From Paragemmobacter kunshanensis (lineage in GTDB: Bacteria; Pseudomonadota; Alphaproteobacteria; Rhodobacterales; Rhodobacteraceae), in the NCBI RefSeq assembly GCF_011059185.1, contig NZ_JAALFE010000014.1, positions 1 through 64,000 of the forward strand: a DNA stretch of 64,000 nucleotides. Reading direction: 5' to 3'. Numbering within the stretch: position 1 is the stretch's first letter; each line of letters starts with the position of its first letter. The notes below the pieces were generated by a model that was not told the origin of the DNA, did not search any database, and saw nothing but the letters and a program-made list of their open reading frames with translations. Below are positions 1 to 64,000 of the stretch, one piece after another. The position numbers and the translations under genes were made by a program.

Positions 1-131
1 GCATCGCCCGCCACCAGTTCCTCGACCAATCGCCACCCGCGCGGCGTCATGATCCGCGTCCCATGGGCAAATCCCCGCAGCGAGGTGTCAGTCCCTATGT
101 CGTCAGGAAAGATCGGTGATACAATACTCAT
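1..131 (-). CDS. Hint-domain protein, N-terminal fragment (cut by window edge)
   Basis: Reading from the ATG at 131 gives 43 residues and then runs off the window. After about 18 residues comes GFAHGTRIMTPRGWRLVEEL, the opening of a Hint (hedgehog/intein) domain of the kind found in Rhodobacteraceae proteins of unknown function. Hint domains that self-cleave normally place Cys at the domain start; here that position appears to be Gly, so autoprocessing is unlikely if the alignment is right. Family assignment rests on this short motif alone. The 188 bases between this start and the next gene hold no other gene that I can support. Confidence 0.6.
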   Translation of the reverse strand, partial: MSIVSPIFPDDIGTDTSLRGFAHGTRIMTPRGWRLVEELVAGD

Positions 132-319
132 GAGTTTTCCCAGAACCGCTCAGGGCCACACGACCAAGGGGGGGATAGAATCCATCCCACGCATCGACCG
201 TGACAGCCTTCCGTGTTCTCAAACGGACGCAATTCGGGAATTTGTAGGGCAATCATCCCGGATTATCGGAATAATCGGCAGGCTTCCGCCGCTTCCGCCA
301 CCTGCCTGCCAAAGGGGCC

Positions 320-1105
320 TCAAAGCCTGCCGCGCCATCCCGCCAGAAGCAGGCCCCCGCGCCTGCGGAATTCCGACAGCCGCAACTCCCCCCGCAGCAC
401 CCGCTCCGGCTCCGCCCGGGCCAGCCGCAAAAGGCCCCCCGCCTGCCAGCCGGCCAGCGTCGCCCCCTGCGCCCGCGCCGCGATCGTCCCCAGTCGCGCC
501 CGCGCCTGCGCCAGCCGGTCCAGCCCCGCCTCTGCCATGGCGGCAATCCCGGCGGCATCCGCCCGCACAAGGGGCTGCCGCCCCCGCGCCAGAAGCTCGG
601 GCACCGCCTGCAGATAGCTTGCCAGTCCGGCCGCCCATCCCAGATCCCGCAGCGCCGCCTCATCCGCCTCAACCGCCCCCAGGCAGCGCCCCGCCGCCCA
701 GAGCAGCCCCCCGGCCGTGTCCTCCAGATAGGCCCCAAGCTCGGCCTCATCGGCAAAGGGCTCCCGCCAGATATCCCGCCGCCGCGCCTCCACCAGCCGG
801 TCCAGCACCGCCACCGGCAACTCCGTTCCACGGATCAGCGCATGCAGCGGCCCCGCCACCTCATGCCCGCGGGGCGCCCGTCCCTCGGCGGCCTCGGCCA
901 GCACATCGCGCCACCATTGCAGCCGCATCTCCGCGATCATCGGCTCCTGCGTCACCCAGGGCGCCCGCGCCACCTCAAGGTTGAAGGCATAAAGCACGAA
1001 AAGCCGCCCCCGCACGGCCAGCGGTGCGGCCATCACGGCGGCAAAGCGGTCCGCATCCCCCCGCTCCACCAACGCGGCACAGGCCCCCACGGCCTCGGGG
1101 CTCAT
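320..1105 (-). CDS. Squalene/phytoene synthase-family protein, probably non-catalytic (NDUFAF6-like)
   Basis: 261 residues with the all-helical trans-isoprenyl synthase fold: an N-terminal FVLYAFNLEVARA-type segment, WWRDVL, and GLASYLQAVPEL near residue 170. True phytoene and squalene synthases carry two DxxxD-type motifs that bind Mg-diphosphate. The positions that should hold them here read RDVLAEA and LQAVPEL, so catalysis is doubtful. This short form resembles the group containing the mitochondrial complex I assembly factor NDUFAF6. The start at 1105 overlaps the stop of the upstream methyltransferase (ATGA). A hairpin (GATTAT/ATAATC, 261-276) lies just past the stop. The family is clear; the role is inferred, and a carotenoid role is not supported. 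Confidence 0.7.
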   Translation of the reverse strand: MSPEAVGACAALVERGDADRFAAVMAAPLAVRGRLFVLYAFNLEVARAPWVTQEPMIAEMRLQWWRDVLAEAAEGRAPRGHEVAGPLHALIRGTELPVAVLDRLVEARRRDIWREPFADEAELGAYLEDTAGGLLWAAGRCLGAVEADEAALRDLGWAAGLASYLQAVPELLARGRQPLVRADAAGIAAMAEAGLDRLAQARARLGTIAARAQGATLAGWQAGGLLRLARAEPERVLRGELRLSEFRRRGGLLLAGWRGRL

Positions 1106-1824
1106 CCCTTCCACCGCGCCACCGTCAGCAGATAGCCCGTCTCCGCCCGCACCCGCCGCCACTGCGCCGCCTCATCGCCACAAAGATCCAGCATCGCCGC
1201 AAGCCGCCCATCCGCGCCCGGCCGCAAGGCCGCGATCCGCGCCTCCATCGGTGCGTAATAGGCCTCCCAGGCCGCATCGCCCAAGGGCCGCGCGCCAAGG
1301 CTCGCATATCCCGCAGCAGCCACCGCCGCCGCGATCCCAGACGCCGTCCGAACCGGATACCCCTCCCAGAACCCAACCGCCGCCTCCGAAGGCGCATCCA
1401 CGAAATGGCAGGGCTCCGAAAAGGCCAGCACCCCGCCGGGCTTCAGGGCCGCACCCATCCGCGCCAACCCTTCCTCCAGCCCAAGGAAGTACAGCGCCCC
1501 CGCACACCAGATCAGATCGAAATGCCCCGCCGGATGCGCCCCAAGCGCCGCCATGTCGGCCTCCTCCACCGTCACCCGCGCCTCGCCTGCAAACCGCGCC
1601 CGCATCTGCGCCACGAAACCGGGATGCGTGTCGATGGCCAGCACCCGCGCCCCCGGCACCGTCAGCAGCGCCGCCACATCGCCCCCGGCCCCTGCCCCCG
1701 CATCGCAGATCGCCGCCCCCTCCGGCAGGCAGGCCAGCGCCAGCGCCCATCCCACATCCGCGGCCTCCCCCGGCCCCTCGCGCGGCAGGTCGCTGTGGAC
1801 GGCAAGGAAGCTGTCCCAATCCAT
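1102..1824 (-). CDS. Class I SAM-dependent methyltransferase
   Basis: 240 residues. The SAM-binding glycine loop CDAGAGAGGDV is at residues 40-50, and the acidic residue after strand 2 is in VLAIDTHPGF (Asp65). These are followed by a DLIWCAGALYF segment and a LKPGGVLAFSEP segment, as in Rossmann-fold class I methyltransferases. The start at 1824 is chosen because it begins inside the cimA stop (TGATG) and gives the usual N-terminal length. The gene sits between cimA and the phytoene-synthase-like gene with overlaps on both sides, so all three are probably one transcript. Nothing visible identifies the methyl acceptor. Confidence 0.8.
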   Translation of the reverse strand: MDWDSFLAVHSDLPREGPGEAADVGWALALACLPEGAAICDAGAGAGGDVAALLTVPGARVLAIDTHPGFVAQMRARFAGEARVTVEEADMAALGAHPAGHFDLIWCAGALYFLGLEEGLARMGAALKPGGVLAFSEPCHFVDAPSEAAVGFWEGYPVRTASGIAAAVAAAGYASLGARPLGDAAWEAYYAPMEARIAALRPGADGRLAAMLDLCGDEAAQWRRVRAETGYLLTVARWKG

Positions 1825-3455
1825 CACGATGCCGCGCCCGCGGGCCGCCCCACATCGCGGATCAGCTTCCATGTGATCGCATCCAGCAGCGCCTCGAAAC
1901 TCGCATCCACAAGGTTCGCGCTCACCCCCACGGTGGACCAGCGCCGCCCCCGGCTATCCTCGCTGTCGATGATCACCCGCGTCACCGCCTCGGTCCCGCC
2001 TTGCGTGATGCGCACCTTGAAATCCACCAGCTTCATGTCGTCGATCACCGCCTGATACGGCCCCAGATCCTTGCCCAAGGCCTTGGCCAGCGCATTGACC
2101 GGCCCCCGATCCGTCCCCGTCTCATCCATCGACTCGGAAACGGACAGCATCTTCCGCTCGCCGATCTTCACCACGACGACCGCCTCCGAAAGGCTGACCA
2201 TCTGGTTGTACTTGTTCTTCCGCCGCTCCACCGTCACGCGATAGCGCTTCACTTCAAAGAATTCGGGCAAAAGCCCCAGTTCCGCCCGCGCCACCAGCTC
2301 AAAGCTCGCCTGCGCCCCGTCATAGGCATAGCCCTGATCCTCGCGCGCCTTCACCACCTCAAGTATCCGCCCCAGCCGCGCATCCTTTGGATCGACCTCG
2401 ATCCCCGCCGCCTTGAGCCTCGCCCGCAGGTTCGATTGCCCCGCCTGATTGCTCATCGGGATCACACGCTCATTCCCCACCACGGCAGGGTCGACATGCT
2501 CATAGGTCGACGGGTCCTTCAGGATCGCGCTCGCATGCAACCCCGCCTTATGCGCAAAGGCGCTCGCCCCCACATAAGGCGCGCTCCGCAGCGGCACCCG
2601 GTTCAGGATATCGTCCAACTGACGGCTCAGCTTCACCATCCCCGCCAGGGCCTCGCGCCCCACCCCCGTCTCGAAGCGCCCCGCATAAGGCTCCTTCAAC
2701 AGAAGCGTCGGGATGATCGTCGTCAGGTTCGCATTCCCGCACCGCTCGCCCAACCCGTTCAGCGTGCCCTGGATCTGCCGGCACCCCGCATCCACGGCGG
2801 CCAGCGAATTGGCCACGGCATTCCCGGTATCGTCATGGCAATGGATGCCCAACCGGTCCCCCGGCACCCCCGCCGCGATCACCTCGCCCACCACACGGCC
2901 CACCTCGGCAGGCAGCGTGCCGCCATTCGTATCGCACAGCACCACCCAGCGCGCCCCCGCCCCCAGCGCCGCCTTCAGGCAGGCCAGCGCATAGGAAGGA
3001 TCGGCCCAATAGCCATCAAAGAAATGCTCCGCATCGAACAGCGCCTCGCGCCCCTTGGCCACGCAATGCGCAACAGAGGCGCGGATCGCCTCCACATTCT
3101 CCTCCAACGTGCATCCCAGCGCCGTCTTCACATGAAAGACATGCGTCTTGCCCACCAGACAGACCGCCGGCGTCCCCGCATCCAGCACGGCCGCCAGCAC
3201 ATCGTCATTCTCCGCCGACCGCCCGACCCGCTTGGTCATGCCGAAGGCGGTCATCACCGCCCGCGTCGGCGCGCGGCCCGCAAAGAACTCGCTATCCGTC
3301 GGGTTCGCCCCCGGCCAGCCGCCCTCGATGTAATCCACCCCCAGCGCATCCAGCGCCGCCGCGATCTGCCGCTTCTCCGCGGTGGAAAACTGCACCCCCT
3401 GGGTCTGCTGCCCATCCCGCAGGGTGGTGTCGAACAGATAAAGCCGCTCCGTCAC
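1824..3455 (-). CDS. cimA: (R)-citramalate synthase
   Basis: 543 residues, the usual CimA length. It condenses pyruvate and acetyl-CoA to citramalate, which opens the threonine-independent route to 2-oxobutyrate and isoleucine. The HMGL-like TIM barrel starts with DTTLRDGQQ (residues 9-17). The metal-binding HxH is in GIHCHDDTG (His205, His207), followed by the GTLNGLGERCGNANL loop. The C-terminal LeuA dimerisation/regulatory domain spans about 400-535. GGWPGANPTD near residue 45 favours CimA over 2-isopropylmalate synthase. The start is GTG with an AAGGGGGG ribosome site 6 bases upstream; that site is the end of a repeat element (3463-3548). It may be co-transcribed from cysS, 94 bases upstream. 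Confidence 0.93.
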   Translation of the reverse strand: MTERLYLFDTTLRDGQQTQGVQFSTAEKRQIAAALDALGVDYIEGGWPGANPTDSEFFAGRAPTRAVMTAFGMTKRVGRSAENDDVLAAVLDAGTPAVCLVGKTHVFHVKTALGCTLEENVEAIRASVAHCVAKGREALFDAEHFFDGYWADPSYALACLKAALGAGARWVVLCDTNGGTLPAEVGRVVGEVIAAGVPGDRLGIHCHDDTGNAVANSLAAVDAGCRQIQGTLNGLGERCGNANLTTIIPTLLLKEPYAGRFETGVGREALAGMVKLSRQLDDILNRVPLRSAPYVGASAFAHKAGLHASAILKDPSTYEHVDPAVVGNERVIPMSNQAGQSNLRARLKAAGIEVDPKDARLGRILEVVKAREDQGYAYDGAQASFELVARAELGLLPEFFEVKRYRVTVERRKNKYNQMVSLSEAVVVVKIGERKMLSVSESMDETGTDRGPVNALAKALGKDLGPYQAVIDDMKLVDFKVRITQGGTEAVTRVIIDSEDSRGRRWSTVGVSANLVDASFEALLDAITWKLIRDVGRPAGAAS

Positions 3456-3462
3456 GACCGCC

Positions 3463-3548
3463 CCCCTTCATCTTGGCCCAAATACCCCGGGGGAGTCCGC
3501 CGCAGGCGGGCGGGGGCAGCGCCCCCCCGATTTTTCGCAGAAAAATCG
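3463..3548 (-). repeat. GC-rich palindromic intergenic element, copy 1
   Basis: Read on the minus strand it has an AT hairpin (arms 3540-3548 and 3528-3536, 3-base loop), a G-run/C-run hairpin (GGGGGC AGC GCCCCC), a second GC stem CCGCCTGCGGCGG, CTCCCCCGGGGTATTTGG, and finally AAGATGAAGGGG, which is the ribosome-binding site of cimA. A second copy with the same order of parts lies at 53367-53440, upstream of an MFS gene. The AT hairpin sits directly after the cysS stop and could also end cysS transcription. Confidence 0.6.
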
Positions 3549-3549
3549 T

Positions 3550-4974
3550 TCACACCAACCCCTCCAGCTTCGCGGCATCGAATCCCGGTCCGGGCAACAG
3601 CTCCACCCCCGCCTTCGACATCCGCACCTCCACCCCCGCCGCGAGCAATCCCGCCTTCATCGCATCGACCGGCGCGAAATCCTTCGTAGCCATCGCAGCC
3701 TCCCGCATCGCGGCCAAATTGGCCGCATAAGGCTTCAAAAGCTGCATTGCCGAGTCCCTTACTTCGATACGCTGTTCAAGTTGCGCGAAGCTCAATATGC
3801 CAAGGAAGTCCAGGTTCCGCGCAAGGTCATCGTAACGCGCCGTGTTGGCCAAATTCTCCAACGCAACAAGGGCCGCATGAGTGTTCAGATCATCCGCTAG
3901 TGCAGCAACGATCACGTCGTCCGGCTGCAGGTCTTTAGCCTTTTCGAGATTCCCAAATTGAGCAACAAGCCTGACAAAGTCGTCAAGCTTGGACGACGCG
4001 CCTGCCGCTTTCTCCGCCGTCCAATCCATCGGCCGCCCGTAATGCGTGCCCAGAAAGACGAAGCGGATCACTTCCCCCGGCACGCCCTTCTCCAGCAGAT
4101 CCCGCACGGTGAAGAAATTGCCCAAAGACTTGGACATCTTCTTCCCCTCGACCTGCAACATCTCGTTATGCATCCAGACCCGCGCGAATTCCGCCTCCGG
4201 ATGGGCGCAGCAGCTTTGCGCCACCTCGTTCTCGTGATGCGGGAATTGCAGGTCGATCCCGCCGCCATGGATGTCGAAACTCGCCCCCAAGAGCGCCAAG
4301 GACATGGCCGAGCATTCGATATGCCACCCCGGCCGCCCCCGGCCCCACGGGCTCTCCCATCCCGGCAGGCTGTCATCCGACGGCTTCCACAGTACGAAAT
4401 CCATCGGGTCTTCCTTGAAGGGCGCCACCTCGACCCGCGCGCCCGCGATCATGTCATCGACCGACCGCCCCGAAAGCCGCCCGTATTCCGCAAAGGACCG
4501 CACCCGGAACAGCACATGCCCCTCCTTGGCATAGGCATGCCCCCCCTCGATCAGCGCCCCGATCATCGCGATCATCTGCCCCACATAGGCCGTGGCCCGC
4601 GGCTCATGCGTGGGCCGCAGCGCGCCCAGGGCATCCATGTCGTCGTGATACCAGCGGATCGTCTCTTCCGTCCGCTCGGCGATCAGGTCCTCAAGGCTCC
4701 CCGCCGCCCCCGCCTCCTTCCGCGCCAAGGCCGTCGCGTTGATCTTGTCATCCACATCGGTGAAGTTGCGCACATAGGTCACATGCCCCGCGCCATAGAC
4801 ATGGCGCAGCAGGCGGAACAGCGTGTCGAAGACGACGACAGGCCGCGCATTGCCCAGATGCGCCCGGTCATAGACCGTCGGCCCGCAGACATAGACGCGC
4901 ACATTCCCCGGGTCGATGGGGACAAACTCCTCCTTCACCCGCGTCCTGGAATTGTGCAGCCGGATCGTCACCAT
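3550..4974 (-). CDS. cysS: Cysteinyl-tRNA synthetase
   Basis: 474 residues; charges tRNA-Cys in the cytoplasm. The class I HIGH motif is HLGN (39-42) next to CGPTVYDRA. The KMSKS loop is [12 protein letters not shown] (279-283). Zinc ligands typical of CysRS are Cys30, Cys221 (ECSAMS) and the HHENE segment (246-250). ATG at 4974 is chosen because MVTIRLHNS is the conserved N terminus and GGGGAAGG lies just upstream. The leader carries a Cys-codon open frame and a 13-bp tandem repeat. The C-terminal part (about 3721-3960) is only about 53% GC by my count, against about two thirds in the flanking gene body, with less typical codons. This could mean recombination within the gene. Confidence 0.96.
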
Positions 4975-4989
4975 GTCGCCTTCCCCAAT

Positions 4990-5028
4990 ATCTGGCCCCA
5001 AAATCCGGCCCCAAGATCTGGCCCCGAA
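4990..5028. repeat. Three tandem 13-bp repeats in the cysS leader
   Basis: On the plus strand: ATCTGGCCCCAAA, ATCCGGCCCCAAG, ATCTGGCCCCGAA, exactly in phase. A degenerate fourth unit merges into the ribosome-binding site of cysS (start 4974). Copy-number change would move the site relative to the upstream leader frame. Confidence 0.75.
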
Positions 5029-5042
5029 GAGGCAGCGCAAGG

Positions 5043-5130
5043 CCCGCCATGCCGTTCCCGGCGCGGGTCTGTCAACTTCGTCTGTTCGTGGGAACAAGAA
5101 GAAGGCCCGCGCGACCAATGGTCAGCGGGT
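5043..5130 (-). promoter_or_regulatory. Candidate cysteine-responsive attenuator of cysS
   Basis: On the minus strand, hairpin 1 pairs CCCGC (5129-5125) with GCGGG (5110-5106) around an inner GACC-ATT-GGTC. It overlaps the stop of the Cys-rich leader frame and is followed by UUCUUCUUGUU. An alternative pairs GCGCGGG (5112-5106) with CCCGCGC (5067-5061). A third uses that same CCCGC with GCGGG (5047-5043) around GCCG-GGAA-CGGC. The three share arms and exclude each other, as attenuators do. No perfect U-tract terminator is present, so the mechanism (termination or translation control) is inferred. Confidence 0.45.
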
Positions 5131-5166
5131 AATGCAGCAGCAGCCGATGATGCCCTTCATGCTCAT
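5122..5166 (-). CDS. Cys-Cys-Cys leader peptide upstream of cysS
   Basis: ATG at 5166 opens a 14-codon frame, MSMKGIIGCCCITR, then TGA. Three successive TGC codons are followed by three codons and the stop, the layout of known amino-acid leader peptides such as TrpL (Trp codons near the stop). It lies 147 bases upstream of cysS on the same strand, and the downstream RNA can form competing hairpins. The obvious reading is a sensor of charged tRNA-Cys that controls the enzyme charging that tRNA. Weak points: I see no strong ribosome-binding site, and no TSS data are available. It might be translated leaderless. Confidence 0.5.
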   Translation of the reverse strand: MSMKGIIGCCCITR

Positions 5167-5422
5167 GGCCCATCGCTACAACCATTCCGGGGGCCTGCCA
5201 AGCCCAAGTTTCGGGGGCAGAAGCCGCGATTCGCGGCCTGTGGTTAACGTTAAGATTTCCGTCGCCCGCCGTGCGCCGCGTGCATACGCCCGTCTGCACT
5301 GCGCGCCTGCACCGGCCGCTGCATCGCCGGATTGCCCTAACCCCCTGAATCAACGCAGCAACCGCCCCTTGCAGCCAGACGCGCCGCCTGATCAAGTCAG
5401 CTTCGGGAAGAGGGGGGAATTC
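5167..5422. promoter_or_regulatory. Divergent control region between cysS leader and decarboxylase
   Basis: The whole gene-free gap between cysS and the decarboxylase is 4975-5422. The part beyond the leader frame must hold both promoters. Visible items are the palindrome TTAACGTTAA (5244-5253), a hairpin GCCGCGA-T-TCGCGGC (5223-5237), and an AGGGGGG ribosome site (5411-5417) for the decarboxylase. No confident -35/-10 pair could be picked for either direction. Confidence 0.4.
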
Positions 5423-6802
5423 ATGGATCACGATGATCTGCGCCACTGGTCGAAACGCGCCGCCGACTGGGCGCATGACTACCATTCCACCTTGCGCGAC
5501 CGCCCCGTCCGCGCCCCCCTCACCCCCGGCAGCATCGCCGCCCAACTTCCTGAAAACCCACCCGAAAACCCCGAAGCGGCCGAGGCGATCTTCGCCGATT
5601 TCGAACGCATCATCCCCCCCGGCCTCACGCATTGGCAGCATCCCCGCTTCTTCGCCTATTTCCCCGCCAACGCCTCCCCCGCCTCCATGCTGGCCGAACA
5701 ACTGGCCAATGCCATCGCCGCGCAAGGCATGCTCTGGCAGACCTCCCCCGCCGTGACCGAGCTTGAACAGGTCATGATGCGCTGGCTCACGCAGGCCCTC
5801 GGCCTGCCCGACGGCTTCACCGGCACCATCCATGACAGCGCCACCACCGCCACCCTTTCTGCCGTGCTGACCATGCGGGAACGCGCGCTGGGTTGGCGCG
5901 GCCTTGAAAAAGGCCTCGCCAGCCAGCCGCGCCTGCGCCTCTATGCCAGCGCAGAAACCCATTCCAGCGTCGACAAGGCCGCCCGCATCGCCGGGATCGG
6001 CCAGGAAAATCTGGTGAAGATTCATACAGATGCCCACCTGTCCATGAAACCCGGCGCACTGGCCGGGGCCATCGCCGCCGACCGTGCCGCAGGCTTTCAG
6101 CCCGCCGGTGTGATCCTCTGCGCGGGCGGCACCTCGGTCGGGGCCTTCGACCGGATCGCCGATTGCATCGCCATCGCCAAGGGCGCGAACCTGCCTGTCC
6201 ATGTCGATGCCGCCTGGGCCGGCAGCGCAATGATCTGCCCGGAATTCCGCGACCTGTGGACGGGCGTCGACGGCGCCGACAGCATCGTCTTCAACCCGCA
6301 CAAATGGCTTGGCGCGCAATTCGATTGCGCCGTCCAGTTCCTCGCCGATCCCGCCCCGCAGATCCGCACGCTGGGCCTGCGCCCCACCTATCTGGAAACC
6401 GCCGGACGGGACGAGATCACGAATTTCAACGAATGGACCGTGCCCCTTGGCCGCCGCTTCCGCGCGCTTAAACTTTGGTTCACCCTTCGCGCCTATGGTC
6501 TGTCCGGCCTGCGCGACCGGATCCGCAACCATGTGGTCTGGGCGCGCGAGGCCCGCGATGCGCTGGCGCGGCTTCCTGGCGTGACGATCACCACCGAACC
6601 CTCGCTCTCGCTCTTCACCTTCGCGCTTGGATCGGATGCCGAAACGGAAGGATTGCTGCACCGCATCAACGACGATGGCCGCATCTACCTTACCCAGACC
6701 CGCCATGCCGGGCGCTATGTCATCCGGGTGCAGGTCGGCCAGTTCGACTGCACGCAGGACGATGTGGCCATGATCCCGCAGGTCGTGGCCGAACTGATGT
6801 AG
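5423..6802 (+). CDS. Group II PLP-dependent decarboxylase (aromatic-L-amino-acid decarboxylase type)
   Basis: 459 residues, a typical length for aromatic amino-acid decarboxylases. PLP-fold segments in order: HPRFFAYFPANASPASMLAEQ (substrate/dimer region), TIHDSATTATLSAVLTMRERA, AETHSSVDKAARIAG, ILCAGGTSVGAFD, VHVDAAWAGSA (the Asp that pairs with the pyridine N), and FNPHKWLG with the Schiff-base Lys near residue 294. The family turns amino acids such as Tyr, Trp, DOPA or Phe into amines; the substrate cannot be told here. ATG at 5423 follows a strong ribosome site. It is transcribed alone, away from cysS. Confidence 0.88.
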   Translation: MDHDDLRHWSKRAADWAHDYHSTLRDRPVRAPLTPGSIAAQLPENPPENPEAAEAIFADFERIIPPGLTHWQHPRFFAYFPANASPASMLAEQLANAIAAQGMLWQTSPAVTELEQVMMRWLTQALGLPDGFTGTIHDSATTATLSAVLTMRERALGWRGLEKGLASQPRLRLYASAETHSSVDKAARIAGIGQENLVKIHTDAHLSMKPGALAGAIAADRAAGFQPAGVILCAGGTSVGAFDRIADCIAIAKGANLPVHVDAAWAGSAMICPEFRDLWTGVDGADSIVFNPHKWLGAQFDCAVQFLADPAPQIRTLGLRPTYLETAGRDEITNFNEWTVPLGRRFRALKLWFTLRAYGLSGLRDRIRNHVVWAREARDALARLPGVTITTEPSLSLFTFALGSDAETEGLLHRINDDGRIYLTQTRHAGRYVIRVQVGQFDCTQDDVAMIPQVVAELM

Positions 6803-6849
6803 AAGGCGAAAGGGCAGCCCATTGCCGGACCGCCCTCTGCCAATCGCGG

Positions 6850-6871
6850 TTAACGATCCGTTAACGGATCG
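6850..6871. promoter_or_regulatory. TTAA-N7-TTAA box inside an 18-bp perfect palindrome
   Basis: CGATCCGTTAACGGATCG (6854-6871) is a perfect palindrome. With the bases just before it, it forms TTAA-N7-TTAA (6850-6864), the CtrA consensus. It lies between the 3' ends of two convergent genes, where a promoter is not expected, so it may be only a terminator-like hairpin. Confidence 0.35.
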
Positions 6872-6889
6872 CAACCCTCTGTTTTCACG

Positions 6890-7486
6890 TCAGAACCGGA
6901 AGCCAAGCCGCGCATTGACGGTGGTCGCGTCCAGATCGGTGCCGCTGCCGACGAAGTTGTCAAAGCGATGCTCCATCAACTCCGCGCCGAGCGTCATGCG
7001 GTCGGTCAGGGCATAGTCCACCCCGATGCCCGCACCCCAGCCATTGTCGGCCCCGAGCGAGCTGTCCGCCCGCACCGCCGCCACCGTGCCATAGACCAGC
7101 GCAGGCCCCATGTCATAGCCGCCGATCAGCTTCAGCCGGGTGATGCTGTCCAGCGTCGCCGCGCCCCCGCCAAGGTCGATGTCGGCCTTGTCATAGTTGC
7201 CTTCGACCCCGGCCACGAACTGGCCGAAATCGGCGCGGTAACCGGCGAAAAGCCCGCCGGTCATGCCACTGCCATCCAGCGCGCCGGTCGAAGACCCGAC
7301 ATCGCCATAGCCAAGCTGGGCACCGGCATAAAGACCGCTCCAATCCGCCGAAGGTGCCGCCACCGGCACCGGCGCCGGGGCCACCATCGGCTCTTCCATC
7401 ACGGGAACCGGGCCACCCGCAAGCGCGGGCACTGCCCCGAATGCCGTCACGGCGGCCATCGCCGCCAGGCTGTTCCTGATCATCAT
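6890..7486 (-). CDS. Small outer-membrane beta-barrel protein (Omp25/31-like)
   Basis: 198 residues. An N-terminal signal peptide (MMIRNSLAAMAAVTAFG, cleavage near PALAGG) and a Pro/Ala/Val linker are followed by WSGLYAGAQLGYGDVG. Alternating strands with Gly/aromatic residues continue to a C-terminal Phe (NARLGFRF), the usual signal for BAM insertion. It resembles the OmpA-like/Omp25-31 porin family of alphaproteobacteria. The start at 7486 (a second ATG follows directly) sits behind AGGAGA. No operon partner: convergent with the decarboxylase, and 222 bases of empty DNA upstream. Confidence 0.8.
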   Translation of the reverse strand: MMIRNSLAAMAAVTAFGAVPALAGGPVPVMEEPMVAPAPVPVAAPSADWSGLYAGAQLGYGDVGSSTGALDGSGMTGGLFAGYRADFGQFVAGVEGNYDKADIDLGGGAATLDSITRLKLIGGYDMGPALVYGTVAAVRADSSLGADNGWGAGIGVDYALTDRMTLGAELMEHRFDNFVGSGTDLDATTVNARLGFRF

Positions 7487-7708
7487 TTTCTGTCTCCTGT
7501 GCCTGTTCCGTGGCCGTCCGCAGCGGCGTCGGCCATCTCGCCCCCCCGACATGCGCCCCCGGCGCCCCTCCGGCAAGGCCACATGACGGACAGATGAGCG
7601 GACGTGATCGAAACCGGCAGAAACCCGACCACGCCCATGGCACGGATCGGCCAGTTCCGGCCTATCCCCTCAAGATTGCGTGATAATTTCCGGCAGGAGG
7701 GAACCGTT

Positions 7709-9517
7709 TCAGGCCCGTTCCTCCAGCGCCAGCCACTCTTCCTCGGCCGCCGAAAGGGCCAGTTGCCGCTCGGCCATCGCCTCGGTCGCCTTGCGGAACT
7801 TGATCGGCTCGCGGGTAAAGAGATCGGCATCCGAAAGCAGCTCGCCCAGGCGCGCAATCTCGGTCTCCAGCCGGTCGATGATCGCAGGCAGCGCCTCCAG
7901 CCGCTTGCGTTCGGTAAAGCTCAACCCATCCGCCTTTGGGGGTGAAACGGGCCGCTGCTCCACCCGCGCAGGCACAGGCTTCGCGGCAGGGCCGGGCTGC
8001 GCCGCCGCCGCCGGCCGCTGCGCGGCATAATCCGACCATCCTCCGGGATAGACGGTGGCCCGCCCGCCGCCTTCCAGCGCCACGGTCGCCGTCGCCACCC
8101 GGTCGATGAAATCCCTGTCATGGCTGACGAGCAGCACCGTGCCGTCATAATCGCCCAGAATGTCCTGCAACAGATCCAGCGTCTCGACGTCCAGATCATT
8201 GGTCGGCTCGTCCAGGATCAACAGGTTCGACGGCTTTGCCATCAGTTTCGCCAGCAGAAGCCGCGCCTTCTCTCCCCCCGAAAGGCTCCTGACCGGCGCC
8301 CTTGCCTGCGCCTCGTCGAAGAGGAAATCCTTCAGATAGGCCACCACATGCCGTGGCGTTCCCCGCACCATGACCTGGTCCGCAGCACCCGAGACGCGCA
8401 TCTGCGGATCTCCCACCAGATTGTCCCAGAGGCTGGCCTCGGCATCCAGTTGGGCCCGCGTCTGATCAAAGACCGCAACCTCCAGATTGGTGCCCAGCGT
8501 GACGCTGCCCCGATCCGGGGCCACCTCGCCCACCAGCATCTTCAGCAGCGTCGTCTTGCCCACGCCGTTCGGCCCCACAAAGGCCACCCGATCCCCGCGC
8601 AGGATGCGCAGGTCAAGGCCGCGCAGGATGACCTGATCCCCAAAGGCCTTTTCCAGCCCCCGCGCCTCGATCACCTTCCTGCCGCTGGTCGGGCCGGTCT
8701 CGAACTCCATCGCCGCCGTGCCCTGGCGGCGGATCATCGAGGACCGCTCCTCCCGCAGGGCGGCAAGGGCGCGCACGCGCCCCATGTTGCGCTTGCGTCT
8801 GGCGCTGATGCCCTCGACGGCCCATTTCGCCTCGGCCTTGATCTTGCGTTCCAGCTTGTGGCGGGCCTCGTCCTCTTCCGCCCAGACCGTCTCGCGCCAT
8901 TCCTCGAACCCGTCGAACCCGGATTCGCGCCGCCGCACCTCTCCCCTGTCAATCCACAGGGTTGCCCGCGTCAGTGCCCGCAGGAAACTCCGGTCATGGC
9001 TGATCACCACAAAGGCCGCCCGCGTGGCGGAAAGCTCCGCCTCCAGCCATTCGATCGCCTGGATATCCAGATGGTTCGTCGGTTCGTCCAGCAGCATCAG
9101 TTCCGGCGCCTCGGCCAAAAGCTTGGCCAGCGCTGCCCGCCGCCGCTCCCCGCCCGAGGCCGTGGCCACCGGGGTTTCGGGGCGGAACTTCAAGCCCTCT
9201 GCCACCATGGCCACGCGATAGACATCCGTTTCCGGCAAGGCGCTTGCGGCATAATCCCCCAGCGTGGCAAAGGCCGAAAGATCGGGATCCTGCTCCATAT
9301 AGCCCACGGTGACCCCGGGCGGTATCACCCGGCTGCCCTGATCGGGATCCACCAGCCCGGCCATCACCTTCATCAGGGTCGATTTCCCCGAGCCATTGCG
9401 CCCGACCAGCGCCACCCGGTCACCCGGCTGCACGACAAGATCCAGCCCGTCAAAGACGGGGTTTCCACCGAAGGTCAGCGAAATCGACGAAAGCTGCAGA
9501 AGGGGTGCGCGTGCCAT
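7709..9517 (-). CDS. ABC-F family ATPase (Uup-like)
   Basis: 602 residues, soluble, two ABC cassettes and no membrane segment. Cassette 1: Walker A GRNGSGKST (39-47), signature SGGERRRAAL (121-130), Walker B MLLDEPTNHLD (141-151). An inter-domain helical linker (about 205-280) is rich in Arg/Lys/Glu. Cassette 2: Walker A GPNGVGKTT (315-323), signature LSGGEKARLL, Walker B LILDEPTNDLD. A C-terminal basic coiled-coil tail (about 535-602) follows, as in Uup, which binds DNA. ABC-F proteins act on ribosomes or, for Uup, also on DNA junctions. Which applies here is not visible. Confidence 0.88.
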   Translation of the reverse strand: MARAPLLQLSSISLTFGGNPVFDGLDLVVQPGDRVALVGRNGSGKSTLMKVMAGLVDPDQGSRVIPPGVTVGYMEQDPDLSAFATLGDYAASALPETDVYRVAMVAEGLKFRPETPVATASGGERRRAALAKLLAEAPELMLLDEPTNHLDIQAIEWLEAELSATRAAFVVISHDRSFLRALTRATLWIDRGEVRRRESGFDGFEEWRETVWAEEDEARHKLERKIKAEAKWAVEGISARRKRNMGRVRALAALREERSSMIRRQGTAAMEFETGPTSGRKVIEARGLEKAFGDQVILRGLDLRILRGDRVAFVGPNGVGKTTLLKMLVGEVAPDRGSVTLGTNLEVAVFDQTRAQLDAEASLWDNLVGDPQMRVSGAADQVMVRGTPRHVVAYLKDFLFDEAQARAPVRSLSGGEKARLLLAKLMAKPSNLLILDEPTNDLDVETLDLLQDILGDYDGTVLLVSHDRDFIDRVATATVALEGGGRATVYPGGWSDYAAQRPAAAAQPGPAAKPVPARVEQRPVSPPKADGLSFTERKRLEALPAIIDRLETEIARLGELLSDADLFTREPIKFRKATEAMAERQLALSAAEEEWLALEERA

Positions 9518-9559
9518 GGCCGATCAGGTATGCGGGCAGGCAGGCGCCGTCAACGCCCC

Positions 9560-10300
9560 TCAGACGGCATCCGCCCGCAAGAGCCGCGCCCGGGCGGGCG
9601 GGATGGCGGCGATATCGACCACGGTCAGAACATGCAGAGTGCCGAGGTCGCGGTCGATGACCGCATGATCGCTGACCCATCCCCCCATCGCCAGATAGCT
9701 GCGCAAGAGGCCCGGCATCTGCTGCAGCGCCTGGCGTTCATCGAACGGCCCTGCAGGCAGGGCCACCACCTCGCCGCCCCTTTGCCCCGGACCAAGGCCC
9801 TCCGGTGGCCTGTGCCGCGCGCCCAGAAGGGCCAGGGCATCACGATGGGTCGCCGGATCCGTTCCCGGAAAGGATGAACAGCCGAACAGGGCAACGGCAC
9901 CCAGCGCCTCCACCATCCGGGTCAGCCCTGCCCATGCGATGCGCAGCACATCCGGATCGCCCTGCCCTTCGGCAAGGCAGAACCGCCCGATCTCCAGCTT
10001 CGGGCCGCGGAGGCCGCGCAGTGGCTGCAGATCGTAGAACTGCGCGGAATAGCAGGAAGACAGGTCATTCCCCGTCCCAAGCGACAGAAAGCGGCAGGTG
10101 GCGACCAGATCCCCGCCCTCGGTCTCGATCATCAGATGTCGGCAATGTGCGTCGAACGCGTCCCGATCAAGACCATCCCGCGCGCCCCTGCCCGCGCCGG
10201 GCTGGCGAAATGCGAGGTAGCGCAGGCGCTGCACGGCGCGCAGATCCCCGGACGTCTCGGCGAGACGGGCCCGAAATCGGCCCTTGCAGAACGGCAGCAC
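9560..10300 (-). CDS. olsB: L-ornithine N(alpha)-acyltransferase (ornithine lipid synthesis)
   Basis: 246 residues, GNAT fold. It transfers a 3-hydroxyacyl chain from ACP to ornithine, giving lyso-ornithine lipid, a phosphate-free membrane lipid. Typical segments: GRFRARLAETSGDLRAVQRLRYLAF, LVATCRFL, YSAQFYDL, KLEIGRFCLAEG and LFGCSSFPGTDP. The GTG at 10300 is preferred because GGGGAGGGAG lies 9 bases upstream and the N terminus then matches the family; another GTG at 10333 would add 11 residues. OlsA (the second acyltransferase) is not next to it. The gene is divergent from msrB. Confidence 0.8.
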   Translation of the reverse strand: MLPFCKGRFRARLAETSGDLRAVQRLRYLAFRQPGAGRGARDGLDRDAFDAHCRHLMIETEGGDLVATCRFLSLGTGNDLSSCYSAQFYDLQPLRGLRGPKLEIGRFCLAEGQGDPDVLRIAWAGLTRMVEALGAVALFGCSSFPGTDPATHRDALALLGARHRPPEGLGPGQRGGEVVALPAGPFDERQALQQMPGLLRSYLAMGGWVSDHAVIDRDLGTLHVLTVVDIAAIPPARARLLRADAV

Positions 10301-10411
10301 GGAACAGGCTCCCTCCCCGCTTGGCGTTGGCACGACAGAGCCCTAGATATGGGCCAGGCCCGTGGGCGGGTGCAAGCCCCCGGGGACAGTCGCTACAAGA
10401 AAGGATGCCCC

Positions 10412-10804
10412 ATGGACAAGGTGGTCAAGTCGGATGCGGAATGGCGGGCGGAACTGTCCGATCTGGCCTATCGCGTCACCCGCAAGCATGCCACCGAACG
10501 CGCCTTCACGCATGACGACTTCCCCAAGAAGCCCGGCACCTTCCGCTGCATCTGTTGCGGTGCGCCCCTCTTCGATGCCCGCACGAAATTCGACAGCGGC
10601 ACAGGCTGGCCCTCGTTCTGGCAGCCCATCGACCCAGAAATGGTCGGCGAACAGGAAGATCGAACGCTGTGGATGCGCCGGACAGAGGTGCATTGCAACC
10701 GGTGCGACGCGCATCTCGGCCATGTCTTTCCCGATGGCCCCGCCCCGACCGGGTTGCGCTATTGCATCAACGGCGTTTCGTTGAGTTTCGACCCCGAGGA
10801 ATGA
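10412..10804 (+). CDS. msrB: Peptide-methionine (R)-S-oxide reductase
   Basis: 130 residues. Reduces methionine-R-sulfoxide in proteins with thioredoxin. Zinc site of two Cys pairs: FRCICCGAPLF and HCNRCDAHLGHVFPDG. FDSGTGWPSFWQP is the substrate pocket, and the catalytic Cys is in LRYCINGVSLSF near the C terminus. ATG at 10412 follows AAAGGA with good spacing. It is monocistronic and ends in a hairpin shared with the convergent lipoprotein gene. Confidence 0.95.
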   Translation: MDKVVKSDAEWRAELSDLAYRVTRKHATERAFTHDDFPKKPGTFRCICCGAPLFDARTKFDSGTGWPSFWQPIDPEMVGEQEDRTLWMRRTEVHCNRCDAHLGHVFPDGPAPTGLRYCINGVSLSFDPEE

Positions 10805-10808
10805 GAAA

Positions 10809-10838
10809 GGGCGCGTCCTCCGGACGCGCCCCCTTGCC
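10809..10838. terminator. Bidirectional terminator between msrB and bamE
   Basis: Perfect 10-bp stem GGGCGCGTCC (10809-10818), loop TCC, GGACGCGCCC (10822-10831), then CCTTGCCCTTT. It is placed between two convergent stops. Confidence 0.7.
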
Positions 10839-10859
10839 CTTTCCGTGGGTTTCCCCGGA

Positions 10860-11342
10860 TCAGTCGCCCGTGATGACACCGGGCGCGATCCGGCCAAAGC
10901 TTCCCAAAAGCTGCTGGATCAGGCTGAGGCCCTTCACATTCGTCTCGGTCACGCGCCGTGACAGGGGCACGACCTTTCCGCGTTCCAGCCCGAAGCGCTC
11001 GACATTCTCGACCCGCCCGGCTTCTGTGAAGGTAATCGAAACCACCTGCCGGTCGATCTCCTTCGGCTCGAACGCCCCGCGATAGGCCCAGCGGCTTTGC
11101 ACATAGAACCAGCCGACATCGTTCAGCAGGCCCGAAGCGGTTGGCCGTCCGATCTTTTCCGTCACGGTTTCGCGGGTATCGACACCGACTTCCACCAGCG
11201 CCAGATCATCATCCGTGGGGACATAGCCATGATTGCGATAGACCGTCGCGCAGGCCGCAAGGAACAGCATCGCGCCGACAAGACCGAAGCGGAGGCCCCT
11301 GCCGATCGCCGCAGAGGCCGAAGTTTTATCGAAAAGCCCCAT
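10860..11342 (-). CDS. bamE: BamE/SmpA/OmlA-type outer-membrane lipoprotein
   Basis: 160 residues. A lipoprotein signal with the lipobox LAAC (Cys near residue 31) is followed by YRNHGYVPTDDDLALVEVGVDTRETVTEKIGRPTASG, the BamE/SmpA fold, which packs on BamA/BamD during barrel assembly. The C-terminal extension (ERGKVVPLSRRVTETN... to the end) is the form common in alphaproteobacteria. The start at 11342 follows AGGGAA. Transcribed away from yceD; the 225-base gap to it holds both promoters but no clear motif. Confidence 0.85.
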   Translation of the reverse strand: MGLFDKTSASAAIGRGLRFGLVGAMLFLAACATVYRNHGYVPTDDDLALVEVGVDTRETVTEKIGRPTASGLLNDVGWFYVQSRWAYRGAFEPKEIDRQVVSITFTEAGRVENVERFGLERGKVVPLSRRVTETNVKGLSLIQQLLGSFGRIAPGVITGD

Positions 11343-11567
11343 TCCGTTCCCTACCTGCCTCTGCCATCCGTATCAGCCGGACAACCGCCTTGCCTTGTCT
11401 TGCTTCGCCCAAGGACGTATTGCAAAGCATATGACGGCACGCGGCGCTTTGTCTTCGGCTTACAGAAGGTTGGCCTGCTGTTCAAGAATGGAACGGCACA
11501 GGCCCCTGCCGCTGGACAGTCTATTCTCGGCAAGACGCCCGGAAACGCCGACGGCGGAGTGAGGCAG

Positions 11568-12158
11568 ATGACACAGAAGACCGACAGACCCAAGGCGGAC
11601 GCAGCCTTCCCTGCGCCGCTGCGCACGGCCACTCTGCCCGCACGCAAGCCCACGCGCTTTGATCTGCGCCCCGATGCCGCGCTTCGACAGCAGATCGCAG
11701 ACAGCCTTGGCCTGCTGGGCCTCTCCGCCCTTGGCTTTCGGGGCGAGATCCGGCCCGTCGGTCGACATGATTTCCAGCTTGAAGCCGATCTGGTCGCAAG
11801 CTTCGTGCAGCCCTGCTCCATCACCTTGGCCCCCGTTCCCGGCGAAATCTCGGAAACCGTGCGGCGAAGCTACCTGTCGGATTGGCAGGAACCCGAGGGA
11901 GTCGAAGTCGAAATGCCCGAGGACGACACCCAGGAACCGATGCCCGAAGAGATCGACCTCGGCGCCGTCATGGTCGAATCCCTGGAACTTGCACTGCCAC
12001 TTTATCCAAGGGCGCCCGGAGCCGAACTTGGCGAGGCCGTCTTTGCCGCCCCCGGGGCGGAACCGCTGAAGGATGCCGACCTTCGGCCCTTTGCCGGTCT
12101 CGCGGCCCTCAGGGACCGGCTTTCATCGGACGGCGAAGGCGAAGATGGCGGCAAATGA
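11568..12158 (+). CDS. yceD: DUF177 (YceD) family protein
   Basis: 196 residues. DUF177 proteins are encoded next to rpmF in many bacteria and are linked to 23S rRNA accumulation. The core shows GLLGLSALGFRGEIRPVGRHDFQLEADLVASFVQPCSITL, and the acidic half contains DLGAVMVESLELALPLYPRAPGAEL, which matches the family motif VDLGELVAEELLLALP...P. The start at 11568 follows a GAGTGAGG segment. rpmF follows after 160 bases. Confidence 0.85.
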   Translation: MTQKTDRPKADAAFPAPLRTATLPARKPTRFDLRPDAALRQQIADSLGLLGLSALGFRGEIRPVGRHDFQLEADLVASFVQPCSITLAPVPGEISETVRRSYLSDWQEPEGVEVEMPEDDTQEPMPEEIDLGAVMVESLELALPLYPRAPGAELGEAVFAAPGAEPLKDADLRPFAGLAALRDRLSSDGEGEDGGK

Positions 12159-12287
12159 CAGCCTTTTTCGCAACGCAAGAAAGGGGCTTGCGCCCAAGCC
12201 GAATCCGGGTATTTTCCGCGCCTCGTCCGATGGCTGTTATCGGCTCGCGCAGAAAGCGGGCAAACCGCTGATCGCAAAGCAAAATCC

Positions 12288-12299
12288 GGGGCATGCCCC
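12288..12299 (+). promoter_or_regulatory. Palindrome in the rpmF leader
   Basis: GGGGCATGCCCC, a perfect 12-bp palindrome, ends 19 bases before the rpmF start. A second hairpin (GGCTTG-CGCC-CAAGCC) lies farther upstream in the 160-base gap. Either could be part of a promoter or leader control of L32 synthesis; no direct evidence. Confidence 0.3.
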
Positions 12300-12318
12300 C
12301 ACTATCCGAGGTTGAGAC

Positions 12319-12525
12319 ATGGCTGTCCCTCAGAACCGAGTCACCCGTTCGCGCCGCAACATGCGCCGTGCGCATGATGCGCTGGTTGCCGGCAATCCGC
12401 AGGAATGCTCCAACTGTGGCGAACTGAAGCGCCCGCACCACGTCTGTGGCGCCTGCGGCCATTACGACGCGCGTGAAGTCGTGGCGACCGCCAAGGAAGT
12501 CGATCTGGACGAGGACGCGGCGTAA
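12319..12525 (+). CDS. rpmF: Large-subunit ribosomal protein bL32
   Basis: 68 residues, full L32 length. The basic N terminus [20 protein letters not shown] is diagnostic. The four-Cys zinc form is kept: CSNC at 30-33 and CGAC at 43-46. GAGG lies 8 bases before the ATG. First gene of the rpmF-plsX-fabH-ihfA run; plsX begins 24 bases later, so L32 and phospholipid synthesis are probably co-transcribed. Confidence 0.97.
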
Positions 12526-12549
12526 GCCGCATCCCGCACGCCCAGCCCG

Positions 12550-13683
12550 ATGGTCAACGGACTTCACACTCCGGCAACCGAAAGCGGGCGGCGCATCGTC
12601 ATTTCCGTTGACGCCATGGGTGGCGACCGGGGGCCGGCAGCAGTTGTTGCCGGTCTTGCCTTGTCTGTGGCGGCCCATGCCGATGTCGACTTCATCCTTC
12701 ATGGCAAGGAAGCCGAACTCTCCCGCCTGCTGGCGAAGGAAACGGGACTTGCCGGCCGCGTGACCCTTCGCCACGCCGACAGGATCGTGTCCATGCAGGA
12801 CAAGCCGAGCCAGGTCATGCGCAACGGCGACGGCACCTCGATGTGGTCCTGCATCGAAAGCGTCAAGCAGGGCGAGGCGAAGGTTGCCGTCTCCTGCGGC
12901 AATACCGGCGCCTTGATGGCCATTTCGATGATCCGCCTGCGCAGACTGCCCGGCATCAACCGACCGGCCATCGCCAGCCTCTGGCCATCGCGCAATGCCG
13001 TCGGCTTCAATGTCATGCTCGACATGGGCGCGGATGTGAAGGCCGAGGCGGGCGATCTTCTGCAATTCGCCATGATGGGGGCATCCTATGCCCGCAATGG
13101 CCTTGGCCTGACGCGCCCGCGGGTGGGCCTGCTGAATGTGGGCACCGAAGAACACAAGGGCCGGGCGGAACTGAAGGAAGCGCACGAGCTTCTGGGCGCT
13201 GCCGCCGAATCCGGAAGCTTCGATTTCATCGGCTTCGTCGAAGGCAGCGACATCCCCTCTGACCGGGTCGATGTCATCGTGACTGACGGTTTCACCGGCA
13301 ATGTGGCCCTGAAGACAGGGGAAGGCACGGCCAAGCTGATCTCGGATTTCCTGCGCGAGGAATTCAATGCCTCGATCTTTTCGCGGCTTGCCGCCCTCTT
13401 CGCACTTGGCACCCTGCGCCGCCTGCAGCGCCGGATGGATCCGCGCCGGGCGAATGGCGGGGTCTTTCTCGGGCTGAACGGCACGGTGGTGAAATCCCAC
13501 GGATCTGCCGATGCAACCGGCGTTGCCGCAGCCATCGGCCTTGCACGCCAACTCGCCGCCGCCGACTTTCAGGATCGTCTTGCCGCCCGGGTTGCGTCTG
13601 CTGCCCGTGCGGGGCAGGATGACGCCACAGACAAAGCCCCGTCCGATGCGGCATCGGGGTCGGGAGGCGGGACAACAGAATGA
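12550..13683 (+). CDS. plsX: Phosphate acyltransferase PlsX
   Basis: 377 residues. Makes acyl-phosphate from acyl-ACP for the PlsY step of phosphatidic acid synthesis; peripheral membrane. IVISVDAMGGDRGP is the signature start, followed by VSCGNTGALMA, RPAIASLWPS, GLLNVGTEEHKG, VDVIVTDGFTGNVALKTGEG and VVKSHGSADATG. The first 15 residues are not conserved, so a start slightly downstream is possible, but no ATG is. The Gly/Ser/Asp-rich C-terminal 30 residues look disordered. The stop overlaps the fabH ATG (ATGA). Confidence 0.96.
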   Translation: MVNGLHTPATESGRRIVISVDAMGGDRGPAAVVAGLALSVAAHADVDFILHGKEAELSRLLAKETGLAGRVTLRHADRIVSMQDKPSQVMRNGDGTSMWSCIESVKQGEAKVAVSCGNTGALMAISMIRLRRLPGINRPAIASLWPSRNAVGFNVMLDMGADVKAEAGDLLQFAMMGASYARNGLGLTRPRVGLLNVGTEEHKGRAELKEAHELLGAAAESGSFDFIGFVEGSDIPSDRVDVIVTDGFTGNVALKTGEGTAKLISDFLREEFNASIFSRLAALFALGTLRRLQRRMDPRRANGGVFLGLNGTVVKSHGSADATGVAAAIGLARQLAAADFQDRLAARVASAARAGQDDATDKAPSDAASGSGGGTTE

Positions 13684-14651
13684 CGATACGAGCCGTCGTG
13701 GCGGGCGTCGGGCACTATCTGCCCGAAAGGCTTGTCTCCAATGCCGATCTGGAAGCACTGGTCGAGACGTCTGACGAATGGATCCGCACCCGATCGGGGA
13801 TCGAACGTCGGCATTTCGCGGCTGAGGGGCAGACAACGTCGGATATGGCGATCCGCGCCGCGCAGGCCGCCTTGCAGGACGCCGGGCTGACGCCGGACGA
13901 TCTGGATGCGATCATTCTTGCCACATCCACGGCAGACCTTACCTTTCCTTCTGCCGCGACCATGGTTCAGGCCGGGCTTGGCATGACGCGCGGCTTCGCC
14001 TACGACGTGCAGGCCGTCTGCGCCGGTTTCGTCTTTGCCATGGCGAATGCGAATGCGCTGATCCTGTCGGGCCAGGCGCGCCGAGTCCTGGTGATCGGGG
14101 CAGAAACCTTTTCGCGCCTGATGGACTGGTCGGATCGGTCGACCTGCGTCCTGTTCGGTGACGGGGCGGGTGCGCTGATCCTCGAAGCGGCCGAGGGCAA
14201 TGGCACGACCGAGGATCGCGGCATCCTGTCGACCGATCTCAATTCCGATGGCCGGCATCGCGACATTCTCTATGTCGATGGTGGCGTTTCCACCGGGACG
14301 ACCGGGCATCTTCGGATGCAGGGAAAGGAAGTCTTCCGCCACGCCGTGGAAAAGCTGGCCGAAACCGCCCATGCGGCGCTGGCCAAGGTGGGGCTGTCCG
14401 GCGGGGATGTCGATTGGATCGTGCCCCATCAGGCCAATATCCGCATCATCGAGGCCACGGCCAAGCGGATGCAGGTGCCGATGGACCATGTGATCGTGAC
14501 GGTGCAGGATCACGGAAACACGTCCGCCGCCTCGATCCCGCTTGCACTGTCGGTCGGAAAGGCGCGTGGGCAGATCAAGCAGGGCGACCTGCTGGTGACG
14601 GAAGCCATCGGCGGGGGCCTTGCCTGGGGTTCGGTCGTTCTGCGCTGGTGA
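13680..14651 (+). CDS. fabH: 3-oxoacyl-ACP synthase III
   Basis: 323 residues. Starts fatty-acid synthesis by condensing acetyl-CoA with malonyl-ACP. The catalytic triad is visible: Cys114 in DVQAVCAGFVFA, His in VPHQANIRI, Asn in DHGNTSAAS. The GDGAGALIL and GGGLAWGSVVLRW C terminus are typical. It overlaps plsX by 4 bases (ATGA), so translational coupling is likely. ihfA follows after 95 bases. Confidence 0.97.
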   Translation: MTIRAVVAGVGHYLPERLVSNADLEALVETSDEWIRTRSGIERRHFAAEGQTTSDMAIRAAQAALQDAGLTPDDLDAIILATSTADLTFPSAATMVQAGLGMTRGFAYDVQAVCAGFVFAMANANALILSGQARRVLVIGAETFSRLMDWSDRSTCVLFGDGAGALILEAAEGNGTTEDRGILSTDLNSDGRHRDILYVDGGVSTGTTGHLRMQGKEVFRHAVEKLAETAHAALAKVGLSGGDVDWIVPHQANIRIIEATAKRMQVPMDHVIVTVQDHGNTSAASIPLALSVGKARGQIKQGDLLVTEAIGGGLAWGSVVLRW

Positions 14652-14746
14652 CACGGCGCCTGTCTTAAACCAGCCCGACAAGCTGTTGATATTGACTCGG
14701 AAATCCAAAGCGCTCACTCTGTCCCGAAATGCCCGGGGGGGACAGG

Positions 14747-15049
14747 ATGAGTGAGACGACACTAACCCGCATGGATCTGTCGGAAGCCGTGTTCCGCGAG
14801 GTCGGGCTTTCCAGAAACGAAAGCGCCCTGCTTGTCGAAAGCGTGTTGCAGCACATCTCGGACGCGCTGGCCAGCGGCGAGACGGTCAAGATCTCCTCAT
14901 TCGGGACGTTTTCGGTGCGTGACAAGTCCGCCCGTGTCGGACGCAATCCGAAGACCGGCGATGAAGTGCCGATCAGCCCCCGCCGCGTTCTGACATTCCG
15001 GCCCTCCCATCTGATGAAGGATCGCGTGGCCGCCGGATCCAGAAAGTAA
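14747..15049 (+). CDS. ihfA: Integration host factor alpha subunit
   Basis: 100 residues, a DNA-bending HU/IHF-fold protein. [23 protein letters not shown] is the IhfA N terminus. [29 protein letters not shown] contains the beta arm with the intercalating Pro in RNPKTG. The start at 14747 (GGACAGG upstream) gives the standard length. Its place after fabH and before a MerR gene is conserved in alphaproteobacteria. Confidence 0.96.
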
Positions 15050-15064
15050 GGAGCTGACCCGCCG

Positions 15065-16012
15065 ATGGAGAAATCCCCAGAGGCGTTCCGCACCATCAGT
15101 GAGGTTGCCGATTTCCTTGAAACCCCCGCGCATGTGCTGCGGTTCTGGGAGAGCCGTTTCCCGCAGATCCGCCCGGTAAAGCGCGCGGGCGGACGTCGCT
15201 ATTACCGGCCCGGCGACGTGGCGCTTCTGGCCGGGATCAAGAAGCTGTTGCACGACGAAGGGATGACAATCCGTGGCGTGCAGAAAATCCTTAGGGAACA
15301 TGGCATTCGCCACGTTGCGGGCCTTGCCGAAGGGTTTGGCGGCGATGCCGTCGAAGGCATGCTGGATCCGGCGGCTGCGGCGGCGCTGTTCCGCAGCGAC
15401 ATTGCCGATGACGACGGCGAGCAAGGCACCGACGAGACCCACAGCGCGCAGATCATCTCGCTTGAAGTGGCCCTCGGCCGGGCCGAGCAGATCCCCCCCG
15501 CAGAGGGGCGGCCCTGGCCCCAGGATCCCGGCGATCTTGCGGATGCCACAACCGAGGCCGCCCTGTGGCCCACGGATGCGCAGGATGAAGGCCCTTATCC
15601 CGCTTCTGCAGAGGCTGCGGCGTCTGCGGCGGAGATCGGCGCAGAAATGGGCCGTTCGGAAGACGCCCATCCCGATGGCCCGGGTTCGACTGACGACGAT
15701 GGCGATGCAGCCCTGCGGGACGAAGAGCCGATCCCCTCTGCGGATGCCGAAGCCAGTTCCGATGACCCGGAGATGGCAGAAGGCGATGCAGCCGGATTGC
15801 CCGCACCCAACGGGGATGTGGACAGCGAATCGACGGAAGGCCCCCCATCGGCAGAGCCTGCGATTGCGGTGGAACCTACGGTTGCAGCGCTCTTGCGGCA
15901 GCGTAGCGAGGTGCAGGTGGCGGCAATTCAACCCGATCTGATCAGGTTGCGTGACCGGCTTGCCGATCTGCGGAATCGCGTGGCAGAAGCCGCGCGACGC
16001 AGGGCACGGTGA
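15065..16012 (+). CDS. MerR-family regulator with long acidic tail
   Basis: 315 residues. The MerR winged helix is at about 8-80: [25 protein letters not shown], then [33 protein letters not shown]. From about residue 100 to 285 the chain is low-complexity, rich in Asp/Glu/Ala/Pro, and looks disordered. It ends in a basic helix ([24 protein letters not shown]). No metal-sensing Cys pattern. This gene regularly sits between ihfA and tRNA-Pro in the group; its targets are not known to me. Confidence 0.85.
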
Positions 16013-16075
16013 TCATCCGCGAAATGCGCTTTCGTGCTTGCCCCTGCCCGGAATATCGGTATGTATCCCGCCTGT

Positions 16076-16153
16076 CGGGCCGTGGCGCAGCCTGGTTAGC
16101 GCGTCCGTCTGGGGGGCGGAAGGTCGTGAGTTCGAATCTCACCGGCCCGACCA
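16076..16153 (+). tRNA. tRNA-Pro (anticodon GGG)
   Basis: A full cloverleaf can be drawn. The acceptor CGGGCCG (16076-16082) pairs with CGGCCCG (16143-16149), discriminator A and an encoded CCA end at 16153. The D arm contains GCGCAGCCTGGTTAGCGC. The anticodon loop reads CTGGGGG, giving GGG. The T arm has GTTCGAATC. Reads CCC/CCU proline codons, abundant in this GC-rich genome. Confidence 0.95.
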
Positions 16154-16160
16154 ACACCGA

Positions 16161-16203
16161 AACCGCCCGCCTGCCCAGTGGCAGCGCGGGCGGTTCCGTT
16201 TCT
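16161..16203 (+). terminator. Terminator of tRNA-Pro
   Basis: Stem AACCGCCCGC (16161-16170) with GCGGGCGGTT (16186-16195), inner stem CTGCC-CAGT-GGCAG, then CCGTTTCTGG. It starts 8 bases past the tRNA CCA end. Confidence 0.7.
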
Positions 16204-16228
16204 GGCTTCTGATCGGGGGATAGGCGGA

Positions 16229-17311
16229 ATGAAGGCCAAGGGCGTGCTTCCTTCGCAGGCAATCAGGGGCCTGATACGCGATGGCGCGATCGCATCCGAT
16301 GTTCCCATCCTCGACGCGCAGATCCAGCCTGCCAGCATGGACCTTCGGCTTGGGACAGTCGCCTATCGCGTGAGGGCATCCTTCCTTGCCGGAAAGGGCC
16401 GGACCGTGGCGGAACGCCTGTCGGAGTTCGAGATGCATCGCTTCGACCTGACGGCAGGGGCCGTGCTGGAGAAGGGCTGCGTCTATGTGATTCCCCTGAT
16501 GGAAACCCTGTCACTGCCCGCCGACCTGACAGCCGTGGCGAATGCAAAAAGTTCAACCGGCCGCCTTGATCTTCTGACGCGGACAATCGCGGATGGCGGG
16601 TCGGAATTCGACCGGATCCCGGAAGGATATCGCGGCCCGCTCTATGCCGAGGTCTGCCCCAAGAGCTTTTCGGTCCTTGTGCGGCCCGGCATGCGGTTGA
16701 ACCAGGTGCGGTTTCGCTGCGGGCAGACCGTTCTGGACGATGCCGCCCTTCTGAAACTGCACAAGGCCGATCCGCTGGTATCGGGCGAGGCGGTGATATC
16801 AGAAGGTCTTGGCTTCTCTGTCGATCTGCGGCCGAAAATGGGGGATCTGGTGGGCTATCGCGCCAAACCCCATGCCGGCGTCGTCGATCTGGATCTGATC
16901 AACCACTACGCCGTTGCCGATTTCTGGGAGGAGATCCGCACGACAGAGGGTCGGATCATCCTTGATCCCGGGGCGTTCTACATCCTCGTCAGCCGTGAAG
17001 CCGTGACGATCCCGCCCGATTATGCCGCCGAAATGGCCCCCTATCTGGCCATGGTGGGCGAGTTCCGGGTTCACTATGCGGGGTTCTTCGATCCCGGCTT
17101 CGGCCACGCGGAAGCGGGCGGTGCGGGATCACGCGGTGTTCTGGAAGTGCGCTGCCACGAGGCACCCTTTGTTCTGGAGCATGGGCAGATCGTCGGGCGG
17201 CTTGTCTATGAACGCATGGCAGAACGCCCCGACACGCTGTATGGCCAGGCGATCCGATCAAACTATCAGGGCCAGGGCCTGAAACTGGCCAAGCAGTTTC
17301 ACGCCGCCTGA
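16229..17311 (+). CDS. 2'-deoxycytidine 5'-triphosphate deaminase-family protein (tandem DCD fold)
   Basis: 360 residues, about twice a normal Dcd, with two dUTPase/DCD-like halves. Half 1 has LDAQIQPASMDLRLG and AKSSTGRLDLLTRTI (the SS.GR motif of Dcd/dUTPase), then YRGPLYAEVCPKSFSVLVRPGMRLNQVRF. Half 2 repeats it: DPGAFYILVSREAVTIPPDYAAEM and GFFDPGFGHAEAGGAGSRGVLEVRCHEAPFVLEHGQIVGRLVYERM. This double form is a recognised family in alphaproteobacteria and is annotated as dCTP deaminase. Biochemical function is inferred from family only. The start at 16229 is chosen because the residues before it read through the tRNA end. Confidence 0.8.
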   Translation: MKAKGVLPSQAIRGLIRDGAIASDVPILDAQIQPASMDLRLGTVAYRVRASFLAGKGRTVAERLSEFEMHRFDLTAGAVLEKGCVYVIPLMETLSLPADLTAVANAKSSTGRLDLLTRTIADGGSEFDRIPEGYRGPLYAEVCPKSFSVLVRPGMRLNQVRFRCGQTVLDDAALLKLHKADPLVSGEAVISEGLGFSVDLRPKMGDLVGYRAKPHAGVVDLDLINHYAVADFWEEIRTTEGRIILDPGAFYILVSREAVTIPPDYAAEMAPYLAMVGEFRVHYAGFFDPGFGHAEAGGAGSRGVLEVRCHEAPFVLEHGQIVGRLVYERMAERPDTLYGQAIRSNYQGQGLKLAKQFHAA

Positions 17312-17542
17312 TCAGCGCCAGAAGCGGCGGGCGACCTTTATCACATCGCGCATGCGGTTCTGCGCGGCACGGGTCTGCTGGCTGCGCTGACGGTCCTGCT
17401 CCGGCGAGCCGGTCCCCTTTCCGCCCTGTGTTCCCATCCGGTTGATGCCTTCCTTCAGAAGGCCACCAAGCGCCTGCCGCAGCAGACGCCCCCCGTATTT
17501 CTGGACAAGCTTCGTCACATCCATCCGCACATCCCCACTCAA
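17312..17542 (-). CDS. Small basic hypothetical protein at the end of the scp operon
   Basis: 76 residues, basic (many Arg/Lys/Gln), no signal peptide or membrane segment. VTKLVQKYGGRLLRQALGGLLKEGINRM looks like an amphipathic helix; the C terminus is VIKVARRFWR. The start overlaps the scpB stop (ATGA, 17539-17542), so it is very likely translated from the same mRNA. An internal ATG (17524) could be used instead. I do not recognise the family. Confidence 0.6.
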   Translation of the reverse strand: MSGDVRMDVTKLVQKYGGRLLRQALGGLLKEGINRMGTQGGKGTGSPEQDRQRSQQTRAAQNRMRDVIKVARRFWR

Positions 17543-18186
17543 TCCTCGAACAGTTCACTTTGGCCGGTTGCGGCCTCGTCCTCATCATCTGGTCTCTGCA
17601 TGCTGCCAGGCAAGGGCCGGCTGTCCAGAAGCCCCGCAGCGCGCAGTTCCTTGAGCCCCGGCAGATCGCGGGCGGATTCCAGCCCGAAATGATCAAGGAA
17701 CTGTTCCGTGACGACAAAGGTCACCGGGCGACCGGGTGTCATCCGGCGGCGGCCAAGCCGGATCCATTCCATTTCAAGAAGCTGGTCAACCGTCCCGCGC
17801 GAGACTGCAACGCCCCGGATCTCTTCGATCTCTGCCCGGGTGACGGGCTGGTGATAGGCGATGATCGCCAGCGTTTCGATCGCCGCGCGCGACAGCTTGC
17901 GCTGCTCCACGGTTTCCTTGCGCATCAGATGGCCCAGATCGGCGGCCGTCCGGAAGGCATAGGCATCGCCCACGCGGACAAGATGCACGCCCCTGCCCTC
18001 ATAGCGTTTGCGCAGATGCACAAGGGCCTCGGCCGGGTCGCAGCCATGCGGCAGGCGCGCGACCAGCTCTGCCAGCGAGACCGGCTCGGACGAGGCGAAG
18101 AGAACGGCCTCCACCATCCGTTCCTGTTCGGCCATAGGCGGCGCTTCGAACAGACTGCGCTCGATCGGCTCGGCGTTCTCTGTCAT
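17539..18186 (-). CDS. scpB: Segregation and condensation protein ScpB
   Basis: 215 residues. Winged-helix kite subunit of the SMC-ScpAB condensin. MVEAVLFASSEPVSLAELVARLP opens the first winged helix (about 24-90). RAAIETLAIIAYHQPVTRAEIEEIRGVAVSRGTVDQLLEMEWI is the diagnostic second one, then RPVTFVVTEQFLDHFGL. The last 30 residues are acidic and poorly conserved. The start at 18186 overlaps the scpA stop (ATGA). smc is not in this window. Confidence 0.95.
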   Translation of the reverse strand: MTENAEPIERSLFEAPPMAEQERMVEAVLFASSEPVSLAELVARLPHGCDPAEALVHLRKRYEGRGVHLVRVGDAYAFRTAADLGHLMRKETVEQRKLSRAAIETLAIIAYHQPVTRAEIEEIRGVAVSRGTVDQLLEMEWIRLGRRRMTPGRPVTFVVTEQFLDHFGLESARDLPGLKELRAAGLLDSRPLPGSMQRPDDEDEAATGQSELFED

Positions 18187-18971
18187 GGCTCTTTCCGTCG
18201 CAACTGGATCGGGGCAAAGGTTTCGCCCTGGCGAAGCTCGATCTGTCCACGTTTGGCCAGTTCCAGCACGGCGGCGAAATGCGCGGCTGTCGAGGACCGC
18301 CGCCGCATGGGGTTCACCTCCCAGCCTTCGGGCAGGAAGGACAGCAGATCGGCCCAATCGCCGACATAGCCGATCAGGCCGCGCAGGCGATCCAGCGCCT
18401 GTTCCATGGTGAAGACATGGTCACGATCCATGACGAAGGGGCGGAATTCGTCCTTCGTCCGGATGCGGGCATAGGCGCGCATCAGGTCGATCAGCGTTGC
18501 GGAATAGGTGACGGTGCGCAGCCGGGTGATATCTTCCGGCACCCCGCGGGCAAAGAAATCGCGGCCCAGTTGATCACGCGCCATCAAGCGCGCCGCGGAT
18601 TCCCGCATCGCCTGCAGACGTTCAAGCTGAAAGGCCAGATGCGCGGCGAGTTCTTCGGCAGAAGGGCCGTCCTCACCCGGTTCCGGCGGCAGCAGGAGGC
18701 GCGACTTCAGAAAGGCCAGCCAGGCCGCCATCACAAGGTAGTCTGCCGCAAGTTCGATCCGCAATGCGCGGGCACGTTCCACGAAGCCCAGATACTGATT
18801 GGCAAGCTGCAGGATCGAGATCCGCCGGAGATCCACCTTCTGCGTGCGCGACAGCATCAGAAGCAGGTCCAGCGGGCCCTCATAGCCATCGACATCGACG
18901 ATGAGAGCTTCGGCCGACAGACGTTCTGCCGGGGTAAGCCGCGTCTCATCCATCCAGTCTTCTTCAGCCAT
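18183..18971 (-). CDS. scpA: Segregation and condensation protein ScpA (kleisin)
   Basis: 262 residues. Bridges the SMC heads and recruits ScpB. YEGPLDLLLMLSRTQKVDLRRISILQLANQYL is the kleisin N-terminal domain (about 28-60). AADYLVMAAWLAFLKSRLLLP follows, and the C-terminal winged helix is near FAAVLELAKRGQIELRQGETFAPIQL. The ATG at 18971 overlaps the nagZ stop by 8 bases; an ATG at 18953 is an alternative. Confidence 0.95.
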   Translation of the reverse strand: MAEEDWMDETRLTPAERLSAEALIVDVDGYEGPLDLLLMLSRTQKVDLRRISILQLANQYLGFVERARALRIELAADYLVMAAWLAFLKSRLLLPPEPGEDGPSAEELAAHLAFQLERLQAMRESAARLMARDQLGRDFFARGVPEDITRLRTVTYSATLIDLMRAYARIRTKDEFRPFVMDRDHVFTMEQALDRLRGLIGYVGDWADLLSFLPEGWEVNPMRRRSSTAAHFAAVLELAKRGQIELRQGETFAPIQLRRKEP

Positions 18972-19980
18972 CCGCCCCCACCTGCAGCATCTGGGCAAGC
19001 TTGGCCTCTAGCGCGGGGATGTCAACGTCATCCGGGTCTCTGCGCCAGGTCAGGGCGGCGGAGGCCCTGCGCAGACTGTCCGGTCCCATCTGCCCGGCCG
19101 CCGTGGCAACGGCCTGCATCTCCGACAGGTCGCCCTTGCAATGCAGGGCAATGTCGCAGCCTGCCGCCAGCGCCCTTGCCGCACGCTCGCCCAGGGTTCC
19201 GGACAGGGCCTGCATGTTCAGGTCATCCGTCATCAGCAGGCCCGCGAAACCGATCTGATCCCGGATCACCCTTATCATCGCGGGCGATTGCGTTGCGGGC
19301 CTATCGGGATCATGGGCAGAAAAGACGATATGGGCCGTCATGGCCAGCGGCAGATCGTTCAGCGCGCGGAAGGGGGCGAAATCCGTATCCGTCAGGATCT
19401 GCGCCGGAACATCGACCCTTGGCAGATCGTGATGCGTGTCCGCGGCGGATCTTCCATGGCCCGGCATGTGCTTGATCACCGGCAGCACCCCACCCTGAAG
19501 ATGCGCTTCGGCCACGTGGCGGGCCATGATCGCCACCTGTTCGGCGGTTTCGCCGTAACAGCGGTTGCGCAGGAAGGGATGCGTGGCATCGCCCGCCAGA
19601 TCGGCGCAGGGGGCGCAGTTCCCGTCGATGCCGACGGCACGCAATTCCCAGGCGATGATCCGGCTGCGGATCGCCATGCCTTCTGCGGCGCGCGGGCCGG
19701 TCTGACGGATCTGATCCAGCGGGGGCAACCATTCGCGCCAATGGGGCGCGCGCAGGCGCTGCACCCGCCCGCCTTCCTGATCCACGAAGATCGGGGCATC
19801 GCGCCCGACGGACTGTCGCAGCGCGTCGGTCAGACGCCGCACCTGATCCGGGCTTTCGACATTGCGCGCAAACAGGATGAAGCCGAAGGGATCGGCATCA
19901 CGAAAGAAGGCGCGCTCTGCTTCGGAAAGGTCAGGCCCCGCGCAGCCGAAGATCGTGGCGCCGGTTCCGGTTTCGCTCAT
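18964..19980 (-). CDS. nagZ: Beta-N-acetylhexosaminidase (glycoside hydrolase family 3)
   Basis: 338 residues, the single-domain cytoplasmic NagZ form, which removes GlcNAc from anhydro-muropeptides during peptidoglycan recycling. GFILFARNVESPDQVRRLTDALR and IFVDQEGGRVQRLRAP bind substrate. VIKHMPGHGRSAADTHHDLP carries the mobile catalytic His/Asp loop. The nucleophile Asp is in LLMTDDLNM. The start overlaps the SPOR-gene stop (ATGA). Lying between a SPOR protein and scpAB, it links wall turnover with division and segregation genes. Confidence 0.95.
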   Translation of the reverse strand: MSETGTGATIFGCAGPDLSEAERAFFRDADPFGFILFARNVESPDQVRRLTDALRQSVGRDAPIFVDQEGGRVQRLRAPHWREWLPPLDQIRQTGPRAAEGMAIRSRIIAWELRAVGIDGNCAPCADLAGDATHPFLRNRCYGETAEQVAIMARHVAEAHLQGGVLPVIKHMPGHGRSAADTHHDLPRVDVPAQILTDTDFAPFRALNDLPLAMTAHIVFSAHDPDRPATQSPAMIRVIRDQIGFAGLLMTDDLNMQALSGTLGERAARALAAGCDIALHCKGDLSEMQAVATAAGQMGPDSLRRASAALTWRRDPDDVDIPALEAKLAQMLQVGADG

Positions 19981-20927
19981 CTCTGTTCGACCGGAATGCA
20001 GGAGGCCTGCTGCGCCAGCAGATCGACACAGAAGCCACGCGCGGCGGCATCATCCGAAAAGCCATGGGCGCGAAGCCGATAGAAGGTGCGACCGCCGCTT
20101 TCCGCCGCCTGAACGACAAGCGCCTTGTCCTGCAGTTGCGGGCCGAAAAGACCGGCCAGTCGCGCCCATTCGGCGCGCGCCTGATCGGCGGTGTCAAAGG
20201 CCCCAAGCTGCACGAGGTTCGTTCCCGCCGGGATTGTCGCCGGGTCGATCTCTGCCACGGCGGTGCCAGCCGTGCCGGTGCTTGCCGCAAGCGGCGCAAG
20301 GCTTCTTGCATCGGCGGCCTCGCCCATCGGGCGCGGGCGCGGGCGAACGGGTGACGATGCAGCCTCGGCCGCGACCTCGGTCGCAGCAAGATCATCCAGC
20401 GGAACGGCCAGAGCCTCGGCCAGGGCCTGGGCAACCGCATCGGGATCCGGCCCGAGGGTCGGGTCGGCCGCAACGGCCGGTTCCGTTGGTGCGACCACGG
20501 CGGTTGCCAGCGTCGGCGTCATCTCTTGCGTCGTGGCATCAGACGCCGGGGCACCTGCAAGACCGGCCACATCCTCGGGGTCCAGTTCTACCGCGCGGGG
20601 GGCAAGGACCAGACGGTCGGGCGGCGGGGCAGCCGTGCCGATGGCCGCCACGGCATTTACCGCCAAGCCCTGATGATCGGCGACTTCCCCACCGGGATTC
20701 TCCGGCGCGATCCGCATCGGCCCGGCCATGGCCCGCACGACGGGAACCCCCGTCACATCGCGGACCGCCAGCTTGTAGCCCCAGTAGCCCAGACCAAGCA
20801 CAAGGCAGACCGAACAGGCCGCCCCGGCAAGATGCATCATCCGCGTGGCGCGTGTGGCAATCCCGTTGCCTTCCGCCCAGCCACCGGAAAGATCACTGTC
20901 GTAATCGTCGAAATCCACATCCGCCAT
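19977..20927 (-). CDS. SPOR-domain membrane protein
   Basis: 316 residues. Acidic cytoplasmic start (MADVDFDDYDSDL), one membrane helix at about 30-55 (MMHLAGAACSVCLVLGLGYWGYKLAV), a long Ala/Pro-rich periplasmic stretch, and a C-terminal SPOR domain (about 240-316: NLVQLGAFDTADQARAEWARLAGLF ... RLRAHGFSDDAAARGFCVDLLAQQASCIPV). SPOR domains bind denuded glycan strands at the septum. The start at 20927 avoids four non-conserved residues. Same operon as argS upstream and nagZ downstream. Confidence 0.85.
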   Translation of the reverse strand: MADVDFDDYDSDLSGGWAEGNGIATRATRMMHLAGAACSVCLVLGLGYWGYKLAVRDVTGVPVVRAMAGPMRIAPENPGGEVADHQGLAVNAVAAIGTAAPPPDRLVLAPRAVELDPEDVAGLAGAPASDATTQEMTPTLATAVVAPTEPAVAADPTLGPDPDAVAQALAEALAVPLDDLAATEVAAEAASSPVRPRPRPMGEAADARSLAPLAASTGTAGTAVAEIDPATIPAGTNLVQLGAFDTADQARAEWARLAGLFGPQLQDKALVVQAAESGGRTFYRLRAHGFSDDAAARGFCVDLLAQQASCIPVEQR

Positions 20928-21002
20928 GCCATGCCTCATGCGGGATGCGATACTTGCCGCATCCGCTTTCCTTGCCTGCTCGACCGGACGGGGCGCCTTG
21001 GA

Positions 21003-22748
21003 TCAGCGCATTTCCTCGACCGGAGTGACGCCCAAGATACCAAGACCCGCGCAAATGACAACGGAAACGCTGCGCGCAAGGGCGATTTTCGCCTGAGACG
21101 TGGCAGGATCGCCGTCCTGGATGAAGCGCAGGGATGCATCCTCGTTCCCGCGATTCCACAGGCCGTGGAAATCGGAGGCCAGTTCGTAAAGGTAGAAGGC
21201 CACGCGATGCGGTTCGTTGTTGCGGGCGGCGATATCCACCAGACGCGGCCATTCGGCGATCTTGCGGGCCATGCCGATTTCCGCTTCGTGGTTCAGGATG
21301 GAAAGATCGGCCGCGATCAAGGCCTTGTCAGACACATCAAGCCCCGCATCCCGCGCCTTGCGCAGCACCGAATGGATCCGGGCATTGGCATATTGGACAT
21401 AGAAGACCGGGTTGTCCTTGGACTGTTCCAGCACCTTGTCGAAATCGAAATCCAGCGCCGCGTCGTTCTTGCGGGTCAACATGACGAAGCGGGTCACATC
21501 GGCCCCCGCCTGTTCCACCACGTCGCGCAGGGTGACGAATGTCCCTGCCCGCTTGGACATCTTGAAGGGCTCGCCGTTCTTGTAGAGCTTGACCAGCTGG
21601 ATCAGCTTGATGTCGAGCGGCACGCGCCCCCCGGACAGGGCCGAAACCGCCGCCTTCATGCGTTTGACATAGCCGCCATGATCGGCGCCGAAGATGTCGA
21701 TCAGGGCATCGAAACCGCGACGGACCTTGTTGTAATGATAGGCGATGTCGGGGGCGAAATAGGTCCACGACCCATCCGATTTCTGCACCGGGCGATCCAC
21801 GTCATCGCCATGCGCGGTCGAGCGGAAGAGCGTCTGGACGCGGGGTTCCCAATCGTCCGGCTCCTTGCCCTTGGGCGGTTCCAGGACGCCTTCATAGATC
21901 AGGTCCATGTCGCGCAGGGTGGCGATGGCGGCTTCGATCTCGCCCGTGCCATAGAGCGCCTTTTCCGAGGAATAGACATCCATTTCGACCCCCAAAACCT
22001 TGAGATCGTTACGGATTTCCGCCATCATCATTTCTGTGGCGAAGTCGCGCACATCCTTGAGCCATACCGATTCCGGCTGGTCCAGCAGCGACGCGCCGTA
22101 TTTCGCCTTCAGCGCCTCGCCCACCGGGATGAGGTAGTCGCCGGGATAAAGCCCTTCGGAGATCGCGGGTTCCAGACCATGCGCCTCGCGGTAGCGTTCA
22201 TAGGCGGAGCGGGCCAGCACATCGACCTGCGCGCCACCGTCATTGATGTAATATTCCCGCGTCACGTCCCATCCCGCAAAGGACAAGAGGCGCGCCAGCG
22301 CATCGCCAAAGACCGCGCCGCGCGTATGGCCCACATGCATGGGGCCGGTGGGATTGGCCGAGACGAATTCGACATTCACGCGCCGCCCCTGCCCGAGGGT
22401 GGACCGGCCGAAATCCGACCCCGCCACCAGCGCGGCGCGCACCAGGCCATGCCAGGCCGCCGGATCAAGCCGCAGGTTGAGGAAACCAGGCCCCGCCACA
22501 TCGGCCCCGGCGATCCGGGGATCCTGCATCAGGGCCTTTGCCAGCGCCTCGGCGATGATGCGGGGCTGCAGGTTCGCAGGTTTCGCCAGAACCATGGCGG
22601 CATTGGTCGCCATGTCGCCATGGGCGGCGTCGCGCGGCGGTTCCACCGCAACGGCGGCAAGATCGAGACCGGCGGGAAGGATGCCCTGGGCGGCCAGATC
22701 ATTCAGCGCCGCGACGACAAGCTCCCGGATTTCCGAGAAGAGGTTCAT
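21003..22748 (-). CDS. argS: Arginyl-tRNA synthetase
   Basis: 581 residues. Charges tRNA-Arg. The ArgRS N-terminal add-on domain (1-110) is followed by [31 protein letters not shown] with the HVGH form of the HIGH motif. [21 protein letters not shown] follows, then the KMSKS-like loop [17 protein letters not shown], and the anticodon-binding helices with [22 protein letters not shown]. The start at 22748 (MNLFSEIR) matches the family. The holin gene ends 94 bases upstream. Confidence 0.97.
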
Positions 22749-22842
22749 TTGATCACATTCCTGTCTGCTTGCCTTCGGCAATGCCAGAGCGGGCATGACA
22801 GGTCAAGGACAGCCCGACAGGACAGCCGGACTGGGCAGGCTA

Positions 22843-23244
22843 TCAGGGCGGGCTGTCCGAAGCCCGGGGATGGGGGCCATCCGGGGTGGGCTGCAGGTCA
22901 GGCCGGGCCTTTGCGGTGCCGTGACGCAGGTGATGCACCTCTCTGGCGCCGTAATGCCCGGCCAGCAGCGCGCCGAGGATCCACCACATTTCATCGGGCA
23001 TGCTCCGCAACGCCGCCATCCGCCGGGAGAAGGAAGCGGGATCTACCATCGCGAAGAGGAAGACAGCGATCACCCCAAAGGCCAGAATCGGACGGGGCAA
23101 TCGGTTGGCTGCATCGACGAAGCGGTCGAAGCCGCCCATGCCGGTTGCGCCGGAGGCGGAGCCCGGCAGGATCAGCGTCAGACGGCGGCGCAATCCGAAG
23201 AGGGCGTCCGCCTTGCGAAGGCCGTTTGCCAGACCCTGTTTCAT
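22843..23244 (-). CDS. GTA-type 3TM holin
   Basis: 133 residues. A basic start (MKQGLANGLRKADALFGLRRR) is followed by hydrophobic stretches at about 50-68 (LPRPILAFGVIAVFLFAMVD) and 84-98 (MWWILGALLAGHYGAREVHH), and a hydrophilic Pro/Asp-rich tail. This layout matches the 3TM holin family tied to gene-transfer-agent release in Rhodobacterales, where a holin and a GH108 endolysin form a small lysis pair away from the main particle genes. It overlaps the upstream endolysin-like gene by ATGA. A membrane role is certain; the lysis role is inferred. Confidence 0.6.
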   Translation of the reverse strand: MKQGLANGLRKADALFGLRRRLTLILPGSASGATGMGGFDRFVDAANRLPRPILAFGVIAVFLFAMVDPASFSRRMAALRSMPDEMWWILGALLAGHYGAREVHHLRHGTAKARPDLQPTPDGPHPRASDSPP

Positions 23245-23591
23245 GCGCCCGCCTGCCTTTCGGCATCGGCACCGATTGCCGAAAGTTCCATCTGCAGACG
23301 GTCAAGGAAAGGCGCGGGATCGCCCATCAGGCAATTCCGGGCCGCGCGGAGCGTCAGCGGCCCGATCACCCCATCCTCCGCACAGCGCCCCCCCTGCGCC
23401 GCAATGGCCCTTTGCAGCGCATGGATGGAAAGGCGGCCATGTTCGATATAGGCCAGAAAGACCGGGCCTTGCAGGGCCTGGGGCAAGGCCGACAGACCGG
23501 GCGCGAAGAAGAACCTGTCGATCAGGTGACGCGCCGCCTCTGGCGCGGCGTCACCGGCGGCGTTGGCAGCGATGGTTTCCACGGAGAACAT
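23241..23591 (-). CDS. Shortened GH108 endolysin-like protein (catalytic part missing)
   Basis: 116 residues. HLIDRFFFAPGLSALPQALQ, PVFLAYIEHGRLSIHALQRAI and CAEDGVIGPLTLRAARNCL match the centre of Rhodobacterales holin-associated N-acetylmuramidases, that is, the end of GH108 plus the PG-binding module (DGVIGP). The N-terminal part with the catalytic Glu (EGGY motif) is absent, and so is the usual C-terminal third. Only 72 bases separate its start from the ccmE stop, so the missing part is not nearby. Still an intact frame coupled to the holin. Either a remnant or a protein reused as a wall-binding partner. Confidence 0.55.
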   Translation of the reverse strand: MFSVETIAANAAGDAAPEAARHLIDRFFFAPGLSALPQALQGPVFLAYIEHGRLSIHALQRAIAAQGGRCAEDGVIGPLTLRAARNCLMGDPAPFLDRLQMELSAIGADAERQAGA

Positions 23592-23663
23592 GCATTTCCC
23601 TTCCTTGGCTGGCAGGGAAAGACTGCGCCGACAGGGTTAACGAAGCCCGTCAGGCGCGCGCGC

Positions 23664-24125
23664 TCAACTTCCGGACTCGGCCGGATCGACATAGACGCCC
23701 TGTTCCTTCAGCGCGTCGACCACTTCCTTGGGCATGTAGGTTTCATCATGTTTCGCAAGGATTTCCGTGGCCTGGAAGGTGCCATCCACCATCTGCCCTG
23801 TGCCGACCATCCCCTGCCCTTCGGAAAAGAGATCAGGCAGCACACCGGTATAGGCGACAGGGACCGTCTGGTTCATGTCCGTCACGCGGAAGGTGACGGT
23901 CTCGCCCTGGCCGCGGACGATGGAGCCTTCCTCGACCAGGCCGCCGATGCGGAACACCTCGCCCTCGGCGGGCGGGGTTTCCACCACCTGGGTGGGCGAG
24001 CGGAAGAAGTTGATCCCGTCCCGCATGGCGTAGCCGATCAGTGCCGTGGAAACCAGCAGCGCCACCGCCGCCAGCGCGATGATCTGGATACGGCGTTGTT
24101 TCTTCAAGCCTTTCAGACCGGCCAT
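23664..24125 (-). CDS. ccmE: Cytochrome c maturation haem chaperone CcmE
   Basis: 153 residues. Carries haem covalently on a His in the periplasm and hands it to CcmF. Basic start (MAGLKGLKKQRR), one anchor helix (about 13-33), then FRIGGLVEEGSIVRG and VTFRVTDMNQTVPVAYTGVLPDLFSEGQGMVGTG. The haem-binding His is in LAKHDETYMPKE. Other ccm genes are not here. It starts 9 bases after argC on the same strand and is probably co-transcribed with it. Confidence 0.95.
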   Translation of the reverse strand: MAGLKGLKKQRRIQIIALAAVALLVSTALIGYAMRDGINFFRSPTQVVETPPAEGEVFRIGGLVEEGSIVRGQGETVTFRVTDMNQTVPVAYTGVLPDLFSEGQGMVGTGQMVDGTFQATEILAKHDETYMPKEVVDALKEQGVYVDPAESGS

Positions 24126-24134
24126 GATCCCTCC

Positions 24135-25163
24135 TTACGGGAAGACGGGGGCGAGCATCAGCCCTTCGGTCTCGGGCAGGCCCAGCATCAGGTTCGCGTT
24201 CTGGATCGCCTGTCCGGAAGAGCCCTTGGTCAGGTTGTCCAGCACGGCGATCACGGTGGCATGCCCGGGAACCCGGTCGCCGATGACGCCGATATGACAG
24301 AAGTTGGACCCTGCAATGTCGCGTGTCGAGGGGAGTGCGCCAAAGGGTAGCACCTTGAGGAAAACCTCGTCCCGATAGGCGGTTGCAAGGGTTTCGTGAA
24401 CCTCGGCCGGATTGCCGCGGACATAGACGGTGGCCAGGATACCGCGGTTCATTGGCAGAAGATGCGGCGTGAAGCGGACACGGACGGGACGGCCGGCGAG
24501 GGCGCTGAATTCCTGATCGAATTCGCCCAGATGGCGGTGCTTGCCCCCGGCGGAATAGCTGTGCGTGCCGCCCGACAATTCGGCATGCAGGAGGTTTTCC
24601 TTCAAGCTGCGCCCTGCCCCGCTGACACCTGCCTTCAGGTCGATCAGGATGTCATCCAGATCAATGCAACCCTTTGAAATCAGGGGACGAAGGGCGTATT
24701 GCCCGGTGGCCGCATTGCAGCCCGTTCCGGCCACGAGACGGGCGGCGCGGATCTCGTCGCGGTAGAATTCCGTCAGGCCATAGACCGCCTCTTTCTGCAG
24801 GTCGATGGCGGTGTGGGGCTGGCCATACCAGCGTTCGTATTCGGCCGGATCGCGCAGGCGGAAATCGGCGGAAAGATCCACGATCTTGAGGGTGCGGGGA
24901 AGTGCCGCCACAACCTGCTGGGTCGTGGCATGGGGCAGCGCGCAGAAGCACAGGTCGATGCCGGAAAAGTCGATCTCGTCGATCTTCTGCAGCTTTGGCA
25001 AATCGAGGTGGCGCAGGAAGGGAAAGACGTCGGCCATCGCCATGCCGGCCTTGCGATCGGCAGAAAGTGCCGCGATTTCAATGCCCTGATGCGTGGCCAG
25101 CAGGCGGACGAGTTCGGCCCCCGTATAGCCGGATGCACCCAGAATGGCGACTTTTGCGGTCAT
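24135..25163 (-). CDS. argC: N-acetyl-gamma-glutamyl-phosphate reductase
   Basis: 342 residues; third step of arginine synthesis, NADPH-dependent. The Rossmann loop is [14 protein letters not shown] (9-22). [12 protein letters not shown] and VDLSADFRL follow. The active-site Cys is in [16 protein letters not shown], the variant I know from this family rather than the more common [20 protein letters not shown] and [18 protein letters not shown] follow. The start at 25163 removes a Pro/Ala-rich non-conserved extension. ccmE follows after 9 bases. Confidence 0.94.
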
Positions 25164-25210
25164 GGCGACCCCCTGTTTCAGATGCGGGAGTGATGCGGCA
25201 GGCGGGGGCG

Positions 25211-25371
25211 AAGGGCAAGCGGTTTTTGCCCTTTGGGCCGTGCAACGCCCGGTGCAGACAGGCAGTGCAGACGGCTGTGCATACCGAGAGGCACCCGCTC
25301 CGGATCGGCAGGCGGGCAAGGAGACGGCGGCCGCGCGGGATGGCGGGGGGCGGGCGGGGTGAACCCCGCCC
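25211..25371 (-). terminator. Two hairpins between murI and argC
   Basis: GGGCGGGG-TGAA-CCCCGCCC (25352-25371) directly follows the murI stop and probably ends that transcript. Farther on, AAGGGCAA (25211-25218) pairs with TTGCCCTT (25226-25233), upstream of argC. Neither has a long T-run. Confidence 0.5.
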
Positions 25372-25374
25372 TAC

Positions 25375-26187
25375 TCAGGCGGACTGGAATTCGATCTTGC
25401 GGCGCAGGAATTGTGTTGCCTTGTTCGATACCGCCTTGGGATCGCCGGTCGTGAGGAATTTCGACTCGCGTCCCGACCCAAGGAATTCCGGCCGCCGGTT
25501 CAGGTAATCCGCCAGCGACTCGGCCACCAGATTGGCCTGGGAATAGACCTTGACCCCCTGCCCCAGCGCCTCCTGGAAGACTTTCTCCATCAGGGGATAA
25601 TGGGTGCAGCCGAGGATGGCGGCCTCGGGCGCGGGCATGCGGCGCTTGAGCGCCTCGACATGGCTGCGCACCAGCGCCTCGGCCAGGATTTCGTCGCCCT
25701 GTTCGATAGCATCGACCACGCCGCCGCAGGGCTGCGCCTCGACATCCACGCCGATGGCGCGGAAGGCCAGTTCGCGCTGGAAGGCGCGGGAGGCGACGGT
25801 GGCAGGTGTGGCGAAGAGGGCCACGTGTTTCACCGCCACCTCGCGCGGGGGGGAGTTGTCGCCCCATTGCCGTTCGGTCAGCGCCTCGATCAGGGGGACG
25901 AAGACGCCGAGGACGCGCTTGTCGGACGGCACCCAGGTTTCCTGCATCCGCTTCAGCGCGGCGGCGGAGGCGGTGTTGCAGGCGAGGATGACGAGATCGC
26001 AGCCCTCGGCCCAGAGCCGTTCGGTGGCGGCGCAGGTCAGGCGGAAGATGTCGTCATGGTCGCGCACGCCATAGGGGGCATGGGCATTGTCGCCCAGATA
26101 GACGAAGGGGATATCGGGCAGGCGGCGGCTGACCGCATCCAGAACCGTCAGCCCGCCAAGGCCTGAATCGAAGATGCCAACTGCCAT
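25375..26187 (-). CDS. murI: Glutamate racemase
   Basis: 270 residues. Supplies D-glutamate for peptidoglycan. [19 protein letters not shown] (the Asp base), [13 protein letters not shown], the first catalytic Cys in [13 protein letters not shown], and the second in [10 protein letters not shown]. The start at 26187 follows AGGAAAGG with good spacing, so the 11 residues upstream are not needed. Divergent from the LysR gene; the 216-base gap between them holds the palindrome at 26317. Confidence 0.95.
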
Positions 26188-26316
26188 CGTGCCGCCCTTT
26201 CCTGCCTGTGGCGGACCCAAGGCAGGACCGCCTTCGCGGGTTTGCCCCGCCTGGGGGCAGCATAGGCGGGAAGCGGGCCATGGAAAAGGCCAAGCGGCGG
26301 CTGCGACAAAATCGGA

Positions 26317-26337
26317 GCCATGCAGTCTTTACATGGC
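26317..26337. promoter_or_regulatory. Palindromic operator-like site upstream of the LysR gene
   Basis: GCCATG-N9-CATGGC, perfect 6-bp arms, in the murI/LysR divergent gap and 67 bases before the LysR start. LysR proteins often bind such interrupted dyads near their own promoter. Confidence 0.45.
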
Positions 26338-26403
26338 AGCCATACTTCTTATGTGGGGTCTTCCGTGCTAGCGTGGCGCGGATTTCAAGGGTGAGTATGG
26401 ACG

Positions 26404-27297
26404 ATGGATTGGGACAAGCTGCGGATTTTCCATGCGGTGGCCGACAAGGGCAGCCTGACGCATGCGGGGGATGTGCTGCATCTGAGCCAGTCCGCCGTCA
26501 GCCGCCAGATCCGCGCGCTTGAGGAAAGCCTGAGCGTGACGCTGTTCCACCGCCATGCCCGTGGCCTGATCCTGACGGAACAGGGCGAATTGCTGTTCGA
26601 TGCGACGACCCAGATGGTCAAGCGTCTGGATGCGACAGCAGCGCGCATCCGCGACAGCGAGGACGAGGTCTTTGGCGAATTGCGCGTGACCACCACGGTG
26701 GGTTTCGGGACGCTGTGGCTGGCGCCACGGCTGACGGCGCTTTACCACAAGTATCCGGGGCTGAAGATCGATCTGATGCTTGAGGAAAAGGTTCTGGACC
26801 TGCCCATGCGCGAGGCCGATGTCGCCATCCGGATGAAGGAGCCGAGTCAGGCCGACCTGATCCGCAAGCGGCTGATGCAGATCAGGATGCGGCTTTATGC
26901 GACGCCCGAATATCTGGCCGAACATGGCACACCGCTGACGATGGCGGATTTCCATTCGCACCGGTTGATCTGCCAGCATCCGGGCACGGCGCAGGTGGCG
27001 GCGGGGGCAAGCCTGGTGCAGCAACTGATGAGCAACGACATCCCGTCCACGCTGACGGTGAACAACTATTTCGGCGTGTTGCAGGGGGTGCTGAACCACA
27101 TCGGCATCGGTGTTCTGCCCGATTACATCACCGAGGATTTTCCCCATCTGGTGCGCGTCCTGCCCGAGACGGAAAGCGGCGAGGTGCCGGTGTTTCTGGC
27201 CTATCCCGAGGAATTGCGGCATTCGAAGCGGGTGGCGGCCTTCCGCGAGTTCGTCAGCGAAGAGATCTTCAAGTATCGCAAGCGCGAACAGGCCTGA
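26404..27297 (+). CDS. LysR-family transcriptional regulator
   Basis: 297 residues. N-terminal winged helix: MDWDKLRIFHAVADKGSLTHAGDVLHLSQSAVSRQIRALEESL (1-43), then FHRHARGLILTEQGELLFD. The periplasmic-binding-like effector domain runs from about 90 to 290 (FGTLWLAPRLTALYHKYPGLKIDL ... MREADVAIRMKEP ... GVLNHIGIGVLPDYI). Alone in its transcript and divergent from murI. The effector and targets are not evident. Confidence 0.9.
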   Translation: MDWDKLRIFHAVADKGSLTHAGDVLHLSQSAVSRQIRALEESLSVTLFHRHARGLILTEQGELLFDATTQMVKRLDATAARIRDSEDEVFGELRVTTTVGFGTLWLAPRLTALYHKYPGLKIDLMLEEKVLDLPMREADVAIRMKEPSQADLIRKRLMQIRMRLYATPEYLAEHGTPLTMADFHSHRLICQHPGTAQVAAGASLVQQLMSNDIPSTLTVNNYFGVLQGVLNHIGIGVLPDYITEDFPHLVRVLPETESGEVPVFLAYPEELRHSKRVAAFREFVSEEIFKYRKREQA

Positions 27298-27318
27298 GGC
27301 GGGGCGGATCGCCCCGCC
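27298..27318 (+). terminator. Hairpin directly after the LysR stop
   Basis: GGCGGGGCG (27298-27306), loop GAT, CGCCCCGCC (27310-27318): a perfect 9-bp stem with no T-run. The 262 bases from here to the sigma-factor stop (27581) contain the candidate small RNA and no protein gene that I can support. Confidence 0.5.
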
Positions 27319-27432
27319 GGGCGGCGGCCCTGCCGGGGCTGCGGGCTGCCTGAGGGGAAACGTTTTCACAGGGCGGCGCGCAGCCATGCACAGCGCGCAT
27401 AGCGGCAATGCTGCAACTGCGGCATTCCCGCA

Positions 27433-27461
27433 CTTGCGCGGAATCATTCGCCACCCTAAAT
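27433..27461 (+). promoter_or_regulatory. Promoter of the candidate small RNA
   Basis: CTTGCG (27433-27438), 17-base spacer, CTAAAT (27456-27461). Predicted start about 27468. A CTTG -35 is typical of RpoH-type promoters in Rhodobacter, but a sigma-70 reading (TTGCGC/TAAATC) is possible. Confidence 0.45.
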
Positions 27462-27467
27462 CGAGCG

Positions 27468-27550
27468 GCGAGGCGATGGTCGAGTTCTTCTCTCATTGCC
27501 TCATACCTCCCTGTTGGACTTGGGCCGAGCTTCTGCTCGGCCTTTTTTTT
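27468..27550 (+). ncRNA. Candidate trans-acting small RNA, about 83 nt
   Basis: Three parts. A 5' hairpin pairs GAGGCGATG (27470-27478) with CATTGCCTC (27494-27502). A single-stranded linker follows with ACCTCCC (27505-27511), complementary to ribosome-binding sites. A textbook intrinsic terminator GGCCGAGC-TTCT-GCTCGGCC ends in eight T (27523-27550). Neither flanking gene needs a terminator at this spot in this direction. The build resembles Hfq-dependent anti-Shine-Dalgarno RNAs such as the AbcR/suhB group. A short reading frame from ATG 27476 runs into the terminator and is not convincing as a protein. Confidence 0.65.
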
Positions 27551-27580
27551 GGTTTTTCGCGGGTTTTCGGAAACTGCCTG

Positions 27581-28804
27581 TCAGATGGGCCGATTGTCGC
27601 GCCGCTTGATCAGGAAGGCGGCATCGGACGGAGAAGCGGCCAGCGCGATGGCGCGGTCATAGGCGGCGCGGGCGGCTTGCCCCTGCCCTGCCCGCGCGAG
27701 AAGGTCCGCCTGCGCGGCGTGGAAGGGTTGGTAGTCCTCAAGCGCCTCGGCCAGATCGGAAAGAACGGTCAGGGCCTGCGCCAGATGTCCCGCCTCGGCC
27801 AGTGCCACGGCGCGGTTCAGGCGGATCACGGGGGTGGGTTCAAAGTCCAGAAGCCTTGTATAAAGGGCCGCAATCTGCGGCCAGTCCGGGCACGGTACCG
27901 CGATGTGACAGGCGGCGATGGCGGCCTTGATCTGATAGGGGCCGGGGGCGCGGCGGGCCATTGCGGTGTCGATCAGGGCAAGGCCTTCGGCGATGGCAGC
28001 TTTGTCCCACAGGTCGCGGTCCTGTTCCAGCAGCGGAAGGGTCGCACCATCGGGGCCGATGCGGGCCCCAGCGCGGGACTGGGTGAGGAGGAGGAGCGCG
28101 AGGCAGCCTTCGATTTCGGCCTCTGCCGGGCGGAGTTGGGTGAGGAGGCGGGCGAGGAAGAGGGCTTCGGCGCAGAGGTCGCGATCTGCAAGGGGGCCGG
28201 TCGTATAGCCTGCATTGTAGATGAGGTAGAGGACAGCCAGAACAGATTGCAGGCGGTCGGGCCAATCCTCAGGCCCCGGAACGGCAAAGGGGATGCGGGC
28301 GGCGGCGATCTTGGCCTTGGCGCGCGACAGACGCTGGCCCATCGTCGGTTCGGCATCCAGGAAGGCGCGGGCGATTTCGGGGGTCGTCAGGCCCGCGATG
28401 GTGCGGAGCGTGAGGGCCACGCGGGATTTGGGATCCAGCGCCGGGTGGCAGCAGGTGAAGATCAGGCGGAGGCGTTCGTCGGGGATATCTTCGGGCGGGG
28501 TTTCGTCCGCCTCATCGACCGCGAGGCGGGCGAGGTCGGCGGCTTTGCGACCGTCGCGTTGCCCGGCGCGGATGCGGTCGATCGCCTTGCGCAGGGCCAC
28601 GCGCAGCAGCCAGCCCTGGGGTGAGGATGGCAGACCCACGCGCGCCCAATGCGACAGGGCCGAGACCGCCGCCTCTTGCAGCGCATCCTCGGCCAGTTGG
28701 AAATCCCGCAGGCGGGCGATCAGCGCGGCAAGGAGCCGCCCCCGATCCTGCCGCAGCACCGCGTCAAGCGCGCGGGTGACGGCGATGGCGTCGGAGGCGG
28801 TCAT
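27581..28804 (-). CDS. ECF42-type sigma factor with C-terminal extension
   Basis: 407 residues, about twice a basic ECF sigma. Region 2 at about 30-75 (LRDFQLAEDALQEAAVSALSHWARVG ... GWLLRVALRKAIDRIR). Region 4 at about 105-165 (RLIFTCCHPALDPKSRVALTLRTIAGLTTPEIARAFL ... RLSRAKAKI). Then the DUF6596 domain with SVLAVLYLIYNAGYTTG, and a helical TPR-like end (LNRAVALAEAGHLAQALTVL). ECF42 factors have no anti-sigma; the C-terminal domain is thought to regulate them, and DGPF-family genes lie beside them, as here (3 bases upstream). Confidence 0.9.
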   Translation of the reverse strand: MTASDAIAVTRALDAVLRQDRGRLLAALIARLRDFQLAEDALQEAAVSALSHWARVGLPSSPQGWLLRVALRKAIDRIRAGQRDGRKAADLARLAVDEADETPPEDIPDERLRLIFTCCHPALDPKSRVALTLRTIAGLTTPEIARAFLDAEPTMGQRLSRAKAKIAAARIPFAVPGPEDWPDRLQSVLAVLYLIYNAGYTTGPLADRDLCAEALFLARLLTQLRPAEAEIEGCLALLLLTQSRAGARIGPDGATLPLLEQDRDLWDKAAIAEGLALIDTAMARRAPGPYQIKAAIAACHIAVPCPDWPQIAALYTRLLDFEPTPVIRLNRAVALAEAGHLAQALTVLSDLAEALEDYQPFHAAQADLLARAGQGQAARAAYDRAIALAASPSDAAFLIKRRDNRPI

Positions 28805-28807
28805 GGG

Positions 28808-29170
28808 TCAGTTGCCGGCCGGGTTGTAATCCATCAGCGGGCGCACCTCGACCGTGCCGTAAAGGGCCGAAGGCACCATCGCGGCGTATTTCAGCGCGGC
28901 GTCCAGATCGGGGACGTCGACGATATAGTAGCCGCCGAGATGTTCTTTGGTCGTGGCAAAGGGGCCATCCATGGTTTCCACCTTGCCATTGCGGATGCGG
29001 AGCGAGGTGGCGGTTTCCACGCCTTGCAGGCCTTCCCCGCCGCGCAGGGTGCCATCGGCCTTCATCCTTTCGGACAGAGCGCCGTAGCCCGCCATCATCG
29101 TGGCGATTTCAGGGGTGCCATAGGCGGGTTCGGCTTCGGGGGCGCCGTAGATCAGAAGCATGTATTGCAT
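28808..29170 (-). CDS. YCII/DGPF-domain protein
   Basis: 120 residues, a ferredoxin-like alpha/beta fold. MQYMLLIYGAPEAE is the usual opening, and VETMDGPFATTKEHLGGYYIVDVPDLDAALKYA carries the DGPF motif. Such proteins are encoded next to ECF42 sigma factors and are commonly their targets; their activity is unknown. The stop lies 3 bases before the sigma start, so both are co-translated. MAPEG gene upstream, same strand. Confidence 0.9.
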   Translation of the reverse strand: MQYMLLIYGAPEAEPAYGTPEIATMMAGYGALSERMKADGTLRGGEGLQGVETATSLRIRNGKVETMDGPFATTKEHLGGYYIVDVPDLDAALKYAAMVPSALYGTVEVRPLMDYNPAGN

Positions 29171-29195
29171 GATGTTTGTCCTTGGATGTGAGGGG

Positions 29196-29588
29196 TTAGC
29201 CGTTGAAGCGGGAGAGAGCGAGAAGAACGAAGAGGATCGCCACGGAAAGCAGGTTCATCGAATTGCCCGCCATCCGCAGGGGATGGGCGGCGTTGCCCGC
29301 CTTGAGCCCGAACGGGTGCAGGATGCGCCCCAGCACCATCAGACCACCGGCGCAGTGCAGCGCGATGGAATTGGCGGCGGCGGCTTCGGCCAGCGCCATC
29401 AGGATCAGGCCAAGGGGCGCCCATTCGATGAAGTTGCCATGCTGACGAATGCGTTCGTGAAGGATCGCATCCCCGGCATCGCCGATGGAGACTTTCAGAT
29501 CGGACCGCCGCGCCGAAACGCGAAAGAAAAGGATCAGGAAGATCAGGATGAGCGGAAGCGCGTAGAGAGTCGTGGTCGGCAAGGCCAT
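29196..29588 (-). CDS. MAPEG-family membrane protein
   Basis: 130 residues, four predicted membrane helices (about 5-24, 55-73, 77-90, 110-127). RSDLKVSIGDAGDAILHERIRQHGNFIEWAPLGLILMALAE is the MAPEG core, with the Glu/Arg and Asn seen in membrane glutathione transferases. HPFGLKAGNAAHPLRMAGNSMNLL is the fourth-helix region. Probably handles glutathione conjugation or peroxide; substrate unknown. It heads the MAPEG-DGPF-ECF42 set with 25 bases to the next gene. Confidence 0.85.
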   Translation of the reverse strand: MALPTTTLYALPLILIFLILFFRVSARRSDLKVSIGDAGDAILHERIRQHGNFIEWAPLGLILMALAEAAAANSIALHCAGGLMVLGRILHPFGLKAGNAAHPLRMAGNSMNLLSVAILFVLLALSRFNG

Positions 29589-29768
29589 GTCAGGTTCCCT
29601 GTTTGTTGTTGATCGTGACCCAAGGACGCGGCCAGTTTGCCGATTTCGACAAAGCGCGCAAAAAAATCTGGCGATGGGCGGAAAAAATTCGGTGGCGTGG
29701 CGACGGGTCTTTCGGATCGCCCTGCCTTGGCCTATGAGGCAGCGAGCCGCGTTGATGGGAGAAAGCCT

Positions 29769-31922
29769 GTGTCCGAGCCCGCCCTGACCCCCGACCTGAT
29801 CGCCAGCCATGGGCTGAAGCCGGATGAGTATCAGCGGATACTGGAGATCATCGGGCGCGAGCCGACCTTCACCGAACTCGGCATCTTCAGCGCGATGTGG
29901 AACGAGCATTGTTCCTATAAATCGTCGAAGAAATGGCTTCGGACGCTGCCCACGACCGGGCCGCAGGTGATCTGTGGTCCCGGCGAGAATGCGGGGGTGG
30001 TGGATATCGGCGACGGGCAGGCGGTGATCTTCAAGATGGAGAGCCACAACCACCCGTCCTATATCGAACCCCATCAGGGCGCGGCGACGGGGGTGGGCGG
30101 CATCCTGCGCGACGTCTTCACCATGGGCGCGCGGCCTATTGCGGCGATGAATGCGCTTTCCTTTGGCGAGCCGTCGCATCCCAAGACTGCCCATCTGGTG
30201 AAGGGCGTGGTCGAGGGGATCGGGGCCTATGGCAATGCCTTTGGCGTGCCGACGGTGGGGGGCGAGGTGCGGTTTCACCGCGCCTATAACGGCAACTGTC
30301 TGGTGAATGCCTTTGCCGCAGGCTTGGCGGATGCGGACAAGATCTTCTATTCCGCTGCCAGCGGCGTGGGGATGCCCGTGGTCTATCTCGGCGCCAAGAC
30401 GGGGCGCGATGGCGTGGGCGGGGCAACCATGGCATCCGCCGAATTCGACGACACGATCGAGGAGAAGCGCCCCACCGTGCAGGTGGGCGACCCCTTCACC
30501 GAGAAGCGGCTGCTGGAGGCCTGTCTGGAGCTTATGGCATCCGGCGCTGTCATTTCCATTCAGGACATGGGGGCTGCGGGCCTGACCTGTTCGGCGGTGG
30601 AGATGGGCGACAAGGGCGGGCTTGGCATCAAGTTGCAGCTGGATGACGTGCCGCAGCGCGAGACCGGCATGACAGCCTATGAGATGATGCTGTCGGAATC
30701 CCAGGAACGGATGCTGATGGTGCTGAAGCCGTCGATGGAGGCCGAGGCGCGGGCGATCTTTGAAAAATGGGATCTGGATTTCGCCATCGTGGGCGAGACG
30801 ATCCCCGAGGATCGCTTCCTGATCCTGCATGGCAATGAGATCAAGGCGGACCTGCCGCTGTCGAAACTCTCCTCCTCTGCGCCGGAATATGACCGGCCCT
30901 GGGTGGAGACGCCGAAGGCGGCACCTTTGGGCGATGTTCCGGCGATTGCGCCGCTGGCTGGCTTGCGGGCGCTGATCGGCAGCCCGACCTATGCCCACAA
31001 GGCCTGGGTCTGGGAGCAGTATGACAGTCAGGTGGGCGCGGATACGGTGGTGACGCCGGGCCTGCCTGCCGGCGTGGTGCGGGTGCATGGGACGGGCAAG
31101 GCGCTGGCCTTCACCTCGGACGTGACGCCGCGCTATGTGAAGGCGAACCCGGTGGAGGGTGGCAAGCAGGCGGTGGCAGAGGCTTACCGCAACCTGACCG
31201 CCGTTGGCGCGAAGCCGCTGGCCACGACCGACAACCTGAACTTCGGCAACCCCGAAAAGCCCGAGATCATGGGGCAATTCGTCGGCGCGATCAAAGGGAT
31301 CGGGGCGGCGGTGGCGGCGCTGGACATGCCCATCGTGTCGGGGAACGTGTCGCTTTACAACGAAACGGATGGCAAGGGCATCCTGCCCACGCCGACCATC
31401 GGGGCGGTGGGCATCCTGACGTCGCTGGACGAGGTGATCAACGGCAAGCCGATGGCGGGGGATGCGCTGGTCCTGATCGGGGTGGCGGGGTCGCATCTGG
31501 GGCAATCGGCGGTTCTGGCCGAAGGGTTCGGGATCGAGGCGGGCGATGCCCCGGCGGTCGATCTGGCGGCAGAGAAGCGGCATGGGGAATTCGTGCGCGC
31601 CAATCGCGCGCTGATCCGGGCCTGCACCGACCTTGGCGATGGCGGCCTTGCGCTGGCGGCCTTCGAGATGGCCGAGGGCGCGCGGGTCGGCGTGACGGTC
31701 GAGAATGGCGAGGCCGGGTTCCTGTTCGGCGAGGATCAGGCGCGGTATATCGTGGCGACGGACAAGGCCGATGCGCTGATCGCGGCGGGCAAGGCGGCGG
31801 GGGTTCACGTGGCCGTGGTCGGGCGGTTCGGCGGGGATGCCGTGTCGCTGGGCGGCGAGGTGGCTTCGCTGGCCGAGCTGTCGGCGCTCTATCGTTCGGC
31901 CTTTGCCAAGGCCGTTGCCTGA
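29769..31922 (+). CDS. purL: Phosphoribosylformylglycinamidine synthase II
   Basis: 717 residues, the small PurL that works with PurS and PurQ in purine synthesis (FGAR to FGAM, ATP and ammonia). [22 protein letters not shown] at the start, [72 protein letters not shown] and [14 protein letters not shown]. The start is GTG at 29769 behind GGAGA; no ATG fits. purS and purQ are not here. Its stop overlaps the first GNAT gene (TGATG). Confidence 0.96.
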
Positions 31923-32386
31923 TGCTGCGGCGGGCGACCGATGGGGAAATCCCTGCGGTCGCGTCGTTGATCGCGGCCAATCCTATGGCGCTGTTGCAGC
32001 AGCCGGAGGCCTGGCTGCGCGAGATTGCCGAAGGCGAGGCGCGGGGCGTCCTGATCTGGGACGAGGGCGGCATCGATGGCTTTGCGGTGATCGACTGGGA
32101 ATATCCGGGGGTGATCGGGCTGTGGAACCTAGGCGTTGTGCAGCCGCGCCGGGGTATTGGGAAGCGGCTGATCCGGGCGGTGCTGGACGAGGTTTTCGGC
32201 AAGCTTGGTGCGCATCGGCTGTTCTGCGATGCGGCCTTCGACAACGCGGCGGCGATTGCGGCCTTTGGCAAGGCAGGTTTCGTGCGGGAGGGCGTGATGC
32301 GGGAATGCTGGGAGCGGGAGCCGGGGGTCTGGGTCGATTGCCTGGCCTTTTCCATGCTGGCCCATGAATGGCGGGCGCGCGGATGA
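31922..32386 (+). CDS. GNAT acetyltransferase 1
   Basis: 154 residues. [21 protein letters not shown] opens the fold. The acetyl-CoA pyrophosphate loop is GVVQPRRGIGKRLIRAVLDE (R/QxxGxG/A type), and DNAAAIAAFGKAGFVREGVMRE is the end of the fold. Closest to small-molecule or ribosomal-protein acetylases; the substrate cannot be told. Translationally coupled on both sides: it begins in the purL stop and ends over the next GNAT start (ATGA). Confidence 0.85.
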   Translation: MLRRATDGEIPAVASLIAANPMALLQQPEAWLREIAEGEARGVLIWDEGGIDGFAVIDWEYPGVIGLWNLGVVQPRRGIGKRLIRAVLDEVFGKLGAHRLFCDAAFDNAAAIAAFGKAGFVREGVMRECWEREPGVWVDCLAFSMLAHEWRARG

Positions 32387-32889
32387 GCCTGCGCCCTGCC
32401 CTGCCCGCCGATTTCGCCTTCATCCGCGCCTTGGCGCAGCGGCCGGATTATGCGCCCTTCATCACGGACGAGGATGAGGGGCGGCTGGCCTTCTATGCCA
32501 CGGACGCGGCGCATCGGTTGCTGATCTGGGAGGAAGGTGGGCGTTCGGCGGGCTTTGCGCTGTGGGCCGAGATCGGCGATCCGTCGGGGCGGGTGGAACT
32601 CAGGCGGCTGGGGCTGGCGGAAGTGGGCGGCGGACGGGGCCTTGGTTTCGTGCGGGAGCTGACGGATTACGGGTTCGCGGTGTTGGGCGCGCGGAAGGTC
32701 TGGCTGGATGCGAGCGGCGAGAACCTGCGGGCGCAGAAAGTGTATGAGCGCGCGGGTTACCGGCTGGAGGGGCGGCTGGTGGATCACTGGTTCCGACCGT
32801 CGCTGGGGCGGAACGTGGATGTGATGCTCTATGGTATCCTGCGCAGCGAATGGGAGGCCTTGCCCCCACTTGCGGCCCCTGCCCCATAG
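32383..32889 (+). CDS. GNAT acetyltransferase 2
   Basis: 168 residues. MSLRPALPADFAFIRALAQRPDYAPFI opens it. RLGLAEVGGGRGLGFVRELTDYGF is the CoA loop and NLRAQKVYERAGYRLEGRLVDHWFR the C-terminal part. It is a different subfamily from the preceding gene, so not a recent duplicate. ATG at 32383 overlaps the previous stop by 4 bases. bolA follows after 36 bases. Confidence 0.85.
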   Translation: MSLRPALPADFAFIRALAQRPDYAPFITDEDEGRLAFYATDAAHRLLIWEEGGRSAGFALWAEIGDPSGRVELRRLGLAEVGGGRGLGFVRELTDYGFAVLGARKVWLDASGENLRAQKVYERAGYRLEGRLVDHWFRPSLGRNVDVMLYGILRSEWEALPPLAAPAP

Positions 32890-32925
32890 GCATACATCTT
32901 TGTCATGGAATACCGGGGAGCCGAC

Positions 32926-33162
32926 ATGCCGATCACCGCGCGCGATATCGAGAACCTGATCCGGGAAAGCTTTCCCGAGGCCAAGATCACGGTCGAGGGC
33001 GATGACGGCCAGCATTTCGCGGCGGAAGTGATCGACGCGAGTTTCCGGGGGCTTAACAGGGTGCAGCAGCAGCGGGCGGTCTATGCCGCGCTGAAGGGCA
33101 AGATGGATGGCGCGCATGGGGAACTCCATGCGCTGGCGCTGACGACGAAGGCGCCGGATTGA
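32926..33162 (+). CDS. bolA: BolA-family protein
   Basis: 78 residues. MPITARDIENLIRESFPEAKITVEGDDGQHFAAEVIDASFRGLNRVQQQRAVYAAL: the conserved HF and the FRGLNRVQQQRAVYA helix are BolA2-like. BolA pairs with CGFS glutaredoxins through a shared [2Fe-2S] cluster, and grxD lies 13 bases downstream, which supports that. The start at 32926 has GGGGAG upstream; the ATG seven codons earlier does not. Confidence 0.93.
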   Translation: MPITARDIENLIRESFPEAKITVEGDDGQHFAAEVIDASFRGLNRVQQQRAVYAALKGKMDGAHGELHALALTTKAPD

Positions 33163-33175
33163 AGGGAACGGGAAG

Positions 33176-33535
33176 ATGAGCGCTGAGGCGACGATCCGCG
33201 AGACGATCGAGAAGAATGACGTGGTGCTGTTCATGAAGGGCACCAAGATGATGCCGCAATGCGGGTTCTCCTCCCGCGTGGCGGGGGTGCTGAACTACAT
33301 GGGCGTGAATTTCGCCGATGTGAACGTGCTGGCGGATGCGGAAATCCGGCAGGGGATCAAGGATTTCAGCGACTGGCCGACCATCCCGCAGCTTTACGTG
33401 AAGGGCGAATTCGTGGGCGGCTGCGATATCGTGACCGAGATGACGCTGTCGGGCGAGCTGGACGCGCTGTTCGAGGCGAAGGGCGTGACCTTCGACAAGG
33501 ACGCCGCCAACAAGATCCGCGAGGCGAATGCCTGA
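33176..33535 (+). CDS. grxD: Monothiol glutaredoxin (CGFS)
   Basis: 119 residues. Fe-S cluster carrier. VVLFMKGTKMMPQCGFSSRVAGVL contains the CGFS active site (about 29-32). WPTIPQLYVKGEFVGGCDIVTEM is the glutathione-binding part. The C-terminal tail DKDAANKIREANA is short. Last gene of the purL-GNAT-GNAT-bolA-grxD run, followed by a strong terminator. Confidence 0.96.
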   Translation: MSAEATIRETIEKNDVVLFMKGTKMMPQCGFSSRVAGVLNYMGVNFADVNVLADAEIRQGIKDFSDWPTIPQLYVKGEFVGGCDIVTEMTLSGELDALFEAKGVTFDKDAANKIREANA

Positions 33536-33556
33536 GAGGGCATTCTGCGCGCAAGG

Positions 33557-33584
33557 AAAGGCCCGCCGATTGGCGGGCCTTTTC
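33557..33584. terminator. Terminator after grxD
   Basis: AAAGGCCCGCC-GATT-GGCGGGCCTTTT: 8-bp GC stem flanked by A and T runs, so it can work both ways between grxD and the convergent toxin gene. Confidence 0.85.
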
Positions 33585-33588
33585 CGTA

Positions 33589-33888
33589 TCAGGCCCCAGT
33601 CAGAATGAGGTCGAAAGCTCGGATTATCCGGTCACGCTCATGCGTCAGGTTCGCGACATGCGTGCCAAGTTCCGCCAACGTCAATGTCGCAAGGACATGC
33701 GGAGCAAGGCGCAGGCGGATATCGCCCGCGGTGAGGATCGGAGACAGGGCGGCAAGGGCTGGAACCGCAGCGCCCTCGGGGATGGCTAGGCAGACGGCAC
33801 GGGTGTTGAGAGCATCCAGAAGCCCCGACTGCAGGACGATGACGTAATCCCCTGTTGTCATGCGATACAGATCGAACTGATCGGCCAT
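33589..33888 (-). CDS. ccdB: CcdB-family toxin
   Basis: 99 residues, the usual CcdB size. DQFDLYRMTTGDYVIVLQSGLLDALNTRAVCLAIP is the N-terminal SH3-like barrel, TLTLAELGTHVANLTHERDRIIRAFDLIL the C-terminal helix that contacts gyrase in plasmid CcdB. Chromosomal homologues may be inactive or have another target. ATG overlaps the antitoxin stop by one base (TGATG), the normal antitoxin-first order. Confidence 0.85.
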   Translation of the reverse strand: MADQFDLYRMTTGDYVIVLQSGLLDALNTRAVCLAIPEGAAVPALAALSPILTAGDIRLRLAPHVLATLTLAELGTHVANLTHERDRIIRAFDLILTGA

Positions 33889-34115
33889 CAGAATTTCCTG
33901 TATCGCGCGAGGGGAACACCATTTTCCTCTATCCAGCGGTTATAGGCCGCGATGTCGGCGGCGTTGTCTTCCTTCCAGCGGCGGGCGCGTTCGGCGCGGA
34001 CCTGCGCGAGGATGCCTTCCTCGGCCGCGCGGGAAAGGTTGATGCCCAGGGCGCGCGCCTCGTCCAGGAGGGCGGCGTCGAGGGTCATGGAGGTGGCGCG
34101 GCGTGTGGCGGTCAT
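33888..34115 (-). CDS. ccdA: CcdA-family antitoxin
   Basis: 75 residues. An N-terminal ribbon-helix-helix (ATSMTLDAALLDEARALGINLSRAAEEGI) binds DNA as a dimer. The acidic/basic tail (RARRWKEDNAADIAAYNRWIEENGVPLARYRKF) wraps the toxin. The start at 34115 is set by the family N terminus. The operator lies just upstream (34141-34176). Confidence 0.88.
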   Translation of the reverse strand: MTATRRATSMTLDAALLDEARALGINLSRAAEEGILAQVRAERARRWKEDNAADIAAYNRWIEENGVPLARYRKF

Positions 34116-34140
34116 GGCGGGGCTCCGGTTGCTGGTGCCA

Positions 34141-34176
34141 GCATACCGCAAGACATACCGTATCGAAAGCGGTATG
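34141..34176. promoter_or_regulatory. Operator/promoter of ccdAB
   Basis: GCATACCGC (34141-34149) and GCGGTATGC (34169-34176 plus flank) form a perfect inverted repeat. Between them is another CATACCG (34154-34160), so three half-sites stand in a row. Typical for repression by a ribbon-helix-helix antitoxin. Confidence 0.65.
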
Positions 34177-34180
34177 CGGC

Positions 34181-34510
34181 CTAACCCTGGGCGCAGGAGA
34201 GGATGGGGGTTTCGGTCCCTGCCTCGCCATCCTTCCACAAGAGCGTGGCCTCGGCCCCCTTTGACCACCAGACATAGCCCGACCCGTCGGACGGCCACGC
34301 ATAGCGCGCGCCAGAGGCGGCGGCTTCGTTGTAAAGCAGGATCTGGCTGCCTTCGACCTGCAGGACCACAAGCGCGGTGTCATCGGCGGTGACATAGACC
34401 ACCGGCACCTGAACATCGCGGTCGCAGAGATAGGTCATGTTCTGCACGCTGGTTTCGGCAAGGGCCGGGCCGGCAAGCAGGGCCAGGGAGAGAGCGGCGG
34501 CGCGCTGCAT
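34181..34510 (-). CDS. MliC-family lysozyme inhibitor
   Basis: 109 residues. Signal peptide MQRAAALSLALLAGPALA, then a small barrel with MTYLCDRDVQVPVVYVTADDTALVVLQVEGSQILL, YVWWSKGAEATLLWKDG and a final Cys (ILSCAQG), probably a disulfide with the first. Matches MliC/PliC (inhibitors of C-type lysozyme). No lipobox, so it should be a soluble periplasmic form. Starts one base after the zapA stop, so it is co-transcribed with division genes. Confidence 0.75.
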   Translation of the reverse strand: MQRAAALSLALLAGPALAETSVQNMTYLCDRDVQVPVVYVTADDTALVVLQVEGSQILLYNEAAASGARYAWPSDGSGYVWWSKGAEATLLWKDGEAGTETPILSCAQG

Positions 34511-34511
34511 C

Positions 34512-34880
34512 TCAGCGACCGGACTGCGCGTCATCGAGGCGCTGGGCCAGCGCTTCGGCCTGGGCCGCGATCTCGGCAAGGGTTTCGGTCACCTGCGGCG
34601 GGATCACCGGCACCTCGACCCGGGTTTCGGGGCGGGATTCCAGCTCGGCGATCCGGGCCTTGAGGGCGCGGATCTCATCCTCGACGGCGGCGGTCTTGTC
34701 GGCGAGCATGAGGCCCGCCATCAGAAGCATCCGCGCCTCGGGCAGGCGGCCGAGTTGCGCGATGAGGGGCTGCGCCTCGGCATCCAGCATGGCGGCGGCG
34801 GAGCGCAGGAAATGCTCTTCCCCTTCCTGGCAGGCGACGGGGAAGCTGCGGCCCCCGATGGTGATGGAGAGTTCAGGCAT
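34512..34880 (-). CDS. zapA: Cell division protein ZapA
   Basis: 122 residues. MPELSITIGGRSFPVACQEGEEHFLRSAAAMLDAE is the ZapA head, which bundles FtsZ filaments. A coiled coil follows (about 60-80: DKTAAVEDEIRALKARIAELES). The tail VTETLAEIAAQAEALAQRLDD is a second helix. The start overlaps the preceding gene by 8 bases. Confidence 0.9.
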   Translation of the reverse strand: MPELSITIGGRSFPVACQEGEEHFLRSAAAMLDAEAQPLIAQLGRLPEARMLLMAGLMLADKTAAVEDEIRALKARIAELESRPETRVEVPVIPPQVTETLAEIAAQAEALAQRLDDAQSGR

Positions 34881-35421
34881 CGGCGCGCTCTTCCTTGATC
34901 AGCGGGGTGAGTTCGGAGAGGATTTCATCCATTTCGGCCACTTCCGAAAGCCGGGTGACGCGGACGGCTTCAAGCTCGGCCATCATGGCGCGGTTGATCT
35001 GTTCGGGATCGGCTAGGTTGGCCGCCTGGGCCCGGCGCAGGCCGCGCAGGTTTTCGCGCAATTGCACCACGGTCTTGCGCATGCGGTGCATCTCAAGCCC
35101 CTGCACATCAAGTTGCGCGGTCATCTTGTCGATGCGGGCCTGCAGCGCGGCCGTCTCTTCGGAGGGGGGCGCGGCGGGCGTTTCGGCGGGGGCGGCGGTT
35201 GCCGCCGCCTCCAGTTCGGCGACGCGGTCGCGCAGGGCGGCATTGGCCCGCCGAACGGCGGCGAGTTCCGCCTCGATCTGGTGGATCCGGTCGTCATCGC
35301 GATCAGGGGCGGCCGTATTGGGCGCGGATTGCGGGGGGGCAATGGCCAGGGACTCGATCCCGTCGCCGATCCTTTGCAAGGCGGCCGCGATGCGGCGTTC
35401 GAGATCGGCCAGATCCTGCAT
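34873..35421 (-). CDS. Coiled-coil protein upstream of zapA
   Basis: 182 residues, no signal or membrane segment. Helical throughout: LERRIAAALQRIGDGIESL, then a coiled coil (IHQIEAELAAVRRANAALRDRVAELEAA), an Ala/Pro linker, a second coiled coil (EETAALQARIDKMTAQLDVQGLEMHRMRKTVVQLRENLRGL) and a conserved end (EMDEILSELTPLIKEERADA). ATG at 35421 has AAGGGG upstream. The overlap with zapA suggests a division role (inferred). Divergent from tkt. Confidence 0.75.
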   Translation of the reverse strand: MQDLADLERRIAAALQRIGDGIESLAIAPPQSAPNTAAPDRDDDRIHQIEAELAAVRRANAALRDRVAELEAAATAAPAETPAAPPSEETAALQARIDKMTAQLDVQGLEMHRMRKTVVQLRENLRGLRRAQAANLADPEQINRAMMAELEAVRVTRLSEVAEMDEILSELTPLIKEERADA

Positions 35422-35634
35422 GGTTGTCCCCTTCATCCGTGGTTTGCCCATCTTCCTGCACAGGCGTCGGGCCGCCTGCGAATCGTCCTACCCTGCCCTG
35501 ACATGGAGTGTAGCGCAAGAATATGGCGCGACTCATCCTTTTGCACCCAAGGGCTTGCGCGGGCAGCTTGATCTTGCCCCGAGGACTGCTTAAGGCGGGG
35601 CCGCAATCACCCTTCATCAGACAGGACCACGGCC

Positions 35635-37650
35635 TTGGACATTGAGACGCTCCGCGCCCGCCACCCGGATCACTGGAAGCGCGCCTGCGCGATCCGCACC
35701 CTGACGCTTGATGCGGTGGCTGCCGCAAATTCGGGCCATTCCGGCATGCCGATGGGGATGGCCGATGTGGCCACTGTCCTGTTCGAGAAGCACCTGAACT
35801 TCGACCCCGCAGCACCGCGCTGGGCCAACCGCGACCGGTTCATCCTGTCGGCGGGGCATGGGTCGATGCTGATCTATTCGCTGCTTTACCTGACCGGCTA
35901 TGCCGACATGACGCTGGAACAGGTGAAGAACTTCCGCCAGTGGGGCGCGATTACGGCGGGGCACCCGGAATTCGGGCATGTGGCCGGGGTGGAGACGACC
36001 ACGGGGCCGCTGGGGCAAGGCATCGCCAATGCCGTGGGTTTCGCGATGGCCGAGGAAAACCTGCGCGCGCGCTGGGGGGCGAAGATCGTCGATCACCATA
36101 CCTATGTGATCGCGGGCGACGGCTGCCTGATGGAAGGTGTGAGCCAGGAGGCGATTGCTCTGGCGGGCAAGCAGCAGCTGAGCCGCCTGATCGTGCTGTG
36201 GGATGACAATGGCATCACCATCGACGGCAAGGTCTCGATCGCCGATGTGACGGACCAGAAGGCGCGCTTTGCAGCCTCTGGCTGGAACGTGCTGTCTTGC
36301 GACGGGCATGACCCTGAGGATATCGACCGCGCGCTGGTGGCGGCGAAGGCGTCGGACAAGCCCACGATGATCGCCTGCAAGACGCATATCGCGCTGGGCC
36401 ATGCGGCGCAGGATACGTCGAAGGGCCACGGCGCGCTGACGGATGCGGCGCAGATGGCGGCGGCGAAGGCGGCTTATGGCTGGGACTATCCGGCCTTTGA
36501 AATCCCGGCGGATGTGAAATCCGCATGGGAAGCCAAGGGCAAACGCGGGGCTGCGGCCCATGCCGAATGGCAGGCGCGGTTTGCGGCGCTGTCGGCGGCA
36601 AAGCAGGCGGAGTTCACGCGGATCTTCGCAGGCGAGGCGCCGGCCAAGCTGGCCTCGGTGATCCGTGGGGTGAAGAAGGCGGCGGTGGAGAGCCTGCCGA
36701 AACTGGCGACTCGCGCGGCGTCGGAAAAGGTGCTGGCGGCGGTCAATCCGGTGATGACGGAAACCATCGGGGGGTCGGCGGACCTTACGGGATCGAACAA
36801 CACCAAGACGGCCGATCTGGGCGTGTTCACGCCTGAGGATCGCAAGGGGCGCTACGTCTATTACGGCATCCGCGAGCATGGGATGGCGGCGGCGATGAAC
36901 GGGATGGCGCTGCATGGCGGCGTGCGGCCCTATGGCGGCACCTTCATGTGCTTCACCGATTATGCGCGCCCGTCGATGCGCCTTTCGGCGCTGATGGGGC
37001 TGCCGGTGGTCTATGTGATGACGCATGACTCCATCGGTCTGGGCGAAGATGGGCCGACGCACCAGCCGGTCGAGCATCTGGCGATCAGCCGCGCGACACC
37101 GAACACGCTGGTGATCCGCCCCGCCGACATGGTGGAAACGGCAGAGGCATGGGAGGTGGCCCTGACGCAGAAATCCACCCCCACCGTGCTGGCGCTGAGC
37201 CGTCAGAACCTGCCTGCCGTGCGCAAGGCGCATGTGAACCAGAACCTTGTCGCCAAGGGCGCCTATGTTCTGGCCGAAGCCACCGGCAAGCGGCAGGTGA
37301 TCCTGATCGCGACCGGGTCGGAAGTGGAGATCGCGCTGAAGGCGCGGGATGCGCTGGAGGCAGAGGGGATCGGCACGCGCGTCGTGTCCATGCCGTCGAT
37401 GGAGCTTTTCGCGCAGCAGGACGAGGCCTATCGCAAGCGCGTGTTGCCGGGTGGCCCGGTGCGCGTCGCGATCGAGGCGGGCGTGCGTCAGGGCTGGGAC
37501 CGCTGGCTGCTGGGCGAGCGCGGCAAGGAGGCGAAGGCCGGCTTCGTGGGGATGTCGTCCTTTGGCGCCTCCGCCCCGATGGAGCGGCTTTACAAGGAAT
37601 TCGGCATCACGGCGGAAAATGCCGTGGCGGTGGCGAAGTCCCTGCTCTGA
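35635..37650 (+). CDS. tkt: Transketolase
   Basis: 671 residues, full length. Two-carbon transfers in the pentose-phosphate and Calvin cycles, ThDP/Mg dependent. [47 protein letters not shown] and the ThDP motif [13 protein letters not shown] (about 161-173) are followed by [18 protein letters not shown] and [16 protein letters not shown]. The start appears to be TTG (35635) behind AGGA; no ATG exists before the conserved part. The upstream region holds GCCCCG/CGGGGC and a weak TGTAGCGCAAG similar to the gap operators. It ends at a double-palindrome element. Confidence 0.95.
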
Positions 37651-37651
37651 A

Positions 37652-37716
37652 CAAAAATCTTCGAAGATTTTTGCAAATTTCTTCGAAGAAATTTGGGCCG
37701 CGCCTAGTGCGCGGCC
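37652..37716. repeat. Double-palindrome intergenic element, copy 1
   Basis: Two perfect 22-bp palindromes abut: 37652-37673 (arms CAAAAATCTTC/GAAGATTTTTG) and 37674-37695 (arms CAAATTTCTTC/GAAGAAATTTG). Next comes a GC hairpin GGCCGCGC-CTAGT-GCGCGGCC (37696-37716) and TTCTTCTTT. It sits between convergent tkt and DUF808. The same build is at 48750-48816. Confidence 0.8.
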
Positions 37717-38678
37717 TTCTTCTTTCCGGTGACGGCGGCGATGGCGGGGCCGATGATGCGGGTCGCCACCGGGATCAGCGCCACGCCAAGGATCAGGCCG
37801 AAGATGCCATCGAAGAAGGCGGTGACTGCCCATGCGACGAAACCCTGTGCCGTGCCGATGGCAGCGGCGGTGGCGTCGGCGAGGTGGTGGATGGTTTCAT
37901 AGGGCCAGGTCCAGAGATGCGTCACCTCAAGCCCATGGGTGACGATGTTGCCACCAACCCAGAGCATGGCGGCCGTGCCGATGAGCGACAGCGCCGACAT
38001 CAGCTTCGGCATCCCCCGCACCAGCCCGCGCCCAAGGGCGCGCCCTGCCCCGCTGCGGCCTGTGGCGGCCATGTGCAGGCCCACATCATCCATCTTCACG
38101 ATCAGCGCCACGGCACCGTAAACGGCGACGGTGATCAGCGCGCCCACCACGGCAAGCGTCACCGCCTGCAGCCAGAAGCTTGGGCTTTCGATGGTGGATA
38201 GCGCGATGGTCATGATCTCGGCCGAGAGGATGAAATCGGTCTTGATGGCACCGGCGACCTTCTCTTCCTCCAGATGGGCGGGATCGGCGGTGTCGAAATC
38301 GGCCTCGACCTTGTCATCGGCATGGGGCGCCAGCGCATGGACGACCTTTTCCGCCCCTTCGAAGCAGAGATAGGCCCCGCCCAGCATGAGAAGCGGCGTG
38401 ATGGCGGCGGGAAGGAAATGATCCAGCGCCAGAAGCGCGGGCAGAAGGATGATCAGCTTGTTCTTCATGGAGCCGAGGGCGATGCGCCAGATGATGGGCA
38501 ATTCCCTGTCGGCCGAGAAGCCATGCACGTATTTCGGCGTCACGGCGGCATCGTCGATCACAACGCCCGCGGCCTTTGTCCCGGCCTTGGCGGCGGCAGC
38601 GGCGATGTCATCGACCGAAGCCGCGGCAACCTTGGCGATGGCGGCCACGTCGTCGAGAAGGGCAAGCAAACCACTCAT
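37704..38678 (-). CDS. DUF808 membrane protein (YedI-like)
   Basis: 324 residues, inner membrane. MSGLLALLDDVAAIAKVAAASVDDIAAAAAKAGTKAAGVVIDDAAVTPKYVHGF is the DUF808 signature start. About six hydrophobic stretches follow (KLIILLPALLALDHFLPAAITPLLMLGG, FWLQAVTLAVVGALITVAVYGAVALIV, ALSLIGTAAMLWVGG and others), with a cytoplasmic acidic loop. Function unknown. Divergent from gap; its stop is inside the hairpin of the double-palindrome element. Confidence 0.88.
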   Translation of the reverse strand: MSGLLALLDDVAAIAKVAAASVDDIAAAAAKAGTKAAGVVIDDAAVTPKYVHGFSADRELPIIWRIALGSMKNKLIILLPALLALDHFLPAAITPLLMLGGAYLCFEGAEKVVHALAPHADDKVEADFDTADPAHLEEEKVAGAIKTDFILSAEIMTIALSTIESPSFWLQAVTLAVVGALITVAVYGAVALIVKMDDVGLHMAATGRSGAGRALGRGLVRGMPKLMSALSLIGTAAMLWVGGNIVTHGLEVTHLWTWPYETIHHLADATAAAIGTAQGFVAWAVTAFFDGIFGLILGVALIPVATRIIGPAIAAVTGKKKAAH

Positions 38679-38746
38679 GCAGATCTTCCTTCATCCTTGC
38701 TCGATCTTCCTAGCGTGGCTGCGGCCATTTGGCAAAGCCCCGAAGA

Positions 38747-38779
38747 TGTTAGCGCAAACCGCAGATGTTTGCGTTAACA
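38747..38779. promoter_or_regulatory. Tandem LacI-family-like operators before the first gap gene
   Basis: TGTTAGCGCAAAC (38747-38759) and TGTTTGCGTTAACA (38766-38779), 19 bases apart. Both follow the pattern TGTTnGCGnnAACA, similar to sites of CceR-type regulators of central carbon metabolism in Rhodobacter. They lie in the DUF808/gap divergent gap. Confidence 0.6.
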
Positions 38780-38873
38780 TATTGATTTTGTGTCGCTTTT
38801 GGACTTTTCGACTCTGCCCCCCTTCGTTAATCGCAAGGCATCCTACGGTATGCAACGGCATGGAGCGGCAGGC

Positions 38874-39878
38874 ATGACCATCACCATCGGCATCAACGGT
38901 TTCGGGCGCATCGGGCGCTGCACGCTGGCCCATATCGCGGAAAGCGCCCGCAATGACGTGCAGGTGGTGGCGATCAATGCGACGGGCCCCATCGAGACGA
39001 ATGCGCATCTGCTGAAATACGACTCGGTTCATGGGCGGTTCCCCGGCACGGTAAAGGTGCAGGGCAATACGCTGGATCTGGGGCGCGGGCCGATGCGGGT
39101 GATGTCGACCTACAATCCCGAAGAGCTGGATTGGGAAGGCGTGGATGTCGTGCTGGAATGCACGGGCAAGTTCAACGACCGTGACAAGGCGGCGGTGCAT
39201 CTGGGACGCGGGGCGAAGCGGGTGCTGGTGTCGGCCCCGGCCAAGCGGGCGGACAAGACGGTGGTTTACGGCGTGAACCATCGCAGCCTGACGGCAGAGC
39301 ATCTGGTGGTGTCGAACGGGTCCTGCACGACGAACTGCCTTGCACCGCTGGCCAAGGTCCTGAATGACGCGATCGGGATTGAATCAGGCATAATGACGAC
39401 GATCCATTCCTACACCGGCGACCAGCCCACGCTGGACCGGCGGCACAAGGACCTGTATCGCGCCCGCGCCGCCGCCATGGCGATGATCCCCACCAGCACG
39501 GGTGCCGCCAAAGCGCTGGGCGAGGTGCTGCCGGAGCTTGCGGGCAAGCTGGACGGAACGGCGATCCGGGTGCCGACGCCGAATGTCAGCGCGGTGGACC
39601 TGACCTTCGTCGCGGGCAAGTCGGTGACGGTTCAGGACGTGAACGAGATCGTGCGCGAGGCGGCAGCGGGTTACATGGGCATGGTGCTGGCCTTTGACCC
39701 GGAACCGAAGGTGTCGATCGACTTCAACCATACGCCGCATTCGTCTATCTTCGCCCCGGACCAGACCAAGGTGGTCGGCGGCCGCACGGTGCGCGTGCTG
39801 GCCTGGTATGACAACGAGTGGGGCTTCTCCTGCCGGATGGCCGATGTGGCCGGGGTGATGGGGCGGCTCCTCCACTGA
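38874..39878 (+). CDS. gap: Glyceraldehyde-3-phosphate dehydrogenase, predicted NADP-preferring
   Basis: 334 residues, phosphorylating GAPDH. NAD-fold INGFGRIGR (7-15), catalytic Cys in SNGSCTTNCLAPLAK, the base His in [23 protein letters not shown], and WYDNEWGFS at the C terminus. The second beta strand ends VVAINATGP; strictly NAD-dependent forms have Asp at the Ala position (INDL), while GapB-type NADP enzymes have INA(S/T). So this one is predicted to run in the gluconeogenic direction. Start at 38874 with GGAG upstream. A small membrane peptide and a second gap follow. Confidence 0.9.
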   Translation: MTITIGINGFGRIGRCTLAHIAESARNDVQVVAINATGPIETNAHLLKYDSVHGRFPGTVKVQGNTLDLGRGPMRVMSTYNPEELDWEGVDVVLECTGKFNDRDKAAVHLGRGAKRVLVSAPAKRADKTVVYGVNHRSLTAEHLVVSNGSCTTNCLAPLAKVLNDAIGIESGIMTTIHSYTGDQPTLDRRHKDLYRARAAAMAMIPTSTGAAKALGEVLPELAGKLDGTAIRVPTPNVSAVDLTFVAGKSVTVQDVNEIVREAAAGYMGMVLAFDPEPKVSIDFNHTPHSSIFAPDQTKVVGGRTVRVLAWYDNEWGFSCRMADVAGVMGRLLH

Positions 39879-39888
39879 AGGAGGGGTC

Positions 39889-40032
39889 GTGACAGACCGG
39901 ATCGCGCTTGCGCTTGGGATCGTCCTGATCGGACTTGTCGTGCTGGATCTTGCCGCCAATGGCGGCGAGGCCCTGCTCTTTCTGATGAGAAAGTTCTTCG
40001 TCTTCATCGAATTCTTGGCATTCTGGCGCTGA
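39889..40032 (+). CDS. 47-residue membrane peptide between the two gap genes
   Basis: GTG start (39889) preceded by a near-perfect ribosome site (GAAGGAGGGG), 10 bases after the gap stop. The peptide begins MTDRIALALGIVLIGLVVLD and ends KFFVFIEFLAFWR: one membrane helix, then an amphipathic aromatic/basic end. The strong site, sensible composition and position argue for a real gene. I know of similar unnamed peptides beside gap in this family but no function. Confidence 0.7.
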   Translation: MTDRIALALGIVLIGLVVLDLAANGGEALLFLMRKFFVFIEFLAFWR

Positions 40033-40072
40033 CACGGCGAGAGTCGGGTTGTGTTTTCACCCGTTCTGCGGA

Positions 40073-40086
40073 TGTTAGCGCTATCG
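40073..40086. promoter_or_regulatory. LacI-family-like operator before the second gap gene
   Basis: TGTTAGCGCTATCG, left half and core identical to the sites at 38747 and 43823, right half degenerate. A hairpin GGCG-GATT-CGCC lies between it and the start at 40129. Confidence 0.5.
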
Positions 40087-40128
40087 GAGCGGCGGATTCG
40101 CCGCCTTACCCCTATTGGAGGAATTGCC

Positions 40129-41130
40129 ATGACCGTCAAAGTCGCCATCAACGGGTTCGGCAGGATCGGGCGTAACGTGCTGCGCGGGATCATCGAGTCG
40201 GGCCGCACCGATATCGAGGTCGTGGCGATCAACGATCTGGGTCCGGTGGAGACGAACGCGCATCTGTTGCGCTTCGATTCGGTGCATGGCCGTTTCCCGG
40301 CAACGGTGACGACGGGCGAGGATTGGATCGACGTGGGTCGCGGGCCGATGAAGGTGACGGCGATCCGCAATCCGGCGGACCTGCCCTGGGGCCATGTGGA
40401 TATCGTGATGGAATGCACGGGCATCTTCACCAGCAAGGAGAAGTGCCTGGCCCATCTGGAAAACGGGTCGAAGCGCGTGCTGATCTCTGCCCCCGGCGAC
40501 GGGGCGGACAAGACCATCGTCTATGGCGTGAACCACCACACGCTCACCAAGGATGACGTGGTCGTGTCGAACGCCTCTTGCACCACGAACTGCCTGTCGC
40601 CGGTGGCGAAGGTCCTGAACGAGGTGGTGGGTATCGAGAAGGGGATGATGACGACCATCCATTCCTATACCGGCGACCAGCCGACGCTGGATACGATGCA
40701 CAAGGACCTGTATCGCGCCCGCGCCGCCGCCCTGTCGATGATCCCCACAAGCACGGGGGCCGCCAAGGCCGTGGGTCTAGTGCTGCCGGAGCTGAAGGGC
40801 AAGCTGGACGGGTTCGCGATCCGGGTTCCGACGCCGAATGTCTCGGTCGTGGATCTGAAGTTCATCGCCAAGCGCGCGACCAGCGTGGAAGAGATCAACG
40901 CGGCGATCAAGGCGGCGGCGGATGGGCCGATGAAGGGCATCCTCGGCTATACCGAGTTCAAGAATGTCTCGTCCGATTTCAACCACGATCCGCATTCGTC
41001 GGTCTTCCACATGGATCAGACCAAGGTGATGGATGGCACCTTCGTTTCGATCCTGTCCTGGTATGACAATGAATGGGGTTTCTCGAACCGGATGGCCGAT
41101 ACGGCCGTGGCGATGGGCAAGCTGATCTGA
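40129..41130 (+). CDS. gap: Glyceraldehyde-3-phosphate dehydrogenase, predicted NAD-dependent (glycolytic)
   Basis: 333 residues. [30 protein letters not shown] (catalytic Cys), [15 protein letters not shown] and [21 protein letters not shown] keeps the Asp that binds the adenosine ribose of NAD, unlike the gene upstream. GGAGGA lies 6 bases before ATG 40129. The pair is clearly paralogous: [11 protein letters not shown] is shared with an identical stretch of DNA of about 33 bases. It ends in a strong terminator. Confidence 0.95.
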
Positions 41131-41158
41131 TTTCAGCCCGTCACGCGTCTTTGTTGCA

Positions 41159-41190
41159 GGCCGGTCATATCATGTGACCGGCCTTTGCTT
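41159..41190 (+). terminator. Terminator after the second gap gene
   Basis: GGCCGGTCA (41159-41167) pairs with TGACCGGCC (41175-41183), followed by TTTGCTTTTG. Confidence 0.85.
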
Positions 41191-41223
41191 TTGTTTCCGC
41201 TGCTTATGGTTATCTAGGTTTTC

Positions 41224-43782
41224 ATGGATCTGATTGCTGTCATTGCGATTCTGAGCGGGCTGTTCCTGGCCATCGCCCTGGCGGAGCCGCTTGCCGCGCG
41301 GCTGCGGCTGCCTGTGCCGGTGATCCTTGTGGGCCTTGGCATGGCCATCGGGGCCGGCGCGGCGTGGTTCTGGCGAACGGATGTGACCGATGCGCTGAAC
41401 CCCGTGGCGCTGGCGATCCTGAGCCTTCCCATATCCTCGGACGTGTTCATCTATGTGTTGCTGCCGATCCTTCTGTTCCAGGTTTCGCTGACGCTGAACC
41501 TGCGGCGGCTGATGGATGACTGGGTGCCGGTCCTGTCGCTGGCGGTGATCGCGGTCTTTGCGGCAACGCTGGTGATCGCGGCGGCCCTTATGCCCTTTGC
41601 GGAATTGCCCTTGCTGGCCTGCCTGCTGCTGGGGGCGATCGTTTCGACGACCGATCCGTCGGCGGTGGTGGGGATCTTTCGCGCCACCCCTGCCCCGCAG
41701 CGCCTGGCGCGGATCGTCGAGGGGGAAAGCCTGCTGAACGACGCGGCGGCGATTGCGCTGTTTTCGGTCTTCCTGTCGGCGCTTGTGCTGCGCGAGACGC
41801 AGCCGGAACCGCTGAGCGTGCTGATGCAACTGCCCTGGGTGATCGGCGCGGGGGCTGCGGTGGGCTGGGTGCTGGCGCGGGCGGCAATGTGGGCGATGGC
41901 GGCAATGAATCCCTGGCCGCTGGCCCAGCTTTCGGTGAGTTTTGCCCTGCCCTTTGCCACCTTCCTGATCGTGGATCAGATGCTTGCGGCATCGGGCGTG
42001 GTGGCGGCGGTGGTGGCGGGGATGACAGTGAATTTCCTGGCCCCCGGCCGCCTTGCGCCGCCTGCGCTGTCTTTCCTGCGCGAGGCCTGGAACCTGATGT
42101 CCTATTGGGCAGGCGGATTGATCTTCGTGCTGGCGGCACTTCTGGTACCAAGCGCCCTGGAACAGGCCGGGGCGCAGGATTTCCTGCTGGTCGCGGTGGT
42201 GGTGGTGGCGGCCTTTGCCGCGCGGGCGATGATCCTGTGGGGCCTGCTGCCGCTGCTGACCTGGGCGCGGCTGTCGCCCCGGGTGGAGGGGCCCTATCGC
42301 ATCGCCATCCTCTGGGGCGGCCTGCGCGGGGCGGTGACGCTGGCGCTGGCCCTTGCGGTGACGGAAAACCCGGCAATTCCCTTCGACATCAAGCGGCAGG
42401 TGGGCATCGTGGCGACGGGTTTCGTGCTGTTCACGCTCTTGGTGCAGGGGACGACGCTGCGTCTGCTGATCGGCTGGCTGGGGCTGGACCGGTTGTCGCC
42501 GCTGGATCGCGCGCTGTCGGATCAGGTGGTCGCGGTGGCCTTGCAGGATGTGCGCGAGACGGTGGCCGAAACCGTGCGCAGCTTTGACCTGACGCCCGCA
42601 ATCATCCGGGATGAGGCGAAGCGCTTTGGCGAAAGGCTGAACCGCGCGGTGGACAAGGCCGACGAGGCGCAGGACATCCTGGACAAGGACCGCGTGACGC
42701 TGGGCCTTGTCGCCATGGCGGGGCATGAGCGGGATCTGGTGCTGGACGCCTTTCGCGACGGCTTCATCTCGGACCGGACGGCAGAGCGGATGCTGACCGA
42801 TGCGGACCGGCTGATCGAGGCGACGCGGACAGCAGGGCGCGGCGGCTATCGCGGGCAGGCGCGGCGGGCGCTGCGGCGGGGCCGGATGCTGGGGCTGGCG
42901 GAATGGGCGCATAGCCGGTTCCGGCTGACCGCCGGGTTGCAAAGCCTGATCGCGGACCGGTTCGAGTTTCTGGTGGCGCATCAGCAGATGCTGCGCTTTC
43001 TGATCACCTTCACCGAAAAGCGCATCCTGCGCATCCATGGCAAGCGGGTGGCGGCCCTTCTGGCCGATCTTCTGCGCTGGCGGATGGAAGAGGCGGGCCG
43101 CGAGATGGAGGGGCTGCGCATCCAGTTTCCCGGCTATGCCGAGGAAGTGGAGCGGCGGCTGATCCGGCGCCTCGCACTGCGGCAGGAGGAGGTGGAATAT
43201 GACCAGCTGACGCAGGATGGGCTGATCGGGCCGGAACTGCGCCTGTCGCTGCAGCAACGCATCGCGGAAGAGCGGGCGAAGCTTGCGACACGGCCAAAGC
43301 TGGATCTGGCGGTGCAGCGGGTGGATATCCTGCGGGGCTTTGTGCTGTTCGCCGCGCTGGACGAGGCATCGCTGAAGCAGCTTTCCCGGCGGATGAAGGC
43401 GGTCTATGCCTCGCCCGGGGATGTGCTGGTGCGCAAGGAGGCCCTGCCCGACCGTGTCTGGTTCGTGGCGCGGGGCGCGGTCGAGGCGGAAATCGCGGGG
43501 ACGCGGCATCTGTTGGGACAGGGCGAGATGTTCGGTCATCTGTCCGTGCTGCAAAAGCGGCCAAGGCGGGCCACGGTGCGCGCGCTGAGCCATACGATGC
43601 TGCTGACGCTGCAGGAACAGGAATTCGTGGCGCTGATGGCGCAGGTGCCGGATCTGGCGGCGGCGGTGAAGGCCAGTGCCGAAAAGCGCGGGGTGATCGT
43701 GGATCTACCCGCGCCATCCGGCCCGAAGGCCGCACGGCACCTGATGGAGCGGCTGCGCGAAGGCTTGCGCCAGACGGATTAG
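41224..43782 (+). CDS. CPA1 sodium/proton antiporter fused to a CNMP-binding-type domain
   Basis: 852 residues. Residues 1-430: about 12 membrane helices of the NhaP/CPA1 fold with STTDPSAVVGIF, EGESLLNDAAAIALF (ion-binding Asn-Asp) and LWGGLRGAVTLALALAV. Residues 430-690: Arg/Glu-rich cytoplasmic helices. Residues about 700-815: a cyclic-nucleotide-binding beta roll (RGFVLFAALDEASLKQLSRRM ... PGDVLVRKEALPDRVWFVARGAVEAEI ... GEMFGHLSVLQKRPRRATVRAL). The cassette has His where FGE normally has Glu, though the Arg is kept, so cAMP binding is uncertain. The same order of parts is known from sperm-type NHEs and some bacterial exchangers. Confidence 0.9.
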   Translation: MDLIAVIAILSGLFLAIALAEPLAARLRLPVPVILVGLGMAIGAGAAWFWRTDVTDALNPVALAILSLPISSDVFIYVLLPILLFQVSLTLNLRRLMDDWVPVLSLAVIAVFAATLVIAAALMPFAELPLLACLLLGAIVSTTDPSAVVGIFRATPAPQRLARIVEGESLLNDAAAIALFSVFLSALVLRETQPEPLSVLMQLPWVIGAGAAVGWVLARAAMWAMAAMNPWPLAQLSVSFALPFATFLIVDQMLAASGVVAAVVAGMTVNFLAPGRLAPPALSFLREAWNLMSYWAGGLIFVLAALLVPSALEQAGAQDFLLVAVVVVAAFAARAMILWGLLPLLTWARLSPRVEGPYRIAILWGGLRGAVTLALALAVTENPAIPFDIKRQVGIVATGFVLFTLLVQGTTLRLLIGWLGLDRLSPLDRALSDQVVAVALQDVRETVAETVRSFDLTPAIIRDEAKRFGERLNRAVDKADEAQDILDKDRVTLGLVAMAGHERDLVLDAFRDGFISDRTAERMLTDADRLIEATRTAGRGGYRGQARRALRRGRMLGLAEWAHSRFRLTAGLQSLIADRFEFLVAHQQMLRFLITFTEKRILRIHGKRVAALLADLLRWRMEEAGREMEGLRIQFPGYAEEVERRLIRRLALRQEEVEYDQLTQDGLIGPELRLSLQQRIAEERAKLATRPKLDLAVQRVDILRGFVLFAALDEASLKQLSRRMKAVYASPGDVLVRKEALPDRVWFVARGAVEAEIAGTRHLLGQGEMFGHLSVLQKRPRRATVRALSHTMLLTLQEQEFVALMAQVPDLAAAVKASAEKRGVIVDLPAPSGPKAARHLMERLREGLRQTD

Positions 43783-43822
43783 CCATGCATCAGGTGCATG
43801 GCGGCATCCTTCTTCCGGCGGT

Positions 43823-43836
43823 TGTTAGCGCCAACA
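43823..43836. promoter_or_regulatory. LacI-family-like operator before the DUF1127 gene
   Basis: TGTTAGCGCCAACA, the most symmetrical of the four sites in this region (one central mismatch), 72 bases before the DUF1127 start. Confidence 0.6.
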
Positions 43837-43907
43837 AACACGCCCATCTTGCAGGCATGTCGAAGGGACAACCGAAAAGCCCTTGGCAGGACCGAAAGGA
43901 CGACAAG

Positions 43908-44069
43908 ATGAAACTGTTCGAAACGCTGAAGACCGCTGCCGCCAATCATGCCCTGTATCGGCGGACCCGCGACGAGATCGCGCGCATGCCGCGCGATGTG
44001 GCGCTTGATCTGGGGATCTTCCCGGAAGATGCCGATCGCATCGCCTGGGCCGCGATCTACGGCAAGTAA
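43908..44069 (+). CDS. DUF1127 peptide (YjiS-like)
   Basis: 53 residues. MKLFETLKTAAANHALYRRTRDEIARMPRDVALDLGIFPEDADRIAWAAIYGK: an Arg-rich helix, then the conserved DLGIFPEDADRIA end of DUF1127. In Rhodobacter and Agrobacterium small DUF1127 proteins bind RNA and affect small-RNA processing. ATG at 43908 follows AAAGGA. Own promoter region with the LacI-like operator, and a terminator behind it. Confidence 0.9.
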   Translation: MKLFETLKTAAANHALYRRTRDEIARMPRDVALDLGIFPEDADRIAWAAIYGK

Positions 44070-44093
44070 GCCACGAGACAGGCCGCGAACGGA

Positions 44094-44125
44094 ACGCAGG
44101 GGCCTTTGCGGGCCCCTTTTGCGTT
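44094..44125. terminator. Terminator between DUF1127 and coaD
   Basis: ACGCA-GGGGCC (to 44104), loop TTTGCG, GGCCCC-TTTTGCGTTTC. The A/T flanks extend the stem, and it serves both convergent genes. Confidence 0.8.
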
Positions 44126-44128
44126 TCT

Positions 44129-44620
44129 TCAGCCCAGGCGGCGCGCGAGGGCCTTCTGCACCGGCGGGGTGACGAAGCTGGAGACATCGCCACCCAGCCG
44201 CGCGATTTCCTTGACGAGTTTCGAGGCAATGGCCTGACGCCGGGCATCCGCCATGAGAAAGACCGTCTCGATCGAGGAATCGAGCGCGCGGTTCATCCCG
44301 ACCATCTGGAATTCATATTCGAAATCCGCGACCGCGCGCAGGCCGCGCACGATGACGGTGGCGCCCACGTCGCGGGCGCAGTCGATCAACAGGTTCTCGA
44401 AGGGATGCACCACGATCTCGCCCCCGGTGCGGGCGGTGATGGCGGCGCATTCCGCCTCGACCATCGCCACCCGCTCTTCCAGGGTGAAGAGCGGGCCCTT
44501 GTCGCGGTTGATCGCCACGCCGATGACCAGCCGATCCACAAGCGCCATGGCACGCTGGATGATGTCGACATGCCCCAGCGTGATCGGGTCGAAGGTGCCC
44601 GGATAAAGGCCGATGCGCAT
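44129..44620 (-). CDS. coaD: Phosphopantetheine adenylyltransferase
   Basis: 163 residues, the full hexameric CoaD length. Fourth step of CoA synthesis. MRIGLYPGTFDPITLGHVDIIQRA contains the TxGH nucleotidyl-transfer motif. INRDKGPLFTLEERVAMVE, VIVRGLRAVADFEYEFQMVGMNR and FLMADARRQAIASKLVKEIARLGGDVSSFVTP follow. Monocistronic; 90 bases of plain DNA lie upstream. Confidence 0.97.
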   Translation of the reverse strand: MRIGLYPGTFDPITLGHVDIIQRAMALVDRLVIGVAINRDKGPLFTLEERVAMVEAECAAITARTGGEIVVHPFENLLIDCARDVGATVIVRGLRAVADFEYEFQMVGMNRALDSSIETVFLMADARRQAIASKLVKEIARLGGDVSSFVTPPVQKALARRLG

Positions 44621-44710
44621 GGGTCCGCTTCCCCCTCTGGTGGCGTGGATGCACGCAACATTATTGCGCGGATGAGTGCAAGACCCAAAAACGACGCAAT
44701 CGGGGCCGGA

Positions 44711-45145
44711 TCAGAAGCCCTTGATCATCCCTTCCAGCGCGTCCTTCTCCATGGCGAGTTCGGTGAGACGGGCCTTGACCACATCCCCGATGGAGATCAG
44801 CCCCACCATCTGCGTGCCCTCCATCACGGGCATGTGGCGGAAGCGGCCATCAGTCATCTTCTGCAGAACCTCGGTCGCCTGTTCGTCGCGCCGGCAGCCG
44901 ACGATGTTGGCGGTCATGATGCTGTCGACGGTGTCGGCCATGCAATTCGGCCCGCGACGGCCCAGTTCCCGCACCACGTCGCGTTCCGACACGATGCCCG
45001 AAACCCGCTTGCCATCGGGAGAGACGATGACCGCCCCGATCCGGCGCGAGGACAGGATCTCGGCCGCGGCGGCAATGGTCGTTCCCGGGGTTACCGTCAC
45101 CACACCATCATCCGATTTGGATTTTAGGATTTGCTGGACAAGCAT
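44711..45145 (-). CDS. CBS-domain protein (CBS pair)
   Basis: 144 residues, only two CBS modules: VVTVTPGTTIAAAAEILSSRRIGAVIVSPDGKRVSGIVSERDVVRELG (about 14-60) and TANIVGCRRDEQATEVLQKMTDGRFRHMPVMEGTQMVGLISIGDVVKARL (about 78-128). Such stand-alone pairs bind adenosine nucleotides. The start at 45145 removes a poorly conserved extension that would overlap the LysR stop. Partner enzyme unknown. Confidence 0.88.
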   Translation of the reverse strand: MLVQQILKSKSDDGVVTVTPGTTIAAAAEILSSRRIGAVIVSPDGKRVSGIVSERDVVRELGRRGPNCMADTVDSIMTANIVGCRRDEQATEVLQKMTDGRFRHMPVMEGTQMVGLISIGDVVKARLTELAMEKDALEGMIKGF

Positions 45146-45195
45146 CGCGGACCTCCCTTTCCGATGGCCAAGCGTCGGCCCGTGGGGAAATTCTG

Positions 45196-46083
45196 TCAAG
45201 TCAGGGATTCGAGGCGCGCCACTTCGGCCCGCAGGCCCTGCGCCAGAAGATCGGCAAAACGGTTGAGCCGTTCCACGCGCCCGTCATCGGCATGGCGGAT
45301 CAGCCAGAAGCTGCGCGTCAGGGCCACCTGGCCCGGGATCAGCTTTACCAGTTCGGGCGCGGTGGGCAGGGCGAAATCATGCACCACGCCCACCCCAGCC
45401 CCGGCCCGCAGCCAATGCAGCTGGACCGAGACGGAATTGGAGGCCAGCGCGACAGAGCGCGCGCCGAGTTCGGCGAGGTAGTCCAGTTCCTTGTCATGGA
45501 TCATGTCGGGGATATAGCCGATCAGGCGGTGATGAACGAGGTCGGCCGGGCTGTCGATGGGTGCGGCGCGGGACAGGTAATCGGGATGCGCCGCAAGGTG
45601 GAGGTGGTAATCCGTCAGCTTCTGCACCGTCAGGCGGCCCGCCGTGGGGCGGCTGACGGCGATGGCCAGATCGGCCTCGCGCTTGGACAGGTTGAAGACA
45701 CGCGGCAGGGCCACGATCTGCACCTCAAGCCCCGGATTGGCATCGCAGATCCGGGCCAGCACCTGCGGCAGCAGGTAGTTGGCGCAGCCATCGGGGGCAC
45801 CGATGCGGATCTGGCCGGTCAGGCCCTCGGGGCCGGAAAGCGCCTCGCGCGCGCCGTCCAGCGCGGATTCGGCGCGTTCGGCATGGGGCAGCAGGCGATT
45901 GCCTTCCTCGGTCAGGGCATAGCCCTGGGGCGATTTGGCAAAGAGCCGCGCGCCCATCGCATCTTCCAGACGTGCGATGCGGCGGCCCACGGTGGCGGCG
46001 TCGATCTTCAGCCGCTTGCCCGCGCCCGACAGGCTTTCGCTGCGGGCGACGGCAAGGAAGATGCGAAGGTCGTCCCAGTCCAC
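45196..46083 (-). CDS. LysR-family regulator divergent from mmsA
   Basis: 295 residues. MDWDDLRIFLAVARSESLSGAGKRLKIDAATVGRRIARLEDAM is the winged helix, with GARLFAKSPQGYALTEEGNRLLPHAE after it. The effector domain runs from about 90 (GQIRIGAPDGCANYLLPQVLARI). The 103-base divergent gap with mmsA contains TGCATTTTTGCA (46096-46107), a possible LysR half-site pair. By position it may control mmsA (inferred). Confidence 0.88.
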   Translation of the reverse strand: MDWDDLRIFLAVARSESLSGAGKRLKIDAATVGRRIARLEDAMGARLFAKSPQGYALTEEGNRLLPHAERAESALDGAREALSGPEGLTGQIRIGAPDGCANYLLPQVLARICDANPGLEVQIVALPRVFNLSKREADLAIAVSRPTAGRLTVQKLTDYHLHLAAHPDYLSRAAPIDSPADLVHHRLIGYIPDMIHDKELDYLAELGARSVALASNSVSVQLHWLRAGAGVGVVHDFALPTAPELVKLIPGQVALTRSFWLIRHADDGRVERLNRFADLLAQGLRAEVARLESLT

Positions 46084-46186
46084 GCGCGGGTGTCCTGCAT
46101 TTTTGCAAAGCCTGTTTGAATCATTTCCCCTGTTTCCAGCATTTCCGCAAGGCTATTGTGATGGCAACGCATTGAGGGAGGATCCC

Positions 46187-47686
46187 ATGAAAGAGATCGG
46201 TCACTGGATCAACGGCAAGCATGTGAAGGGCACGTCGGGCCGCTTTGCCGACGTCTTCAACCCGGCCACGGGCGAGGTGCAGGCGCGCGTGGCGCTGGCG
46301 ACCAAGGCGGAACTGGATGCCGCCACGGCAGATGCCGCCAAGGCGCAGGTGAAATGGGGCGCGACCAACCCGCAGCGCCGCGCACGGGTGATGATGGAAT
46401 TCGTCCGCCTGCTGAACCGCGACATGGACAAGCTGGCCGAGGCGCTGTCTTCGGAACATGGCAAGACGATCCCGGATGCCAAGGGCGATATCCAGCGCGG
46501 TCTGGAAGTGATCGAATTCTGCATCGGTGCGCCGCATATGCTGAAGGGGGAATTCACCGACAGCGCGGGTCCGGGGATCGACATGTATTCGATGCGCCAG
46601 CCCATCGGCGTGGCGGCGGGGATCACGCCCTTCAACTTTCCGGCGATGATCCCGATGTGGAAGATGGGCCCCGCCCTGGCCTGCGGGAATGCCTTCATCC
46701 TGAAGCCGTCGGAGCGGGATCCCTCGGTTCCCCTGATGCTGGCGGAACTGATGCAGGAGGCGGGCCTGCCCGATGGCGTGCTGCAGGTGATCAACGGCGA
46801 CAAGGAATCGGTCGACGCGATCCTGGACAACCCGATCATTTCCGGCATCGGCTTTGTGGGATCCACCCCGATCGCGGAATACATCTATGGGCGCGGCTGT
46901 TCGAACGGCAAGCGCGTGCAGTGCTTTGGCGGCGCGAAGAACCACATGATCATCATGCCGGATGCCGACATGGATCAGGCGGCCGATGCGCTGGTGGGCG
47001 CAGGCTATGGCGCAGCGGGCGAGCGGTGCATGGCGATCTCGGTCGCGGTGCCGGTGGGGGATGAAACGGCGGATCGGTTGATCGAGAAGCTGATCCCCCG
47101 GATCGAGAAGCTGAAGGTCGGCCCCTATACCGCTGGCAATGATGTGGATTACGGCCCCGTCGTCACGGCGGCGGCGCAGGCGAACATCCTGCGGCTGGTG
47201 GACTCGGGCGTGGCCCAGGGCGCGAAGCTGGTGGTCGATGGCCGCAACTTCAAGCTGCAGGGATACGAGGACGGCTTCTTTGTCGGCCCGCATCTGTTTG
47301 ACCATGTGACGACGGATATGGACATCTACCGGAAAGAGATCTTCGGGCCGGTGCTGTCGACCGTCCGCGCCAAGACCTATGAAGAGGCGCTGGGTTACGC
47401 GATGGACCATGAATATGGCAACGGGACCGCGATCTTCACCCGCGACGGCGACACGGCGCGCGATTTTGCGGCGCGGGTCAATGTGGGGATGATCGGGATC
47501 AACGTGCCGATCCCGGTGCCGCTGGCCTATCACACCTTTGGCGGCTGGAAGAAATCGGCCTTCGGCGACCTGAACCAGCACGGGCCGGACGCCTTCCGCT
47601 TCTACACGCGGACGAAGACCATCACCTCGCGCTGGCCGTCGGGGATCAAGGAAGGCGCGAGCCTGAACTTCAAGCCGATGGATTGA
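46187..47686 (+). CDS. mmsA: Methylmalonate-semialdehyde dehydrogenase (CoA-acylating)
   Basis: 499 residues. Converts methylmalonate semialdehyde (valine, inositol or thymine breakdown) to propionyl-CoA with NAD and CoA. IGHWINGKHVKGTSGRFADVFNPATGEVQ opens it. ITPFNFPAMIPMWKMGPALACGNAFILKPSE, FVGSTPIAEYIYGRG, NHMIIMPDADMDQAADALVGAGYGAAGERCMAISVAV (catalytic Cys in GERCM) and GMIGINVPIPVPLAYHTFGGWKKSAFGD are diagnostic for MmsA. ATG follows GGAGGA. No other mms gene is adjacent. Confidence 0.94.
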   Translation: MKEIGHWINGKHVKGTSGRFADVFNPATGEVQARVALATKAELDAATADAAKAQVKWGATNPQRRARVMMEFVRLLNRDMDKLAEALSSEHGKTIPDAKGDIQRGLEVIEFCIGAPHMLKGEFTDSAGPGIDMYSMRQPIGVAAGITPFNFPAMIPMWKMGPALACGNAFILKPSERDPSVPLMLAELMQEAGLPDGVLQVINGDKESVDAILDNPIISGIGFVGSTPIAEYIYGRGCSNGKRVQCFGGAKNHMIIMPDADMDQAADALVGAGYGAAGERCMAISVAVPVGDETADRLIEKLIPRIEKLKVGPYTAGNDVDYGPVVTAAAQANILRLVDSGVAQGAKLVVDGRNFKLQGYEDGFFVGPHLFDHVTTDMDIYRKEIFGPVLSTVRAKTYEEALGYAMDHEYGNGTAIFTRDGDTARDFAARVNVGMIGINVPIPVPLAYHTFGGWKKSAFGDLNQHGPDAFRFYTRTKTITSRWPSGIKEGASLNFKPMD

Positions 47687-47710
47687 GCCTGTCGTCGGGC
47701 GAAACGGAGC

Positions 47711-47737
47711 CGGGCCGCGCATCGCGCGGCCCGTTTT
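47711..47737 (+). terminator. Terminator after mmsA
   Basis: CGGGCCGCGC (47711-47720), loop ATC, GCGCGGCCCG (47724-47733), TTTT. Confidence 0.9.
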
Positions 47738-47803
47738 CATTGGCCCCTTGATCGCGCCTGCCGGGCGCGGTTGACTGCCGGAAAAGCGGGTAAGGGGTGG
47801 AAG

Positions 47804-48442
47804 ATGGACTGGATGGCCGGACTGGGCGCGATCATGCCGGAAACGCGCGGGGAACTGGCGGCGCTGCAGAGGCGATCCCTGCCGAAGGGATTGGATCTGT
47901 TTGCCCCCGGGGATCGCGCGCAGGGCTTTCCTCTGGTGCTGGCCGGGCGGGTAGAGGTCTATCTGACGGGGCCATCGGGGCGCGAGATCCTGCTTTACGC
48001 GGTGGAACAGGGGCAAAGCTGCATCCAGACGACGCTGGGCCTGCTGGGAGATGAGCCCTATAGCGGCACGGCGGCCACCGTCAGCGAGGCCGAGGTGGTG
48101 ACGATCCCCAAGCCGCTTTTCCTGCGCCTGATGGATCGCGATCCGGCCTTTCGCGGCTTTGTCCTGCGGTCTTTCGGGCAGCGCATGGCGGATCTGACAC
48201 GGCTTCTGGAATCAGTCGCCTTCGGCCGGGTGGAGGCGCGGCTGGCCGGGGCGTTGCTGGACCTGGCCGAAGGGGGCGTCGTGCGCGCCACGCAGTCCGA
48301 GATTGCCGCCCGGATCGGATCGGCGCGCGAGGTGGTGTCGCGCAAGCTCGACAGCTTTGCCAAGGCGGGCTGGGTGGCCACCGAACGCGGCGAAGTGCAT
48401 CTGCGCGACGAAGCCGCACTGCGCCGGGCGCGCGGCCACTAG
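47804..48442 (+). CDS. Crp/Fnr-family regulator without Fe-S cysteines
   Basis: 212 residues. Sensor beta roll about 25-120 (LPKGLDLFAPGDRAQGFPLVLAGRVEVYLTGPSGREILLYAVEQGQSCIQTTLGLLGDEPYSGTA), dimer helix about 130-150, HTH about 160-200 (TQSEIAARIGSAREVVSRKLDSFAKAGWVA). Only one Cys is visible, in QSCIQT, so no FNR-type cluster. Similar regulators in this family respond to thiol, sulfur or NO signals. The YgaP-like gene follows after 99 bases and may be a target. ATG at 47804 follows AAGGGG. Confidence 0.85.
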   Translation: MDWMAGLGAIMPETRGELAALQRRSLPKGLDLFAPGDRAQGFPLVLAGRVEVYLTGPSGREILLYAVEQGQSCIQTTLGLLGDEPYSGTAATVSEAEVVTIPKPLFLRLMDRDPAFRGFVLRSFGQRMADLTRLLESVAFGRVEARLAGALLDLAEGGVVRATQSEIAARIGSAREVVSRKLDSFAKAGWVATERGEVHLRDEAALRRARGH

Positions 48443-48541
48443 GGGCCGCGTGACCTTATCACAGACAAGACATGCATGATTCGCTATATTTGGTCCACGA
48501 ACCGGAGAAACCGGGATCAAGAGACAGGAAAGGGAACCATC

Positions 48542-48748
48542 ATGTTGAAGAAGAATGTCGGTGGCATTGACCGTGTGCTTCGGATCGTTGTCGGATTGGC
48601 GCTGCTCGCAGGGTTCTTCCTGAACACCGAAGGCGCCTATCGCTGGGCCTATCTGATCGGCATCGTGCCGCTGGCGACGGGGCTGATGTCGTCTTGCCCG
48701 CTGTATTCCATCCTCGGGCTGTCGACCTGCCCGATGAAGAAGGTCTGA
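48542..48748 (+). CDS. DUF2892 (YgaP transmembrane part) peptide
   Basis: 68 residues. MLKKNVGGIDRVLRIVVGLALLAGFFL, then YRWAYLIGIVPLATGLMSSCPLYSILGLSTCPMKK: two membrane helices and the two conserved Cys of the YgaP membrane module (inner-membrane rhodanese without the rhodanese domain). The start at 48542 gives the standard N terminus. It ends at the second double-palindrome element, convergent with uvrA. Confidence 0.88.
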   Translation: MLKKNVGGIDRVLRIVVGLALLAGFFLNTEGAYRWAYLIGIVPLATGLMSSCPLYSILGLSTCPMKKV

Positions 48749-48749
48749 C

Positions 48750-48816
48750 CAAATTCCTTTGAAGGAATTTGCAATTTTCTTCGAAGAAAATTGAACGCCG
48801 CCCGGCAGGGCGGCGT
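48750..48816. repeat. Double-palindrome intergenic element, copy 2
   Basis: Palindrome 48750-48771 (arms CAAATTCCTT/AAGGAATTTG, centre TG), directly abutting a perfect 22-bp palindrome 48772-48793 (arms CAATTTTCTTC/GAAGAAAATTG), then a GC hairpin ACGCCGCCC-GGCA-GGGCGGCGT (48795-48816) and CTTT. Same order and unit length as 37652-37716; also between convergent genes. Confidence 0.8.
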
Positions 48817-48819
48817 CTT

Positions 48820-51678
<2,859 letters not shown>

Positions 51679-51745
51679 GCCCCGATCCCCCAGAGGAATG
51701 GACGACAGATAGGCCATGTCGCGCGAGTCTCCAATCCAAAAATGT

Positions 51746-51760
51746 GAACATTAGGTGAAC
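51746..51760. promoter_or_regulatory. SOS box (LexA site) upstream of uvrA
   Basis: GAAC-N7-GAAC, i.e. GTTC-N7-GTTC on the uvrA strand, the direct-repeat form of LexA site known in Rhodobacter and other alphaproteobacteria. It is between the divergent uvrA and rhodanese genes. Confidence 0.8.
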
Positions 51761-51815
51761 ACCAGCAGTTTGCCCGTCGCACTGCCCCGCCCGATCAGGC
51801 CTGCGCGTTTCCCTC

Positions 51816-51843
51816 TTTACATATTCGTTTTTTTGCATATCTA
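51816..51843 (+). promoter_or_regulatory. AT-rich promoter region of the rhodanese gene
   Basis: TTTACA (51816-51821), 16-base spacer containing a T-run, TATCTA (51838-51843). ATAT stands on both sides (51821 and 51837), so an ArsR-type repressor such as SqrR/BigR could bind here; that last point is speculation. Confidence 0.4.
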
Positions 51844-51876
51844 TTCCGGCAGAGAATCCTGTCAGAAGGCGCAGCC

Positions 51877-52212
51877 ATGACCCCCATCACTTCCATTCCG
51901 CAGGCCATCGACATGGCTGCAAAGGGCCAGATCGTGCTTCTGGATGTGCGCGAGTCGGGCGAGCTGTCCCAATCGGGCACGGCGAAGGGGGCGGTGCATA
52001 TCCCGCTCGGTCTCTTGCCGCTGAAAGCCGATCCGCGGGCACCGGACTATGACAAGCGCCTCGCCGGAAAGCCGGTCGCGGTGTTCTGCGCGGCGGGCGC
52101 GCGGGCGGGTCGGGCGGTGGCCCTGCTGACGCAGTTCGGGCATGAGGCCGTGAATATCGGCGGCTTCGGCGATTGGTGCGGCTGCGGCGGCCCGGTTCAG
52201 CGCCACGCCTGA
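51877..52212 (+). CDS. Rhodanese-domain protein
   Basis: 111 residues, a single cytoplasmic rhodanese module. ITSIPQAIDMAAKGQIVLLDVRESGELSQSGTAKGAVHIPLGLLPLKADP contains the DVRE motif. The active-site loop is VFCAAGARAGRAV with the persulfide-carrying Cys. GGFGDWCGCGGPV near the end has two more Cys. Sulfur transfer or sulfide handling; acceptor unknown. The last 16 bases overlap the convergent MFS gene. Confidence 0.88.
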   Translation: MTPITSIPQAIDMAAKGQIVLLDVRESGELSQSGTAKGAVHIPLGLLPLKADPRAPDYDKRLAGKPVAVFCAAGARAGRAVALLTQFGHEAVNIGGFGDWCGCGGPVQRHA

Positions 52213-53360
52213 CGGCGGCGCGCCTGCAGGGCGTGCAGCGCAATCCCGGCAGCGCAGAGCGGCAGGACAAAGACGATCAAACCCACAGGCCCCATCGCGC
52301 CGATCATCAGCGCAAGGACGGGCGTGCCTGTCGTGGTGCCGACATTGCCCAGTTGCGCCACCGCCCCCGAGGCGCGGGCGCGGTCTTCGGCGGTGTCGTT
52401 CAGTTGCGGGATCGAGGCGAAGCTGGCCCCCTGGACGATGCCCATGGCCCCGGCAAGGGCAAAGGCCGCCAGAAGCGCCCCCATGCCCTGGCCCCAGGCC
52501 AACCAGAGCAGCAGCGTGGCAAGCAGCCCGACGGCATAGCCCGCCTGCACCATCTGCACCGCGCTGACATGGCGCAGCCCCCAGACACCCAGCGTCAGCG
52601 AGACGGCGATGGAGACAAGCGGCATCCCGGCGGCGGCCAATGCCCTCTGGTCTTCGGGCAGGAGCGGCGGCAGCAGCGTCAGCAAGGCGACGTAGATCGC
52701 GGTGTAGAAGACAAAGCCCATCGCCGGCGCGGCAATGCGGGGCGAGGCATAGATGATGCCATGCTGCCGGATCAATCCGCCGATTGAGGGCAAGGCCGGC
52801 GCGACGGGATCAGGGGGCAGCAGCGCCACCAGCACCACTGCCAGCACCGCCATCCAGCCCGCATGGCCAAGAAACAGCGCCGCAATACTGCCGCCCTGCA
52901 GCAGCGGCGGGGCGATCAGGGCAAGAAGCGCATAGGTGACACCGAAGAAACTGCTCCACAGGGTCATGGCCAGGCCCTGATGGCGGGGCGGGGCGATGCC
53001 CGCGATCATGGTCGGGCCGACGACGACGATGGCCAGATGCGAGACCCCTTCGAAGACACGGGTCAGGATCAGCAGGGCATAAGGCAGCGGCAATGTCTGC
53101 AGAGCCGAGACCGCCGCCCCCAGCACCAGTGCCGCCACGATGGCGCGGCGCGGGCCGATGCGGGCGACAAGAAGGCCCGAGGTCGTTCCGAAGATCAGCC
53201 CCACGATGCCGACGATGGAGACGATCAACCCGATGCCCGCGGCCCCCTGTTCGGGATAGCGCGCGGCCATCAGATCAAAGGCAAAGGACAGCTTGCCGAA
53301 TTGCGCAGCCGATCCAAGCCCTGCAAGCCAGAGGGCGATCACCGTCACGACAGCGCGCAT
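52197..53360 (-). CDS. MFS transporter 1
   Basis: 387 residues, 12 predicted helices. Loop 2-3 has GTTSGLLVARIGPRRAIV (MFS motif A region), and LILTRVFEGVSHLAIVVVGPTMIAGIAPPRHQG is the helix 4-5 area. AMGIVQGASFASIPQLNDTAEDRARASGAVAQLGNVGTTTGTPVL is typical of drug- or sugar-efflux-like MFS. Substrate unknown. ATG at 53360 is chosen because AAGGGGCAGGGG, the end of the repeat element at 53367-53440, supplies the ribosome site; ATG 53375 is the alternative. Confidence 0.82.
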   Translation of the reverse strand: MRAVVTVIALWLAGLGSAAQFGKLSFAFDLMAARYPEQGAAGIGLIVSIVGIVGLIFGTTSGLLVARIGPRRAIVAALVLGAAVSALQTLPLPYALLILTRVFEGVSHLAIVVVGPTMIAGIAPPRHQGLAMTLWSSFFGVTYALLALIAPPLLQGGSIAALFLGHAGWMAVLAVVLVALLPPDPVAPALPSIGGLIRQHGIIYASPRIAAPAMGFVFYTAIYVALLTLLPPLLPEDQRALAAAGMPLVSIAVSLTLGVWGLRHVSAVQMVQAGYAVGLLATLLLWLAWGQGMGALLAAFALAGAMGIVQGASFASIPQLNDTAEDRARASGAVAQLGNVGTTTGTPVLALMIGAMGPVGLIVFVLPLCAAGIALHALQARRRQAWR

Positions 53361-53366
53361 CCCCTG

Positions 53367-53440
53367 CCCCTTCATCTGTTCTCAAATATCCTCGGGGGGA
53401 GGGCCGCAAGGCGGCCCGTGGGGGGCAGACAGCCCCCCTC
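53367..53440 (-). repeat. GC-rich palindromic intergenic element, copy 2
   Basis: On the minus strand: GGGGGGCTGTCTGCCCCCC, then GGGCCGCC-TT-GCGGCCC, CTCCCCCCGAGGATATTTGAG and AGATGAAGGGG, in the same order as copy 1 (3463-3548). It fills the gap between the lpdA stop and the MFS gene and provides the MFS ribosome site. Confidence 0.6.
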
Positions 53441-53464
53441 CCCGGCCCGGAACCGGGCGCTGCG

Positions 53465-54859
53465 TCAGAAGTGCAGCGCGCGGCCGTAGGCGTCAAGCAC
53501 CGCTTCGTGCATCATCTCGGACAGGGTCGGATGCGGGAAGACGGTGTTCATCAGGTCTTCCTCGGTCGTCTCCAGCGCGCGGCCGACGACATAGCCCTGG
53601 ATCAGCTCCGTCACCTCGGCGCCTACCATATGCGCGCCAAGGAGTTCGCCGGTCTTGGCATCGAAGACGGTCTTGATCATGCCTTCCGATTCACCCAGCG
53701 CGATGGCCTTGCCATTGCCGATAAAGGGGAAGCGGCCGACCTTGATGTCATAACCCGCCTCTTTCGCCTTGGCCTCCGTCAGGCCGACCGAGGCCACCTG
53801 CGGATGGCAATAGGTGCAGCCCGCGATGGAGTTCGGCTTGATCGGGTGCGGATGCTTGCCCGCGATCAGTTCGGCGACCATCACCCCTTCATGGCTGGCC
53901 TTGTGCGCCAGCCACGGCGCGCCCGCGATGTCACCGATGGCGTAAAGCCCTTCGACGCCCGTGCGGCAATATTCGTCGGTCACCACATGGGTGCGGTCGA
54001 TCTTGACCCCCAGCGCCTCCAGCCCGAGGTTTTCGACATTGCCGACGATCCCCACGGCAGAGATCACCGTGTCGAAGTCGTGGGTTTCGATCTTGCCGCC
54101 CATTTCGATATGCGCGGTCACGCCCACGCCCGGCTTGCGGTCCAGCTTCTTCACCCCCGCCTTTTCAAGGATCTTCATCCCCTGCTTGACGAACTGCTTC
54201 TTCGCGAAGGCGGAGATTTCGGCGTCCTCGACGGGAAGGATGCGGTCCATCACCTCGACCACCGTCGTATCAGCGCCCAGCGTGTTGAAGAAGGACGCGA
54301 ATTCGATGCCGATGGCGCCCGATCCGATGACCAGCAGCTTTTTCGGCATCCGCTTGGGTTGCAGCGCGTGCTTGTAGGTCCAGACCAGATCGCCATCCGC
54401 CTCCAGCCCCGGCAATTCGCGGGCGCGGGCGCCGGTGGCCAGGATGATGTGCGGGGCGGTGAGGTCTTCGACACCCTTGTCGGTCTTCACAGAAACCTTG
54501 CCCTTGGCGGTGACGGTGGCCTGCCCCATCACGACGGCGATCTTGTTCTTCTTCATCAGATGGCCGATGCCGGAAGAAAGCTGCTTGGCCACCCCGCGCG
54601 AGCGTGCCACGACGGCGGGCAGGTCATAGCCGATCCCGTCTGCCTTCAGCCCGAATTCCTTGGCGCGGTGCATCAGGTGGAACACCTCGGCGCTGCGCAG
54701 CAGGGCCTTGGTCGGGATGCAGCCCCAGTTCAGGCAGATGCCGCCAAGATGTTCGCGTTCGACGATGACCGTCTTCAGCCCCAGTTGCGCGGCGCGGATC
54801 GCGGCGACATAGCCGCCGGGACCGGCACCGATCACGATCACATCATAGGCTGCGGCCAT
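53465..54859 (-). CDS. lpdA: Dihydrolipoyl dehydrogenase
   Basis: 464 residues, E3 of 2-oxoacid dehydrogenases (or glycine cleavage). FAD fold VIVIGAGPGGYVAAIRAAQLG. Redox disulfide in GGICLNWGCIPTKALLRSAEVF. NAD fold LLVIGSGAIGIEFASFFNTLG. GVEGLYAIGDIAGAPWLAHKASHEG. The catalytic base His is in FPHPTLSEMMHEAVLDAYGRALHF. No E1/E2 gene is adjacent, so the complex served is unknown. Start at 54859; a palindrome lies 25 bases upstream. Confidence 0.95.
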   Translation of the reverse strand: MAAAYDVIVIGAGPGGYVAAIRAAQLGLKTVIVEREHLGGICLNWGCIPTKALLRSAEVFHLMHRAKEFGLKADGIGYDLPAVVARSRGVAKQLSSGIGHLMKKNKIAVVMGQATVTAKGKVSVKTDKGVEDLTAPHIILATGARARELPGLEADGDLVWTYKHALQPKRMPKKLLVIGSGAIGIEFASFFNTLGADTTVVEVMDRILPVEDAEISAFAKKQFVKQGMKILEKAGVKKLDRKPGVGVTAHIEMGGKIETHDFDTVISAVGIVGNVENLGLEALGVKIDRTHVVTDEYCRTGVEGLYAIGDIAGAPWLAHKASHEGVMVAELIAGKHPHPIKPNSIAGCTYCHPQVASVGLTEAKAKEAGYDIKVGRFPFIGNGKAIALGESEGMIKTVFDAKTGELLGAHMVGAEVTELIQGYVVGRALETTEEDLMNTVFPHPTLSEMMHEAVLDAYGRALHF

Positions 54860-54883
54860 GCGTGTTTCCTCCCTCAAAGAAAT

Positions 54884-54901
54884 TGGTTTGGCCTTAAACC
54901 A
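54884..54901. promoter_or_regulatory. Palindrome in the lpdA promoter region
   Basis: TGGTTT-GGCCTT-AAACCA, perfect 6-bp arms, 25 bases before the lpdA start. An operator or 5' UTR hairpin. Confidence 0.4.
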
Positions 54902-54983
54902 TTTTCCGCATCCAAGCAACGCAGGGCGCGCCGGGGGCCTATGCGCCAGGCGCATGGCTGCCGCGGATCAACGGCGCGGCGGA

Positions 54984-55559
54984 TCACCCCTGCCCCATCA
55001 GGCGCCGCACCTCGGCCCCATAGCCGCCGGCATCAAGCCAGTCCTGCTCGGCCGGGGTGCTGAAACGGGAAAGGGCGGCGTTGCGATGGGGAAAGCGGCC
55101 GAAACGGGCAATGATGGCCTGATGTGCGCGGGCATGCAGGGCCATTTCGGGATCGGATGACAGGCGTTCCTCCATCAGCTGCACGGCGCGGGCCTGATCA
55201 TCGGGGTCTTCGGAATGCTCGAAGGGCATGTAGAAGAACTGCCTCTCGGGTTCCGGCGCGCCCATGTCCCAGCCCGCGGCAAGGGCGGTGCGGGCCGCGG
55301 CAAGGGCCAGGGGATCGGTGGCGAAACTGTCGGCTGTGCCGCGGAACATGTTGCGCGGCAGCTGATCGGTCAGGATCAGGAAGGCGAGCGTGCCGACCGT
55401 GCCGTCGATCCAGTGATCGAGGTTGCCATCGCGCGCCGCCTGCCAGAGATCGCCAAAGCGGTCGCGGCAGATGCTGTCGATCTCGTCCCCGCCGGCATAC
55501 CATCCTTCGGGGCCGATCTCGCCCAACCAGAAATCGAGCAGTTCGACAGGGTCCGACAT
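54984..55559 (-). CDS. DUF924 family protein
   Basis: 191 residues, all-helical, soluble. VELLDFWLGEIGPEGWYAGGDEIDSICRDRFGDLWQAARDG, then LAFLILTDQLPRNMFRGTADSFATDPLAL and FFYMPFEHSEDPDDQARAVQLMEERL ... HARAHQAIIARFGRFPHRNAALSR: the DQxPRN..R and GRFPHRN motifs define DUF924 (TPR-like fold). No known activity. The start at 55559 follows GGGAAAAGGGAAGGAGG-rich sequence. Probably in one transcript with the MFS gene 61 bases upstream. Confidence 0.9.
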   Translation of the reverse strand: MSDPVELLDFWLGEIGPEGWYAGGDEIDSICRDRFGDLWQAARDGNLDHWIDGTVGTLAFLILTDQLPRNMFRGTADSFATDPLALAAARTALAAGWDMGAPEPERQFFYMPFEHSEDPDDQARAVQLMEERLSSDPEMALHARAHQAIIARFGRFPHRNAALSRFSTPAEQDWLDAGGYGAEVRRLMGQG

Positions 55560-55620
55560 CGGGACCTCCTTCCCTTTTCCCCCGAGGGTGGCAGGGAAAG
55601 CCGGGCGGCGCAACCTTTGC

Positions 55621-56841
55621 CTAGCGGTCCTTTTCGATCACGGCGGTGGCGGCCACCGGCGATGCTGTGGGCACGAGGAAGGCCGAAGGCGCGGTGCCCG
55701 CGGGCGCGGCACGACGCGACATGCGCCAAAGCGCATAGGCCGTCAGCAGCGAGAAGAGCGCCGAGATGAAGAGGAAGAACCCGCCAGAGCCCACCTGCCC
55801 CATGATCCAGCCCGTGACGATGGGGCCGAAGATCGCCCCGAAGCCGTTCAGGAAGATCATCCCGGCGCTGGCGGCGGCCATGTCATCCTGGGCGAGGAAG
55901 TCGTTGGTATAGGCGATCAGCAGCGCATAGACCGGATTGGTGATCCCGCCCAGAAGAAGGGCCGCAACCAGATAGGCGGTAAAGGGCAGATCGGCGAGCC
56001 CCGCGATCAGCATGGTCACGGCAGCAATCCCCGAAAGGCCGGTGATCAGCAGGCGGCGATCCATCCGGTCGGACATCCAGCCGATGGGATATTGCAGGAC
56101 CAGACCGCCGACATAGAGCGCACCCACGAAGATGGAGATGTCGCGGACCGAAAGCCCCTCCATCGCGCCCCAGACAGCGGCCATGCCGAACATCGCCGAA
56201 AAGACCCCGCCCGTCAGCAGCATGCCCACGCAGCCCAGGGGCGAGATGCGGAAAAGTTCGCGGAAGGACAGGCCCTTGGTCGTCTGGAAGGTCGGCGCGG
56301 GCGTCGGGGCCAGCAGGATGGGCATGAAGGCCAGCGAAACAAGGACAGACGGGATCACGAACAGCACGAAGCCCGACGGATCGCCCACGTTCAAGATGGC
56401 CTGGCTTGCGATGATGCCCACCATCTGCACGATCATGTAGGCCGAAAGCGCCTGGCCCCGCGTCTCGTTGGTGGCGGCGTTGTTCAGCCAGCTTTCGGCG
56501 GTGATGTAGATGCCGGAAAAGCAGAAGCCGAACAGCACGCGCAGCGCCGTCCAGACCATCCAGTCGGCGGCGACGGGATAGACGACCAGCACCGCCGAAA
56601 TGAGCGAGCCGAGCGCCGCGAAGACGCGCACATGCCCCACCTTGCGGATCATCGAGGGCGCAAGCTGCGACCCCAGCAGGAACCCCGCGAAATAGGCCGA
56701 CATGACAAGCGATATCTCGAAGGTCGAAAAGCCCTCGATCGCGCCCCGGATCCCCAAGAGCGTGCCCTGGATGCCATTGCCCACCATCAGGAGCATGACA
56801 CCCAGCAGAAGCGGCCAGGAGGTGGAGAGAACCTTGATCAT
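55621..56841 (-). CDS. MFS transporter 2 (YcaD-like)
   Basis: 406 residues, 12 predicted helices. LLLGVMLLMVGNGIQGTLLGIRGAIEGFSTFEISLVMSAYFAGFLLGSQLAPSMIRKVGHVRVFA is characteristic of the YcaD group. ISAESWL-type motif in YITAESWLNNAATNETRGQALSAYMIVQM, and GGLVLQYPIGWMSDRMDRRLLI. Substrate unknown. It faces away from queA, with a 106-base gap. Confidence 0.88.
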   Translation of the reverse strand: MIKVLSTSWPLLLGVMLLMVGNGIQGTLLGIRGAIEGFSTFEISLVMSAYFAGFLLGSQLAPSMIRKVGHVRVFAALGSLISAVLVVYPVAADWMVWTALRVLFGFCFSGIYITAESWLNNAATNETRGQALSAYMIVQMVGIIASQAILNVGDPSGFVLFVIPSVLVSLAFMPILLAPTPAPTFQTTKGLSFRELFRISPLGCVGMLLTGGVFSAMFGMAAVWGAMEGLSVRDISIFVGALYVGGLVLQYPIGWMSDRMDRRLLITGLSGIAAVTMLIAGLADLPFTAYLVAALLLGGITNPVYALLIAYTNDFLAQDDMAAASAGMIFLNGFGAIFGPIVTGWIMGQVGSGGFFLFISALFSLLTAYALWRMSRRAAPAGTAPSAFLVPTASPVAATAVIEKDR

Positions 56842-56947
56842 CGGAACACCGGAAAGAGAGGAAGCGGGTCAGGCCGTCAGGAGATGAGGCTATCATTCCT
56901 GACGGAGCGGCCAAGGAAGGAATACGACGCAGGCAGCGGATTGCCCG

Positions 56948-57982
56948 TCAGGGGATCAGAAGCGAGGAATCCCCATAGCTGAAGAAGCGATAGCCGCTCT
57001 TCACGGCATGGGCATAGATGCGGCGGATTCGATCCGGCCCCATCAGGGCCGAGACCAGCATCATCAGCGTGGATTTCGGCAGGTGGAAATTAGTCATCAG
57101 GGCATCGGTCACGCGAAAGCGGTAGCCGGGATAGATGAAGATGTCGGTCGGCCCGGTCCAGGGGTGCAGGACACCCTGCGCATCTGCGGCGGATTCGATC
57201 AGGCGCAGCGCGGTGGTGCCGACGGGGATGACCCGCCCCCCGGCGCGCTTCGTCTGGTTGATCTCGGCGGCTGCGCCGGGGGTGATCTGACCCCATTCGG
57301 CATGCATCTTGTGGGTGGTGACGTCCTCCACCTTGACCGGCAGGAAGGTGCCCGCGCCGACATGCAGGGTGACTTCGGTGAACTCCACCCCCTTGGCCGC
57401 CAGGGCACGCAAGAGCGCCTCGTCGAAATGGAGCGAGGCGGTGGGCGCGGCCACGGCCCCGGCATGGCGGGCAAAGACCGTCTGGTAATCGGTGGCATCC
57501 TGCGCATCGGGTGCGCGCTTGGCCGCGATATAGGGTGGCAGCGGCATGGCCCCGGCCTCGGCCAGGGCGGCATCGAAATCCTCGCCCGTCGTGTTGAAGA
57601 CAAGGCGCAGGTCGGTTTCGCCCTTTTCGGCCACTGTCGCGGAGAGACGGTCGGAGAAGGTGATCACCTCGCCCGCCTGAACCTTGCGCAACGGCTTGGC
57701 CAATGCGCGCCAGCCTTCGGCGGCGGGTTCCAGCAGGGTGACTTCGACCCTGGCGATGGCCTCTCCCCTCTGGCGGTGGCCGGACAGGCGGGCGGGGATG
57801 ACGCGGGTGTTGTTCAGGACCAGCCGGTCGCCGCGACGGAAAATGTCGATCAGGTCGGAAACCCGCCTGTCGGCGATGCTGTCGCCTTCGGCCAGCAGAA
57901 GCCTTGCGCTTGTGCGCGGGCGGGCGGGACGCGTGGCGATAAGGTCTTCGGGCAGGTCGAAATCGAAATCGGACAGTTTCAT
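56948..57982 (-). CDS. queA: S-adenosylmethionine:tRNA ribosyltransferase-isomerase
   Basis: 344 residues. Makes epoxyqueuosine in tRNA anticodons from preQ1-tRNA and [50 protein letters not shown], the [17 protein letters not shown] segment, [30 protein letters not shown] and [35 protein letters not shown] are diagnostic. The AsmA-like gene ends 10 bases upstream on the same strand, so queA is probably co-transcribed with it. No tgt in the window. Confidence 0.96.
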
Positions 57983-57992
57983 GCCGGGTCAA

Positions 57993-60900
57993 TCATCCCT
58001 TGGGTTCCGCAAGGCTGGGCGGATCGCGGCGGAACAGGTCGCGGAACATGCCCGGTGTCAGGATCGAAAGCGGATTGACCGACACGAGCGAACGTTCCCT
58101 CGTGCCGCGCACCCGATAGTTGAAGCCGAAAAGCCCCTCTCCCCGGCGGGTCAGGACAGAGCCGATGCCGTTGAGCATGTAGACCGGCGAGACGACCCCC
58201 TGCAAGTCCAGCGCGCCGGTTTCAGTGCCATAGACCCCCGCCATGGAGACGCCGATGGAATTGCCGACCGCCGAGCCGCGGGTGATTTCCACGGCTTCGG
58301 GCGTCAGGATGAACTCTCCCAAAGCCTGCCCGAAGGCCAGACCCGAACCGTTGAGCTGTTCCAGAAGCCCGACGACGGACACGGCATTCAGCAGTTCAGC
58401 CAGAACCGGCGCGTCGATGACGCGGAAATCGCGGATATCGGCACGCCCGTCATAGACGCCATCCTGCGCGCGCGGCAGAAGGCTGAGGTCAAGCTGCCCG
58501 CCCCGGGCCGAGGCGAAGACGCCGGCAGAGGCCAGCACCCCCCCGGCATTGTCCGACCGGATGCGGAAGGCCGCGCCGTTGCGGCCCGGAACCACGGTGC
58601 CGGTGATGGCGGCCTGCCCGTTGACCAGCGAAGAGAAGGTGCCGTTGAAGCCGCCGCGCGGCGAGAATTCCCCCCGAAAGCGGGTGAGCGAGATGCTTTC
58701 GGTGATGCGCAGGCGATCAAGCGACAGGGTCAGCGGGATATCGGCCATGCCATCGCCCCCATCGCCACCGCCAGCGGCGGCGGGCTTGCGGCGGATATCG
58801 ACATTGCCCCCGGTCACGGTGATCGCCACGGGGCGGCCCGCACCCCGGCCCGCCACGCGCACGGCGCCCGTCATCCAGTCGCCAAGCGCGACTTCGGGGA
58901 AATCGGCGGCATCAAGCCCGCCATCGGGGCGCAAGGTGACGCGCCCGCGGGCCGAAAGGCCCGGTGCTTCGATCACGATTCTGTCGATCACCGGCTGCTT
59001 GCCCAATGTGGCGGCCACCTCCAGCCGACCGGTGGCGGCGGCGGGCTTGCGCCAGCCGGTGCCGGGCAGATCCATCGCGATGCGGTTCAGATCGGAAACA
59101 AGGCGCAGCCGGGCAGGTTCGCCCTTGGGCAGGTCGATCGTCACCATGCCCTGGCCATCGCCGCGCGCCAGAACCTCGGGCAGGCCAAGGCCGAATTCGG
59201 TGATCGTGGCGCGGGACAGGGCAACCGAGCCTTCGACGCGGGCGGGCGCGGCCTCCTTGCCGAAGGGCTGGGTGAAGGTGACATCGAAGGGCACGCTGCC
59301 TATGGTGCCGGGACCAGAGATGCGCAGGCCACGTGGATCGGCCGAAAGCGACAGGTCGGGGGCCGCGACGACCTTGCCGGGAACCAGCCGGTCGCTGGCG
59401 AAATCGGTGACCGTGCCGAAGACGGAAAAACCCACATCCTGCGCCTGCAGCCGTGGCACGAGGGGGAAGCGCAGCGTCGCCTCGATCCGGGCCTGGCCCT
59501 GCCCCAGATCGACCGGGCGGCCCGCCTTGGCCAGAAAGCCGAAGGGCGGTTCGTCAAGCAGCGAAAGCGCCGCCGTCAGGCTGGACGAGGTGCGCAGCAG
59601 AACCTCGGCCTGGGCGGGGCGGCGCGTGATGTCGAGGACCGAGAAGACCGATCCCGCCATGTCGATCACCCCGCCCTGCGGGGGCGTGACGGACCCGCGG
59701 CTGACCACCATCGTATAGGTCATGCCTTCGATCGTGGCATAGCCGTCGGCGGCGCGGATCGGCGGCAGGGTGCGCAGGAAGCGCACATCCGCCTCGCGGA
59801 AGTCATAGCCCAGCGACAGCACGGGTTCCTTGCCCGGCGCGATCCGCAGCGCGGCCTTCACATCCGACAGAGTGCCTTCGAGGACGTTCTGTTCCAGCCA
59901 TTCGCGCGTGCGCATCACCAGCTTGACCGGCCAGAGCGCCAGCAGATCGGTATGGCTGATGGAATCGAGCGCGAGATCGACCGAGGCGGTCCAGCCTTCG
60001 CTGCCCGCGCTGATCGTGCCCCGGGCGGAAAGCCTGCGATCCGCCTCGACCAGCGCCACCTGCCCGATGTCGATCTGGAAGGGGTCCAGATGAATGCGCA
60101 GGTCCAGCGCGCCCTGGCTGAAGCGGACGGGTTGCTGGAAAAGCCCTGCCGGATCGACCTGCATCTTGGAAATGCTGATCTGGCTGAGAAAGGCCGCGGG
60201 CAGCCGTGCGCCAAGCGGGCCGGTCAGGATATCCCCTGCCTCGTCGACAAGGTAGGAATGCCCCGAAGCCCTGAGCCGGAGCGTGGTGCTTTCCACCCCG
60301 AAGTCGGTGAGGTTCACCCTGCCCCGCGCGGCATCATAGGCCAGCGTCATCGAGGCACGGTCGAAGGGGATGGGGACCGAAGCCGGCGTCGGGCGCAGCG
60401 CGCCAGAGCCGAGTTCAAGGACCGCGTCCATGGCCGTGATGCCTTCGGCGGCGAGGGCGGCATCAAGCTTGCCGGAAATGGCCCCGCCTTCGATGGCGGC
60501 AAGCGGCGCGAGCGGCGGGATCAGCGCGGCCAGATCGCCCGATTTCACGCGATCCACCGTGGCAGACAGCCGGGCCGTGCTTTCGCCCTTGCGGGTGATT
60601 GCGGTCATCTGGGCCTGGGCGGGGGTGCCTTCCTTGTCGAGAAGGGAAAAGCCCATCTCGCCGCGCAACTCTTCGTCTCGGTTCTCCAGCCGGAGCCGAC
60701 CATCGCCCAGATCCCAGATCCGGCCGCTGCGGCGATCCGTCAGCGTCATGGTCAGGGCATCCGCGTCGATCCGGTTCAGATGCGACAGGCCCGGCAGGGC
60801 AAGGGCCGCGTCGATGGAGGCGAAGAGCGCGGTCAGGCTGTCGATCCGGCGGGCCTCCTGCCCCCCCGCGAAGGCGAGGTTGAGACTGCCGTCCCTTTCT

Positions 60901-61391
60901 CGCACGAGGTCGATGCGCCCGCCCGACAGGCGCAGGCTGCTGGGGCGAAGCTGGCCCTGCTTCAGGGCAGAAAGCGAAAAGGCGATCCGCGCCTCGGGCA
61001 GGATCATCATCGGGCTGCCGTCGCGGTGCAGCAGGCGCAGATCCTCGACCCGCAGGCGGGGGATCCAGTCACTGTCGACGCCCACTTCCACCCCGCCAAG
61101 CGCCAGCGCGGCATCTGGCATCGCGGGGGCCAGCGCCTGGTTCAGGCGCGACTCGGCCTCGGCCACGGCCCATACGGGAAGGCGCAGGAAACTTCCCGTG
61201 ACGCCAAGCAGCGCAAAACCGCCCGACAGCAGAAGGACAAGCACCACCAGGAGGCTGACAAGGCCCCGGCGAAAGCGGCGGCGGCGCGGGCGGGGCATGG
61301 GGCCGGGCGCCGTGCCGGAGGACGACGGCGCGGCCCCTTCCGGGGGCGGCCCGCCTTCGGCCTCTGCCGACTGCCTGTCCGTCTGAGACAC
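57993..61391 (-). CDS. AsmA/YhdP-like envelope protein (DUF3971)
   Basis: 1132 residues. A short cytoplasmic Pro/Ser/Glu-rich start and a basic patch (RPRRRRFRRG) precede one membrane helix (LVSLLVVLVLLLSGGFALLGV, about 45-66). The rest is a very long periplasmic beta-rich chain with LRVEDLRLLHRDGSPMMILPEARIAFSLSAL at the start and an AsmA-like C-terminal part (LNAVSVVGLLEQLNGSGLAF ... GNSIGVSMAGVYG ... VVSPVYMLNGIGSVL). Such proteins are thought to bridge inner and outer membrane for phospholipid transport. GTG 61391 has AGGGGG upstream; ATG 61298 is an alternative. Confidence 0.85.
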   Translation of the reverse strand: MSQTDRQSAEAEGGPPPEGAAPSSSGTAPGPMPRPRRRRFRRGLVSLLVVLVLLLSGGFALLGVTGSFLRLPVWAVAEAESRLNQALAPAMPDAALALGGVEVGVDSDWIPRLRVEDLRLLHRDGSPMMILPEARIAFSLSALKQGQLRPSSLRLSGGRIDLVRERDGSLNLAFAGGQEARRIDSLTALFASIDAALALPGLSHLNRIDADALTMTLTDRRSGRIWDLGDGRLRLENRDEELRGEMGFSLLDKEGTPAQAQMTAITRKGESTARLSATVDRVKSGDLAALIPPLAPLAAIEGGAISGKLDAALAAEGITAMDAVLELGSGALRPTPASVPIPFDRASMTLAYDAARGRVNLTDFGVESTTLRLRASGHSYLVDEAGDILTGPLGARLPAAFLSQISISKMQVDPAGLFQQPVRFSQGALDLRIHLDPFQIDIGQVALVEADRRLSARGTISAGSEGWTASVDLALDSISHTDLLALWPVKLVMRTREWLEQNVLEGTLSDVKAALRIAPGKEPVLSLGYDFREADVRFLRTLPPIRAADGYATIEGMTYTMVVSRGSVTPPQGGVIDMAGSVFSVLDITRRPAQAEVLLRTSSSLTAALSLLDEPPFGFLAKAGRPVDLGQGQARIEATLRFPLVPRLQAQDVGFSVFGTVTDFASDRLVPGKVVAAPDLSLSADPRGLRISGPGTIGSVPFDVTFTQPFGKEAAPARVEGSVALSRATITEFGLGLPEVLARGDGQGMVTIDLPKGEPARLRLVSDLNRIAMDLPGTGWRKPAAATGRLEVAATLGKQPVIDRIVIEAPGLSARGRVTLRPDGGLDAADFPEVALGDWMTGAVRVAGRGAGRPVAITVTGGNVDIRRKPAAAGGGDGGDGMADIPLTLSLDRLRITESISLTRFRGEFSPRGGFNGTFSSLVNGQAAITGTVVPGRNGAAFRIRSDNAGGVLASAGVFASARGGQLDLSLLPRAQDGVYDGRADIRDFRVIDAPVLAELLNAVSVVGLLEQLNGSGLAFGQALGEFILTPEAVEITRGSAVGNSIGVSMAGVYGTETGALDLQGVVSPVYMLNGIGSVLTRRGEGLFGFNYRVRGTRERSLVSVNPLSILTPGMFRDLFRRDPPSLAEPKG

Positions 61392-61496
61392 CGCGCCTGT
61401 TCCCCCTGCCGCCTCTTTTGCCGGGATTGCCTTTATCTTCCACCGAAGGCAACTAGAACGCAAAGAATTGATACGTGAACAGCAAGGAGCCGCCCG

Positions 61497-61958
61497 ATGA
61501 TCACTGCTGGCGATACCGCCCCCGATTTCACCCTTCCGCGCGATGGCGGGACGACCGTCACCCTTTCCGCGCTGCGGCCGGGAAAGGTTGTCCTCTACTT
61601 CTACCCCAAGGACGACACGCCGGGTTGCACCCTGGAGGCGCAGGATTTCACCGCCCGCCTTGACCAGTTCACCGCCGCAGGCACGACGGTGATCGGCGTC
61701 AGCAAGGACAGCGTGAAGGCGCATGACAAGTTCTGCAAGAAGCACGGGCTGGGCGTGATCCTGGCCAGCGACGAGACGGGCCATACCTGCGAGGATTACG
61801 GCGTCTGGCTGGAAAAAAGCATGTACGGCAAGACCTATATGGGCGTCGAACGGACGACCGTCCTGATCGACGGCGCGGGCAAGGTGGCGCGGGTCTGGAA
61901 CAAGGTGTCCGTCAAGGGCCATGCCGACGAGGTGCTGGCAGCGGCCAAGGCGCTGTGA
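61497..61958 (+). CDS. bcp: Thioredoxin-dependent peroxiredoxin (Bcp/PrxQ)
   Basis: 153 residues. Reduces hydroperoxides. APDFTLPRDGGTTVTLSALRPGKVVLYFYPKDDTPGCTLEAQDF: peroxidatic Cys in PGCT. GVSKDSVKAHDKFCKKHGLGVILASDETGHTCEDYGVW has two further Cys, including a resolving-Cys candidate. ERTTVLIDGAGKVARVW near the end. GGAG ribosome site. Divergent from the AsmA-like gene; overlaps the DUF455 gene (TGATG). Confidence 0.95.
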   Translation: MITAGDTAPDFTLPRDGGTTVTLSALRPGKVVLYFYPKDDTPGCTLEAQDFTARLDQFTAAGTTVIGVSKDSVKAHDKFCKKHGLGVILASDETGHTCEDYGVWLEKSMYGKTYMGVERTTVLIDGAGKVARVWNKVSVKGHADEVLAAAKAL

Positions 61959-62779
61959 TGCAGACGCTGGCCGGGATGGCGGTGGAGGTGTTGACCACCG
62001 CCGACGGACGCGAAAAGACGGCGTTGGGGCGGAAGCATGCCGCCGCATGGTTCGCCGCGCGCGCCGCGGGGCAGCCCTTGCCCATCGGAGAGGCCTCGCC
62101 TCCCCTGCGCCCCTCACGTCCGGCCAAGCCCGACCTTCTGCCCCCGCGCGAGGTGCCGCGCCGCAGGCCCGGCACCCCCGCCGGGCGCATCGCCCTTTTG
62201 CATGCGGTGGGGCATATCGAACTGAACGCGGTCGATCTGCATTGGGATATCATCGCCCGGTTCACCGATCATCCCATGCCATTGGGGTTCTACGACGACT
62301 GGGTGAAGGCCGCCGATGAAGAGGCAAAGCACTTCAACCTGATCTGTGATTGCCTTGAATCCATGGGCAGCCATTACGGCGCCCTGCCCGCCCATGCCGG
62401 CATGTGGCGTGCGGCAGAAGATACGGTGGACGATCTTCTGGGCCGTCTGGCCGTCGTGCCCATGGTGCTGGAGGCGCGGGGGCTGGATGTGACGCCCGGC
62501 ATGATCGACATCTTCCGCAAGGCGGGCGAAGCGGGCCCCATAGCCGCGCTGGAGACGATCTACGCCGAAGAGGTGGGCCATGTCGCCTATGGATCGAAAT
62601 GGTTCAACTGGCTGTGCGGGCGTGACGGGCTGGATCCCAAGGAGGTGTTCCATGACCTGGTCCGGAAATACTTCCACGCCACCCTGAAGCCCCCCTTCAA
62701 CGAGGAGAAGCGCGCCGAGGCCGGGCTGCCGCCGGATTTCTATTGGCCCCTGACCGAGCGCGAAGAGGCGGAGGGATAG
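61958..62779 (+). CDS. DUF455 ferritin-like protein
   Basis: 273 residues. A ferritin-like helical bundle with metal-ligand type residues: LLHAVGHIELNAVDLHWDIIARF (E and H on one helix), VKAADEEAKHFNLICDCLESMG (ExxH), VVPMVLEARGLDVTPGM and IYAEEVGHVAYGSKWFNWLC (ExxH again). Probably a di-iron site; reaction unknown. ATG at 61958 overlaps the bcp stop by one base, and a GTG sits in frame one codon before. Coupling with a peroxiredoxin suggests an oxidative-stress role (inferred). Confidence 0.88.
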   Translation: MQTLAGMAVEVLTTADGREKTALGRKHAAAWFAARAAGQPLPIGEASPPLRPSRPAKPDLLPPREVPRRRPGTPAGRIALLHAVGHIELNAVDLHWDIIARFTDHPMPLGFYDDWVKAADEEAKHFNLICDCLESMGSHYGALPAHAGMWRAAEDTVDDLLGRLAVVPMVLEARGLDVTPGMIDIFRKAGEAGPIAALETIYAEEVGHVAYGSKWFNWLCGRDGLDPKEVFHDLVRKYFHATLKPPFNEEKRAEAGLPPDFYWPLTEREEAEG

Positions 62780-62859
62780 GCCCTTTCCGCCCCTATCGGC
62801 GAGTTCTTGCCGAGTTGCGGCGGTTTTTCCGCGTGCTTTCCGGGCATCAGGTCAAAAAT

Positions 62860-62888
62860 CTTGCGGGGTGGGCCGTGGCTGGCTAATC
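62860..62888 (+). promoter_or_regulatory. Promoter-like sequence before the M23 peptidase
   Basis: CTTGCG (62860-62865), 17 bases, CTAATC (62883-62888), the same -35 box and spacing as the small-RNA promoter at 27433. The rest of the 172-base gap shows nothing else. Confidence 0.35.
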
Positions 62889-62951
62889 AGACGGGGCCTC
62901 CACTTGGGAGCGTTTCACCCGTCCCTTGAAGCAACGCACGGACCCTGCCAA

Positions 62952-64000
62952 GTGCTGACGCGCCTCTCCTACCGGATCAACGCCACGCTGGAGCGTTTCC
63001 TTCCCGAACAGCGCCTTTTCCTGAAATCCGATACCGAAACCCGCTTCATCCGCCTGCGCCCCGTGACCCAGCTGGTCGCCATGACCGGCGGGGCGATGTT
63101 CGTGGCCTGGACGATCGTGGCAACAGCCGTGCTGATGATGGATTCGATCGGGGCGGGTTCGTCGCGCGAACAGTCGGCCCGGCAACAGGCATTGTATGAG
63201 GAACGGCTGAACGCGCTGTCGATGGACCGCGACCTGCGGGCGGAAGAGGCGGTGCGCGCGCAGGAGCGGTTCAACCTGGCGCTGGAACAGGTGGCCGACA
63301 TGCAATCGCGCCTGCTGGCCTCCGAAGACCGCCGCCGCGAGCTTGAGACAGGGATCGAGGTGATCCAGTCCACCCTGCGCCGCACCATCATCGAACGCGA
63401 CGAGGCCCGCGCCAATGCCGATCAGGCAGAGCTTGCGCTGGCCGAAAGCACCGGATCCGCCCGCACCGAGGAAGGCCGCGTGCAGGATTCCCTGCAGACG
63501 CTGAGCCTGCTTACCGAAGCGCTGGGGGAAACCGCCCAGGAACGCGACCTGATGGAAGGCGCGGCCGAGAAATCGGCCGAGAAGGCCGAAGAGATCATGG
63601 CCGAGAAGCGCGCGATGGAGCGCCGCAACGACGAGATCTTCGCCCGGCTGGAAGAGGCGGTAACCGTGTCGATGGAGCCGCTGGACAACATGTTCCGCGA
63701 TGCGGGCCTGTCGCCCGACGACCTGCTGAATTCGGTCCGCAAGGGCTATTCCGGTACGGGCGGGCCGCTTTCACCGATTTCCTTTTCCACCTCCGGGGCG
63801 GCCGCCTCGCCCGAGGCGACGCGGGCCAATGCGATCCTCCAGGGGCTGGACCGCATGAACATGTACAAGATCGCCGCCTTCAAGACGCCCTTCGCCATGC
63901 CCGTGAACACGCCCGTCCGCTATACCAGCGGCTTTGGCGGGCGGAACGATCCCTTCGGGCGCGGCTATCGTCGGCATGAGGGGCAGGATCTGGCGGGGGC
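62952..64000 (+). CDS. DUF5930/M23 metallopeptidase, N-terminal part (cut by window edge)
   Basis: 349 codons from a probable GTG, open to the window end. N-terminal cytoplasmic part (LTRLSYRINATLERFLPEQRLFLKSD), one membrane helix (about 44-66: LVAMTGGAMFVAWTIVATAVLMM), long periplasmic coiled coils (about 75-245) rich in Arg/Glu/Gln, then a linker and the beginning of the LytM/M23 domain (PFAMPVNTPVRYTSGFGGRNDPFGRGYRRHEGQDLAG, where RRHEGQD holds the first zinc ligand). Members of this type are envelope endopeptidases or their regulators in division. No ATG precedes the conserved part, and the ribosome site for the GTG is weak. Confidence 0.8.
   Translation, partial: MLTRLSYRINATLERFLPEQRLFLKSDTETRFIRLRPVTQLVAMTGGAMFVAWTIVATAVLMMDSIGAGSSREQSARQQALYEERLNALSMDRDLRAEEAVRAQERFNLALEQVADMQSRLLASEDRRRELETGIEVIQSTLRRTIIERDEARANADQAELALAESTGSARTEEGRVQDSLQTLSLLTEALGETAQERDLMEGAAEKSAEKAEEIMAEKRAMERRNDEIFARLEEAVTVSMEPLDNMFRDAGLSPDDLLNSVRKGYSGTGGPLSPISFSTSGAAASPEATRANAILQGLDRMNMYKIAAFKTPFAMPVNTPVRYTSGFGGRNDPFGRGYRRHEGQDLAG

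Follow-up and report, generated by a model that had tools for sequence, protein, structure and literature searches.

A predicted cysteine attenuator with a probable leaderless start ahead of cysS in Rhodobacterales

The DNA analysed here, a stretch of 64,000 nucleotides from Paragemmobacter kunshanensis (hereafter the window), carries a short frame with tandem Cys codons and a set of alternative helices ahead of cysS. Comparison with related loci indicates that they form a real and widely conserved cis element, which is very probably functional and whose best reading is the published one: we consider it likely to be a cysteine attenuator of cysS that works through the ribosome and belongs to the motif uORFC-8-2. 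Comparative support extends to the frame and the spacing of promoter boxes relative to its ATG, to three helices and to the motif of a second promoter, P2. In the excerpted text of the 2021 paper on uORFC-8-2 (PMC8632094), 145 unique examples are reported, exclusively ahead of cysS in Rhodobacterales. The motif combines stems and a 3' U-run with an AUG frame whose tandem Cys codons are predominantly UGC, and attenuation via uncharged tRNA-Cys is proposed there as a prediction. An earlier note on this DNA had known of no described cysteine attenuator ahead of cysS in the group; since uORFC-8-2 was predicted in 2021, this claim of novelty fails and the mechanism put forward is the published proposal. 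Among the titles and abstract openings listed in the literature search, this one prediction was found for Rhodobacterales cysS, and no experimental test.

The 14-codon frame with TGC-TGC-TGC that the earlier note placed on the cysS strand is present at 5166-5122 (Table 1). The gene that follows, starting at 4974, is identified as cysteine--tRNA ligase by the TIGR00435 equivalog model (405.8 bits for a cut-off of 340), and the leader Cys codons thus fit the product of the downstream gene. The distance from the leader stop to cysS is 147 nt in the window and 107 nt in the congeners L093, L103 and L104. A tandem repeat with a 13-bp unit (3.3 copies, 86% matches) occupies 4983-5025, between arm 3 and cysS. 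On the far side of the intergenic region lies a divergent gene whose product is similar to PLP-dependent decarboxylases, below the curated cut-offs. A search of Rfam 15 returned nothing relevant matching at the leader.

Table 1. Coordinates of the predicted features of the cysS leader region in the window.
Feature	Position	Strand	Remarks
Putative P1 promoter, -35 box TTGGCA	5196..5201	minus	17-nt spacer to -10 box; T at -35 in 91% of 82 ATG-aligned loci
Putative P1 promoter, -10 box TAGCGA	5173..5178	minus	6 nt ahead of ATG; 2/6 letters of E. coli consensus
Leader ORF MSMKGIIGCCCITR	5122..5166	minus	predicted leaderless; 14 codons, ATG at 5166, stop TGA 5124-5122
Closing stem P0, 5' strand (leader nt 3-15)	5152..5164	minus	fold of truncated leader and swap tests
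Three TGC codons of leader (codons 9-11)	5142-5134	minus	
Arm 1 of hairpin 1:2 (last leader codons and stop)	5120..5129	minus	
Arm 2, common to hairpins 1:2 and 2:3	5106..5116	minus	
Closing stem P0, 3' strand	5092..5106	minus	largely the U-rich segment behind arm 2
U-rich tract, candidate termination or pause zone	5091..5103	minus	T-rich with frame; weak terminator score
P2, -35-like box TTCCCA	5089..5094	minus	TT at fixed distance in 96-97% of 119 aligned loci
P2, -10-like box CAGACC	5066..5071	minus	TAGACC in close congeners; window among 16/135 loci without TA
Arm 3 CCCGCGC, partner of arm 2 in predicted antiterminator	5061..5067	minus	
cysS, cysteine--tRNA ligase, 474 aa	3550..4974	minus	TIGR00435

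We read 117 regions upstream of cysS: 80 loci found by CysS similarity, 36 from genomes of relatives, and the window. In the alignment of Rhodobacteraceae cysS upstream regions, which the earlier note had proposed, the short Cys-codon frame is conserved (82 of the 117 regions; 252 of the 292 genomes of the order by covariance model) and stems 1:2 and 2:3 covary. All 82 frames belong to the 104 family-level regions (family members or records found with them), and none to the 13 outside. These counts derive from a script that named an ORF in 94 of the 117 regions, of which 12 were then removed by hand as unrelated (L009, L036, L041, L049, L063, L083, L112, L114, L115, L116, L118 and L121). L008 and L090 are one genome, and L070 and L081 end at a contig edge; L080 was excluded from the peptide counts, and L034, L040, L043, L080 and L086 from the helix tests. 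Among the congeners read, 13 of 17 have the frame and 4 of 17 lack it.

Alignment A1 comprises 75 of the 82 frame-bearing loci, and the covariance model R1 was built from 75 loci with the window in its seed; the window is a full-length match to the model of which it is part. R1 matches were obtained in 105 of the 113 genera of the order, and second matches, seen in 23 genomes, are all weak (best E 6.9e-4). The 30 best matches all lie directly ahead of cysS, as read from the listed positions. Sixty loci, one per genus, were fetched from the stronger matches listed: all 60 adjoin the cysS N-terminus on its upstream side and all 60 carry an in-frame ORF of 42, 45 or 48 nt, the model itself being blind to reading frame. 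Seven of them repeat a seed locus; the other 53 form a held-out set, non-identical to any seed locus over the leader and near flanks, with genera that overlap those of the seed.

This held-out part is the fair test of the peptide, because the 81 seed peptides were chosen by a score favouring Cys. Each of the 53 held-out peptides contains 2-4 Cys, 41 have an adjacent Cys pair, and Ile stands at -3 in all. Over the whole set of 134 peptides, 77% have Cys at -4, 75% have it at -5 and 97% have Ile at -3, and residues -6 to -10 are variable. The last CC pair starts at residue 9 (46 peptides), 10 (39), 8 (6), 11 (5), 7 (2), 5 (1) or 14 (1), no pair being present in 34; 8 of the 134 have one Cys only. 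The Cys codons of 135 loci are TGC in 366 cases and TGT in 27, and the AT-rich relative L085 shows the same layout with TGT codons and a TAA stop. The Ile codon at -3 from the stop is ATT in 123 of 134 leaders; all leader Ile codons together are 279 ATT and 223 ATC.

Gap-free alignment of the 82 loci on the leader ATG revealed -35 and -10 boxes at constant distance and a C at -1 in 83%. The same pattern recurs in the 53 held-out loci, 91% of which have C at -1, and a pyrimidine occupies -1 in 131 of 135 loci. In the window, the layout is TTGGCA-17-TAGCGA-6-ATG. Both P1 boxes were found at the expected place, with a tolerance of 1-4 nt, in 116 of 135 loci (43 of the 53 held-out ones), while eight shifted anchors used as a control gave both boxes in 0-1 of 135 loci. 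A generic sigma-70 scan of 4900-5300 found no promoter, because conservation of the P1 -10 box is mostly confined to its TA. Shine-Dalgarno-like pairing was detected for 20 of 135 leaders versus 52 of 70 cysS starts. This geometry suggests that the A of the leader ATG is probably the first transcribed nucleotide, i.e. that the frame is leaderless. The earlier note was right to list the lack of a clear ribosome site for the leader as a weak point, and a leaderless start is the probable reason for it.

Three hairpins with common arms had been drawn in the earlier note. Hairpin 1:2 (5129-5106, CCCGCTGACC pairing with GGTC-GCGCGGG) and the alternative hairpin 2:3 (5112-5061, GCGCGGG with CCCGCGC) indeed share an arm and overlap at 5112-5106. 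A third hairpin, 5067-5043, can be drawn but is without comparative support: arm 3 with its downstream sequence gave z +2.2 (65 loci) and +1.3 (49 loci). These values come from a swap test, in which the pairing energy of true partners is compared with that of partners exchanged between loci, and which was repeated on redundancy-filtered sets. With 77, 56, 40, 23 and 7 loci, arm 1:arm 2 gave z -12.5, -10.6, -8.8, -6.2 and -3.8, arm 2:arm 3 gave -2.4, -3.3, -2.7, -2.2 and -1.7, and the closing stem P0 gave -10.4, -9.2, -8.0, -6.4 and -3.0. Swapped P0 partners were as good as the true ones in 0 of 5000 trials in the sets of 77, 56, 40 and 23 loci and in 13 of 5000 in that of 7. The held-out loci (53, 25 and 10) behave alike, with z -7.1, -5.0 and -3.2 for P0 (0 of 5000 at 53), -7.4, -5.1 and -4.1 for 1:2, and -3.3, -2.2 and -3.1 for 2:3, three control pairings lying between -0.6 and +2.4. 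In these comparisons, 1:2 and 2:3 are thus mutually exclusive helices on arm 2 that both covary, 2:3 being the weaker.

Among the swap-test controls, no pairing signal was seen for the leader start with arm 3 (z +0.7 to +3.3) or for arm 1 with the post-arm-2 segment (+0.2 to +1.9). Two others lean slightly in the direction of P0: the Cys region with the post-arm-2 segment (z -1.3 to -2.1) and upstream DNA with the same segment (-0.2 to -1.6). In the first version of the P0 test, the median per-locus rank was 0.30 and 5% of loci fell below 0.05, so that the P0 signal sits in the mean over loci and not in each locus. Minimum-energy folding gave P0 in 129 of 131 loci but also in 105-117 of 131 with swapped tails, and folding alone is therefore weak evidence for this stem. 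In the sequences compared, the N-terminus of the peptide varies, following P0 pairing. Aligned cells are paired at 88.4% for 1:2 and 83.0% for 2:3, with 0 of 500 shuffles each, the shuffles leaving some relatedness; at one outer pair of 2:3, 30 of 75 loci have C-G and 22 have G-C. RNAalifold on a MAFFT alignment returned no consensus structure (0 pairs). A hairpin within the Cys codons is weak (z -1.9 in 133 loci, -2.6 in 51).

The U-rich run that the earlier note placed after hairpin 1:2 is real (5103-5091) but weak: a consensus terminator scan of 4900-5300 found 0 terminator-like sites (shuffles 0.3). By terminator score, hairpin 1:2 has a median of -33.9 and exceeds 0 in 3 of 111 loci, and the P0-closed structure has a median of -22.4 and exceeds 0 in 0 of 130; the E. 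coli trp attenuator reaches +42.8 by the same formula, in which GC-rich Rhodobacterales terminators are uncalibrated. The other admitted weak point of the note, the imperfect terminator, therefore stands. Over the eight nucleotides preceding the P2 -35 box, T makes up 503 of 952 positions (0.53, 119 loci) when the frame is present and 22 of 88 (0.25, 11 loci) when it is absent, an excess that may stem, at least partly, from P0 pairing instead of from a terminator. Termination or pausing within the tract appears likely.

We then considered how a ribosome could shift the balance between the helices, modelling it as covering 12 nt from the A-site codon onward, the footprint generally taken. In RNA extending to 14 nt past arm 2, 1:2 forms in 119 of 130 loci. 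When the RNA reaches the end of arm 3 with no ribosome, 2:3 forms in 95 and 1:2 in 38 of 130 loci; ribosome-free RNA thus prefers 2:3, and 1:2 must be transient and act during transcription. Placing the A site on the first Cys codon among the last seven yields 2:3 in 123 of 130 loci and 1:2 in 11; on the last Cys codon, the numbers are 129 and 0. A ribosome with its A site on the stop codon also masks arm 1, giving 2:3 in 128 and 1:2 in 0 of 130 loci, so that the off state needs its release before RNA polymerase passes. The distance from the leader to the U-tract is only ~75 nt, which is tight for a ribosome to catch up.

For the predicted response to cysteine, we propose that the P1 transcript would begin at the A of the leader ATG and that a 70S ribosome would initiate on this leaderless message. 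With ample Cys-tRNA, the ribosome would complete the leader and depart, and arm 1 would pair with arm 2; P0 would close over 1:2 by joining the first leader codons to the segment behind arm 2, giving a three-way junction, and in the U-rich tract behind it RNA polymerase would stop or pause. When Cys-tRNA is short, the ribosome would wait on the Cys codons, covering arm 1 and part of P0, and the free arm 2 would pair with arm 3, transcription continuing into cysS. P2, which overlaps the U-tract and arm 3, would give basal cysS expression regardless, in a putative division of labour with P1. Stalling by uncharged tRNA-Cys predicts a conserved Cys-codon frame and exclusive helices ahead of cysS, as seen. 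The central idea of the earlier note, control of cysS by tRNA-Cys stalling, is accordingly borne out as far as the Cys-codon frame at the stop, the exclusive helices and the presence of cysS next in every strong match read are concerned; the poor terminator scores speak against it.

A further reading, which we hold tentatively, is that one 5' end does three jobs: the start codon would be the transcription start, the first codons would close the three-way-junction terminator, and the Cys codons would sense. Initiating, stalled and absent ribosomes would then lead to different RNA shapes, in a device laid over an independent cysS promoter and losable without touching it. If the leaderless layout and the closing stem hold, the element would offer a compact test of how a ribosome at the 5' end acts on RNA polymerase within ~75 nt.

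That cysS has its own promoter is suggested by a second conserved motif. A TA element is found at the right distance ahead of cysS in 119 of 135 frame-bearing loci, and alignment on it shows TT 23 nt upstream in 96-97% and TG just ahead in 88-94%, i.e. TTTYCA-17-TAAGCC with an extended -10. We searched for this motif by a shuffle test in 16 of the 22 family-level frame-less loci: it is retained in 12 of the 16 (0 of 500 shuffles each), among them L075, which still has the arms. The exceptions are L055, where it is weak (31 of 500 shuffles), and three Paracoccus loci without it. These data suggest that P2 is independent of the attenuator while overlapping the element, and that part of the conserved U-run is the P2 -35 box. 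P2 may be weakened in loci without the TA, e.g. by CAGACC in the window. Several Sulfitobacter and Roseobacter loci are also without the P2 TA element. In the genus of the window, the leader and arms are gone from 4 of 17 genomes (L008/L090, L094, L098 and L100), where the cysS-proximal promoter motif is retained. Such an arrangement, in which the switch overlaps a separate promoter, would account for its loss without loss of cysS expression.

Several other explanations have to be weighed. The poor terminator scores, found alongside a conserved frame and helices and an arm 2-arm 3 stretch that begins pyrimidine-rich, would also agree with a Cys leader that senses Cys-tRNA but sets P1 readthrough through RNA polymerase pausing with Rho or through altered RNA decay. 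We regard such a non-intrinsic output as unlikely, given that the T content of the tract goes up with the frame, though P0 pairing could explain this rise. Control of translation, by a downstream hairpin that hides the cysS ribosome site unless a ribosome stalls, would require pairings that the comparison disfavours. The window and close congeners can fold a hairpin behind arm 3 (5067-5043 in the window), yet arm 3 with the downstream sequence does worse than with swapped partners, and arms 1-3, the loop and the leader start showed no significant pairing with the cysS Shine-Dalgarno region (z -1.2 to +3.5). Only the post-arm-2 segment pairs weakly with that region (z -2.6 in 65 loci, -1.6 in 49), and we hold this explanation to be scarcely credible.

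The near-constant Ile at -3, mostly ATT, and the 34 of 134 peptides with no adjacent Cys pair could point to a nascent peptide (Ile-Ile-x-Cys-Cys-Ile) that arrests the ribosome in response to something other than Cys-tRNA charging. This is very unlikely in view of the variable residues -6 to -10, the at least two Cys in each of the 53 held-out peptides and a downstream gene whose product charges tRNA-Cys. Action of the leader RNA or peptide mainly in trans has a precedent in rnTrpL and peTrpL of Sinorhizobium, a leaderless attenuator RNA and a 14-aa peptide (excerpted text of PMC7298713), and would be compatible with attenuation. We judge it highly improbable as the main mode of action: cysS is next in all matches read and the arms pair with cysS-proximal sequence, both pointing to action in cis, and the N-terminus of the peptide is variable and tracks P0 pairing. 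Finally, the conserved block could be mostly the P2 promoter, with the frame and hairpins incidental, as 12 of 16 frame-less loci retain the motif and the P2 -35 box forms part of the conserved T-run. The covariation tests, in which the frame, the P1 boxes, P0, 1:2 and 2:3 are each under their own constraint, make this the least probable of the explanations considered.

The attenuator reading may extend beyond the family. In 289 genomes of the class, the strong matches to the model (4) are all in the family, and 7 weak ones lie outside. Six of these 7 were checked: one (G370) is ahead of cysS, with the leader M(M)SNAHTIFICPIICR, and 5 are without cysS within 1.5 kb. In the order of G434, 3 of 4 loci (one genus) were readable, and all of them have a frame ending CICCTIIIS; two of these leaders were folded (L241 and L252), and in both the leader start closes on a segment behind a second hairpin. 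The order of G429 was sampled by 4 genomes from three genera of a single family; cysS was matched at 3 loci, and each of these has a Cys-rich frame that looks Shine-Dalgarno-led, not leaderless. Altogether, Cys-rich short frames ahead of cysS were seen in three other alphaproteobacterial orders (L241, L252 and L253; L242, L255 and L256; L223). A Neomegalonema MAG, L080, has MKTAFAIIGCCIIR, and in another, L079, the script found none; by eye, the Cys leader of L080 is followed by a different, longer inverted repeat. Over 86 out-of-family loci, Cys-rich short ORFs ahead of cysS are not enriched (14, compared with 7 antisense and a mean of 9.5 in shuffles, 20 runs, range 4-14). The cases outside the order rest on relatives and are to be taken as leads. 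Leaders of this Cys-rich type occur ahead of cysS in a few other orders, and some of them can fold a closing stem; the design may therefore be ancient within the class or may have evolved repeatedly.

Control of an aminoacyl-tRNA synthetase by a leader peptide is known from E. coli pheST. The polycysteine short ORFs of mycobacteria reportedly precede sulfur-metabolism operons, not cysS. Like the leader predicted here, those ORFs, from another phylum, are leaderless with contiguous Cys codons, and they act as cysteine-responsive attenuators (Canestrari 2020, as described in the excerpted text of PMC9031893). Closer in phylogeny is the alphaproteobacterial trpL of Sinorhizobium meliloti: according to the excerpted text of PMC7298713, its RNA begins at the leader ATG, the frame of 14 codons includes regulatory codons in a row, and two exclusive structures exist. 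We predict the same leaderless 14-codon layout for cysS. The trpL attenuator differs in its Trp codons, in preceding trpE(G), in that attenuation is experimentally known and in that RNA and peptide act in trans.

The closest counterpart remains uORFC-8-2, with which the window shares its place directly ahead of cysS, an AUG frame and tandem Cys codons with UGC dominant, as far as the excerpted text of PMC8632094 describes the motif. In that text, the tandem Cys codons are usually 14 and 15, whereas they are 9-11 in the window and the last CC of its relatives is mostly at 9 or 10 (85 of 134); we take this mismatch as a numbering difference, the place being the same, and 'usually' as a tendency, not a strict criterion. 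The same text gives two stems, of which the first contains the Cys codons, plus a U-run at the end; here 1:2 is strong, the Cys-codon hairpin is weak, and a U-run is present with a poor terminator score. The text mentions a third base-paired region as rare and without covariation; P0 fits this region, and here it covaries. The passages excerpted make no mention of a leaderless start or of a cysS-proximal promoter. Additions to the published motif are thus the probable leaderless start, a closing stem that covaries, a putative second promoter overlapping the element, and the leads outside the order, the first three of which look new.
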